From Candidatus Poribacteria bacterium (GTDB lineage: Bacteria > Poribacteria > WGA-4E > WGA-3G), in the NCBI GenBank assembly GCA_021295715.1, contig JAGWBV010000011.1, positions 2,329 to 46,845 of the forward strand: DNA of 44,517 bases. The letters are read 5' to 3'. The notes beneath the pieces were generated by a model. It did not search any database. It was not told the origin of the DNA and was given only the letters and a program-made list of their open reading frames with translations. A program made the translations under genes and the position numbers. The first letter of the stretch is position 1. Each line of letters starts with the position of its first letter. Positions 1-44,517 of this stretch are shown here, in pieces.

Positions 1-957
1 CACCAAATGGCGACTTTACGGTTGGCCTCGCAGAAACCACACGCCATCTCTCAGCAGCCGGCTCATACACTTCAACGGGGGCAGGACGCCTATCACCCGC
101 TTGCAAATCGGTCCCTCCAATGAGATAGATTTTATCCGCAACAACGACACTCGAAAATACCCATCTCAGATTTGGCATGTCAGGTTTCTGCCGCCATCGG
201 TTCGTTTTGGGATGATACACTTCAATGGTAGTAAGCGCGGGGCCCCCTTGACCATCAGGCGGCCACCCAGACCCACCGATGGCGTAAAGGGTGTCCCGAA
301 TAACCGCTGCCTTAACGCCATCGCGTCGTGTCGGCACCATGTATCGGTCGCAGGATCATAGACTTCCACAAGATCGACGCGTCCTGGCTCCTCAGGCTTC
401 TTGTCCCTTGGATGAACAGTCCCACCAATGGCATAGATTTTGCCAGCAACCACCCCGATGCCGAATGCCATACGGCGACGGGACATGTCCTGTTTTCTGA
501 CCCACGTGTCGGTTTCCGGGTCGTACATCTCAACAACATTCAGATTTTTTAAATTCACTCCCTTGTTGTCTTTCCCGACATATCCTGCCAAAACATAGAT
601 TTTGCCAGCAACAACAACTGTCAGCGGTTCAGATCGGGCAGTAGGGATATCAACAACTCTCTGCCACGTGTTGGTTTCTGGGTCATAGACTTCGACCAAT
701 GACATTCCAAAAGGACCCCGCCAAATACCAGGCTCATTTTCACGTTCAACACCCCGCAGATTTTCAAAGGGGGTACCACCGATGAGATAAATTTTACCCT
801 CTACTACAGCGGTCGCGAATCCAACTCGTTGCGTTCGGAGTTCAGAGATCACCCGCCACTCGTCCGCAGCAGCATCTCCTATTGCAAAATGAGACAGCAC
901 CACAACGGTTCCCCATCCAACCATAACCGCTTGTAAAGACCGAAGTGTTTTGAACAT
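1..957 (-). pseudogene. Kelch-repeat secreted protein, frameshifted and cut by window edge
   Basis: The intact reading frame runs from 957 to 166. It has an N-terminal signal peptide (hydrophobic residues about 7-30) and then kelch blades with the pattern V..GKIY.IGG...VEVYDPETDTW. Near 311-320 the frame changes. In the -1 frame the kelch pattern continues without interruption to base 1 (…DTLYAIGGSG…, …KIYLIGGTDL…, EVYEPAAERW), so at least five blades form one protein that extends beyond the window. In its own frame the 263-aa ORF ends in a non-kelch tail. A single missing base explains this: either a real inactivating frameshift or an assembly error. No slippery heptamer is visible at the site. 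A strong Shine-Dalgarno (AGGAGG) lies 9 bases before the ATG at 957. Kelch propellers bind ligands or proteins. No specific function can be assigned. Confidence 0.8.
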
Positions 958-1143
958 TATTGATGCCTCCTTCTGAATGCAAACCGAATGTCAAGGATGT
1001 GCGGAAAAACTGAAGTGCTGTAGTGCCACAAGCCAGAAAACTGTTGATACCTTTGACCCTACGTTAACAGGTCTGTGTTTTTTTAACAAGGAAAAACGAA
1101 AAGTCCTCTATCCTCAAGAATCAACACCACCTAAATATTAATC

Positions 1144-1203
1144 TTTTGTAGCGTATCCTATTAGGTTGCACACTCTTATGCCCAAACTAACGGTTTATGC
1201 TAC
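1144..1203. repeat. Two inverted copies of a ~20-24 bp dispersed repeat
   Basis: 1144-1167 (minus orientation) and 1184-1203 (plus) both fit the pattern AACCTAAYAGGWTAYGCTAC. Further copies lie at 2947-2966 and, more diverged, at 43743-43762. They sit downstream of the sigma-54 activator gene. Confidence 0.5.
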
Positions 1204-1219
1204 ATAGTGGTAACTCGCG

Positions 1220-2236
1220 TTAAATATTATATTTTTTCAATTTCCTTTGCAACGTGCGTCTGCCGATCCCTAACACTTTCGCAGTTTCCGTCCGATTCTC
1301 ATCAAGCCATGCTAACGTTTCACGGATGAACGCTTCTTCCATCTCTTCAAGCGTCGCCCCGAGCGGAACACCTACGATTTGCTCGTTTTCAGGCGTAGAA
1401 ATACATTCGGAAACATCTGTATATTGCTTTCGGTAGGTCCGGATATTTTTTCGTAGATGCATTGGTAAAAGAACTTCATCTCTCGCCAGAGAAGCCCCTA
1501 TCTCAATGGCGTTCTTCAATTCCCGGACATTTCCAGGCCAGGGATAGGCTTTGAGGAGAGTCAGTGTACTGGATGCTACTTGCAGAACCTTCGATTTAAC
1601 GATCTCACGATGTTTTTCAAGAAAGTGGGCTACCAACATCTCAATATCCTCCCGTCGTTCTGACAACGGAGGTAGCGAGATAGAGGCAACATCTAACCGA
1701 TAATAGAGGTCTTCACGAAACGTCCCATCTCTAACGGCTTGTGTGAGATCTCTGTTAGTCGCCGTTACAATCCGGACATCCATCGAAATTGACCTTTCGC
1801 CGCCAATTCGCTCAATTTTGTTATCCTCAATCGCTCTTAATAACTTCGGTTGCAGGGAAAGCGGCATCTCGCCGATTTCATCAAGGAAGAGTGTTCCCTT
1901 GTCCGCCCTTTCAAACTGACCGATACGCTGTGCCTCGGCACTCGTAAATGCCCCTTTCTCATGTCCAAACAACATACTCTCCAATAAACCCTCCGGCATC
2001 GCTGCACAGTTGACAGAAACCATCTCTCCCGATCTACCGCTGTTTTTATGAAGCGCACGGGAGACCAACTCTTTACCCGTCCCGGTTTCGCCAGAAATGA
2101 GGACTTTCATCGATGTCGCTGCGAAGTGCTCAATTTGTTTCAGGACTTCAAAAATCTGAGGACTATCGCCAATGATTTCACTGTAATCGCCACGTAATGT
2201 ATTTCTTGACACTATAATTTGGGGCCTCCATATCAA
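1220..2236 (-). CDS. Sigma-54 enhancer-binding activator, PspF-like (AAA+ plus Fis HTH)
   Basis: 338 aa. The N-terminus is only about 20 residues before the AAA+ domain, so there is no receiver, PAS or GAF sensor domain, as in PspF. Walker A is GETGTGKE (49-56), the sigma-54 contact loop reads GAFTSA (95-100) in place of the canonical GAFTGA, and Walker B is GTLFLDEI (114-121). The arginine region SERREDIEML and the WPGNVREL motif are present. The C-terminus is a Fis-type helix-turn-helix (TETAKVLGIGRRTLQRKL). Such proteins remodel the RNA polymerase-sigma-54 closed complex using ATP. With no sensor of its own, control is probably by a partner protein or by expression level. The downstream kelch gene on the same strand could be a target, but I see no clear -24/-12 promoter (TGGCAC-N5-TTGC) there. 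Confidence 0.9.
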   Translation of the reverse strand: MIWRPQIIVSRNTLRGDYSEIIGDSPQIFEVLKQIEHFAATSMKVLISGETGTGKELVSRALHKNSGRSGEMVSVNCAAMPEGLLESMLFGHEKGAFTSAEAQRIGQFERADKGTLFLDEIGEMPLSLQPKLLRAIEDNKIERIGGERSISMDVRIVTATNRDLTQAVRDGTFREDLYYRLDVASISLPPLSERREDIEMLVAHFLEKHREIVKSKVLQVASSTLTLLKAYPWPGNVRELKNAIEIGASLARDEVLLPMHLRKNIRTYRKQYTDVSECISTPENEQIVGVPLGATLEEMEEAFIRETLAWLDENRTETAKVLGIGRRTLQRKLKKYNI

Positions 2237-2329
2237 GGGGTTACTGATTCAAGAAGACAGCACAATTGCTGTGTATCGAGTTGACATTCTTAAAGACCTG
2301 TTTTTTGATCGCATTTCGTGCATAAATGT

Positions 2330-2359
2330 CATAAAAACGAAAAAAATTGCGTTTTTATG
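2330..2359. repeat. AT-rich inverted repeat upstream of sigma-54 activator
   Basis: CATAAAAACG and CGTTTTTATG form a perfect 10-bp stem with a 10-base A-rich loop. It lies about 95 bases upstream of the activator start. It could be an operator or part of a leader. No T-run follows on either strand, so it is a poor terminator. Confidence 0.4.
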
Positions 2360-2734
2360 GAGAAATGCTTGAGAGATATCCTGTTTCCTGTCTATGTGAC
2401 ACTGATCGTGCTTGAGCATCTACGCGATAAAAGCGATGTGGTATTGGAACGTATCTGTCCAAAGATACCCCATTGTCCAAACCTTAGTATAATAACCAAT
2501 CACACTTTTTCAGGGACAAATTCAGTCCGATTTGGTATAATAATCCAAGTTGCTATCCATGTAAGTCGTGCAAGTAACTTCATTTACACTTTTGAATACT
2601 CCTCTCATAGATTAACTAAAACAACGTAAGTTTGACATAAGCGTATAGTTGGAGATCCTATACATTTTCACACGGACAGCGTTGGATTGTTGGGTTTCGC
2701 TGGGTCTGCTTCCATGAATGGTGTCGTTAAAAAG

Positions 2735-2868
2735 CAGTTTTTTTGGGGAAACCAAAGGGAGAGAACTCGAAAACGAAACCACCTACGTTATTAGAGGTAA
2801 AGTCTCCGACGCTACTGGCAACTCTACTGATGTCAGCGTAACCTTTGTAACCAAGGCTAAAGAATAAA
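2735..2868 (+). pseudogene. Decayed C-terminal fragment of an extracellular domain
   Basis: Translation gives …ENETTYVIRGKVSDATG in one frame and then NSTDVSVTFVTKAKE followed by TAA after a one-base shift near 2817-2820. The two halves read naturally as one β-rich, Ig-like end of a secreted protein. There is no usable start and no rest of the gene, so this looks like a remnant. It directly abuts the MITE-like element at 2871. Confidence 0.35.
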
Positions 2869-2870
2869 AA

Positions 2871-2990
2871 GGACTTACGCAATTTTGAGCATCGTCCCAC
2901 CCTGAAAGAGAGATCGTATAAAAAACGCAGACGGTTTCTTGACACAACCTAACAGGTTATGCTACAAAAGAGCAACGTGCGTAAGTCCTA
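2871..2990. mobile_element. MITE-like element, 120 bp with 12-bp terminal inverted repeats
   Basis: The ends are AGGACTTACGCA (2871-2882) and its perfect complement TGCGTAAGTCCT (2979-2990). The same 12-bp ends bound an 89-bp element at 27209-27297, and a one-mismatch left end occurs at 44329-44340. The interior has no gene but carries a copy of the AACCTAAYAGG repeat (2947-2966). Shared termini with different interiors fit non-autonomous elements mobilised in trans; no matching transposase is in this window. Confidence 0.6.
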
Positions 2991-3008
2991 ATAAATTTAA
3001 GGTAGACT

Positions 3009-5039
3009 ATGCAGAAATTAACGATTGATGGTGAAACGTATACAAGTTCAATAGGGATGCGGTTCGTCAGGATTGAACCGGGGACATTTATGATGGGTTC
3101 AGAGAATGCGGCCCTATCGGATGAGCTGACAGCTGGAAAAGCATACCTCCGAGACGGTGATTGGGATGAACAGCCGGTGCATCAAGTAACCCTCACCACA
3201 CCGTTCTATATCGGCATTTTTCAGGTGACGAATGCACAATATGAGGCTTATGATCCCACACACCGTGCGTTGAAGAGTCTTCGGGACACGGGTTTCTCAA
3301 AAGAAGACAATGAAGCGGTTGTGTTTGTGGATTGGCACGATGCGACGCGCTTCTGTGAATGGCTCTCCGAGAAGGACGGACTTCCCTATCGACTGCCAAC
3401 CGAAGCGGAGTGGGAATATGTGTGTCGTGCGGGAACAACAACCCATTTTCACACGGGTGATACACTCCCGCCTGAATTCCATAAAAACGTTGGAGAGAGT
3501 TGGTACCCGGATGCGGGGCGGGGCCGTGGCGCAGAAGAAATCGTGCCTTTGCATGTTGGGAAAACCCCACCCAACGCGTGGGGTGCATACGATATGCACG
3601 GGAACGTGGAGGAGTGGTGCCAAGATTGGTATGGGACTTACGAACCGGGTCCACAGACGGATCCAGTGGGTAGGGCAGAAGGTTTGTATCGCGTTACACG
3701 GGGTGGTAGTCACTCGACGTTACTCTGTTATCTACGCTCAGCGAACCGGATGGGAGCAGTACCAGAAGATAAGCACTGGTACATCGGATTCCGTGTCGTC
3801 TGTGGTGAGATGCCGCAAACTTCCCCGACACCGGCACCGAAAGTGGGGTTATGGGGACGCGATGTTAAACAGGAAAATAGGAGTGCTCCCGCGCCAGAAT
3901 CCCCCTATTTTGCGGAACCGCTCACTTATGTTAAAATTTCTGAAGGTTCAAACGGACCGCTTTTTTCGGCGCATAATCACGTTCCGGCGATTACCGAATG
4001 TCCGAACGGCGATATGTTCGCAGCGTGGTATTCATGTGTGACAGAGCGGGGACGTGAATTGACAGTCGCCGCGAGCCGATTGCGCTTTGGCGAAGCCGAA
4101 TGGGACCCCGCCGAACCTTTCTGGGGTCCGCCCGATCGGAACAATCATGCCACCTCTCTGTGGCGAAACGAGAATGGACGGATTTACCATTTCAACGGAC
4201 TCTCAGCAGCCGCAACGTGGGGTCCGTTAGCGTTGGTGCTACGCCACTCCGATGATAACGGTGCGACTTGGTCGAAACCGCGCTTCATATCGCCAGAGCA
4301 TCGGCTCCGACACATGCCGATCGCTTCTGTTTTCCGAAGGCAGGACGGTTCTATTCTCCTCGCTTGCGATGCGGTGAGTGGCGGAGACGGCGGCACCGCA
4401 ATATGGCTCAGCGAAGACGACGGTGACACATGGTATGATCCGGGAGCAGGACAACCGATTCCCGAATTTGCCGATGGTAAACAGGGCGGATGGATCGCGG
4501 GTATCCACGCTGCTGTGGTGGAACTCACAGATGGCAAGTTGATGGCTTACGGCAGAGGTGATACAATCAACGAACGGATGCCGAAGAGTCTCTCCGCAGA
4601 TGGGGGTCGGACGTGGCATTATAGTGCCAGTCCGTTCCCAGTGGTTTCAGGCGGACAACGGTGTGTGCTGCTACGACTTCAAGAGGGACCGATTTTTCTC
4701 GCGACCTTCACGGGAGATCGGAGGGAACCGACATCCATGCCGATCGTTGATGCCTCCGGCAATGAACGTCTCGTGACCGGACTCTTTGGGGCACTGTCTT
4801 ATGACGATGGCGAAACATGGGAATGTATGCGACTGATTACGGATGACGGAGCAGATCGAGAGATCGACACGATGGATGGACGCCCCTTTACGATGGGACT
4901 AAACAGTGCCGAACTCGGTGGTTACCTCGCCGTTTGTCAAGGACAAAATGGGATCATCCATCTGATCAGTAGTCGTCAACATTACCGATTTAACTACACG
5001 TGGTTGAAAAAGGCACCCCCATCGAAAGTACGAGATTAA
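3009..5039 (+). CDS. FGE-sulfatase-like domain fused to sialidase (BNR) domain
   Basis: 676 aa without a signal peptide. Residues about 15-270 are a formylglycine-generating-enzyme-like (SUMF1/EgtB-type) domain: IEPGTFMMGSE, LPTEAEWEY, GNVEEWCQDWY, RVTRGGS and a GFRVVC end. Residues about 310-665 are a six-bladed sialidase-type propeller with four Asp-boxes (SDDNGATW, SEDDGDTW, SADGGRTW, SYDDGETW). The FGE fold includes sulfatase-activating enzymes and non-catalytic binding modules. The sialidase family includes exo-sialidases and other glycosidases acting on host glycans. Fusing them in one cytoplasmic-looking chain is unusual. Which activity is retained cannot be said from sequence. The following dioxygenase gene runs the same way and was probably adjacent before the IS insertion. 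The plus-strand MITE-like element ends 18 bases before the ATG. Confidence 0.85.
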   Translation: MQKLTIDGETYTSSIGMRFVRIEPGTFMMGSENAALSDELTAGKAYLRDGDWDEQPVHQVTLTTPFYIGIFQVTNAQYEAYDPTHRALKSLRDTGFSKEDNEAVVFVDWHDATRFCEWLSEKDGLPYRLPTEAEWEYVCRAGTTTHFHTGDTLPPEFHKNVGESWYPDAGRGRGAEEIVPLHVGKTPPNAWGAYDMHGNVEEWCQDWYGTYEPGPQTDPVGRAEGLYRVTRGGSHSTLLCYLRSANRMGAVPEDKHWYIGFRVVCGEMPQTSPTPAPKVGLWGRDVKQENRSAPAPESPYFAEPLTYVKISEGSNGPLFSAHNHVPAITECPNGDMFAAWYSCVTERGRELTVAASRLRFGEAEWDPAEPFWGPPDRNNHATSLWRNENGRIYHFNGLSAAATWGPLALVLRHSDDNGATWSKPRFISPEHRLRHMPIASVFRRQDGSILLACDAVSGGDGGTAIWLSEDDGDTWYDPGAGQPIPEFADGKQGGWIAGIHAAVVELTDGKLMAYGRGDTINERMPKSLSADGGRTWHYSASPFPVVSGGQRCVLLRLQEGPIFLATFTGDRREPTSMPIVDASGNERLVTGLFGALSYDDGETWECMRLITDDGADREIDTMDGRPFTMGLNSAELGGYLAVCQGQNGIIHLISSRQHYRFNYTWLKKAPPSKVRD

Positions 5040-5119
5040 TTATGAAGGGACTGGTTAAACAATCCCAATGCTTAGCTTTGGGTCCAACCGCGTTGGCTCG
5101 TGCTGGTGTCAAAAAAGAT

Positions 5120-5148
5120 TTGACATTGGCTATAAAATGTGGTATGAT
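5120..5148 (+). promoter_or_regulatory. Sigma-70-type promoter of tnpB
   Basis: -35 TTGACA (5120-5125), 17-base spacer, -10 TATGAT (5143-5148). Transcription would start at about 5155, at the foot of the structured leader. Confidence 0.65.
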
Positions 5149-5152
5149 TATA

Positions 5153-5234
5153 GTATCAGGTTGGCAGGCATTTCCAGCGTAACCACAAGGTTACGTGCCT
5201 GCCTCCCACTGGAAAGGGGATAAACACCTGATAC
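5153..5234 (+). promoter_or_regulatory. Structured 5' leader of tnpB
   Basis: GTATCAGGT (5153-5161) pairs perfectly with ACCTGATAC (5226-5234). Inside are an 8-bp stem GGCAGGCA/TGCCTGCC (5163-5170, 5196-5203) and a 7-bp stem CGTAACC/GGTTACG (5178-5184, 5189-5195) with an ACAA loop. The fold starts at the predicted transcript start and ends 12 bases before the tnpB ATG, so it could control translation or message stability. Confidence 0.5.
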
Positions 5235-5246
5235 CTGATAGACCCA

Positions 5247-6323
5247 ATGATTGTATCACATAAAATAGCCTTAGACGCAACAGACGATCACTGCACGTGG
5301 TTTTCACAACAATGCGGTTATGCCCGTTTTGCGTTCAACCACGCTTTAGAGGACTACAACAACGAACCTCGTCACTGGAAGGAACTCAATAAGCGTTTCA
5401 ATAGAGTCAAGCGTGGTATTGACTGGGCAGGTGGAATGGATCAACGTGCTGCGTTGTTTGGAATAAAGAACCTTGGAGACGCTATCAGTCGCTGGAAAAG
5501 CGGTCAAAATAGGAGACCGAAGAAAAAGAGACGGAAAGACCGTCAGTCGTATAGCACCGACCCGAACACAGTAAAAGTAGAATGGAAACGTATCAGACTC
5601 CCGAAAATCGGTTGGGTGCGTATGTATCAGAAGTTGCGACATAAGGGTGAGATTACAAAGGTAACCATATCAAGGACGGCACACCGTTGGTTCGTATCTC
5701 TAACGGTAGATACAGGAAAACCGAAGGAAACCCCACGAGACACACGTGGACTCCCTGTTATCGGCATAGACGTAGGTATCAACTCACTGGCGACCCTTGA
5801 TACAGGTAAGCAGTATCCGAACCCAAGACCTTTGAAGAAGTATGAGAAAAAACTTAAGCATGAACAACGTAAATTGAGCAAAAAAGAGTTTCTATCGAAT
5901 AACTGGTATAAGCAGAAACGTAAGGTGGAATGTATCCACTATAAGATCGCTTGTATCCGAAATGACGCTCACCATAAAGCGACTACAGAAATAGTCAATA
6001 TGGCAAGCGTTATTGGAATAGAAACACTCAAGATTACGAACATGCTTAAGAATAAGAACCTCGCCAAAGCCTTATCAGATAGTGCATTAGGCGGGTTTCT
6101 CGCTCTGCTCAAATCAAAAGCAGAAATGCTTGGGATCCCCGTTAGAGAAGCTCCGCAATTTTATGCTTCAAGCAAGACGTGTAGCAACTGCGGGCATCAG
6201 AAAAAAGAACTCTCATTATCAGAAAGAACCTATCATTGTGACGAATGCGGTTCTTCTATAGACAGAGACGTAAACGCTGCAATAAACCTAAAAAATCTCG
6301 CCGTCGGGCAGGCGGAGAGTTAA
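5247..6323 (+). CDS. tnpB: TnpB, RNA-guided RuvC-type nuclease of IS200/IS605 family
   Basis: 358 aa, apparently intact. The RuvC triad is complete: Asp in GIDVGINSLATL (about 173-184), Glu in GIETLKI (about 255) and Asp in SIDRDVNAAINLKNLA near the C-terminus. A four-Cys zinc ribbon (CSNCG…CDECG) precedes the last motif. The N-terminus (IALDATDDH…FAFNHAL) is the usual wedge/REC start. Members of this family cut DNA next to a short transposon-adjacent motif, guided by an RNA from the element's right end. The gene has its own promoter and structured leader. GGAAAGGGG upstream may supply a weak ribosome site. Confidence 0.93.
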   Translation: MIVSHKIALDATDDHCTWFSQQCGYARFAFNHALEDYNNEPRHWKELNKRFNRVKRGIDWAGGMDQRAALFGIKNLGDAISRWKSGQNRRPKKKRRKDRQSYSTDPNTVKVEWKRIRLPKIGWVRMYQKLRHKGEITKVTISRTAHRWFVSLTVDTGKPKETPRDTRGLPVIGIDVGINSLATLDTGKQYPNPRPLKKYEKKLKHEQRKLSKKEFLSNNWYKQKRKVECIHYKIACIRNDAHHKATTEIVNMASVIGIETLKITNMLKNKNLAKALSDSALGGFLALLKSKAEMLGIPVREAPQFYASSKTCSNCGHQKKELSLSERTYHCDECGSSIDRDVNAAINLKNLAVGQAES

Positions 6324-6421
6324 AACGCTTGTGGAGTTTGTATAAGACCTCCACAAGGGAGGCAATAAACTGTGAAACAAGAACGGAGGAATCCCACTGC
6401 TTTAGCTGTGGGTGGTGTCAA
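6324..6421 (+). ncRNA. Putative 3' scaffold of TnpB guide RNA (omega/reRNA)
   Basis: From the tnpB stop to the element's right end there are two stems: CTTGTGGAG/CTCCACAAG, with about a 12-base loop (from about 6328), and the right-end hairpin at 6393-6412. In characterised TnpB systems the guide-RNA scaffold is the 3' end of tnpB plus the right end, and the guide is the host sequence just beyond. Here the guide would begin at 6422. The 5' boundary is not determinable. Confidence 0.5.
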
Positions 6422-7307
6422 ACTCCCTTTTTTACATCAGGAAGTAGAAGTCAGTACCGATTTGCGAGATAGTAACGACATCCTTGACAATCCCGATGCC
6501 TTGCAGGAGCGAATGGCAACGGATGGGTATCTCCTCATTCGTGGATTACACGACACGGACGCGATCGGCACGGCGCGTCGACAGATTCTGGAGAAACTCG
6601 CAGCAAAAGAGATGCTCGCACCGGATACAGCATTGATGGACGGGATCTTTAACCCCGATTACCCCGAACCGACATCAACCGGCTCAATGGGAAACAAGGC
6701 ATTGACGCAGATGCCAGCCTTCAAAGCGGTTGTTGAGGGTGAACCTATCATGAACTTTTTCAAGGGATTCCTCGGCGGCGATGCCCGAACGTTCGATTTC
6801 AAATGGCTGCGCACGGCGGGACCCGGATCAGGTTCCCCGATCCATTACGACATCGTTTTTATGGGCAGAGGGACACAAAACCTCTATTCTTGCTGGACTC
6901 CCTTTGGCGATGTGTCGCTGGACATGGGTCCGATTGTGTTCTGTCTCGGCTCCAACCGATTTGAAGAGGTTCGAGCGACCTACGGACAGTCAGACGTGGA
7001 CAGAGATCTGATTGAGGGACATTTCAGCGATAAACCGCTTGAGATCGTCGAGAAATTTGGGGGACACTGGGCAACAACAACGTTTTCAGCGGGTGATGTT
7101 ATCATTTTCAGCATGTTTCTGATGCATGCTTCACTCGTTAATACCTCTAACAAAGTTCGGATTACCGCAGACACCCGCTATCAGCTCGCTGCTGAACCTA
7201 TTGATGAACGCTGGGTTGGAGAAAAACCGAAAGGGCATTACGCATGGAAGCAGGACGAGGCAAAGATTGAATCCTTGGAAAAATCACGACGGAGATGGGG
7301 TGTTTAA
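6372..7307 (+). CDS. Phytanoyl-CoA dioxygenase (PhyH)-family protein, N-terminus altered by IS
   Basis: Fe(II)/2-oxoglutarate-dependent oxygenase of the PhyH family. The open frame starts at GTG 6372 inside the IS right end, so its first ~16 residues are transposon-encoded. Residues from LPFLHQEVEVSTDL onward (about 6423) look native. Metal ligands are visible as HYD (SPIHYDIVFMG, about residue 158) and a distal His in MHASLVNTS, with an Arg in VRITADTRY. An internal ATG at 6512 (MATDGYLLIRG) would omit conserved N-terminal residues. Removing the IS would join this frame to a GTG at 5000 inside the sialidase gene. The natural start is therefore lost or unclear. The substrate is unknown; homologues hydroxylate diverse small molecules. 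Confidence 0.8.
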   Translation: MKQERRNPTALAVGGVKLPFLHQEVEVSTDLRDSNDILDNPDALQERMATDGYLLIRGLHDTDAIGTARRQILEKLAAKEMLAPDTALMDGIFNPDYPEPTSTGSMGNKALTQMPAFKAVVEGEPIMNFFKGFLGGDARTFDFKWLRTAGPGSGSPIHYDIVFMGRGTQNLYSCWTPFGDVSLDMGPIVFCLGSNRFEEVRATYGQSDVDRDLIEGHFSDKPLEIVEKFGGHWATTTFSAGDVIIFSMFLMHASLVNTSNKVRITADTRYQLAAEPIDERWVGEKPKGHYAWKQDEAKIESLEKSRRRWGV

Positions 7308-7494
7308 TCGAGTGACACGTTCTCAGAAACACTTCTTCCATACAGATAGGAGTTCTTCGCTGGGACTTTATCGGTAGCCTACCTTACAAATATTTAAAAC
7401 GGTAGCCTGCAACAATACGCAGAAATACTTTCTTCGCATTGGATTTTAGCGTTTGCAAAAACACGCAGGCGGATTTGAGAAACGCACTTCAAAG

Positions 7495-8553
7495 ATGGAA
7501 CGCACGTCAGTTAACCGCAAGGAAAAATTAAAATCTAAATTTCTACCTCTCCTTCTCATCCTGTTTTGTGGGGTTGCCCTCGGTGTCGGTATTCGGCATT
7601 ACAAGGATAGCAGGCCTCCTGTCGTAGCGTGGGAGGTTTACTTCAATGAGGTCGATGCTGGGGACAGCCACGATTCGCTTGAGAACCGTCTCGTCGAGAA
7701 ACTTATCACTGCGGCATCGCGAGTCGATGCTGCCCTCTATCATTTGGACTCCACACCAATAGCCGAGGGCTTAATCAAAGCCTACCGCCGCGGGGTCCAG
7801 GTCCGAATCGTCACTGAAACAGACAACATTGATGAGGAAGCAATTGCGCGATTGCAAGAAGTCGGCATCCCTGTCGCCGACGATGGAGATCCTGACAGTT
7901 ACATGCACCACAAATTCATCGTGATTGATGAGCGATACGTCTGGACAGGCTCCTACAACACCACCTATAACGGCGCGTATAGAAACAAGAATAACGTAAT
8001 ATTCATCGATTCTGTCCCACTGGCGTATAACTTCACACAGGAATTCCGAGAACTGTTCCGGCAAATGCGGGCTGAGAAATCTTCTGGCGCGTCTGTTGTG
8101 CATCCGAAAGTGACACTGAGTGACGGGACGCAGATATTCACCTATTTTTCACCAGACAACGACATTATCTCGTCGCTTCTAAGAGAGATTGGATCTGCCA
8201 AGAAGTCGATTCACTTCATGGCGTTTTCGTTCACGCAAGATGACCTCGGTCGTGCGATGCGGAATCGTTTTGAATCAGGGATTGATGTACGAGGTGTGTT
8301 TGAAGAATGGCAGATCAGTCGATACTCCGAATTTAAACCGATGAAGGCGGCAGGTATGTCGGTTATTCAAGACAGGAATACGGGAACGATGCATCACAAG
8401 GTAATTGTTATTGATGAGGAGACCGTGATTACGGGTTCGTACAACTTCTCCAAAAACGCGGAAGAGCGCAATAGTGAGAATCTATTGATTATCAAAGGAA
8501 ACCCCGATATTGCCCAAGCATACCTCGCCGAGTTCAATCGGGTTGCTCGTTAA
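7495..8553 (+). CDS. Phospholipase D-like protein with two HKD motifs
   Basis: 352 aa from ATG 7495; the frame also allows TTG 7453. One N-terminal membrane segment (about residues 11-30) predicts a membrane-anchored or secreted enzyme. The two catalytic HxKx4D motifs are intact and similar: MHHKFIVIDERYVWTGSYN and MHHKVIVIDEETVITGSYN. That gives the bilobed active site of the PLD superfamily (phospholipases, Nuc-type nucleases, cardiolipin synthases). The short length, single anchor and SYN signature after each motif resemble PLD-type nucleases/backbone hydrolases more than lipid synthases. No strong ribosome site is seen for either start. The stop overlaps the convergent HtrA-like gene by 4 bases in a GTTAAC palindrome. 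Confidence 0.88.
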   Translation: MERTSVNRKEKLKSKFLPLLLILFCGVALGVGIRHYKDSRPPVVAWEVYFNEVDAGDSHDSLENRLVEKLITAASRVDAALYHLDSTPIAEGLIKAYRRGVQVRIVTETDNIDEEAIARLQEVGIPVADDGDPDSYMHHKFIVIDERYVWTGSYNTTYNGAYRNKNNVIFIDSVPLAYNFTQEFRELFRQMRAEKSSGASVVHPKVTLSDGTQIFTYFSPDNDIISSLLREIGSAKKSIHFMAFSFTQDDLGRAMRNRFESGIDVRGVFEEWQISRYSEFKPMKAAGMSVIQDRNTGTMHHKVIVIDEETVITGSYNFSKNAEERNSENLLIIKGNPDIAQAYLAEFNRVAR

Positions 8554-9701
8554 CGCTTTTCACCCAATATCACAGTACAATGTTCTTCGGCACCATTTCT
8601 ACCGACCTTAAGGCGAACTTCAGTATCGGGTCGCTTGCTGACAACACATCTCAACAACTCGGCGTAGGAGTGCACAGGGACTTCGTTAAATTCGAGGATA
8701 AGGTCTCTGGGTAAAAGACCGCCCTTGTGCGCCGGACTGTTTTCAATTACACCCGTAACGAAGATCCCGAACTCGCCGACATCAACTTCAACACCGAGCC
8801 AGCCGCGAGCGACTTTCCCGTGTTCTATAATTTCTTTGGCAACAGCACGAACCGTCTCTATCGGCATAGCGAAGGTGATTTCCTGATTACGGATTCCCAA
8901 CGGTGGCGACTGAAGCAGAAATTGTGTAATGTCTATATCGTCCTGCTTCTTGAACAGTACATCCGCAGGCGAATTCGTCCGGGTGGGTTCCGTCAAGACT
9001 GCGAGGATCATCCCAACGACCTCTCCTGATGTGTTTACGACTGCGCCACCACTATTGCCGGGTGTGACCGCGGCGTTGATTTTAATTAATTCTCCACACA
9101 ATTGATTCGGCAAAGTATCCCAACCTCCGACAATACCGAAAGAGACAATGGGACTCTGTCCATAAGTGCTCCCTATTGTCACGACCCACGAACCGGTATC
9201 AATTTTTGAAGAATCACCCCACTTATGAGGCGATATGAGTTCAATCCACTCGCCAGATACCTTTGGTTCAACGACATCTGCTATTGGCGCGGATTCGTGC
9301 AGTGAATTTGCAATCCGAAGCACCGCAATATCAGAGAGTATATCCGTGCCGACCAATTTTGCCGAAGACACCTTTTTATCGTTAAAGATCACCTCAATCT
9401 TGCTTGGCGTTTCCATTTCAAAAGTGGTCGTCACAACGTGTCCAGCGGTGTCAATAACAATACCGGAACCGATATTTTGGCGCGTAAACGCCAACTTTTC
9501 TGTGTCCGATGGAAGCGGCACCGACATCACCTGTGTCGCGACAACCTTTACAACTGCCGGACGCGCATCAGTGACGACTCTCTGAAAATCCTTTTCAAGC
9601 CTCTGCAGGACGCTCTCATTCGCGAAGCCGGGAATGACGATAGAGAAAAGTAGACTCAGTAATCCAATTATCAATTGGTGTTTTAATTTTGGCATGCACA
9701 T
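8550..9701 (-). CDS. HtrA/DegP-like trypsin-fold protein with PDZ, catalytic His missing
   Basis: 383 aa. A signal peptide (about residues 8-28) sends it to the periplasm. The trypsin-like domain keeps Asp124 (SDIAVLRI) and Ser217 (TPGNSGGA). At the normal His position (VTNNHV in DegP) it reads VVTTTFEM, so Phe94 replaces His, and no other His is nearby. One C-terminal PDZ domain follows (RGWLGVEVDVGEFGIFVTGV…). It is the third gene after an ECF sigma and an anti-sigma factor. This is comparable to rpoE/algU operons that end in mucD, where HtrA proteases tune the envelope stress response. As written it should be a poor or inactive protease and may act as a chaperone or sensor. AAGGA lies 9 bases before the first ATG; Met3 is an alternative. 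Confidence 0.88.
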   Translation of the reverse strand: MCMPKLKHQLIIGLLSLLFSIVIPGFANESVLQRLEKDFQRVVTDARPAVVKVVATQVMSVPLPSDTEKLAFTRQNIGSGIVIDTAGHVVTTTFEMETPSKIEVIFNDKKVSSAKLVGTDILSDIAVLRIANSLHESAPIADVVEPKVSGEWIELISPHKWGDSSKIDTGSWVVTIGSTYGQSPIVSFGIVGGWDTLPNQLCGELIKINAAVTPGNSGGAVVNTSGEVVGMILAVLTEPTRTNSPADVLFKKQDDIDITQFLLQSPPLGIRNQEITFAMPIETVRAVAKEIIEHGKVARGWLGVEVDVGEFGIFVTGVIENSPAHKGGLLPRDLILEFNEVPVHSYAELLRCVVSKRPDTEVRLKVGRNGAEEHCTVILGEKR

Positions 9702-9733
9702 GCTTTACTTTCCTTAATTGCACATTTTGAGCA

Positions 9734-9777
9734 GCCTCTGGAAATCGCGAGTAAAACTCGCTCCTACAAAAAGAGGC
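9734..9777. repeat. Nested hairpin between anti-sigma and htrA-like genes
   Basis: An outer 6-bp stem GCCTCT/AGAGGC encloses GCGAGT-AAA-ACTCGC (9747-9761). It is a short palindromic intergenic element with no T-run on the minus strand, so it is not an obvious terminator. It could modulate the ratio of anti-sigma to HtrA-like message. Confidence 0.5.
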
Positions 9778-9795
9778 TACGTATGCCTCGCTGAA

Positions 9796-10374
9796 CTAAA
9801 GCCCACCCCGCGTGGAGGCGTTGGTATAACTCACCTGTTTTAAGACGTAATGTTGTTGCGTGGGTCGGACTGGCGTTGAGATAACACCACTCGGTAGACG
9901 TTGGCTCCTGTTTCCCACAACCCGTCGCGTCCCTACCGGTGAGGTTGCAACTTGGATTTCTTGAGACTCAGATGTTATCGCAGCTGAACGGGAGCCTCGA
10001 TCAAATAGGAATCCGTCTTGATAGAGATAGGTACCAGTTATGGCGAGAATTATCGCCAGAATGCCACTGAATGCCCATACTGGACGGCGAAATACATCCA
10101 GCAGTTGTTTCCAATCTGTTGTCGCGATCCCCTTAACTCCACGGATCTCGCGTCGCTCTTCGTCGATCCGTTGTAGCACCGTCGGCATAAAGTAGGGTGA
10201 AGGCTCAATCTGTGGCAGTTGCTGGACGGCTTTAACAGATTCCTGGAATTTGGCATATTCCTGCTGACACGCCTCACACGCCGCAATGTGTTTCTCAAAA
10301 CTCTGCAACGCCTGATAATCAAGTGTGTCCTCAAAATGATCGGAAAAATGTTCCTCAGCCTGTAGGCAGTTCAT
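9796..10374 (-). CDS. Anti-sigma factor, zinc-finger (zf-HC2) single-pass membrane protein
   Basis: 192 aa. The cytoplasmic N-terminus has the ZAS-type pattern with HIAACEACQQEY (about residues 29-40). A single membrane helix (PVWAFSGILAIILAITGTYL) lies at about residues 98-117, and the remainder is a short extracytoplasmic tail. It starts 21 bases after the ECF sigma stop. Such proteins hold the partner sigma inactive until an envelope signal triggers release or proteolysis. The HtrA-like gene follows in the same operon. An AGGAG site lies upstream of the ATG. Confidence 0.9.
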   Translation of the reverse strand: MNCLQAEEHFSDHFEDTLDYQALQSFEKHIAACEACQQEYAKFQESVKAVQQLPQIEPSPYFMPTVLQRIDEERREIRGVKGIATTDWKQLLDVFRRPVWAFSGILAIILAITGTYLYQDGFLFDRGSRSAAITSESQEIQVATSPVGTRRVVGNRSQRLPSGVISTPVRPTQQHYVLKQVSYTNASTRGGL

Positions 10375-10395
10375 AATAAACGACTCCTATGAACA

Positions 10396-10995
10396 TTAGA
10401 TAAACGGTTTTAACTTATCCTTAAGCATGAGTCGGGCACGATTGATACGAGATTTCGTTGTCCCGCTCCGGAGCTCCAATACCTCACTGATTTCGTCGTA
10501 ACTCAATCCCTGCAGGTCGCGTAAGACGAGCGGGAGTCTGTACTGTTCTGGCAATTCCGCGATCGCTTTTTGGATTGCGTTGCGTAATTCTTTACGTTCA
10601 AGTTCTACATCCGGTTGGAAAGTAGGATTCGCGGGCGCATTTGCGATCAGATCGATTTCTTCTGTGTCGTTGCCACCATCACTTCCGGTGTTCACCACGT
10701 TATCAACTCTGTATTTGTCCCGCCGCTCTCGATTTCGGATTTCATTTTTACAAAGGTTTTTAGCGATGTGATACATCCAGGTCTTAAAATGTGCTCGCCC
10801 GGGTTTATAACGATGCGCCGCTTTAAACATACGCATGAACGTCTCCTGCGCCAAATCCTCAGCGTTATCCCTATCATTGATGAACCGAGCAATAAAATTA
10901 ATGAGCGGCTGCTGATGTCGGCGCACGAGAAGCGTAAACGCGCCTTCATCTCCTTTTTGGTAGCGTTGCATTAATTCATCATCTAAGTCAAGCAT
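10396..10995 (-). CDS. ECF-family RNA polymerase sigma factor (RpoE-like)
   Basis: 199 aa from ATG 10995. I prefer this start because CGGAGG sits 6 bases before it. An in-frame upstream ATG at 11031 would place that site inside the gene. Region 2 is clear (RDNAEDLAQETFMRMFKAAH, FKTWMYHIAKN). Region 4 is PEQYRLPLVLRDLQGLSYDE followed by the TTKSRINRAR recognition helix. A linker of acidic and Asn-rich residues separates them. It is first in an operon with its cognate anti-sigma and an HtrA-like gene, so it probably answers envelope stress and may autoregulate. Confidence 0.93.
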   Translation of the reverse strand: MLDLDDELMQRYQKGDEGAFTLLVRRHQQPLINFIARFINDRDNAEDLAQETFMRMFKAAHRYKPGRAHFKTWMYHIAKNLCKNEIRNRERRDKYRVDNVVNTGSDGGNDTEEIDLIANAPANPTFQPDVELERKELRNAIQKAIAELPEQYRLPLVLRDLQGLSYDEISEVLELRSGTTKSRINRARLMLKDKLKPFI

Positions 10996-11031
10996 CAGGT
11001 TCCTCCGGAGGTGCTTATCCATAATATACAC

Positions 11032-11353
11032 CGAACCTCAGATTTGGTTGCAATTTTTTTGGTGCATGAAAATGGAGACCGGAAATCAGATATATAGTAA
11101 AACCCGTAATTACTTATACACCAACGCAAGGGCGAGGTTACAAACCTCGCCAGCTGTGGAGGCTCTTGTTCACTGACGAACTGTAAACATATTTTTGGAT
11201 TTTACTGTATTATGGTGCGTGTCTTGACCTTAAAACGGGTTTTCGTGTATGATTATTTTGATAAAGCACGACGCAATCCTACAAAAATTTAGCATATTTA
11301 TACAGCGGATGTCAAATTCAGAATGGAACAATTGCTTTCAGATGGAGGTATAC
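11032..11353. other. Divergent intergenic region, sigma operon / O-methyltransferase
   Basis: About 320 bases with promoters expected for both strands, though none is distinct enough to call. It contains the hairpin at 11131-11151. An in-frame upstream start for the methyltransferase at 11249 is less likely than ATG 11354. Confidence 0.5.
11131..11151. repeat. GGTT-TGT-AACC family hairpin
   Basis: GGCGAGGTT / AACCTCGCC forms a perfect 9-bp stem with a 3-base loop (TGT when read on the minus strand). Related hairpins with compensating stem changes lie at 12616-12630 and 27232-27252. Confidence 0.6.
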
Positions 11354-11923
11354 ATGTTTGATCAGGTCTTACAAGAAGTCGAAGCACAGTGTAAAGAAGA
11401 GAGAATTCCAATGTTGGGGGAAGAAAAGGCGAAATTTCTCGCCGCTTGCGTTGAAAAGGCAAAACCGTCTCTCATTGTCGAATGTGGAACCGCTATCGGT
11501 TATTCCGGACTCTGGATGCTACGTGTGTTGAAAGCCGCTGGCACCGGACGCTTGATAACGATCGAGATAGATGCTGAGCGCGCCGCGCAAGCACGAACGA
11601 ATTTCGAGCGCGCCGGAATGGCAGCCCTGGTTGACTCACGTATTGGTGATGCACAAGAAGTGCTCAAAAGCATTCAAGACCCTGTTGACTTTCTGCTCCT
11701 CGATAATAACTTCAACAATTACTTCCCGTGTTTTCAGGCAATTGAACCGCAGTTGACAAATCCCGCAACCGTTGTAGCGGACAACGTCGGTATCGGTGCC
11801 GAATCAATGGCAGATTACCTGTCGCACGTCCGAGAGCGTTATGAATCCGAAACACACTGGTTTGACATCGATCTTCCGTGGGTGAAACAGGACGCAATCG
11901 AAGTGAGCATTTATCGACGTTAG
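11354..11923 (+). CDS. SAM-dependent O-methyltransferase, family 3 type
   Basis: 189 aa from ATG 11354, which has GGAGG 5 bases upstream. The Rossmann SAM site is IVECGTAIGYSGLWML (about residues 38-53), followed by the acidic strand end TIEIDAERAAQA and the metal/active-site region FLLLDNNFNNY. Small class I catechol-O-methyltransferase-like enzymes of this size methylate phenolic hydroxyls with a divalent metal. The usual DADK-type motif after strand 4 is altered to DNN, so activity or metal use may differ. It stands alone, with the UxaA-like gene 158 bases downstream. Confidence 0.8.
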   Translation: MFDQVLQEVEAQCKEERIPMLGEEKAKFLAACVEKAKPSLIVECGTAIGYSGLWMLRVLKAAGTGRLITIEIDAERAAQARTNFERAGMAALVDSRIGDAQEVLKSIQDPVDFLLLDNNFNNYFPCFQAIEPQLTNPATVVADNVGIGAESMADYLSHVRERYESETHWFDIDLPWVKQDAIEVSIYRR

Positions 11924-11934
11924 TTTTTTATTGT

Positions 11935-11976
11935 CTGAATCAGGATTCACAGGATTTTAGGATTTGCAGGATGGGA
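11935..11976. repeat. AGGATT-rich short repeat
   Basis: Four AGGAT units in about 30 bases (AGGATTCAC, AGGATTTT, AGGATTTGC, AGGAT). It immediately follows the methyltransferase stop and resembles short intergenic repeats seen in other environmental bacterial genomes. Confidence 0.45.
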
Positions 11977-12081
11977 GATATTCCACGACTGACAACTGTT
12001 CTCTACAAAATTACCGAAATATTTTTAAACGTCATCTCACGTCTTCAATAAATACCGGTATTACCAAAGGAGTACGTTTGT

Positions 12082-14811
12082 ATGGATTATGATTTTACGA
12101 TCGTTGCACGGCTGCCTTCACCGGATGATAACGTTGCTATTGCCACACAAACCTTAGAAGGTGGCACGCGCATCCGTTATAGCGGTTCTAATGGGGAACA
12201 GCAGTTTCAACTATCGCATACCATCTTAGAAGGACATCGGTTCGCGATACAATCAATTTCGGAAAGCGAGCCGCTATTGTCATGGGGTCTACCTTTCGGT
12301 TTTGCTACACGTTCTATTTCCCCCGGCGATTACGTGTGCAATCAAAAGATGATTGATTCGTTATCAATTAGAAACCTACCCTTTGAATTGCCAGAGACCC
12401 CCAATTTCAGCGATAAAATGGCACCCTATCAATTAGATGAAGCAGAATTCCGCTCAGGAAAACAGGTGCAACGTCATGCAAATGAACGTCCCTTCTTGGG
12501 TTATCAGCGTCCCGGTAATCGTGGCGTTGGCACGCGAAACTATATCGTCGTTATGGGAACAACTGCACGAACCTCTGGCTTTGCGAGAAGACTCGCCGAT
12601 ATGTGTTCTGTAGGAGGGGTTTGTAACCCCGAGGCATTCCCCAACATAGACGGCATTGTCGCCGTAACGCACACGGAGGGTGGTGAAAGTCAGACTCCGA
12701 ATAATATTGATATGCTGCTCCGAACGCTCGCTGGCTTCACCGTCCATCCGAATATCGGCGCGGTCCTGCTTGTTGATTACGGCACCGAGGCAGTCACAAA
12801 CGAAATGCTCAAGGCGTATATGGCGCGCGAGGGATATGCTCTGGATGATGTTGTGCACCATTTCTATCGACTACAAGGCAGTTTCGACACCGATTTAGCC
12901 GGTGGTGCAGAAATTATTAACGGATGGTTGGACGGCGTAGACAGCGTCGCGCGCACCGAGCAATCCTTGGAACACCTCAAAATCGCCTTGCAGTGTGGCG
13001 GTTCTGATGCGTTTTCCGGTGTATCGGGGAACCCACTCGCTGCCTACGTTGCGAAAGAGGTTATCCGTTATGGTGGGTGTGCCAACCTTGCGGAAACGGA
13101 TGAACTTATCGGTTCCGAGGCGTACGTGCTACAGAACGCCCGCGACCTACCGACAGCGCGTAAGTTTCTCAAGACAATTGAACGTTTCAAGGAACGCGTG
13201 GCGTGGCACGGACACTCCGCAGAGGGAAATCCATCTGGGGGTAACAATTTTCGTGGACTCTATAACATCGCCATTAAATCGATCGGTGCGGCGATGAAAC
13301 GGCACCCTGAGGTCTGTTTGGATCATGTCATTGACTACAGCCAACTGATGGAGAAACCGGGTTACTATTTCATGGACAGTCCCGGCAACGATCTGGAGAG
13401 CATCGCTGGACAGGTTGCATCAGGTTCTAACATGATTTTCTTTGTCACTGGGAACGGCTCGATTACCAACTTCCCGTTCGTACCGACCCTTAAAATTGTC
13501 ACGACGACAGGGCGATATGAAATGCTTGAAAAGGACATGGACGTAAATGCGGGTGCGTATCTCGATGGCACACCGATGGAAGAACTCGGTGAGTCTATGC
13601 TCAACTTGACGGTGGACGTGGCATCAGGTGAACGTTCTGTTGGTGAAAAAGCCGGGCACTCGCAAGTCTCGCTGTGGCGCGATTGGAAGCAGACGGGTCC
13701 GGTGGATTTAAATCCGTTGTTGACAGACTCCGAATTGAAGCCTGGCGAACCGATTCCGATCGAAACCCGCGAAGTAGCCGCGAGTTCTCAGGAATTGCAA
13801 TTCAGCGCACTTCAAACAGAAGATGGATGCCGTACGGATCAAGTGGGACTGATTTTGCCGACCAGTCTCTGTTCTGGACAGATTGCACAGATGATTGCGC
13901 ACCGTTGCAACGAACGGAGAATTGGAGAAAAGCAAGGCATCTCGCGTTTTGTTGCCCTCCCACATACAGAAGGGTGTGGCGTCTCCGGCGGACGGTCAGA
14001 GGAGATTTACACCCGCACGATGATTGGACACCTCACGCATCCGACGGTTGCCCTTGGTTTACTCCTCGAACACGGTTGTGAAAAGACACACAACGACCAT
14101 GTCCGACATGAAATCCAAAAACTCGGCATATCGGCGGAACGCTACGGTTGGGCGAGTGTGCAATTAGATGGCGGCATTGATGCAGTTATTGAGAAGGTGC
14201 AAGACTGGTTTTCGGAGGAACTTACGGATAAACCGACTGTTCCGGTTGTCGATGCGGGATTAGAACACCTCTGTATAGCCGTAACATCAACTGGAATAGC
14301 GACTGAAGAAGTCTCGGAGTCTCTGACGCAATTGACGCATAGAGTTGTCGTTGCGGGGGGAACGGTCATCGTGCCAGCAAATGCGGAATGGCTATCAGCA
14401 GTCAGCGGTCAGCCGTCAGTGGGTCGTCTGACAAACACACGGAGAACTATTACACCGACGTTGGCGTATGGGCAGCGGGTTGAGAAGCCGGGCTTCCATA
14501 TCATGGAAACACCGACCGATCAGCAGACGGAGACGCTGACAGGGTTAGGCGCGACGGGTGTGGATCTGGCACTTGCGCATATCGTCGGGGCACCTTTACA
14601 ATCGCATGTAATGGTCCCACTGATTCAGGTCTCTACAGATGCCACAACACAAGCCAACTACGGTGCGGATTTGGATTTGGAGACTGCTGATGTTGACGAG
14701 TTGTTAGCGTTAGTTATAGAAGTGGCTTCGCGGCAGTATACACCGAAGTTGCATGGTAAAGGGAATACGGATTTCCAGTTGACGCGAGGATTATTGGGAA
14801 TTTCAATGTAA
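12082..14811 (+). CDS. Altronate/galactarate dehydratase (UxaA)-family protein, double-length
   Basis: 909 aa, against about 500 for UxaA. An N-terminal SAF-like region (residues 1-100) is followed by the family core: RPGNRGVGTRNYIVVMGTT (about 144-162), HTEGGESQ, NPSGGNN, MDSPGNDLESIAGQVA and VTGNGSITNFP. A second partial copy of the front half then follows: LILPTSLCSGQIAQ, HTEGCGVSGGRSEE, HPTVALGLLLEHGCEKTHND. It ends with a METPTDQQTETLTGLGATG segment resembling the MDSPGND region. Family members dehydrate sugar acids with an iron centre. The pseudo-dimer may be a sugar-acid dehydratase of new specificity. The ribosome site AAAGGAG precedes the ATG. Two short repeat-like sequences are embedded in frame (12611-12631, 14391-14420). 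Confidence 0.82.
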   Translation: MDYDFTIVARLPSPDDNVAIATQTLEGGTRIRYSGSNGEQQFQLSHTILEGHRFAIQSISESEPLLSWGLPFGFATRSISPGDYVCNQKMIDSLSIRNLPFELPETPNFSDKMAPYQLDEAEFRSGKQVQRHANERPFLGYQRPGNRGVGTRNYIVVMGTTARTSGFARRLADMCSVGGVCNPEAFPNIDGIVAVTHTEGGESQTPNNIDMLLRTLAGFTVHPNIGAVLLVDYGTEAVTNEMLKAYMAREGYALDDVVHHFYRLQGSFDTDLAGGAEIINGWLDGVDSVARTEQSLEHLKIALQCGGSDAFSGVSGNPLAAYVAKEVIRYGGCANLAETDELIGSEAYVLQNARDLPTARKFLKTIERFKERVAWHGHSAEGNPSGGNNFRGLYNIAIKSIGAAMKRHPEVCLDHVIDYSQLMEKPGYYFMDSPGNDLESIAGQVASGSNMIFFVTGNGSITNFPFVPTLKIVTTTGRYEMLEKDMDVNAGAYLDGTPMEELGESMLNLTVDVASGERSVGEKAGHSQVSLWRDWKQTGPVDLNPLLTDSELKPGEPIPIETREVAASSQELQFSALQTEDGCRTDQVGLILPTSLCSGQIAQMIAHRCNERRIGEKQGISRFVALPHTEGCGVSGGRSEEIYTRTMIGHLTHPTVALGLLLEHGCEKTHNDHVRHEIQKLGISAERYGWASVQLDGGIDAVIEKVQDWFSEELTDKPTVPVVDAGLEHLCIAVTSTGIATEEVSESLTQLTHRVVVAGGTVIVPANAEWLSAVSGQPSVGRLTNTRRTITPTLAYGQRVEKPGFHIMETPTDQQTETLTGLGATGVDLALAHIVGAPLQSHVMVPLIQVSTDATTQANYGADLDLETADVDELLALVIEVASRQYTPKLHGKGNTDFQLTRGLLGISM
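12616..12630. repeat. GGTT-TGT-AACC hairpin inside coding sequence
   Basis: GGGGTT-TGT-AACCCC, preceded by GTAGGA as in the intergenic copy at 27228. It encodes part of SVGGVCNPEAF in the UxaA-like protein. A member of an otherwise intergenic hairpin family sits in frame within a gene. Confidence 0.5.
14391..14420. repeat. TCAGC/TCAGT-type repeat inside coding sequence
   Basis: A run of CAGCAGTCAGCGGTCAGCCG-type units, coding for LSAVSGQPSVG. Similar CAGTC/TCAGC-rich stretches are intergenic at 18410-18430, 33228-33255, 34707-34770 and 42105-42125. Confidence 0.4.
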
Positions 14812-14863
14812 TCAGATAAGACCTCTTTTCTTGGCACGGTATCTCAGACTGTGTTATAATTTT

Positions 14864-15154
14864 ATGGCAATTTCAAGTCGAGAAATAATTAAAAGGCTAA
14901 AAAAAGAAGGTTGGACATTGGTTCATGTTGTTGGTAGCCATCACCACTACAAGCATCCGGACAGGCCCGGCAGAGTGACCGTTCCTCATCCCAAGAAAGA
15001 CCTGAGAAGACAGACATTGTTGAGTATCTGTGGACAAGCAGGTTGGAATGGATGGGACCCGAATTGGAAGAAAAACAGAAGAACACGAGGTATGCTATGC
15101 AGAGGGATTACCCAATTGTTATTCACAAAGATCCAGACAGTGACTATTGTGTAA
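14864..15154 (+). CDS. hicA: HicA-type mRNA interferase toxin
   Basis: 96 aa from ATG 14864; an earlier ATG at 14831 lies over a likely promoter region. It has the compact double-stranded-RNA-binding-like HicA fold: SSREIIKRLKKEGWTLVHVVGSHHHYKHP with the catalytic His in the GSHHHY segment, then TVPHPKKDL and a final helix. HicA toxins cleave mRNA in stressed cells. The C-terminus beyond QAGWNGW is basic and longer than the usual 60-80 residues, and it overlaps hicB by 58 bases. A frameshift near 15040 could instead have removed the natural stop. Confidence 0.85.
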   Translation: MAISSREIIKRLKKEGWTLVHVVGSHHHYKHPDRPGRVTVPHPKKDLRRQTLLSICGQAGWNGWDPNWKKNRRTRGMLCRGITQLLFTKIQTVTIV

Positions 15155-15444
15155 CTGTGCCAGATTTGCCCGGTTGCATAACTGCTGGGGATACACTTGA
15201 TGATGCACAAAACCAAGCATTGGAAGCTATACAATGCCATATCGAAGGCATGCTGCTTGATGGCGAACCCATTCCTGAAGCGAAAGAGATTGCATTTCAC
15301 CAAAACAATCCAGATTATGTTGATGGCACGTGGAAGTCTGTCGCAATAACTTTGCCTGATATTTCCGAAATTCAGGTGCGTCACTCTGGCCGGATTCAAA
15401 GATTTCTCCAATGGTTCAACCGAACGACTCAAACTATTCGATGA
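15097..15444 (+). CDS. hicB: HicB-type antitoxin
   Basis: 115 aa from ATG 15097, with ACGAGG 6 bases before it; the frame extends upstream to 15043. The HicB signature is clear: YPIVIHKDPDSDYCVTVPDLPGC, ITAGDTLDDAQNQALEAI, and EGMLLDGEPIPE. This degenerate RNase-H-like domain binds and blocks HicA. The C-terminal segment (SVAITLPDISEIQ…) is short and does not show a clear ribbon-helix-helix or HTH DNA-binding domain, so autorepression is uncertain. It lies directly behind and partly within hicA, the standard toxin-first order. Confidence 0.88.
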   Translation: MQRDYPIVIHKDPDSDYCVTVPDLPGCITAGDTLDDAQNQALEAIQCHIEGMLLDGEPIPEAKEIAFHQNNPDYVDGTWKSVAITLPDISEIQVRHSGRIQRFLQWFNRTTQTIR

Positions 15445-15486
15445 GAGTGGTCTACGCCGAGTTAACCGGATTAAACACGACGGGCA

Positions 15487-16665
15487 TTAGAACGAAATCC
15501 GCAGCAATTCCACAGGAAAATTAGCCATAACAGTTGGCTTGTGGAATGTCATCAAACCGAGCGTCAACCATTTATCGATTGAGGGCAAGGAAACGGCAAA
15601 CCTGTCTGATTTAGGTATGAGATCGTTTCTCGTAAAAGGCGTTTTCTCGCCCCATCCTCGCGTAGAATAGTGTGCAAACCACATTCCAGCGGCTGATCCA
15701 AGGATACCCGCGATAACATACGGTTTATGGCTCTCCGCCTCAGTCAGCAGAACTGCCCCATTGCCAAATAAGGCACCCGCATACGCGCCAATTTGTATCA
15801 AAGCTGCCCTGCCGGCTGTGTATTCACCTTTAGCAGTCAAATTATAGCCAAGATATGTTCCTACCGGTAAGCCGACCATAGTGGCAAATACGTAAGGGCG
15901 CGGTGCTTCTACATCCATTAGAGAGGTAATTCCGATTGCATAGGCACTGCCAACCAATCCGCCAAAGGAGATGAGATGTGAGCGTCCCTCATTAATCGGT
16001 TTGTTGTAAATCAACTTTGTTGTTGCCCACGTTCCGATAGGGACTCCAGCCATTATGGATGCAACATAGATTTTGGCTTGCGTCCACTCTTCAAGGTTTT
16101 CGATATTGGCGACATACGGAATCGCGAACCCATAGAATCCCCCCACAAAACCGCCATTGGTCATCAAATAGGATTCACCCTTTTTAAACCATCTGTGATC
16201 AGTCAGTCTATGAGCAATCAGCCCGCCTATTGGCGTAGCGAGCATTGCAGACGCAAAATAAGCCTTTTCATTCTCTGATTCAAACAACACTGGCACTGCG
16301 AAACCGTATAGGGTGCCGGCGAGACTGCCCGATAGGATTAAGTTAGTGCGCCCCACACCAAGCCGATGGTTTCTTGTTGCTGCAAGCGCGCCCGCAAAAG
16401 ATCCGCCGCCAATGAGGAGCTCCAATCCAGCGAATTGGCTTCCTGATTCAAGGTCAAGGATGAGAGCGGTCCCCGGTCCGTAAAGCGAAAGCCCATATAG
16501 TGTTGAGGCGGCAACCATTAGCGTCCTGCCTTCCTGCTGCTCTTTTAAGGAAATGCTCTGTTCGGTTTGCGTTTGGGAATAGCCTTCATGCACAAAGCAC
16601 ATAAAAATAAAAGCCACAAAGCAAACAAGAGAAATGGCTTTGTGAAACGTAAAACGCGTTCGCAT
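15487..16665 (-). CDS. Exported membrane protein built of five ~60-residue repeats
   Basis: 392 aa from ATG 16665, with AGGAG 9 bases upstream; the frame opens at 16692. After a signal peptide ending near GYSQ, five Gly-rich modules follow. Each has a hydrophobic GG.F.G..YG-type stretch, a short polar stretch with Glu/Lys and KAYFAS/KPYVIA-like residues, and a second hydrophobic stretch ending in a basic loop (RNHRLG, DHRWFKK, YNKPINEG, TAKGEY, YSTRGW). Each module could be two membrane-spanning segments, giving about ten in total. The C-terminal 50 residues are non-repetitive. I do not recognise the family. An internally repeated integral membrane protein made by tandem duplication is the safest description. 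Confidence 0.75.
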   Translation of the reverse strand: MRTRFTFHKAISLVCFVAFIFMCFVHEGYSQTQTEQSISLKEQQEGRTLMVAASTLYGLSLYGPGTALILDLESGSQFAGLELLIGGGSFAGALAATRNHRLGVGRTNLILSGSLAGTLYGFAVPVLFESENEKAYFASAMLATPIGGLIAHRLTDHRWFKKGESYLMTNGGFVGGFYGFAIPYVANIENLEEWTQAKIYVASIMAGVPIGTWATTKLIYNKPINEGRSHLISFGGLVGSAYAIGITSLMDVEAPRPYVFATMVGLPVGTYLGYNLTAKGEYTAGRAALIQIGAYAGALFGNGAVLLTEAESHKPYVIAGILGSAAGMWFAHYSTRGWGEKTPFTRNDLIPKSDRFAVSLPSIDKWLTLGLMTFHKPTVMANFPVELLRISF

Positions 16666-16733
16666 TATAAACCGCTCCTGATTTCCGATCACGGTGTGTG
16701 ATTCTGTTGATTCATGAGGTGCTACTATCCAGA

Positions 16734-16850
16734 TTAATCTTCACCTTTAATGGCGATGATAGAAACAGCCGTAGTAGGAAATGCCGATGGTTTGTAGTTG
16801 CCATCTGGTGCTTTGGTCGGGAATTTGTACTGAATTATAATTTTTGTCAT
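16734..16850 (-). CDS. Small unknown ORF, 38 aa, possibly a gene remnant
   Basis: MTKIIIQYKFPTKAPDGNYK… ends with …VSIIAIKGED. The composition looks protein-like, the stop is 68 bases before the membrane-protein start on the same strand, and the frame stays open about 20 codons further upstream. There is no clear ribosome site. It could be the tail of a decayed gene or a short leader peptide. No family is recognised. Confidence 0.25.
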   Translation of the reverse strand: MTKIIIQYKFPTKAPDGNYKPSAFPTTAVSIIAIKGED

Positions 16851-17230
16851 AAAGCGACTTAGATAAATCATAACGTGAGTTTGATAAAAGTGGAATGTCG
16901 GGTTTCGCTACCGGTATTGAGGCAGAAAGTGTCTTGAAAAGTGGCATATCCGTCCCAATACTAAGACTTTTGGTGTGTATTTACTGCTCTACCTGCAGGA
17001 AACACCCAAGCAAAAACACCTACAGATTTATTTTCAAACTGGCGTAATCATACCAATTTTTTTAAAAACAATAAAATTTACCGTTGGCATCAATTACGCT
17101 TGCAGATTTGGAAGCAAATTGTGGACCCTAATGGGCGAGTACAAGAAGTTTAGTAAGGATTCAATCTATTCATGGATAGGACCGGGACCCGCCTCTAAGA
17201 AAAGAGACGGGTGTACATAACGATTAACAC
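16851..17230. other. Gene-free interval with a dispersed 35-bp repeat
   Basis: Between the small ORF and the convergent end of the oxidoreductase I see only the 35-bp repeat at 16989-17023 and AT-rich sequence. No convincing promoter or terminator was found. Confidence 0.5.
16989..17023 (+). repeat. 35-bp dispersed repeat, copy 1
   Basis: It starts CTACCTGCAGGAAACACCC. It matches the reverse complement of 44471-44505 at 33 of 35 positions. Weaker similarity continues upstream (TTTACTGCT against TTTCACTCCGTT). Confidence 0.65.
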
Positions 17231-18292
17231 CTACAGTGGTAATGAAATCGGTGCGCCGATTTGGGAGGAACGGTAGGTTGCCTCTGCCAACTCGATACCG
17301 TCTCTACCCATCCGTCCGTGGGTCGTCGGTTCCGCTTCACCGGCGATGCATTGGAGCCAATGGTCGATGCTCGTTCCTTTTGCCGCTACCCCCCAATATC
17401 GCTGCTGCCGCCGTTCCTCTGGCATGTTGCGGTAGGTATCATCATCTGGCACAGGCGCAGTGAATTCTTCCACTTCCGCCATGTCGTGCGTTTTCCAACG
17501 GAGTCCGTTCTGAATCAACGTCGCGGAACCTTTGCTCGTGACGAGACCGTTCCCGCTGTTCCGAATCTCAGATGCCCAACTCTTCATCATCATACCAACC
17601 CCACCGTTCTTGAAATGCACGGTCAACACTGCATTGTTCTCCACGGCTTCTTCGGCAGATGGGTAAGTGCCACCAAGCGGCACATGGCTTGTGAACCCGT
17701 AGACCGTAGAGGCGGGACCGTAGAGCCACAACCAGATATCGAGTTCATGAATCGCTTGCTCTACGAGCATACCGCCCGACTCTGCCTTCACAAAGAGCCA
17801 CGGATGCCGTTCCGGTGAAAACCAGCCGACTTGATTGGAATACGCCATTTGCAGAGTGCCGAGTGTGCCATCGTCCAATAAGGATTTCAGTTTCATGTAA
17901 CCCGGACTGAACCGCATCATATAGGCGACCATCAGGAGGACCCCTGCCTCTTCAGCAGCGGCGATCATTGCTTCACCCTCCGCGACGTTACAACACATCG
18001 GTTTCTCCATCAAGATGTGTTTGCCAGCAGCGGCGGCAGCGCGGGTGATTTCGAGATGTGGACGCGGATGGGCACAGACATCGACTGCATCTATATCCTG
18101 CCTATCGAGGAGCGCGCGGTAGTCTGTGTAGGCATCAGCACCGAACTGGTCTGCTTGCTCATTTGCTGATGCTTCGTTGATGTCAGCGATTGCGACGATG
18201 TCAGCGCGTCGCGTCGGTTCTTGATAATAGGGAGCATGGAGATTTCGGAAGATACCGCCACATCCGATAATACCGACTCTGATTCTATCCAT
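17231..18292 (-). CDS. Gfo/Idh/MocA-family NAD(P)-dependent oxidoreductase (A)
   Basis: 353 aa. The N-terminal Rossmann motif is VGIIGCGGIFRNLH (about residues 6-19), followed by IVAIADIN at the second strand. The family signature GKHILMEKPMCCN (about 90-102) carries the conserved EKP lysine. The C-terminal α/β domain includes SGGMLVEQAIHELDIWLWL with the conserved HxxD-type pair (H, D). Members oxidise or epimerise sugars and inositols. A second paralogue lies 0.9 kb upstream on the same strand with a GrdB-like gene between, which suggests one operon or functional cluster. The substrate cannot be inferred. Confidence 0.92.
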   Translation of the reverse strand: MDRIRVGIIGCGGIFRNLHAPYYQEPTRRADIVAIADINEASANEQADQFGADAYTDYRALLDRQDIDAVDVCAHPRPHLEITRAAAAAGKHILMEKPMCCNVAEGEAMIAAAEEAGVLLMVAYMMRFSPGYMKLKSLLDDGTLGTLQMAYSNQVGWFSPERHPWLFVKAESGGMLVEQAIHELDIWLWLYGPASTVYGFTSHVPLGGTYPSAEEAVENNAVLTVHFKNGGVGMMMKSWASEIRNSGNGLVTSKGSATLIQNGLRWKTHDMAEVEEFTAPVPDDDTYRNMPEERRQQRYWGVAAKGTSIDHWLQCIAGEAEPTTHGRMGRDGIELAEATYRSSQIGAPISLPL

Positions 18293-18434
18293 TTTTTAAT
18301 TTTTCCTTGCGGGTAGATACCGTGCGTTTCGACTTTGACGTGCGTTCCTTATAACCGCCCTCCATTACATTACGGGCTATGGGTTTCGGTCTAAGGAAAC
18401 CTCTTTACTGGCTGCTGATTGCTAACTGCTGGTG

Positions 18435-19157
18435 TCACCTACTACTTTTAAGGATAGGAGGCGGGGTCTCGTCGGCTAAAAGTTCGAGTGCCTCGGCGAT
18501 GAGTGCGTGCTGCAATTCTGGGTTGTCGGGTTCACCGAGCGGATGTCCAAAGCCATACGGAACAAGCAAGGCACGAGGTGGTTTTACTTTCCTCGTAATT
18601 TCCTCAATAAGGGTAATTGAAACCGTGGAAATTCCCACATCTTCAACAGCACGTTGTATCAATCCGACGGATTGATTGCACATCGGTCAGACAGGGGTTA
18701 AGAAAGCGACGTTCACACCATCGGTTTTAAGCATCTGTGCAACCTCAGGTGCGGTTTGCGTAATAAGGGCGTGCGGTTTTGTAATGGATCCCATAAAACT
18801 GAAGTGTCTGTGATTGAGCGAACCGATTTTACCTTCGATCTCCAACTCCCTGAATCTATCAAGTGGGAACGCAAGGTTCGGATCTGTTTCGAGACCCCGT
18901 TCATCGTAAGCGGCACTTTTATGTCCATTTATGAGTGCTTGTGTCTGAACGGAATTTGGGATCTCTCGGTAGGAACAATCTCCGTTCCCAAAGGGATCCT
19001 GCCCCTCAAGCAAAAAACCGGCGGTTGTAATGAGCGCGACGCTACATTCATTCAACGGCACGCGCAGCGGCGTATGCGGCGATTCCTTATACCGCTTACC
19101 GCGATAAAGCTTCATAAAGAATCGAGATAGAGGATCAAGTTGACGCAAAGGTGCCAT
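18435..19157 (-). CDS. GrdB-like reductase family protein, selenoprotein candidate (in-frame TGA)
   Basis: 240 codons if TGA at 18687-18689 is read as selenocysteine. The first 156 residues match the glycine/sarcosine/betaine/D-proline reductase selenoprotein-B-like family (ALITTAGFLLEGQDPFGNGD, SYREIPN, FPLDRFRELEIEGKIGSLNH, FSFMGS). They end in VAFLTPV, directly followed by TGA. The reading frame continues as P-M-C-NQSVGLIQRAVE, giving a U-P-M-C redox motif in the place where this family has Sec, and then 75 further coherent residues to the true stop. A SECIS-like hairpin begins 10 bases after the TGA. The start has GAGG upstream and sits 12 bases after the second oxidoreductase. The alternative, a pseudogene, is less likely because both halves are conserved. 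No sel genes are in the window. Confidence 0.8.
18658..18676 (-). promoter_or_regulatory. SECIS-like hairpin downstream of in-frame TGA
   Basis: ATCAATCC-GTC-GGATTGAT forms a perfect 8-bp stem with loop GUC, starting 10 bases 3' of the TGA on the minus strand. Bacterial SECIS elements are short hairpins within the coding region, with a G at the start of the apical loop about 16-37 bases after UGA. Here that G is 18 bases after it. Confidence 0.6.
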
Positions 19158-19169
19158 AGGAACCTCGTA

Positions 19170-20195
19170 TTAGCCGTTCGCGAAAATGAGTCGCGTCCTA
19201 TTTTGGCACGGGAATTGGACTGTTTGTCCAGTTATGCCGCTTTCAATGGTAGCGAAGCCGATTTCATTGACAGCAGTATAATCGTCACGCGCACAATCGG
19301 GCAAGGGTCCACCGTCTAAGTAATCGGTAATCTGTTTATATGCGACCTTGAACGGACCCACGTTTTCAGGAAGATCGAGGGTTGCGTTATCAACTAACTT
19401 CCCCGCTTTATGCACAGTGGTGTCGCTATAAAAACCTGCCTGAACGCTGCCTTCACTGCCGAGGACATCAACCGAGAATCCACCCCGTGTGCCATGGTTT
19501 CCGACATGGAAACCGATAATACCACTTTCAAATTGGATCGTTGAACCCACAATCGCCGGTTCTGGTTCATAAGGCTCTGGCACATCCCCACCACCAGAAA
19601 CATATCCAGTCACTGAAACCGGGTCATAGCCAGCGAACTGGCAAATCATGTCCGTCGTGTGGATAGCGAAGGAAAGCACACCCCCACCACAATAACCGAT
19701 AACGGTTTCCACCTCGCCGATGAGTCCGTCCTTGATAAGCGATTGGAGACGTATGAGGTGTGGTGCCCAATGCCTCGTGTAATCCACGACAATCGGAATT
19801 CCTTTCGCGTCGGCACCTGCGGTCATCGTATCGACCTCTTCGAGGGAACATCCAGCGGGTTTTTCGAGGAAGATGGCTTTGATGTCCGCCCTTAGGACGT
19901 TCTGCATTACCTGAAAATGATGCGGTCCGCGCACACAGACAGCAACGATGTCTAAATCTTCACTTTCAAGCATCTGCGTATCCGTTTCGTAGTAGTTTAT
20001 GGAATTGGTTGGGAAGGCAGGTCCCCACACCTGTTGAAATTCTGTTTGGCGTTCCTGGGACATGTCAGCGACTGCGACCAATTCGGTTGTCTCACAAAAA
20101 CGGATACCGCCTGTGTGGCAATAGGGATAAGCGTCATCTGGTGTTGAATAACGGGCGGCGATACTGCCCAATCCGATGATACCGACACGATACAT
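19170..20195 (-). CDS. Gfo/Idh/MocA-family NAD(P)-dependent oxidoreductase (B)
   Basis: 341 aa. Rossmann motif VGIIGLGSIAARYS (about residues 4-17), ELVAVADMS at the second strand, and AIFLEKPAGCSLEEVD with the EKP lysine (about 97-99). The C-terminal domain contains GGGVLSFAIHTTDMICQFAG with the His-Asp pair. It differs strongly from paralogue A, so the two probably act on different steps or substrates. AAGGAG lies 8 bases before the ATG. The GrdB-like gene follows after 12 bases, so the two are almost certainly co-transcribed. Confidence 0.9.
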   Translation of the reverse strand: MYRVGIIGLGSIAARYSTPDDAYPYCHTGGIRFCETTELVAVADMSQERQTEFQQVWGPAFPTNSINYYETDTQMLESEDLDIVAVCVRGPHHFQVMQNVLRADIKAIFLEKPAGCSLEEVDTMTAGADAKGIPIVVDYTRHWAPHLIRLQSLIKDGLIGEVETVIGYCGGGVLSFAIHTTDMICQFAGYDPVSVTGYVSGGGDVPEPYEPEPAIVGSTIQFESGIIGFHVGNHGTRGGFSVDVLGSEGSVQAGFYSDTTVHKAGKLVDNATLDLPENVGPFKVAYKQITDYLDGGPLPDCARDDYTAVNEIGFATIESGITGQTVQFPCQNRTRLIFANG

Positions 20196-20579
20196 TGCGA
20201 TTTCTCCTTTTTCGAGGGTTGCCTAAGAAGATAGCATAGACGCGGGAAATTGGCAAGAGAATAGGAGAATTGGTGGGAATAAGCTTTTTATTTTCGTGTG
20301 TGAGAGGGTTGTTTAAGTGTCCCCCATAAGGTCGCCTGCGTATTCTTAGTTGGAGAAACAGCGAGGAATCCGGAGGGTACCCATACGGGCTGCCTCCTTA
20401 AATTGTTGTATCGGTTGAATTTACGCTACAATCATTGTAAAATAAATATACAATTTGTGGGAGTTTGGGCAATTTGTTTTTTATAGATATATGTGATTAA
20501 GGTACAACGAATAATACACTGAAACTTATGAGACCCGCGCGCTGCAGCGCGTGTATACTGAGGAATAATTACACATCCA
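20196..20579. other. Divergent intergenic region with GC palindrome
   Basis: About 380 bases between the oxidoreductase and the large secreted protein. CGCGCTGCAGCGCG (20538-20551) is a perfect 14-base palindrome 28 bases before the plus-strand ATG, with TATACT just after it. It may be an operator or leader hairpin. Nothing else stands out. Confidence 0.5.
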
Positions 20580-23500
20580 ATGCGACTTTTAATAATATCA
20601 ATTATCGTTATTTCTTGTGTCATTAGTGCTCCGGTGTTCTCGGATTCTTGGTTGTGCGGGACACCTCTCCTGCATCAAGAGCATATCAGTCAACAGCCCC
20701 CTGAAGAAATTCCCGCTGCACCTGCCGCCCCGGTTCAAATCGGACACGTAGAGCGACTTTTTATTCACATTCCTGAGGCAGAGGTAATAGCGACGTGTAT
20801 CGCTAAGAGTGAACACCTCTATGTCTATGTCGAAAATTCAGTGCGAGATCTGTTCACGGATGCTGAAGCTGCTGCGGTAGCAAGAGAATTTGACAACCGC
20901 ATCTACCCAGACGTGCGAAAGTGGATGGGAACTGAATGGAAACCCGGACTCGACAGGGACAACCGAATTACCTTGTTGATGCACGATGTCGGTATGAACC
21001 AATCTGGAGCGGACTACGGCGGTTATTTCTCACCCACCGATCAGTTGCCCACATTGCCGAACAGTAATCGTCGCGAAATGCTCTATATGGATATTTACCA
21101 GTTCAGAGAACGGGATCGACACACTTTTTATAGCAGTCTTGCACACGAATTCGCACATCTCATCAATTGGTTCCAGAACGGCGGGACCACTGACCAGCGG
21201 TGGTTAGAGGAAGGCACTGCAAGTTTCGTTGAGTGGGCAGTTTACGGCACTGTCCACAATATTTTTGTTGACGGTTATTTGGCGAATCCCAGCGTCTCGC
21301 TTGCTTATGCAAATACGAGAGATACCTATTACGGTGGGACCTTTCTGTTCATGCTCTACCTCTATGAGCAGTATGGAGGACCGGAGATTATCCGGAATAT
21401 TATAGAGACAGACGCACTCGGTGAGCAAGCGATTGACGCTGCCTTGGAAGGCAACGGAAGAAGCGACAGATTCCCTGAAGTCTTTCTGAATTGGGGACTC
21501 GCAAATTGGGTGAATACACAGGCTGAAAACAAGCAACTCGGTTACGCTTCGCTACGTGACCGAAAAGTAAGTGCTGTAGTCCCACGCGTTCGCAGTTACC
21601 CGAATGAGGTGAACAATATTCCCATCGACCAATGGGGGGCACACTATATAGTTTTTGAGAATTTACCTGAAACTCTGGATCTGTCGGTGATTGGAGATAG
21701 CTCAGGAAACCTCTACGCAACAACTCTTTATCAGCCGTCCAACGGACGCCCCGTCGTTACACCCATCCCGTTTGACACGAAAAACAGAGGACATCTTCGT
21801 CGAGAAGGACTTCTGCGCGGCGGTAGGATTGTGCTAATGGTAACAGCAGATGTTCCACAGACCTTCCGCTATATCGCTGTGGATTTACCGGTCGCCAACA
21901 ACGTTGGTGCAGCAGATGTTCCACGCCAGCGTGCGTCGGACACTTTGCCTGACGCTGTAACCCACGCCCTCGGTAATCTCACCCAACGGAGTGTTTCGCT
22001 CGCGAAACTTACACCGGAAACACAACTCGAACCAAGGACGCAAATCCATCTTGCCAGCGATTATACCGATGTTGCAATCGGTGGCCCGAATGCCTCCCAT
22101 CTTTACGCGGCGAGTGATTGGGGCCTTGAAATCTTCACGTTGGTAGCGCCGACACAACCCGCCCGAATTGGTGAGATTGTCACGCCTGGTAGGGCGCGAT
22201 CTGTCGCTGTCGCGGGAGATACTGCTTACGTCGCTGACGGTGCTGCAGGCATACAAGTCATTGATATTGCAGTCCCAAGCAAGCCGAGTATTGTAAAGAC
22301 AGTCGGCGGGTTCACGGGGGTACACAGCGTTCGAGTCGCTGATGACAAACTTTACGCCCTCGACCGTGAGCGCGGACTGCTTGTCTTCAACATACGCGAT
22401 GTCCAAAATATGCAAGTACCTCGACCCCGACGTTTCTTTCGCACTGCAGGCACACCGATCAATGTTGCTATCCACAACGGCACTGTCTATTTCAGTGATG
22501 ATAGACACGGATTGATTATTCTCGATCCAAGCCCATTCGGTGATTTTGTTGTGCGCGGCATTGTGCCAATTTTATCCAATGCCCACGAAGTCGCAGAAAC
22601 AAGAGGGACAACTCACGCCTATGTCGCCTCAGGCAATCTCATTCTGGTGGACGTTACCGATGACGAAAATCCCGAAATAGATTTCCGTCTTAACACGCCA
22701 GGACTTGCCACAGGTATTCAATTCCGCAACAATACCATCTATCTTACAGACAGACAAACCGGACTCCACGTCATCAATGCGCGTAACACACGACAGCTTC
22801 GACGTATCGCCACACAACCTACATCTGGCAATGCGACCGATATAGTCCTCAAAGATACACTCGCATATATCGCCGACGGAAAGGGCGGGATCCAAACAAT
22901 AGACATCAGCGAATCCGCATCACCGAAATGGTTACACCGGTATGCCTCCGGTGGCGCAGTTTATGGACTTGATGTCGTTGAAACAGACGCGGGGGAACGG
23001 ATTGTCTACGTCGCAAACGGTGTCGGAGGATTGAAGACCCTCGAATTTACGACGCCTTATCAGGGCAGTGTGACAAAAAGGCTGCCGTTGTCTACGAGTG
23101 TCATCACCTCTAAAAACCAGTTTGAGGCTGCCACCTGCACAAAAATCCGTGTCCAAAATGGTCACGGTTTTGTTGCCGCTGAGACCGGAATGTACGTTGT
23201 CAATCTCGCCACAGATACGATTGCCGTGCATATTCCGACAGCTTCACCTGTTTCGGACATCGCGTTGCATGAAGGTTACGCCTACCTCTGCGCAGAGTCT
23301 CTAATCGTTGTTGATAGCCGGATCCCTCAACAAAGCAGAATCGTATCCCGGCGCGACATGCCGGGGAGTGCTTATCGTGTTATTGTCGATGCCAACCGAC
23401 CAACACACGCCTATGTCGCTGCCCTTGAGGGCGGGCTGCACGTTTTCGACATTACAGGACCGGCAGTCCCGCGCCTGGTTGGAAGTTATGCTACGCAAGG

Positions 23501-24170
23501 AAATGCAATAGGCGTTGCCCTTGCGGATGAACGGGCTTACCTATTGGACAGCGGTATCGGTGTTGCAGTGCTTGATGTGTCTGAACCGAACAATCCGACG
23601 CTGCAAGACGCATACGAGAGCGATGCCCTCCCCATCGACGCGATAGTTAGTGGCACCTATCTCTATCTACTCGAGGGCAATAGTGTTCAGGTGATTGACA
23701 CACGTAGATTGACAGTCACTTCGAGTTTCCGTGGACTCAGGTTCCCGTTTGAATTGAAGTTGGTAGGGAGTGCTCTCTATGTCGCGGATCTGTATCAGCT
23801 TCGTATCTTTCGTGTACACATAGAAGGCTATTCACTGGCTGTGGAAGGACGGACGGAATCTGATTGGACTCCGCACGTCGTTAAGCCTGCGTTAGTCAAC
23901 GGTTTAAGTCAAAACTTTCCTAACCCATTTAACCCAGAGACATGGATTCCGTATCAACTCGCCTCAGATACGAATGTATCCCTTCACATCTACGATACTC
24001 ACGGGAGGCGTATCTATTCTAAAGCACTTGGCTACCACAAGGCAGGTTCACACACCGTCTATTGGGATGGCCGTAACACCGCCGGCGAATCCGTCGCGAG
24101 CGGCATATATTTTTATGCGATTCAAACTGGTAGTTTCCATGCGACTCGGAAAATGCTCATCAAGAGATAA
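20580..24170 (+). CDS. Secreted zinc metallopeptidase with LVIVD propeller repeats and sorting domain
   Basis: 1196 aa. Signal peptide at residues 1-21. A gluzincin-type peptidase domain follows, with HEFAH (189-193) and a downstream WLEEGTASF Glu (about 208-216), so the metal site looks intact. From about 500 to 1080 there are many LVIVD-type β-propeller repeats (AYVADGAAGIQVIDIAVPSK, AYIADGKGGIQTIDISESAS and similar). The C-terminus (about 1110-1196) is the FlgD/T9SS-A-like sorting module, with NPFNPETWIPYQL, GRRIYS, YWDGRN and SGIYFYAIQTG…ATRKMLIKR. The likely role is an exported, surface-anchored protease with a large binding propeller, for example for host or particle attachment. Only a weak ribosome site (AGGA, 17 bases away) precedes the ATG. 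Confidence 0.85.
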   Translation: MRLLIISIIVISCVISAPVFSDSWLCGTPLLHQEHISQQPPEEIPAAPAAPVQIGHVERLFIHIPEAEVIATCIAKSEHLYVYVENSVRDLFTDAEAAAVAREFDNRIYPDVRKWMGTEWKPGLDRDNRITLLMHDVGMNQSGADYGGYFSPTDQLPTLPNSNRREMLYMDIYQFRERDRHTFYSSLAHEFAHLINWFQNGGTTDQRWLEEGTASFVEWAVYGTVHNIFVDGYLANPSVSLAYANTRDTYYGGTFLFMLYLYEQYGGPEIIRNIIETDALGEQAIDAALEGNGRSDRFPEVFLNWGLANWVNTQAENKQLGYASLRDRKVSAVVPRVRSYPNEVNNIPIDQWGAHYIVFENLPETLDLSVIGDSSGNLYATTLYQPSNGRPVVTPIPFDTKNRGHLRREGLLRGGRIVLMVTADVPQTFRYIAVDLPVANNVGAADVPRQRASDTLPDAVTHALGNLTQRSVSLAKLTPETQLEPRTQIHLASDYTDVAIGGPNASHLYAASDWGLEIFTLVAPTQPARIGEIVTPGRARSVAVAGDTAYVADGAAGIQVIDIAVPSKPSIVKTVGGFTGVHSVRVADDKLYALDRERGLLVFNIRDVQNMQVPRPRRFFRTAGTPINVAIHNGTVYFSDDRHGLIILDPSPFGDFVVRGIVPILSNAHEVAETRGTTHAYVASGNLILVDVTDDENPEIDFRLNTPGLATGIQFRNNTIYLTDRQTGLHVINARNTRQLRRIATQPTSGNATDIVLKDTLAYIADGKGGIQTIDISESASPKWLHRYASGGAVYGLDVVETDAGERIVYVANGVGGLKTLEFTTPYQGSVTKRLPLSTSVITSKNQFEAATCTKIRVQNGHGFVAAETGMYVVNLATDTIAVHIPTASPVSDIALHEGYAYLCAESLIVVDSRIPQQSRIVSRRDMPGSAYRVIVDANRPTHAYVAALEGGLHVFDITGPAVPRLVGSYATQGNAIGVALADERAYLLDSGIGVAVLDVSEPNNPTLQDAYESDALPIDAIVSGTYLYLLEGNSVQVIDTRRLTVTSSFRGLRFPFELKLVGSALYVADLYQLRIFRVHIEGYSLAVEGRTESDWTPHVVKPALVNGLSQNFPNPFNPETWIPYQLASDTNVSLHIYDTHGRRIYSKALGYHKAGSHTVYWDGRNTAGESVASGIYFYAIQTGSFHATRKMLIKR

Positions 24171-24269
24171 TTTTCTACACTGAACTCCGGAAATTGTTGT
24201 GATATAGAAGCCGTCTGAATCTCTTGACATACCCCTCAAATAGCTGAACAAAAAAATTTTGTAACGCCA

Positions 24270-24351
24270 TCGGACAAAAAACGTTAAATTGTTTAGTCCG
24301 ATACCGTCCCATTAAACTCATGTTCGGTCTTATCAAATTTCGGTCTTATCA
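24270..24351. promoter_or_regulatory. Inverted repeat and 13-bp direct repeat upstream of 24387 gene
   Basis: ATCGGAC…GTCCGAT (about 24270-24302) is followed by two exact copies of TTCGGTCTTATCA (24323-24335, 24339-24351), 16 bases apart and 35 bases before the start codon. This is a candidate operator; no partner regulator is known. Confidence 0.4.
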
Positions 24352-24386
24352 CACTATTATGAGAGACTTGCAAGGAGAAATATAAG

Positions 24387-26057
24387 ATGTCCAGGAACAG
24401 CGTAACAGGTCGTTTCCGAGATATTGAGATAGCATTTAGCGTTGAAGGTACTCGTACCTATATGAGTGTCCGGAATCTGATTAGCGACGAAAGACAAGTG
24501 CGCGTAATGTATCAGAAATTAGCCATGAGTGGACTCGCTAATTGGAGGCAGTTTCAATTAACTCATACGCCCGTCCTGCTGCGCCTCCCAACGGAGGTCC
24601 TCGAAGCATATCGACTCACCTTTTTTGTTGACAATGCGGAACCTATTTCCGCTCGTATTAAGAAAATATTGGCAGAATTGGACGAACTCAGAGTTAAATT
24701 GCCAGCAAAGGATTTAGTAGAAAACCCCGTGCCTGTGGTTGATACAGCCCCTTTACACAACCCTAATAACATGGACCCACGCACCAAGCCCGAATCTGAG
24801 CTCGCAACGATAGAATACATTGAAAAAGTCGTTGCTTCTCGTCCGCCGAAACCGGTAGGAGAACAGGTTGAAAAAGTAGTTATTCCTCGTCCGCCTAATC
24901 CAGCAGAAGAACTCATTGAACCTAATCCAGCAGAAGAACTCATTGAAGATGCAGTCGTCCCGAACGAACCTGAATCCTTAGAAGAAACTGTGATCCCGAG
25001 CGATTCCGAAGTAGGCACGGCAGAGCCGGAACAGTTGATCCTTCCTGAAAACAAACAGGAACAGATAGAAGAGCGCTCACCTATACATATCGTTCCGAAA
25101 TCACAGGGAGTTAATGTAGACAACAACCTTGAGTTTAAAATCACCATCCCAACCCTGCCTTCCAGTGCGCGTGCGAAGCAACGGAAAGCACAGGCACCAG
25201 CTACAGGGACAGATGGCTCCTCTTATACGGGCAGGGTAACTTCAAAACAGAAAAGGAAAGGAATTTTCGGTCAGTTTGCTGTAGCCCTCGGATTTCCTGC
25301 TGAAGGAAGACGCGGTAAGGCTTACTATCAGGAAAAAGGCGAAGCCATTCAAGACGATTTTCAGGATAAACTCTCTAAGTTAGAGAAGGATTACAATGAA
25401 GGCTACGGTCTGAATCTCATTGATTGGGATCCAGAAACGCTCTGTGAAGAGGAAACCGCAATTCTGCTGCTTAACCTCATGGTGAACGAGGTAACTGCCT
25501 GGCAGAAAGAGACGAAGCGTGCGACTCCTGAAACCAAACAGCTTGTTGAAACGCTCACTGAAGTAGGCATGCAACTTAGACAGACACTCAAGCAGACGCG
25601 TGGTATTTCCACACCCTCACCCACCTTATTCCCTGATCTCCTTGCTGAAAACACCCGCGATTTGGAGAAAATTCAGAGCGAATGTGATGCCTATCTCCAC
25701 CGCTTCACGAAGAAGTTAACCGAGCAGGAAAAGAGACACGCGTCAAAGATTGAGGTAATCGTTTTCAAGAAGTTCCTCATCGAGTTCGTCCGCGATTTTC
25801 TTTTTGTTGAGATCGCCAAAAACACGCGCGGTAACGTGTTACCGAAGCGTCTCACTTGGTTCTTAGACCTTGTTGATTCCGAAGTGATTCCGATTGAAAT
25901 CGGGAAAACGAAGGTATCGTCTAACCACCACAAGGTAAAGGGCGCCTGCAGCAGCGAATTCGAGTCAGGCACCATCGTTGAGGTCGTCGCGCCAGGCTTA
26001 CAGTCTAAGGACGGAAAACGGGTCAGCCAAATGGCTGTCGTTATTGAAGCGGAGTAA
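24387..26057 (+). CDS. Hypothetical protein with GrpE-like C-terminal region
   Basis: 556 aa, cytoplasmic. Residues 1-110 form a compact domain I do not recognise. Residues about 135-245 are an acidic, Pro-rich linker with a tandem duplication of PNPAEELIE. From about 390 a helical segment (RDLEKIQSECDAYLHRF… KFLIEFVRDFLFVEIAKN) runs into a β-like end with GKTKVSSNHHKVKGAC, EFESGTIVEVVAPGLQ and QMAVVIEAE. Order and spacing recall the long helix, four-helix part and β-head of GrpE (H.VV…GTVVEV…GY…V.V). The similarity is remote and unverified. It may be a co-chaperone or an Hsp70-associated protein. The D-cysteine-desulfhydrase-like gene starts 4 bases after its stop. AAGGAG lies 7 bases before the ATG. 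Confidence 0.6.
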   Translation: MSRNSVTGRFRDIEIAFSVEGTRTYMSVRNLISDERQVRVMYQKLAMSGLANWRQFQLTHTPVLLRLPTEVLEAYRLTFFVDNAEPISARIKKILAELDELRVKLPAKDLVENPVPVVDTAPLHNPNNMDPRTKPESELATIEYIEKVVASRPPKPVGEQVEKVVIPRPPNPAEELIEPNPAEELIEDAVVPNEPESLEETVIPSDSEVGTAEPEQLILPENKQEQIEERSPIHIVPKSQGVNVDNNLEFKITIPTLPSSARAKQRKAQAPATGTDGSSYTGRVTSKQKRKGIFGQFAVALGFPAEGRRGKAYYQEKGEAIQDDFQDKLSKLEKDYNEGYGLNLIDWDPETLCEEETAILLLNLMVNEVTAWQKETKRATPETKQLVETLTEVGMQLRQTLKQTRGISTPSPTLFPDLLAENTRDLEKIQSECDAYLHRFTKKLTEQEKRHASKIEVIVFKKFLIEFVRDFLFVEIAKNTRGNVLPKRLTWFLDLVDSEVIPIEIGKTKVSSNHHKVKGACSSEFESGTIVEVVAPGLQSKDGKRVSQMAVVIEAE

Positions 26058-26061
26058 AAAG

Positions 26062-27075
26062 ATGCAGACGAGTGCGGACGTAATTCAGAAAGTTTCACAG
26101 ATCCCACAAGTAGAACTCGGTCACTTTCCGACACCGCTTGAGGAATGCCCACGGCTGTCTGAGGCGCTCAGAGGTCCGCGCATTTTCATCAAACGCGAAG
26201 ACTGCTCGGGCTTAGCATTCGGTGGAAACAAGGTCAGGCAACTTACCTTCACAATTGGTGATGCTGTTGCCCAAGGTGCCGATACAATTGTACATGGTGC
26301 GGCATCGCAATCGAACCATTGTAGACAAGCCGCGGCGGCTTGCGGTAAACTTGGACTCAACTGCTACTTACGTCTCGCACGTGACCACAAGAGTATCCCG
26401 CAAGGGAATCTATTGTTAGGTAAATTAGCAGGTGTCGATGTTGAGATTGTTGATGTCCCATTTGGACCCGAATTAGATGTCGTAAAATACGAACTGTCGA
26501 AAAGACTGGCGTCAGAAGGGATGAAACCTTACGTTGTCGCGGGACCACGCTCAACTATGCTCGCCGCTGTTGCCTTCACATGGTGCATCGCTGAAATTGC
26601 AGAACAGCAAGAGCAATTAGGTATTGATGCCGATTGGATTTATACGGCTTCCGTAGGCGGCACACAGGCAGGTCTTGTTCTTGGCACCAAAACGCTTGGG
26701 CTGAAAATGAAGCCATTCGGCATCGCTCCGATTGTTTGGGAAAATAAACTTGAACGTATGCGCACAGCTGCGAACAGTGCCGCAGATACCCTTGGACTCA
26801 ACACGCAGATTGTGGATGCAGATATTCAGAACACAGATGACTATATTGGAGAGGCTTACGGCTATCTCACGCCGGAATGTATTGATGCCCTCAAACTCGT
26901 TGTCAAAACGGAGGGTATTTTCCTTGACCCCGTCTATACCGCCAAAGCAATGGCGTGCCTTATTGACCACATCCAACAGGGCAAGCTCGGACGCGACGAT
27001 ACCGTCATTTTCCTTCACACAGGTGGCACCCCCGCACTCTTCGCATACCATGAGGAATTAGTCGCCGATCTGTAG
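26062..27075 (+). CDS. D-cysteine desulfhydrase / ACC deaminase-family PLP enzyme
   Basis: 337 aa from ATG 26062, with GGAG 7 bases upstream; the frame extends further upstream but overlaps the preceding gene. Fold-type II PLP motifs are present: IKREDCSGLAFGGNKVRQL with the Schiff-base Lys (about residue 54), HGAASQSNHCRQAAAACGKL as the phosphate/substrate loop, SVGGTQAGLVLG as the PLP-phosphate loop, and FLHTGGTPALFAY near the end. The family converts D-cysteine to pyruvate, H2S and ammonia, or deaminates 1-aminocyclopropane-1-carboxylate. Exact specificity cannot be fixed from sequence. It is translationally close to the GrpE-like gene, suggesting one transcript. Confidence 0.9.
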   Translation: MQTSADVIQKVSQIPQVELGHFPTPLEECPRLSEALRGPRIFIKREDCSGLAFGGNKVRQLTFTIGDAVAQGADTIVHGAASQSNHCRQAAAACGKLGLNCYLRLARDHKSIPQGNLLLGKLAGVDVEIVDVPFGPELDVVKYELSKRLASEGMKPYVVAGPRSTMLAAVAFTWCIAEIAEQQEQLGIDADWIYTASVGGTQAGLVLGTKTLGLKMKPFGIAPIVWENKLERMRTAANSAADTLGLNTQIVDADIQNTDDYIGEAYGYLTPECIDALKLVVKTEGIFLDPVYTAKAMACLIDHIQQGKLGRDDTVIFLHTGGTPALFAYHEELVADL

Positions 27076-27208
27076 CCTCAATCTCCTTTAATAACCCCGA
27101 CCTTGATAGTGTTGCTGCGCTGTCGTTCTACGCACAGCAGCACCTACACACATCTCGCCTCTGTTCGACCTTTCCTTGACTCTTTTTTTATACGCTATTA
27201 TTTTATTT

Positions 27209-27297
27209 AGGACTTACGCATTTCCTCGGTAGGTGCGGTTTGTAACCGCACCGAATGCGTCCGAATAGATGAAATTTACTGATTTTGCGTAAGTCCT
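27209..27297. mobile_element. MITE-like element, 89 bp, same ends as 2871-2990
   Basis: AGGACTTACGCA (27209-27220) and TGCGTAAGTCCT (27286-27297) are perfect 12-bp terminal inverted repeats. The interior carries a GGTT-TGT-AACC hairpin (27232-27252). No coding content. Confidence 0.6.
27232..27252. repeat. GGTT-TGT-AACC family hairpin inside MITE-like element
   Basis: GGTGCGGTT-TGT-AACCGCACC, a perfect 9-bp stem. It has the same loop and inner stem as the hairpins at 11131 and 12616, while the outer pairs differ but remain complementary. Confidence 0.6.
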
Positions 27298-27533
27298 GTT
27301 ATTTCTCATGGTGAATTGGAAGTGAAGCAGACATCTGCGTCGGTGTAAACAAAAATTGTCTTGACAAGAACAGCATTACTTATTATACTATTAGTATAGC
27401 ACAAGATAATCACACGCAAGAACGAAAACGATCTACAAGACGATACTGTTGAGAGATAGTGTAAATCCTCCTTACCCATCGTTACCTTGCAACGAGATAC
27501 GTGACACGATCTCTTAGAGAAGGATCCCAAAAC

Positions 27534-28442
27534 ATGTCCTATATACACGGCTCTCACGATAACCACTATAAACCCAGTGAAAGTCTAAAGCATCTGTTTG
27601 AAGAACTCATCGTAAAACCCTTTAAACACGATCTCCCTGCACTATCGGAAGACATAAAAAATAACAGAATATACTACTGGGAAGACATAGCGCGCATCCT
27701 GAAACAAGGACAGAGCGATTTTGATGAAACATCTTATGATAAACCCTCCAATGAATATTATTTTCCAAAAGACAAAGTATCAATCTATTGTGTCCATCAT
27801 ATGCCGAGGCACCTTTTCGGTTCTTATCACATCTTTACGAATTGCCTCACATCGATAAGCGAAAAGGATAAAATCGTATTCATTGACTTCGGTTGTGGTC
27901 CACTCACCTCAGGTATTGCTTTTCGAGCTTTTGCAGAACAGGGCGACATTACTTATTTAGGAATTGACAGTTCACAAACGATGCTCAATAAGGCGGCAGC
28001 AATCAATACATACGGTCCCAACACTTATAGAGAGCCTTTCTTTGAGAAATTCGAGTTAATTCGCGAATCGGATCATTTGACTGGATTATTGGATAAGTAT
28101 ATTGAAAACGGTGATGGCACACAGATTATATTTAATTTTTGTTATTTTTTTTCGAGTCCAACATTAGACATTAATACCCTATCTGATGTACTCATCCAGA
28201 TTATGACGGAATACAATCAGCATAAAATGTGCTTCATATACCAAAATCCTGATCATCGATCATTATCCGGGGGGCGCCGTTTTAATTTGTATGGCAAATG
28301 GAAAAAACTTAAAACGGACCTTTCGGTGTTTAGGGGTCAAGGAACCCAATCAAATGTTGAAACCTTTTCTTATCGTAGACTGGTAAATGGTTTACTGCAC
28401 GATAGTGCCAATGTCTACTACGAGATACTGTGCTACGCGTAA
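27534..28442 (+). CDS. SAM-dependent methyltransferase-like protein, AT-rich
   Basis: 302 aa from ATG 27534 (AAGGA, 9 bases away); an in-frame upstream start exists at 27501. The SAM-binding motif I is IVFIDFGCGPLTSGIAFRAF and motif II is YLGIDSSQTML. A helical N-terminal ~100 residues precede the Rossmann domain, and the C-terminal part has SYRRLVNGLLHDS. The coding sequence is visibly richer in A/T codons (AAT, ATA, TTA) than its neighbours, and the upstream region is AT-rich and carries a MITE-like element, which suggests recent transfer. The substrate is unknown. The N-terminal extension is unlike small-molecule methyltransferases I can name. Confidence 0.7.
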   Translation: MSYIHGSHDNHYKPSESLKHLFEELIVKPFKHDLPALSEDIKNNRIYYWEDIARILKQGQSDFDETSYDKPSNEYYFPKDKVSIYCVHHMPRHLFGSYHIFTNCLTSISEKDKIVFIDFGCGPLTSGIAFRAFAEQGDITYLGIDSSQTMLNKAAAINTYGPNTYREPFFEKFELIRESDHLTGLLDKYIENGDGTQIIFNFCYFFSSPTLDINTLSDVLIQIMTEYNQHKMCFIYQNPDHRSLSGGRRFNLYGKWKKLKTDLSVFRGQGTQSNVETFSYRRLVNGLLHDSANVYYEILCYA

Positions 28443-28550
28443 GTACGCACGGCAGCGACGGGTATCGCTAACGTTTAGAAGTGTGATTACAAAAAACGGT
28501 GAAACGTCATAGAGACACAATTCCTCAATCGAGTCCTGCATCGAATAAAA

Positions 28551-28574
28551 AAGCGCGGTCTCTCGACCGCGCTT
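28551..28574 (-). terminator. Rho-independent terminator of the 28596-29261 gene
   Basis: AAGCGCGGTC-TCTC-GACCGCGCTT is a perfect 10-bp stem. On the minus strand it is followed by a T-run (complement of 28547-28552). It lies 22 bases beyond the minus-strand stop and could also act weakly for the plus-strand methyltransferase. Confidence 0.85.
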
Positions 28575-28595
28575 CATAAAACCAAACGAACATTT

Positions 28596-29261
28596 TTAGA
28601 ACCGTTCCGCTTTAATTTCGCCCCACTGTGTCGCCAATTTTTCTTTGGCGTCAACAGGGAACGGCGTATCGCGACTCAGATCGTCTTCCGGATCGCCTTC
28701 AAAGTATCGGAAGTTATCAAGCCAGAAATCGACATCGGATTGGGCAATTGCCAAACCGACCCACATATCCCTTTCAACATCAGCAGTCGAATTGAAGGTA
28801 ATGTGGTACTCCTCCCATTCCTGTCCTAATAGATTGATAGCACCCCCTTGATAAAAGGTCCAAGGATCGTGTTGCATCTGCAAACTCAAGGACACTTGTC
28901 GAGGTTTTTCGGAGCGTGCCCAAAAAATGACCGTATACGTCTCACCCGCTTTCATTGACATATCCAGTTGTCTAACCTTTGCGTGCCAATCGGTGCCAGT
29001 CGCTTTATGCCCAATAACTTTGAGCGACTGTTTTCCGTGCTGCGGATTTTTCTTATCGATTTCCATCGTATAGAGTCCGCCACGATTGCAACATGCCCCA
29101 TCCTCTAAACCCCAGGCTTCTTGATCCTCCTCAAAACTGTGATTTTCGAGAAGGAGTTCACCTTTCTTCCATTTTCCCCAATCCTGTGGGGTGCCAGCGA
29201 AAGCACTCAAGCCTATCAGCAGCGTGAATATGCAAACGCTTACAGTCATAGATTTTGTCAC
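28596..29261 (-). CDS. Secreted carbohydrate-binding-module-like (CBM4/9-type) protein
   Basis: 221 aa. Signal peptide at residues 1-22 (…LIGLSAFAG). The rest is one β-sandwich domain of the CBM_4_9 type: LLENHSFEEDQEAWGLEDG, a YTMEID strand, AGETYTVIFWARSEKP, SLSLQM, and a closing DVDFWLDNFRYFEGD. Such domains bind glycans and usually accompany hydrolases; here the module stands alone, so it may be a solute- or surface-binding protein. Its terminator is at 28551-28574. The next minus-strand gene upstream (29302) is 40 bases away, so they may be one transcript. Confidence 0.75.
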   Translation of the reverse strand: MTKSMTVSVCIFTLLIGLSAFAGTPQDWGKWKKGELLLENHSFEEDQEAWGLEDGACCNRGGLYTMEIDKKNPQHGKQSLKVIGHKATGTDWHAKVRQLDMSMKAGETYTVIFWARSEKPRQVSLSLQMQHDPWTFYQGGAINLLGQEWEEYHITFNSTADVERDMWVGLAIAQSDVDFWLDNFRYFEGDPEDDLSRDTPFPVDAKEKLATQWGEIKAERF

Positions 29262-29301
29262 GTTAACTTTCTCCCTTGTGCGCTAAAACACACCTATAAA
29301 A

Positions 29302-29670
29302 TTAATCTTCGCTTCGCATCAACGATTCCACCTCAGACAGGACCTGTGTCACCTCGGTTTGATCGACCACTTCAGCAACACTGGCGTAACCTGCTGTGTG
29401 AATCATCTCCACGAGATTTTGTCCTAATTGCTCAATCGTCCATGCGACTGAATCCGGCACACTCTCTTTATCGAGAGATCGCTGATCGTTCTTCCCGGAC
29501 GGATCGTAGTGATAATGCGGGTCCTTGCGGAAGCAGTCGAAGCGGAGTAGTTGAACATTTTCATCATCCACTTCGCCGTAAACACGGACAGAGGGACCGC
29601 CATCTGCTCCGATATCGCGGTTGTCGACGTGAAGTTCAACGCCACCGACGTGGAACACTTTTTCACTCAT
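29302..29670 (-). CDS. Small conserved-looking hypothetical protein
   Basis: 122 aa, soluble, acidic and His-containing. It begins MSEKVFHVGGVELHVDNRD, has a central RFDCFRKDPHYHYDPSG segment with several His/Tyr that could bind a metal, and ends in an amphipathic helix (VAEVVDQTEVTQVLSEVESL). I do not recognise a named family. GGAGG lies 8 bases before the ATG, so translation is credible. Confidence 0.65.
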   Translation of the reverse strand: MSEKVFHVGGVELHVDNRDIGADGGPSVRVYGEVDDENVQLLRFDCFRKDPHYHYDPSGKNDQRSLDKESVPDSVAWTIEQLGQNLVEMIHTAGYASVAEVVDQTEVTQVLSEVESLMRSED

Positions 29671-29790
29671 TGTCCATTCCTCCAGTTTCCAAAAGTATAA
29701 ATATATTATACATCAACGCTATGGTTCTGTCAAGTCGATGCAAAACCGAAAAACTGGTCTCAGTGTGCAATCCAATTTTTCCAAGAAATC

Positions 29791-29816
29791 TTTTTTATAG
29801 TTTTTACTATAAAAAA
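29791..29816. repeat. Perfect AT inverted repeat between divergent genes
   Basis: TTTTTTATAGT-TTTT-ACTATAAAAAA, an 11-bp stem immediately upstream of the moaA -35 box. It may be an operator or a weak bidirectional terminator. Confidence 0.45.
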
Positions 29817-29818
29817 AC

Positions 29819-29847
29819 TTGCAAAAAACGGAGGGATGTGATATACT
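29819..29847 (+). promoter_or_regulatory. Sigma-70-type promoter of moaA
   Basis: -35 TTGCAA (29819-29824), 17-base spacer, -10 TATACT (29842-29847). The start of transcription is expected at about 29854, 28 bases before the ATG. Confidence 0.6.
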
Positions 29848-29881
29848 ATTATTAAATTTGAATTTGCCTGTCTGAATTACT

Positions 29882-30877
29882 ATGAAACAACAGATGCTTG
29901 ACCGCTTTGGACGGATCCACACGAATCTTAGGATCTCGGTTACAGACGTATGTAACTTTCGTTGCATCTACTGTATGCCAGAAGACATGACCTTCATGCC
30001 AGACGCGGCACTGATGACGTTCGATGAGATTCTGCGCCTCACCCGCGTTTTCGTCGCCTTGGGTGTTAACAAAATCCGTATTACCGGTGGCGAGCCGCTT
30101 GTGCGTCCCGGTGTGCCTACACTCATAAGGCAATTGACGCAGATCGAAGAACTCAAAGACATCAGTTTGACAACAAACGGCATCGGTCTTATTAACCAAG
30201 CACAAGCACTTTACGATGCGGGACTCCGCCGTATCAATGTCAGTTTGGATACACTCAATGAAGAGAAGTTCGAGCAAATGACGCGCAGGAAGGTGCTCTC
30301 ACGCGTGCTTGCAGGGCTTAAAACAGCACACGAATGCGGTTTCAACCCGATTAAAGTCAACGCCGTCGCAATGCGCGGCTTTACCGATGACGAGATTGTT
30401 GATTTAGCGACCTTTGCCCGGCAAAATGATTATCAACTCCGATTCATCGAATTTATGCCGCTTGATGCCGATGATGTGTGGGGACGGAACATGTATATCC
30501 CCGGAAAAGAGATTATCGGAAAAATCAACGCCGTCTATCCACTCACACAGGTAACCCAGAACGGTGAAGCGAAGAACGACACTGCCCAAAGGTATCGCTT
30601 CTCGGATAACGGAAATGAGGTAGGGGTCATATCCTCCGTGAGTGAACCGTTTTGTGAAAATTGTAACCGAGTGCGTCTCACTGCTGATGGAAAGTTTCGG
30701 ACCTGTCTCTTCTCGCTAACGGAAACGGATCTGCTTACGCCGCTGCGCGAAGGGGGGTCAGATGAGGTGATTGCGGCGTTAATTCTCGATGCAGTCGCCC
30801 AAAAAGAGGCAGGGCATAAGATTAACGCAGCAGACTTCATTAAACCGGAAAGAAATATGTCGAGAATCGGCGGATAA
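29882..30877 (+). CDS. moaA: GTP 3',8-cyclase MoaA, radical SAM
   Basis: 331 aa, full length. It catalyses the first step of molybdenum-cofactor synthesis, GTP to 3',8-cyclo-7,8-dihydro-GTP. The N-terminal radical-SAM cluster motif is CNFRCIYCMPE (CxxxCxxC, about residues 24-31). ITGGEPLVRPG is the SAM-binding GGEP region. The C-terminal second 4Fe-4S site is CENCNRVRLTADGKFRTCLF. The chain ends in the conserved Gly-Gly. No ribosome site is obvious before ATG 29882; Met5 is an alternative start. No other moa/moe gene is in the window. The SUF locus that could build its clusters follows 97 bases later on the same strand. Confidence 0.96.
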   Translation: MKQQMLDRFGRIHTNLRISVTDVCNFRCIYCMPEDMTFMPDAALMTFDEILRLTRVFVALGVNKIRITGGEPLVRPGVPTLIRQLTQIEELKDISLTTNGIGLINQAQALYDAGLRRINVSLDTLNEEKFEQMTRRKVLSRVLAGLKTAHECGFNPIKVNAVAMRGFTDDEIVDLATFARQNDYQLRFIEFMPLDADDVWGRNMYIPGKEIIGKINAVYPLTQVTQNGEAKNDTAQRYRFSDNGNEVGVISSVSEPFCENCNRVRLTADGKFRTCLFSLTETDLLTPLREGGSDEVIAALILDAVAQKEAGHKINAADFIKPERNMSRIGG

Positions 30878-30974
30878 GCACTAAAATCAATTGAGAAAGA
30901 TGAGATGCGTTCGCAAATCGCAAAGTACTAAATGTTTCTAACTTGACTATAAGTAAGGAGTCCGGAGTCAAACA

Positions 30975-31760
30975 ATGAACAATGAGATAATAATTAAAGA
31001 CTTGCATATTAGCGTTCAAGAAAAACCAATTATCAAAGGATTAAATTTAACTGTTAAACAGGGTGAAATCCACGCGCTGATGGGACCCAATGGGTCGGGC
31101 AAAAGCACCCTTGCGAATGGCTTGATGGGGCATCCACTCTACGATATTGACTCTGGCGAAGTGATTTTTAACGGGGTCGATATTTTGGAATTGGAGCCGA
31201 ACGAGCGAGCGAAACTTGGACTTTTTCTCGCCTTTCAGTATCCAACAGCGATTCCTGGGGTTAGTTTAGCAAATTTTCTACGGCTTGCAGTGAGTGCAGT
31301 CCGTGTCAAAGAAGGGAATGGTTCGGGCAACGATAAACTCATTCCGATGCGCGAATTTCGCCGTGAACTTCGCTCAAAAATGAAACAACTCGGTATTGAC
31401 GATTCCTTTGCGAGGCGATACCTTAATGATGGATTTTCCGGTGGCGAAAAGAAACGTGCCGAGATCCTACAACTCGCAATGCTCGAACCTCAAATTGCGA
31501 TCCTCGATGAGACGGATTCCGGGCTGGACATTGATGCGATCCGAGTCGTGGGTGAAAGTGTGAGCCAATTGATTGGACCTGAGTTAGGGGTGCTGATTAT
31601 CACGCACTACCCGCGTTTATTGGACTACATCCGCCCGCAGTTTGTGCATATCCTGCTCGACGGTCAGATTGTTGAATCCGGTGGTTGGGAACTCACACAG
31701 ATGTTAGAAGCAGAGGGCTATGATCCGATTCGTGAAAAACACGGTATTACTGAGGCTTAA
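30975..31760 (+). CDS. sufC: SufC, Fe-S assembly ATPase
   Basis: 261 aa, non-transport ABC-type ATPase of the SufBCD scaffold. Walker A GPNGSGKST (about residues 37-45), Q-loop FQYPTAIPG, ABC signature FSGGEKKRAEILQ (about 153-165), Walker B LEPQIAILDETDSGLD, and switch His in IITHYPR. The family-specific FLAFQYP and DSGLDIDA segments separate it from transporter ATPases. The start has GGAG 7 bases upstream. It is the first gene of the SUF operon, with sufB 46 bases downstream. Confidence 0.97.
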   Translation: MNNEIIIKDLHISVQEKPIIKGLNLTVKQGEIHALMGPNGSGKSTLANGLMGHPLYDIDSGEVIFNGVDILELEPNERAKLGLFLAFQYPTAIPGVSLANFLRLAVSAVRVKEGNGSGNDKLIPMREFRRELRSKMKQLGIDDSFARRYLNDGFSGGEKKRAEILQLAMLEPQIAILDETDSGLDIDAIRVVGESVSQLIGPELGVLIITHYPRLLDYIRPQFVHILLDGQIVESGGWELTQMLEAEGYDPIREKHGITEA

Positions 31761-31806
31761 CTTGAAGCGGTGCGCGGCATTCCGCTAACATAATAGGAGA
31801 AGCGAA

Positions 31807-33225
31807 ATGGCAAATTCTGAAACGAACACCATAGAAGAACTCGGGGTGAGTAAAGAGTATAAATACGGGTTCCACGATGATATTAAACCTACATTCAAGT
31901 CCCGGAAAGGATTGGATGAAGAGGTTATCAATCAAATGTCCGACATCAAAGGGGAACCTGACTGGATGCGCCAGTATCGGCTCGATGCTTATAAAATTTT
32001 CAAGCAGAAGCCGATGACGAAATGGGGCGGTGACCTTTCTCAACTCGATTTTGACGACATCTACTATTACGTCAAAGCCTCCGACCGGAGCGAGCGGAGT
32101 TGGGATGATGTGCCGGACGACATCAAAAAGACCTTTGACCGGCTTGGTATCCCAGAAGCCGAAAGAAAGTTCCTCGCAGGTGTCGGTGCGCAGTACGACT
32201 CAGAAGTCGTTTACCATAACATCGTCGAAGAATTGGACAAAATCGGTGTAGTTTTCCTCGATACCGATACCGCTATCAAAGAGTATCCGGATTTGGTGAA
32301 GAAATACTTCGGTACTATTATCCCGTCTGCGGACAATCAGTTCGCGGCGCTCAACAGTGCGGCTTGGAGCGGCGGAAGTTTCGTATATGTTCCGCCGGGT
32401 GTAAAGGTAGAATACCCACTGCAAGCCTATTTCCGCATCAATAGCGAAAACATGGGGCAGTTTGAACGCACACTCATCATCGCCGATGAAGGGTCCCAGG
32501 TTCACTACGTTGAGGGTTGCACTGCCCCGACGTATAGCAGTGAATCCCTACACAGCGCGGTCGTCGAGATTGTTTGCATGAAAGGCTCTCGAGTTCGCTA
32601 CACGACGATCCAGAACTGGGCGAACAATGTATATAATCTCGTCACGAAACGTGCATTTGCCTACGAGGACGCGCAAATGGAGTGGGTCGATGGCAATCTC
32701 GGTAGCAAACTCACAATGAAGTATCCGAGTGTCTATATGATGGAGCCTGGTGCGCGCGGCGACATTCTCTCTATTGCGTTCGCAAGCAAGGGGCAGCACC
32801 AAGACGCAGGCGCAAAAGTCTATCATTGTGCACCGCATACCACTTCGCAGATAACTTCAAAGAGTATCAGCAAAGATGGCGGTAGATCCAGTTATCGCGG
32901 GTGGGTCGATGTTGCGAAAGGCGCGAAGGGGTGTAAATCCCACGTCGTCTGCGATGCCCTCATTCTTGATAAAGACTCCCGTTCAGACACCTATCCGGTT
33001 ATTGAGATCGGTGAAAACGATACGAACATCGAACACGAGGCGCGCGTCAGCAAAATCGGGGAAGAGCAACTGTTCTACCTGATGAGTCGTGGGCTTTCGG
33101 AAGAAGAAGCTTCCACAATGATTGTCAATGGGTTCATTGAACCACTCGTTAAGGAACTTCCGATGGAATACGCTGTCGAAATGAACCGCCTTATCCAACT
33201 TCAGATGGAAGGTTCAGTGGGTTAA
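31807..33225 (+). CDS. sufB: SufB, Fe-S cluster scaffold subunit
   Basis: 472 aa, standard SufB length. The β-helix core and family landmarks are present: [23 protein letters not shown] region, [24 protein letters not shown] with the Cys of the central region, [20 protein letters not shown], and C-terminal [25 protein letters not shown]. With SufC and SufD it forms the SufBC2D complex, which builds 4Fe-4S clusters and receives persulfide from SufS. It is preceded by AGGAG. The 119-base gap to sufD is filled with repeat-like sequence. Confidence 0.97.
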
Positions 33226-33344
33226 GTAGCAGTCGGCTATCGGCTATCGGCTTTCAGTAGAACGCATAACGGGTGAAAACGTTTTACCCACAACGAACTG
33301 CTGAGCGCTGATAGCTGAGGGCTATTACTAAGGAAAAAATAACA
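33226..33344. repeat. Repeat-rich gap between sufB and sufD
   Basis: It contains tandem CGGCTAT units (GTCGGCTATCGGCTATCGGC at 33231-33250) and a CTGAGCGCTGATAGCTGAGG stretch near the sufD start. This matches the TCAGT/AGCTGA-type intergenic filler seen elsewhere in the window and might influence sufB:sufD stoichiometry. Confidence 0.5.
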
Positions 33345-34706
33345 TTGCAAAAGGGCAATTTTTCAAAAGAATTTCTTCAAAAAATAGCAGCAACTGAGCC
33401 AAAATGGATGCGTGAGAAACGGTTGGAGGCTTACGCACTTTACGAATCCTTGCCGATGCCGCATACTACCAAAGACGATGTATGGAGACGCACCGTTGAT
33501 ATGCGAACCCAAGATTATTGGCGGCGCACTCGGCGACATCTCCGTGGCTTCGCACTCGAAAAATATCATCCAAATGCCCCAATGAACGGTAAATTATCCG
33601 CCGAAAAGTCAGATTACAACGACGAGGAAACAGCAGGCGTGCTTGCGCAAGTCGATGGGCAACTCCAATACACCTCCACCACCGAAACGCTGAAAAAAAA
33701 AGGTATATACTTCGCAGATCTCCACACCGCACTACAAGAACAACCGGAATTGCTGCGTACTTACTTTATGAGCAGGGCGGTAACTCTGGAGACGGCGTTA
33801 AAAAGCGGGAACATTGCCCAGCACAACAAGTTTGATGCACTTCACGGTGCTTTCTGGCAAGGTGGTTACGTCCTGCATATCCCTAAAGGCGTAAGAGTTG
33901 AAGAACCGCTGCGGGTTTATATCAAGATGTCCGAGGCGGAACATGCCGACCTATCACATACGCTCATCATCGCTGAAGAGGATAGTAAGGTTGTAGTCTT
34001 AGAGGACAATTCATCTACCAATCCAGATGTGGGGGGGTTGCATAGTGGAGCCGTAGAAATTTTCGCGGAACAGAATGCGAACGTGACTTACGTGCAGGTT
34101 CAACAGTGGAATCGCCAGGTTTGGAACATCGCCTCACATCGTGCTATGGTCTCCAGAGACGCGCAACTCTGTTGGGTAACTGCCTCCTTTGGTAGTAGGT
34201 TGAGCAAAATAAACCAAGCTGTTGTCTTAGAAGGTGCTGGATGTACTGCCCAAATGTTGGGATTGGCTTTCACCGATGCCCGGCAACACTTGGATATCAG
34301 TACTGCCCAAGAACATATCTCACCACACACCCACAGCGATCTACTCTATCGGGCAGTCCTGAAAGATAGGTCGCAGACGGCATGGGGTGGTAACATTTAC
34401 GTTTACCCGACGGCGAACCATACCGATGCGTATCAGAAGAACGACAATTTACTGCTCAGCGAGCGAGCGCATGCGGATACGCTGCCTGGATTGGAAATTC
34501 AAGCACACGAGGTGCGTTGTACACACGGCGCGACCGCTGGGAAGATCGATGCCGAACAGATTTTTTACCTAATGAGTCGTGGTGTGCCTTACGCACAAGC
34601 AGAAAAATTGATTGTTGACGGGTTTTTTGCCCCTGTCATGGAACGTATTCCGTTGGAATCCGTTCGCGAAGAATTGAGTACATCCGTTACGCGCAAACTT
34701 GAATAG
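33345..34706 (+). CDS. sufD: SufD, Fe-S cluster scaffold subunit
   Basis: 453 aa from a TTG start with AAGGA about 10 bases upstream; no ATG fits before conserved sequence. It shares the SufB/D β-helix and C-terminal pattern: GAFWQGGYVLHIPKGVRVEEP, LIIAEEDSKVVVLED, LDISTAQEHISPHTHSDLLY with the SufD-type His, HEVRCTHGATAGKIDAEQIFY and YLMSRGVPYAQAEKLIVDGFF. It pairs with SufB at the site of cluster assembly. The weak TTG start may lower its expression relative to sufB. Confidence 0.95.
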   Translation: MQKGNFSKEFLQKIAATEPKWMREKRLEAYALYESLPMPHTTKDDVWRRTVDMRTQDYWRRTRRHLRGFALEKYHPNAPMNGKLSAEKSDYNDEETAGVLAQVDGQLQYTSTTETLKKKGIYFADLHTALQEQPELLRTYFMSRAVTLETALKSGNIAQHNKFDALHGAFWQGGYVLHIPKGVRVEEPLRVYIKMSEAEHADLSHTLIIAEEDSKVVVLEDNSSTNPDVGGLHSGAVEIFAEQNANVTYVQVQQWNRQVWNIASHRAMVSRDAQLCWVTASFGSRLSKINQAVVLEGAGCTAQMLGLAFTDARQHLDISTAQEHISPHTHSDLLYRAVLKDRSQTAWGGNIYVYPTANHTDAYQKNDNLLLSERAHADTLPGLEIQAHEVRCTHGATAGKIDAEQIFYLMSRGVPYAQAEKLIVDGFFAPVMERIPLESVREELSTSVTRKLE

Positions 34707-34738
34707 TTTTCAGTTTTCAGAGGAATAGTTATCAGTTC

Positions 34739-34805
34739 GGATTTTCTACGAAAATCCTTTCAGTTATCAGTTGTCGGTTAGAAGATGGGTTCGTTAACCG
34801 ACAAC
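34739..34805. repeat. Two hairpins in sufD-grx gap
   Basis: GGATTTTC-TAC-GAAAATCC (34739-34757) and GTTGTCGGTTA/TAACCGACAAC (34770-34780, 34795-34805), an 11-bp stem. No T-run follows, so transcription probably continues. They may protect or process the message. Confidence 0.5.
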
Positions 34806-34828
34806 GAATAAAAAAGGAGTAACTCACA

Positions 34829-35170
34829 ATGAGTCAACCGAAAATTATCGCTTACATGAAGCCCGTCTGCGGGTGGAGTAATGGTGTCCGTGCCATCTTC
34901 GCCAAATACGGTTTGGACTATGAAGATAGAGACATCATTAACAATGAAAACAACTATCGTGAAATGGTTCAGAAGACGCGGCAGCCCTATCAGCCGTGCG
35001 TCCAGATTGACGATATAATGCTTGCCGATGTCAGCGGCGATGAAGTGGAACACTATCTGGTTTCAGAAGGAATTGTTAAATCCAGCGAGGCTGAAACCGA
35101 TGTCCCCACCGATCAGGCATGTGAGGACCATGGACCTTCCGCTGTCAATATTGGTTTCTCAAGCAGGTAG
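34829..35170 (+). CDS. Monothiol-glutaredoxin-like protein (CGWS)
   Basis: 113 aa. A thioredoxin-fold N-terminus with active site PVCGWSNGVRAIF (CGWS at about residues 14-17, beside the CGFS motif of Fe-S-carrying monothiol glutaredoxins), then a conserved RQPYQPCVQIDD segment (cis-Pro and a second Cys) and LADVSGDEVEHYL. The tail of about 25 residues is acidic and contains one more Cys. CGFS-type glutaredoxins bind 2Fe-2S clusters with glutathione and pass them to targets. The location between sufD and sufS supports cluster carriage rather than disulfide reduction. AAGGAG precedes the ATG. Confidence 0.85.
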   Translation: MSQPKIIAYMKPVCGWSNGVRAIFAKYGLDYEDRDIINNENNYREMVQKTRQPYQPCVQIDDIMLADVSGDEVEHYLVSEGIVKSSEAETDVPTDQACEDHGPSAVNIGFSSR

Positions 35171-35274
35171 AGGCGTGAACGGAAGCAAGAATGGAAGGAC
35201 GGAAGGATGGACATTCCAATCTTCCACCCTTCCACTCTTTCAATCTCTGATTTCATTCCAACAAGGTAACAACT

Positions 35275-36534
35275 ATGCACGCCCCTCACTTTCGCCCTCT
35301 CGACGTAGAAAGCATCCGCAAAGATTTTCCGATCTTCGCGACAACCCCACCGTTGGCTTTTCTCGATAACGCAGCGTCGACGCAAACACCGCGTCCAGTC
35401 GTTGAAGCGATGGATAGCTACTATGATACGTATCGTTCTAATATCCACCGCGGTATCTACCGTATCTCAGAAGAAGCAACGGCACAGTATGAACGCGCTC
35501 GTGAGAAGGTAGCACAACTCGTTAACGCCCCGCGGACACGACAGATTATCTTTACACGGAACACGACGGAATCCATCAACCTCGTCGCTTACAGTTGGGG
35601 CAGTGCGAACATCCAAGAAGGCGACGAAATTGTTCTCACGGTTATGGAACACCATAGCAACCTTGTGCCTTGGCAGCTGCTGGCACAGCGCACTGGGGCG
35701 GTGCTCCGATACATCGAGATAACTGACGAAGGGTTGCTTGACTTCACACAACTTCAGGAACTCGTCACTGAAAAAACAAAACTTGTCGCCATAGGGCATG
35801 TTTCCAATGTGCTCGGAACGATCAATCCGATCCAGTCGGTTATTACAGCTGCACACGCTGTTGGTGCAAAGGTCGTCGTTGATGCGGCACAATCGGTGCC
35901 ACATTTTCAGGTTGACGTTCAGCAGCTGGATTGTGATTTCCTGGCGTTCTCTGGACATAAAATGTGTGGTCCGACGGGTATCGGTGTCCTATACGGTAAA
36001 TTGGAACTCCTTGAAGAGATGCCGCCCTTCCTCGGTGGCGGTTCAATGATTCGGAGCGTCGAACGCGACGTATCCAGTTATGCTGAGCTTCCCGCCAAGT
36101 TCGAGGCGGGCACGCCAAGTATCGCCGAAGCAATCGGGCTTGGACATGCAGTCGACTATATTACACAAGCAAACTTAGCAGCACTTCAGGTTCACGAACA
36201 AGAGCTCCTAAAATACGCACACAATCGCTTACAAGAAATTGAAGGTATTACCCTCTATGGCCCCTCTTCACCGCATCAAAAAGCGGGTGTTATCTCCTTT
36301 AATCTGGAGGGTATTCATTCGCATGACGTGGCTGGTGTTTTGGATACGCACAGTATCGCCATTCGGGCAGGACATCACTGTGCCCAACCGCTCATGAAGC
36401 GGTTAGATGTTATCGCCACCGCCCGTGCGAGTTTTTACCTTTATAATACAATAGAAGAAGTGGACCGGTTATACGAAGGGCTGTGCAGAACACAAAAGTT
36501 GATGACTCGGCGCCGGAGAAGGAGAGAAGAATGA
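35275..36534 (+). CDS. sufS: SufS, group II cysteine desulfurase
   Basis: 419 aa. PLP enzyme converting cysteine to alanine and delivering sulfur as persulfide. Landmarks: FLDNAASTQTPRPV near the N-terminus, FTRNTTESINLVAYSWG, VMEHHSNLVPWQLL, VDAAQSVPHFQVD, and SGHKMCGPTGIGVLYG with the PLP lysine. The catalytic Cys sits in RAGHHCAQPLM, the short loop typical of group II. The stop overlaps the sufU start (ATGA), a translational coupling expected for the SufS-SufU partnership. The ribosome site is weak (CAACAAGGTAAC). The gap before it holds a GGAAGG…CCTTCC inverted repeat. Confidence 0.97.
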   Translation: MHAPHFRPLDVESIRKDFPIFATTPPLAFLDNAASTQTPRPVVEAMDSYYDTYRSNIHRGIYRISEEATAQYERAREKVAQLVNAPRTRQIIFTRNTTESINLVAYSWGSANIQEGDEIVLTVMEHHSNLVPWQLLAQRTGAVLRYIEITDEGLLDFTQLQELVTEKTKLVAIGHVSNVLGTINPIQSVITAAHAVGAKVVVDAAQSVPHFQVDVQQLDCDFLAFSGHKMCGPTGIGVLYGKLELLEEMPPFLGGGSMIRSVERDVSSYAELPAKFEAGTPSIAEAIGLGHAVDYITQANLAALQVHEQELLKYAHNRLQEIEGITLYGPSSPHQKAGVISFNLEGIHSHDVAGVLDTHSIAIRAGHHCAQPLMKRLDVIATARASFYLYNTIEEVDRLYEGLCRTQKLMTRRRRRREE

Positions 36535-36920
36535 ACGTATATCAGGAAGAATTGCTTGACCATTACGAGAATCCGAGCAACTATGGAACATTGCCAAATC
36601 CTGATATTTCCCATGAAGAAGACAACCCACTTTGTGGGGATCGGATTCGCATCGACCTCATTGTTGAAGACGACATCATTACTGAAGTGCGTTTTTCCGG
36701 GCACGGTTGTACCATTAGTCAAGCGGCTGCTTCTATGTTAACTGAGGAGATTGAAGGTAAAAGTCTTACCGAAGTCAAGAAACTTTCGCGAGACGACATC
36801 TTAGATATGATCGGTATTCCTTTGGGTCCCGTCCGTCTTAAATGCGCATTATTGGCACTCAAGGTTCTCAAAGCAGGTGCTTACGGCATCAAAGGCTGGC
36901 CCGGCGAGGAAGATGAATAA
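36531..36920 (+). CDS. sufU: SufU, zinc-dependent sulfurtransferase partner of SufS
   Basis: 129 aa. IscU-like fold: LLDHYENPSNYG, the first ligand region NPLCGDRIRI, GHGCTISQAAASMLTE, and the third Cys in RLKCALLALKVL. An insertion of SufU type lies between the second and third Cys. SufU takes persulfide sulfur from SufS by zinc-ligand swapping. ATG 36531 overlaps the SufS stop, and GGAGAG lies before it. The frame opens upstream but that part is inside sufS. Confidence 0.95.
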   Translation: MNVYQEELLDHYENPSNYGTLPNPDISHEEDNPLCGDRIRIDLIVEDDIITEVRFSGHGCTISQAAASMLTEEIEGKSLTEVKKLSRDDILDMIGIPLGPVRLKCALLALKVLKAGAYGIKGWPGEEDE

Positions 36921-36934
36921 GGAGAAGCAACCCA

Positions 36935-37201
36935 ATGAGCGACAATCTAACAACACCAGAAACTCAAGTCACACTGAGTGTTCAACAGTTAGAAAGCCTT
37001 ATTCGCAAAGTAGTGCGTGAAGAATTGGTGGAATTTGCGGCACAAGAACTCGGAATTTTTCACCTTGATAAGGAATCTCCGCTTTATGAGGATATGGAGG
37101 ATATTCTTGAACGTAAAAAATCCGGTCAGTTAAGGTTTCATACCCACGAAGAAATTTGGAATTCATATAACACACGCCCAAATCCGCAGTTTAAAGGCTA
37201 A
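36935..37201 (+). CDS. Unknown small protein inside SUF operon
   Basis: 88 aa, no Cys and no membrane segment. The N-terminal half is helical (VQQLESLIRKVVREELVEFA), the C-terminal half acidic then basic (EDMEDILERKKSGQLRFHTH, EEIWNSYNTR). It starts 15 bases after sufU, with AAGGAG 8 bases before the ATG, and ends just before the Rieske gene. The helix and the EDILERKKSG…H.EIW pattern resemble antitoxin or adaptor-type small proteins, but no partner toxin is adjacent. It may be a SUF accessory subunit. No named family is recognised. Confidence 0.7.
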   Translation: MSDNLTTPETQVTLSVQQLESLIRKVVREELVEFAAQELGIFHLDKESPLYEDMEDILERKKSGQLRFHTHEEIWNSYNTRPNPQFKG

Positions 37202-37229
37202 CTGGGTGAAGAAAGAAGAAAACACAAAT

Positions 37230-37541
37230 ATGGCAGAATTCTATAAAGTTGCGAAAGTGAGTGAAGTGCCACCCGGCACGAAACAATTAGTCGAAGTTGA
37301 CTTTGTTCCGGTATTACTCTTCAATGTTGACGGAGAGTTCTACGCGATGGAGGACGTTTGCACACACGACGGCGGTCCGTTGGAGGAAGGTTGGTTCAAC
37401 GGTGAGGAGATAGAATGCCCTCGGCACGGTGCTCGTTTTTGTGTGAAAACCGGAAAACCCCTCTGCATGCCTGCTGTCGAAGCCGTCGATTGTTATGCCG
37501 TCAAAATTGAGGACGATGATATTCTCGTCAGCGTCGACTAA
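37230..37541 (+). CDS. Rieske-type 2Fe-2S ferredoxin
   Basis: 103 aa from ATG 37230; a GTG at 37206 would add 8 residues. The Rieske ligands are complete: CTHDGGPL (CxH) and CPRHGARF (CxxH), with a final Cys-rich TGKPLCMPAVE segment. It is a soluble bacterial ferredoxin type that feeds electrons to oxygenases or, in SUF operons, is a plausible electron donor or client for assembly. No oxygenase is adjacent, which favours a link to Fe-S assembly. Confidence 0.92.
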   Translation: MAEFYKVAKVSEVPPGTKQLVEVDFVPVLLFNVDGEFYAMEDVCTHDGGPLEEGWFNGEEIECPRHGARFCVKTGKPLCMPAVEAVDCYAVKIEDDDILVSVD

Positions 37542-37574
37542 TCAATTACCGAAACTTCATAGGAGGAAATCTTG

Positions 37575-37874
37575 ATGGTATCCGAAGAAACCGTATTAGA
37601 AGCTATCAAGCAAATTATCGATCCGGAAATAGGGATTAATATCGTCGATATGGGACTTATCTACGGTGTTGACATCAACGATACGACTGTAGACATTACA
37701 ATGACCCTCACAAGTCCTGGATGCCCTGCTGGCGGACAAATTGTGAACGGCACGCAGCACGTCACGCAGCAGATGGAGGGTGTTGACGAGGTCAATGTTA
37801 ATGTTGTCTGGACACCGCGTTGGACAGCAGAATTGATGACTGAAGACGCAAAGGACGAACTCGGCATTTTCTAA
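37575..37874 (+). CDS. SufT-like DUF59/MIP18-family Fe-S maturation protein
   Basis: 99 aa from ATG 37575, with AGGAGG 8 bases upstream. DUF59 features: ALEAI-type helix, KQIIDPEIGINIVDMGLIYG, DITMTLTSPGCPAGGQI with the conserved Cys, and VVWTPRWTAELMTEDAKDELG. SufT/PaaD-like proteins help deliver 4Fe-4S clusters to apo-enzymes. Synteny with sufBCDSU supports SufT. The protein is the short form, without the N-terminal extension present in some SufT members. Confidence 0.9.
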   Translation: MVSEETVLEAIKQIIDPEIGINIVDMGLIYGVDINDTTVDITMTLTSPGCPAGGQIVNGTQHVTQQMEGVDEVNVNVVWTPRWTAELMTEDAKDELGIF

Positions 37875-37938
37875 CGGTAGTAGGGTCTTCAGAAAAGCCA
37901 CACGTGCTTTTCTCCCGCCGTGTGCCGCAACCTGCATC

Positions 37939-38331
37939 ATGAACAGGTTAGCGAAACAACCGAAACTCCTCAAGAAACATCCGAACGCCTTTCAGGTAGA
38001 GTGGAAGGATGGACATGTCAGCTGGTATCCATACGTCTATCTCCGACAGATGTGCCCCTGCGCTGAATGCGCTATCATTCGACACAAAGGCAGAGATGTC
38101 CATTCCCTCTTTTCACCACAAGGCGACGGAGATATAAGCCTTATTGAGGTGTCAGACGATATTCAACCGCTTGACATTCAGTTAGTCGGTCGTTATGCGC
38201 TCCAATTCAGTTGGAACGATGGACACGATACCGGTATCTACCCATTTGAAGTCCTACGCGAGACGTGTCCGTGCCCGGAATGTGCGCCCCTTTATGAAGA
38301 GCCCCCTATCCAAACGGAGGAAGAAAACTGA
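37939..38331 (+). CDS. DUF971 (GBBH-like N-terminal domain) protein
   Basis: 130 aa. Two similar halves carry W-D/N-DGH patterns and CPC motifs: VEWKDGHVSWYPY…LRQMCPCAEC and FSWNDGHDTGIYPFEVLRETCPCPEC. DUF971 domains bind zinc or sit next to Fe-S maturation factors and γ-butyrobetaine hydroxylases. Here two CPCxxC sites suggest metal binding. Genes of this kind are often found near mrp/apbC and suf, which agrees with the location. The rhodanese ATG follows 3 bases after its stop. Confidence 0.85.
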   Translation: MNRLAKQPKLLKKHPNAFQVEWKDGHVSWYPYVYLRQMCPCAECAIIRHKGRDVHSLFSPQGDGDISLIEVSDDIQPLDIQLVGRYALQFSWNDGHDTGIYPFEVLRETCPCPECAPLYEEPPIQTEEEN

Positions 38332-38334
38332 GCA

Positions 38335-38670
38335 ATGCAGACTACGCCGTCCCTTCCCGAAATTTCGCCGCGTGAACTGAAACAGAAACTCGACGAAAAC
38401 GAATCCGTGTTCTTATTAGATGTCCGCGAACCGAGCGAATATGACATCGTGCATCTTGAAGGTGCGCAACTCATACCACTTAACACATTGCCACACCACG
38501 TCGATAGTCTTCCATCAGACCAAGAAATTGTTGTCTATTGCCACCATGGAACGCGGAGTCTCTATGCCACCGCGTATCTACACCAAAACGGATTTCGTGA
38601 TACCAAAAATCTCGCAGGTGGTATCGACCAATGGGCAGCCGAGATTGACCCAACCTTACAAAGATATTAA
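38335..38670 (+). CDS. Single-domain rhodanese sulfurtransferase
   Basis: 111 aa, one rhodanese domain: EISPRELKQKLDENESVFLL, DVREPSEYDIVHLEGAQLIP, and active-site loop YCHHGTRSLYATAYL with the persulfide Cys followed by HHGTR. The closing GFRDTKNLAGGIDQWA is typical. It probably carries persulfide sulfur in cooperation with SufS/SufU. It lies in a tight chain (3 bases after the DUF971 gene, 13 bases before the zinc-ribbon gene). Confidence 0.93.
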   Translation: MQTTPSLPEISPRELKQKLDENESVFLLDVREPSEYDIVHLEGAQLIPLNTLPHHVDSLPSDQEIVVYCHHGTRSLYATAYLHQNGFRDTKNLAGGIDQWAAEIDPTLQRY

Positions 38671-38683
38671 GAGGAAAACAGGT

Positions 38684-38857
38684 ATGATCGTTGAATTTGA
38701 GAACCGCTCCGGCGAAATAGAACAAGCTGAAATGGAAATTGATGAACCTTGTCCTATCTGTTGTGGCATGCTCTTCCCGCTTGTGGAATCGCAACCAGAC
38801 AGCGGCTATCGCTGTAGCAGCTGCGGACTTGTTTTTGAGCCTGTAGAAGAAGAGTAA
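38684..38857 (+). CDS. Small zinc-ribbon protein at the end of SUF operon
   Basis: 57 aa, acidic. CPICC…CSSCG forms a rubredoxin/zinc-ribbon-type knuckle pair around about residues 23-48, with a conserved-looking LVFEPVEEE end. AGAGG stands upstream of ATG 38684. Such mini-proteins bind zinc or iron. In this position it may be a metal donor or regulator of assembly. Too short for a confident family. Confidence 0.7.
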   Translation: MIVEFENRSGEIEQAEMEIDEPCPICCGMLFPLVESQPDSGYRCSSCGLVFEPVEEE

Positions 38858-39094
38858 AATACCCCAAGTTGCTACTTAGCACAAAATGAACAAGATAATA
38901 TTTGCAGCTAATACTTTGTCAACTTTCAAATTATGGGGTCTGCTTGCGTTTGTAGTAGGGAAACCATTCATAGTTTCCTGTTGCCGACGTGCGGATTTGT
39001 GATAATGCACGCCGCATTTGGGCGAGTACGCCGCAAAATCGCATGACTACGAATCCACCTTGCCTGAAAAGGCGATAGCAGGCAGGTGCGGATG

Positions 39095-39802
39095 TTACTC
39101 GTTTGCAGTGCCCCACGACCACCACCTGAGTGATCTGCTCTTTGATGTGAACAAGTCACGCTCGTCAGCCTCTACTTCACCATCAACCAGAACGGTTAAA
39201 TGGACAGATAGGTCATGAGGTGTGTTGTTCGTAATTTTAACAGCCAACATCGGATCGTCAGGATCAAGGCGGAAGTCTTGGCTAAAACTCTTAGTAAGGG
39301 CAAATTCGTTTTTCGTATTGTAGATAAACTCGGGAGACCCACCGCTGAAAGTCTCGATATAATTAGTAGAGACAATGACATCCAACTTTCCAGCGTCTCC
39401 AGCGTCTCCAAGTTTTTCTATTTTCCACGAGTTATCGTTGCGGCGATGAGCAATTAGGGTAACAGGGAAGTCATTGAGGGTAGTATTTTCAAAATGTATC
39501 TGTCTTGAATTAAGGAACAGATTCAGCATATTAAGCGTCCCATCATCAAGAACAGACATCTCGATATTTGTTCCAGGGTAAAAGCAACTTTCCCCAGGCT
39601 GTAGGATATCTCCTGTTTTACAGAAGGGTCCATCAACAGATGGGGTCGGAGGATTAGGTAAGGTAAATTCTATCTTTACGGTCGCGATTTCAGGACCTGT
39701 CATTTCTTCATCTGTCATTTCTTCGCCACAACCTACAAATAACAACAATATCAACAGAAGAACTGAAAAAGAATGTGTAACGGATGGATTCAATTTCATC
39801 AT
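39095..39802 (-). CDS. Lipoprotein-like secreted protein with GDxLxPGESC domain
   Basis: 235 aa. A hydrophobic signal (SVLLLILLLFVGCGEE) ends in a Cys, indicating a probable lipoprotein although the lipobox is imperfect (FVGC). An acidic spacer (EEMTDEEMTGPE) leads to a domain with FCKTGDILQPGESCFYPGTN, SVLDDG and NDNSWKIEKLGD. The same domain is in the 43.5-kb gene. The C-terminal part (KITNNTPHDLSVHLTVLVDG) is β-rich and ends in a basic SKSRSLRWW tail. Function unknown. AAGGAG precedes two adjacent ATGs (39802, 39799). A leader hairpin lies at 39824-39844. Confidence 0.7.
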   Translation of the reverse strand: MMKLNPSVTHSFSVLLLILLLFVGCGEEMTDEEMTGPEIATVKIEFTLPNPPTPSVDGPFCKTGDILQPGESCFYPGTNIEMSVLDDGTLNMLNLFLNSRQIHFENTTLNDFPVTLIAHRRNDNSWKIEKLGDAGDAGKLDVIVSTNYIETFSGGSPEFIYNTKNEFALTKSFSQDFRLDPDDPMLAVKITNNTPHDLSVHLTVLVDGEVEADERDLFTSKSRSLRWWSWGTANE

Positions 39803-39823
39803 AAACTCCTTTTGAGTGATTTT

Positions 39824-39844
39824 CCGATTGCAACGTGCAATCGG
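39824..39844 (-). promoter_or_regulatory. Leader hairpin shared with 43599-43619
   Basis: On the mRNA strand CCGATTGCA-CGT-TGCAATCGG forms a 9-bp stem, followed by AAAATCACTCAAAAGGAG and the start codon. Nearly the same hairpin and spacer precede the gene at 43574. Confidence 0.55.
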
Positions 39845-39922
39845 GTTCTTGGACGGAAGGGAAGAAGCATCGAAACATGTTATCTTCCACCCTTCCAACT
39901 TTCTATGTTTCTCAGATACGTC

Positions 39923-42082
39923 TTACTTGCGTATTAACATCTTCCGCGTAGCAGAAAAATCACCTGCGGTAAGCACATAGAAATATACACCACTCGCCAC
40001 AGGTTCACCGAACGCGTTTCTGCCATCCCAATACGCCGCACGGCTCCGGTACTGATAGATACCCGCAGGTTGATGCCCAAGTGACAACTGCCGAACCATT
40101 TGACCGTCTATGGCATAGATAGTCAGCTTGACATTTGCGGGTTTTGCCAACTGATACGGTATCCACGTCTCCGGATTGAACGGGTTCGGATAGTTTGCCA
40201 AGAGAGCGGTCTCTTTCGGGATTAATGCCATGAGGAGTTGATCTAAGAAGAGAACACCTCTTTGCGCCGTTGGGTCTGTGAGGTTTAAGTGCTGCGCTTG
40301 GGAAAGCCACTGACGCACATCTGACGAAGTGAACATCTCTAAGGAATGAAGATGTAGAGAAGGTGCAGCGGCAGTGTTACCGAGTACCCCCGCAACGAGG
40401 ACAAGATCCGCGATATTAATGACACCATCACCATTGACATCGGCAGCATTCTCTCCCGTCTTTCCAAGACTTGAGCCAACCAACACCAAGTCCTGAATGT
40501 TCACGGTACCATCCGCGTTCACATCGCCTCTAAGTTGGGGTGATTTCGTTATCTCCGCACCTTCAACGTGCGGACGAGAACTCTCTCCTTCTCTGTTGGA
40601 AAGGAGCGCGTCAGATAACGTTAAAGTGGATGCTTTCACCGCGACGACTTCAAAGGTGAGCGTAGCAAGAGTGCCATTACCGTTGCTTTCTCCTGCCAAG
40701 GACGTTGCAGCAAGCTTCACGTGATTTCCGTCTAGGACGGGTGGCACAAAGAACGCATCCGCAGACAGATAATCACCATTCGCACTTGAGACATAACGAA
40801 GCGCAGTTGTATCGAACTGCACGGTTGCCTCATAACCTGCCACATCTTCTCCCTTCGCAATATTTAGAGAGAGTGTTAATCGTTCTCCAACAGCAGGGGA
40901 TCGCACCGGAGCAGGTAAGATACTGACTGTGGTAGTGGTGACGGGTATCTCTTGTGTCCTCGTAGGTGGCAAATTCGTAGTCGTTTTCGCTTTAGGGATC
41001 GCCGTAGTAAAATCTGCATTGAGTCTAACCGGCCCCATACCCCAATATTGACCATGCTGGCTGACCTTAACCAAGAGAAGGTTGTTACCGGCTTTAAGCG
41101 TTGCAGGAATCAAATTCACTTTAGGAGAAAAGGAATCTGGCGTACAAACTGTGGGATCAAATGCAAAAGGCACATCAACCGTCCGGCAACCAAGCGCGGT
41201 AGCAGCTTCTGTGTGAACCACTTCGCCATTAAGCCAAACTTTAACAGCGTCACTGCTTGGGACAGACAGTGTAACATCTTCTTGGTCCCGGGGAGAAATC
41301 AGCGTAATTAAAGCGTACGCGGTACGTCCTGTCATATTACCACCTGTGCCGAATCCGAGAATATTGAGAGTGTTATTGATATTATTCGACCAGCATAGGG
41401 TTTTACAACCCCCAAAGAGGCCACCCTCACAAAATCTCTCGCATGCAGTCGGATTGTTCACAATATCACCACTCGTCCATTGAAACCGATCAATAGTATC
41501 TCCTTCACTGACACCATTTTGGGCAACCTGAGCTTCGGTCATTGCCCCTCCAGTTTCTCGGGTAAGATAATCTCTATTTATGGCTGAACCGTCAGTTATC
41601 ATCCATAGATAGGGACCTTGTATATGGAACGGATCACCTTCACGAACTAGGATCTCTGCTGTGAGTGCTGGCCCATTGTAGTTCGCTATTGCATCTGCCC
41701 CCACGGTAAAAGTGAGGGTGGCATCAGTGTCCATATTGCCTGAGAAGTCAAGTTTAACCCTTACCACTATGTTGTTTACGCGTGTTACATCGAAAAACGG
41801 GTTAAAACTATCAAAGACTGATTTAAGAGTTACACCTGCAATACCGGATACCTTGAAGGCATTAGCGTGCTCTTTACGTAACCACCGTTCGTAAGTACTA
41901 CCACTAAGGGTGAGTGTGACGACGCTTTCATTCAGTGTCGTCTCCGTTAAAGGTTGCCGGGTTGAGGCAGTTATTGTTGGGTTTCCTACCTGCGCATAAT
42001 TGGCACCTTGTATACCAAAGGTTATCAAGAGAATAACCAAAATAAACACGCCCATTTTCGATTTGCATAACATTTTCATCAT
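39923..42082 (-). CDS. Secreted protein with cohesin, dockerin and sorting domains
   Basis: 719 aa. Signal peptide at residues 1-31. Residues about 35-370 are β-rich with a Cys-rich insert (CERFCEGGLFGGCKTLCW) and a lectin/PA14-like segment (VKVWLNGEVVHTEA…GNNLLLVKVS). Residues about 393-514 form a cohesin domain (GERLTLSLNIAKGEDVAGYE). Residues about 517-570 form a type I dockerin with two calcium repeats (DVNADGTVNIQDL, DVNGDGVINIADL). The end is the NPFNPETWIPYQL sorting module with RKMLIRK. Cohesin-dockerin pairs assemble multi-protein surface complexes. Having both in one chain suggests polymerising or scaffolding. AAAGGAG precedes the start. Confidence 0.85.
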   Translation of the reverse strand: MMKMLCKSKMGVFILVILLITFGIQGANYAQVGNPTITASTRQPLTETTLNESVVTLTLSGSTYERWLRKEHANAFKVSGIAGVTLKSVFDSFNPFFDVTRVNNIVVRVKLDFSGNMDTDATLTFTVGADAIANYNGPALTAEILVREGDPFHIQGPYLWMITDGSAINRDYLTRETGGAMTEAQVAQNGVSEGDTIDRFQWTSGDIVNNPTACERFCEGGLFGGCKTLCWSNNINNTLNILGFGTGGNMTGRTAYALITLISPRDQEDVTLSVPSSDAVKVWLNGEVVHTEAATALGCRTVDVPFAFDPTVCTPDSFSPKVNLIPATLKAGNNLLLVKVSQHGQYWGMGPVRLNADFTTAIPKAKTTTNLPPTRTQEIPVTTTTVSILPAPVRSPAVGERLTLSLNIAKGEDVAGYEATVQFDTTALRYVSSANGDYLSADAFFVPPVLDGNHVKLAATSLAGESNGNGTLATLTFEVVAVKASTLTLSDALLSNREGESSRPHVEGAEITKSPQLRGDVNADGTVNIQDLVLVGSSLGKTGENAADVNGDGVINIADLVLVAGVLGNTAAAPSLHLHSLEMFTSSDVRQWLSQAQHLNLTDPTAQRGVLFLDQLLMALIPKETALLANYPNPFNPETWIPYQLAKPANVKLTIYAIDGQMVRQLSLGHQPAGIYQYRSRAAYWDGRNAFGEPVASGVYFYVLTAGDFSATRKMLIRK

Positions 42083-42227
42083 AAACTCCTTTTTCGGGCT
42101 ATCAGCGAGCAGGAGTCAGCCGTCAGTAGGGGTTCGGACGATTACAAATGTTTTCATCTACCATACACGCTACTGACAACTGAAAGGGTTACACAGAAAC
42201 CGGTTCTGACAACTGATAACTTTTTTG

Positions 42228-43574
42228 CTACTTCAGAATGAGCATCTTCCGCGTAGCAGTGAAATCACCTGTGGTGAGTGTGTAGAAATACAAGCCACTC
42301 GCGACAGGTTCACCATATTCATTTCTGCCATTCCAATGGGCGGCGCGGCTCCGAGTCTGATACGTCCCAGCGGCTTGATGTCCGAGGGCTAACTGTCGGA
42401 CTGCCTGCCCATCGACGGCATAGATCGTCAGCGTCACCTCTGCAGATGTCTCTAACTGATAGGGTATCCACGTCTCCGGGTTGAACGGGTTCGGGTAGTT
42501 CGCCAAGAGAGCCGTCTCTTGGGGTACCAAGGCTCCCAAGAGTTGTTCTAAAAACAGAACGCCCCTTCGCACGCTCAGATCCGTGAGACTTCGTTGACGC
42601 GCCTGAGAGAGCCATAACTTGACATCCGCAACAGTCAGTTGTGCTAAAGCATCGGAATGCAGAGAAGGTGCCGCCGCAGCATTAGCATCCAACACCGCAG
42701 TCACCAAGAGCAAATCGTCTATGTTTACAACACCATCACCGTTGACATCCCCAGTCGTGGTGCCTGTTTGACCATACTGTTGCGCGACGGACACCAAATC
42801 TTGCACATCCACTACGCCATCGTCATTGACATCCTCGGGAACAACGGGTGGCGCGGTTACCGTGACACTCACAGCCATTGAGCAATTGTTATCCGTGTCG
42901 CTTTCATCGGTGACGCTATCCACGCAGGCCCCGTAATAGTAGGTCCCGGGGGTTGTTGGCACAGTGACAGTAAGATAGCGATGGATGGTGGCATTCGCAG
43001 CGAGCGCGTCTCTGTTGGCACTACGGAGTTGTGTATCCTCTGTGGAGATGACCGCATCCGTGGAACGATAATACCGGAGTGTTGTCGGAGTGGATTCTCC
43101 GGTGCCGTTGTTTTTCAATATCGCATAGAGTCTAAACTGTTCACCCGGAGCCACGGTAGAGGGTTCTGCTTGAACCGCGTCAACCACGAGATCCGGGGTC
43201 CGTGGGACGGAAATCACGGGTGCTTCTGGTTGCGGCGGTGGTCGCGCGGTGGTGCCTCCACCGCCCGGAGTCACCGCCTCTATTTTCCAAGATCCGTCGT
43301 TCTGTTTATTCGCGACAAAGTTTCGCTGCTTGCCATTGATATTTCCACGCAGATTTATCCCCGTTCCGGCGGTAAAAAATAAGTATCGACCGGATCCGTT
43401 TGCAAGCACAGAAAAATCATCTCCAGTGCCGGGATCCGTACAACTTTCGCCAGGTCGAAGCACATCTCCAACTTGACAGATTTGGGAATAACTCACACCT
43501 TGCAATCCACATATCAATACTACCATCACGAGGGTTGACAAGACGACTTTCCAATTCAAGTCTAACATTTTCAT
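42228..43574 (-). CDS. Secreted protein: GDxLxPGESC domain, CARDB, dockerin, sorting domain
   Basis: 448 aa. Signal peptide at residues 1-31. Residues about 32-110 hold CQVGDVLRPGESCTDPGTGD, SVLANG and NDGSWKIEAV, the domain also found in the 39.8-kb gene. A Pro-rich linker follows, then a CARDB adhesion domain (PDLVVDAVQAEPSTVAPGEQ to about residue 235). A type I dockerin follows (DVNDDGVVDVQDLV, DVNGDGVVNIDDLL), and then the sorting module with NPFNPETWIPYQL and RKMLILK. The dockerin could dock to the cohesin of the neighbouring 719-aa protein. The ribosome site AGAGG lies 6 bases before the ATG. Confidence 0.85.
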   Translation of the reverse strand: MKMLDLNWKVVLSTLVMVVLICGLQGVSYSQICQVGDVLRPGESCTDPGTGDDFSVLANGSGRYLFFTAGTGINLRGNINGKQRNFVANKQNDGSWKIEAVTPGGGGTTARPPPQPEAPVISVPRTPDLVVDAVQAEPSTVAPGEQFRLYAILKNNGTGESTPTTLRYYRSTDAVISTEDTQLRSANRDALAANATIHRYLTVTVPTTPGTYYYGACVDSVTDESDTDNNCSMAVSVTVTAPPVVPEDVNDDGVVDVQDLVSVAQQYGQTGTTTGDVNGDGVVNIDDLLLVTAVLDANAAAAPSLHSDALAQLTVADVKLWLSQARQRSLTDLSVRRGVLFLEQLLGALVPQETALLANYPNPFNPETWIPYQLETSAEVTLTIYAVDGQAVRQLALGHQAAGTYQTRSRAAHWNGRNEYGEPVASGLYFYTLTTGDFTATRKMLILK

Positions 43575-43598
43575 AAGAAACCTCTTTTGCGTAATTTT

Positions 43599-43619
43599 CC
43601 GATTGCAACGGGCAATCGG
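43599..43619 (-). promoter_or_regulatory. Leader hairpin shared with 39824-39844
   Basis: On the mRNA strand CCGATTGC-CCGTT-GCAATCGG is an 8-bp stem, followed by AAAATTACGCAAAAGAGG and the start of the CARDB-dockerin gene. Confidence 0.55.
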
Positions 43620-43877
43620 GTTGATTCACCGGCGCGCTTCCGCAAGCAAAAAGAAAAATATCGCCCTACAAGCAAAGCACGCCTACAAAAACGACTTCAT
43701 AGTTTGAATTTCGCAAGTTGTTGAAACTATTATGCTCTCAGCAAACTGAAAGTTTATGCTACTCCTTTTTAAGATATGTAGCAAAAGTTGTGCCAACTTC
43801 CGAACTCCTTTGGCCTATCCTGCGGTGTTCTGGTGTCCCACATAGGGTATAGGCTTGTAAAATCAGGGGTTTCTAAG

Positions 43878-43909
43878 CCCTTGTTGAATTCCACATTCAA
43901 CGGGTTTTT
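43878..43909 (+). terminator. Terminator-like hairpin without an obvious upstream gene
   Basis: CCC-TT-GTTGAAT-TCCAC-ATTCAAC-GGG followed by TTTTT. It is the correct shape for a Rho-independent terminator on the plus strand, but no plus-strand gene is visible before it. Confidence 0.4.
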
Positions 43910-44096
43910 CTCCTTTGTCAATGGATATGAGACCGCAAAAATTTTTGTCCGACTCCCAATTTTTTTCGGTTTTCGTAAAAAATTTTGGTGTGGTCAAGGT
44001 GAATAAAGCCAGAACGCTTGCCAAATCCGCTCTGCAAGCGCGACAACTTCGTTTTTACTATGCCCTCACGTTATACTACATATTGAGGGCAAAAAT

Positions 44097-44320
44097 TTGA
44101 CAACCCCACTAAAAATGTGATACACTAAAAGAGAAGTGTAAGGGCGTAAAAACGCCCCTACACACTGCAAACAAGGATTGCCCTGATTAAATTCAGAGTG
44201 ATATAGGGATTACACCCTTAATCCATGTTTGTTATAGTGAATAGGCAGCCTCAAGTAGCTATTTGATCACTGCCTATCACTGACTTCAGAAAGGTGCGAA
44301 ATAACCGTTTCGCACCTTTC
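44097..44320 (+). ncRNA. Candidate small RNA with promoter, hairpins and terminal stem
   Basis: -35 TTGACA (44097-44102), 18-base spacer, -10 TACACT (44121-44126). The predicted transcript contains GTGTA/TACAC with GGGCGT-AAAA-ACGCCC (44136-44163) and an ATAGGCAG…CTGCCTAT stem (about 44240-44277). It ends with a perfect 13-bp stem GAAAGGTGCGAAA/TTTCGCACCTTTC (44289-44320) and a weak U tract (AATTTC). There is no ORF of note. It could instead be a mosaic of repeats. Confidence 0.35.
44289..44320 (+). terminator. Strong hairpin, possible terminator
   Basis: A perfect 13-bp stem with loop TAACCG. Only a short T-poor tract follows on either strand, so termination is plausible but not certain. 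Confidence 0.45.
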
Positions 44321-44470
44321 AATTTCATAGGATTTACGCATCAGCGATTTTCATCATAATCGCTCTGGAACCTGTGCGTTGGTTTTGAGATTCAGATGAG
44401 CTTCTTCGTCTGAGTCTTCGTCTGATGGAACTATTATGCTAGTAGTTTGTCAACGTTATTTTGACTTTTT

Positions 44471-44505
44471 GTAGGTGTTTTTGATTGGGTATTTCCTGCA
44501 GGTAG
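44471..44505 (-). repeat. 35-bp dispersed repeat, copy 2 (inverted)
   Basis: The reverse complement matches 16989-17023 at 33 of 35 positions. It lies within the last 50 bases of the window, so a larger element could begin here. Confidence 0.65.
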
Positions 44506-44517
44506 AACGGAGTGAAA

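Follow-up and report, generated by a model that had tools for sequence, protein, structure and literature searches.

Does the TGA codon that interrupts a PrdB-like gene in a 44,517-nucleotide stretch of DNA from a sponge-associated bacterium of Candidatus Poribacteria (the window) end a truncated protein or encode selenocysteine, and what kind of enzyme would be made by reading through it? Two open reading frames of the minus strand, 19157-18687 and 18683-18435, share one frame and are separated only by a single TGA (18689-18687). The read-through product of 19157-18435 has 240 residues, contains the sequence ...LTPV-U-PMC-NQSVGL..., and ends at a normal stop codon (18437-18435) that is also TGA. 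The in-frame TGA at codon 157 is a real feature of this gene, and codons 157-160 (18678..18689, minus strand) give the UPMC, or UxxC, redox motif that the first-pass annotation had read from the TGA and the P-M-C following it. The same annotation had regarded the two pieces as halves of one family split only by the TGA; we found that the upstream half matches positions 20-145 and the downstream half positions 151-220 of the same PrdB profile, in register. Very probably, the gene encodes a UGA-read selenoprotein that is an orphan relative of PrdB and most likely a stand-alone selenol/thiol reductase.

Translation through the UGA, as had been proposed, is supported by conservation of the TGA, purifying selection downstream of it, a SECIS-type hairpin, and genes for selB, selD, and, at least in sister genomes, tRNA-Sec. 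Among the 60 genomes of the phylum (the window's own genome and 59 relatives), the TGA was kept in every match that spanned the site. In a scan of public genomes from several phyla, it occurred at exactly codon 157 in 75 of 76 loci, with cysteine at this position in the remaining one, a distant alphaproteobacterial protein. The hosts of these 76 relatives were Candidatus Poribacteria, Acidobacteriota, Brocadia and another planctomycete, a verrucomicrobium, Nitrospirota, and deltaproteobacterial genomes. Cysteine-containing members were not selected against, because one of the two search patterns made no contact with the Sec site and the other allowed only cysteine there. In 51 aligned sequences, position 157 was always Sec except for Cys in one, and Cys160 was nearly invariant; the gene shows the feature by which a bacterial UGA-encoded selenoprotein is recognized, a conserved in-frame UGA that falls at a redox position and lines up with Cys in homologues. 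Loss of conservation after the TGA had been named as an observation that would speak against read-through, and we found the opposite: dN/dS 3′ of the TGA was 0.07-0.13, as low as in the upstream part, indicating strong purifying selection. In a genome of the same class (G054, locus L067), the PrdB-like gene has a second in-frame TGA within a PIDxLAEL stretch, at a residue that is usually Arg in relatives; this second TGA could be a CGA-to-TGA error or mark a decaying copy.

The bacterial SECIS consensus is a hairpin shortly 3′ of the UGA with a G at the start of the loop. A hairpin of this type lies at 18658..18676 (minus strand), with an 8-bp stem (AUCAAUCC/GGAUUGAU) and a GUC loop (18668-18666), 18 nt after the UGA. 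Among 69 distinct sequences, the 8-bp hairpin occupied a fixed place 3′ of the UGA, its three-base loop always started with GU, and 95% of stem cells were paired. None of 1000 synonymous-codon shuffles, which preserved each protein column, matched this pairing (the shuffles topped out at 90%), and control stems slid along the alignment paired at 0.18-0.51 versus 0.95 for the SECIS stem. The stem also shows synonymous covariation. The comparative signal comes from the non-poribacterial sequences and from comparison between phyla; the poribacterial sequences alone are too alike for the stem to stand out, with 282 of 1000 synonymous shuffles reaching its pairing. Folding of one 61-nt stretch by itself produced no z-score signal.

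A check for selA, selB, selC, and selD, suggested by the first-pass annotation, gave a mixed result in this strain. SelB is intact (G000:C54:29721-31616), and selD (G000:C29:59245-60168) is itself a UGA-containing selenoprotein gene, as it is in all relatives whose selD exceeds the family cut-off. In nearly all relatives examined, a tRNA-Sec gene with a UCA anticodon lies directly 3′ of selB; the relatives' tRNAs have the Sec-specific fold, and the gene is intact in sister genomes. In the strain itself, tRNA-Sec (G000:C54:31679-31784; L060 7680-7785) is cut in the T loop: the first 74 of 94 bases are identical to the gene of a sister species, the final 20 are missing, and past base 74 the sequence continues into DNA that lies upstream of a lipoyl-synthase-like gene. 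Neither the missing 3′ end nor another copy was found elsewhere in the assembly, and either a genuine deletion or an error of assembly may account for the defect. SelA was likewise not found in the assembly. In a close relative, selA stands between a helicase gene and a cytochrome gene, and in this assembly these neighbors sit at contig ends (base 5 of C150 and base 56805 of 56805, the last base, of C18); because both end exactly there, selA probably lies in an assembly gap rather than having been deleted. With the tRNA-Sec 3′ end and selA missing from the assembly, Sec insertion in this exact strain is documented in part. Sponge symbionts have been found to be enriched in SelA and SelB (PMC5649159). 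The assembly also contains dispersed repeats of ~90-190 bases in dozens of copies (for example, the matches at L089 4485-4680 and 5750-5940), one of which coincides with the contig break beside selA.

The first-pass annotation was right to call the gene a selenoprotein gene but placed it too near GrdB, as PrdB (TIGR04483), the short, selenium-bearing subunit of D-proline reductase, is the closer family. The joined protein scored 146.6 bits (E 8e-43) against the PrdB model, with homology over its whole length, which is about half of the equivalog cut-off of 300 bits. Against the Pfam GRDB family (PF07355), it scored 37.5 bits (gathering score 22) with the UxxC site present, as expected for a member of the superfamily, and the match covered only positions 272-412 of the 431-position profile rather than the full GrdB architecture. 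True PrdB (Clostridia, Enterococcus, Ligilactobacillus) resembles the window protein in length, Sec position, and UxxC motif, and known PrdB proteins are 32-38% identical to it, with about 37% as the figure for the overall sequence, but PrdB has UGTCH and MGGGG motifs where the window protein has UPMC and MGSIT. In our tree, known PrdB proteins taken from plasmid records (Terrisporobacter, Enterococcus, Ligilactobacillus, and others) formed their own clade (support 98/98), and the window protein grouped not with PrdB of annotated prd operons but in a UPxC clade of 45 sequences (99/99), which was also separate from a UGxC set (Nitrospirota, deltaproteobacterial genomes, and deep Poribacteria) and from Cys-bearing alphaproteobacterial proteins. 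An annotated, Sec-containing prdB on a Peptoclostridium acidaminophilum plasmid (L178 4932-5645), with no prdA alongside it in the gene table, branched early inside the PrdB clade.

The pyruvoyl subunit family PF09338 (PrdA/GrdE) was absent from the 60 members of the phylum, including the window's own genome, and from 11 other carriers, whereas the same search found it in 3/3 PrdB-bearing plasmid records; no prdA, prdC, or prdD lies beside the window gene. Because of the separate clade and the absence of PF09338 with a positive control, we conclude that the window protein is an orphan PrdB-like protein of the UPxC clade and does not belong to D-proline or glycine reductase in their known forms. 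GrdB, GrdF, and GrdH of the glycine, sarcosine, and betaine reductases (PF07355, TIGR01918) are homologous in their C-terminal part, with the Sec site aligned, but the window protein is half as long, lacks their N-terminal half, and has no detected PF09338 partner. Alphaproteobacterial proteins named 'glycine/sarcosine/betaine reductase selenoprotein B family protein' (Roseomonas, Haematobacter) are likewise orphan and PrdB-like, with no reductase operon, but have Cys in place of Sec (CPVC, CPIC), ~300 residues, and a clade of their own.

How do other readings of the locus fare against these results? From one assembly alone, a sequencing error, a pseudogene stop, or a sense codon in a changed genetic code could not have been distinguished from a selenocysteine codon, but the recurrence of this TGA at 75 other loci, which come from independent projects, purifying selection 3′ of it, the use of TGA as the gene's own stop, and the relatives' tRNA-Sec with its UCA anticodon and Sec-specific fold refute all three, and we give them practically no weight. 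We consider it unlikely that this strain recently lost selenocysteine, with selC truncated by a small deletion, selA gone, and a 156-residue stub as the product. The cut tRNA-Sec, single in the assembly, and the missing selA would fit such a loss; against it stand the positions of the selA neighbors, the intact selB and selD, the identity of the remaining tRNA-Sec bases to the sister gene, and the lack of decay after the TGA, both in dN/dS and in the short end branch in the tree. Very improbable, finally, is that the protein serves as PrdB in a true D-proline reductase of Stickland fermentation: in favor of that reading, TIGR04483 is the best-matching family and the length and Sec site are the same, yet the sub-cut-off score, the separate clade, the different motifs, the missing prdA, prdC, and prdD, and the absence of PF09338 from the strain's own genome and 70 others all argue otherwise.

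Two Gfo/Idh/MocA oxidoreductase genes on the minus strand flank the selenoprotein gene, in agreement with the operon reported initially. One (341 aa, 19170..20195) lies 12 bases upstream and is probably co-transcribed, and the other (353 aa, 17231..18292) lies downstream, with a spacing that varies among loci. In 42 of 43 poribacterial loci, the gene directly preceding the selenoprotein gene is a Gfo/Idh/MocA gene, in most cases 12-13 bases away, the lone exception being an order-level relative, and in 41 of 42 a second one follows within 2.1 kb. This arrangement was absent from two deeper poribacterial loci, counted apart (L170 and L174), and from all other phyla, and no neighboring gene was conserved across the compared loci from outside Poribacteria. 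The Gfo/Idh/MocA context therefore reflects how this lineage uses the protein and does not define the function or chemistry of the family. Some Acidobacteriota have a neighbor that we take from its sequence to be purine-permease-like, and two Planctomycetota have one that is presumably methionine sulfoxide reductase B-like.

For the orphan PrdB-like selenoprotein, we propose that SelB and tRNA-Sec allow ribosomes to read UGA codon 157 as selenocysteine, directed by the hairpin, and that the product is most likely a soluble, stand-alone selenol/thiol reductase. By analogy with PrdB and other thiol oxidoreductases and their UxxC motif, Sec157 would be the likely nucleophile that attacks or reduces the substrate, Cys160 would be the thiol that resolves the Se-S bond, and recharging would be thioredoxin-like, a cycle to which we give about an even chance of being correct. 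A good predicted structure model (pLDDT 91) found no fold match in the PDB with E under 0.001 (TM about 0.3), and a PDB search by sequence gave no match that indicates a mechanism. In Poribacteria, the selenoprotein would be made together with a Gfo/Idh/MocA NAD(P) dehydrogenase, and we guess that the two may share a sugar-like or related small-molecule substrate. Since the protein has no pyruvoyl group that could hold an amine as an imine, it probably does not process an amino acid in the manner of the Stickland reductases. Because the pyruvoyl subunit is absent, the earlier suggestion of a new substrate is plausible, although its identity is a guess.

PrdB-labeled UxxC selenoproteins are already known as a kind from ocean metagenomes. 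Among known selenoproteins of the Sargasso Sea, PrdB with Sec ranked third in abundance (42 Sec, 1 Cys; PMC1088965), and it was among the commonest in the GOS data, again with UxxC (235 Sec, 110 Cys; PMC2398784). These abundant marine proteins resemble the window protein, as judged from their published descriptions rather than by sequence alignment, in sequence-assigned homology to PrdB and in Sec within UxxC, with Sec forms outnumbering Cys forms. They differ in being environmental sequences labeled as proline reductase, whereas the window gene is placed in a phylum and an operon, without a partner subunit. What is new is the host phylum, Poribacteria, for which our literature search found no paper describing a PrdB-like selenoprotein, together with the clear separation from true PrdB and the Gfo/Idh/MocA operon of 42/43 poribacterial loci. 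Because standard gene calling truncates it at the UGA, the gene is easy to overlook.

The lack of a pyruvoyl partner, the separate clade, and the retention of Sec argue that the 'proline reductase' label is wrong for the UPxC clade, and the presence of Sec in every sampled member, across several phyla, suggests a reaction that Cys sustains poorly. On balance, we slightly favor the view that the clade represents a selenoenzyme family in its own right, belonging to bacteria that lack Stickland reductases and carrying out PrdB-type selenol reduction on its own substrate without a pyruvoyl subunit. If so, the label in marine selenoproteomes would be wrong for many members. The outcome is a testable set of proteins with a conserved operon partner.

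Elsewhere in the window, the plus strand carries a gene for one 676-residue protein with a formylglycine-generating-enzyme-like domain and a BNR repeat domain (3009-5039), a TnpB-like gene (5247-6323; OrfB_IS605 with a Cas12f1-like TNB domain), and a group of SUF iron-sulfur genes (ABC ATPase, two SufBD-core proteins, and a class-V aminotransferase) adjoining a MoaA-like radical SAM gene (29882-36534).
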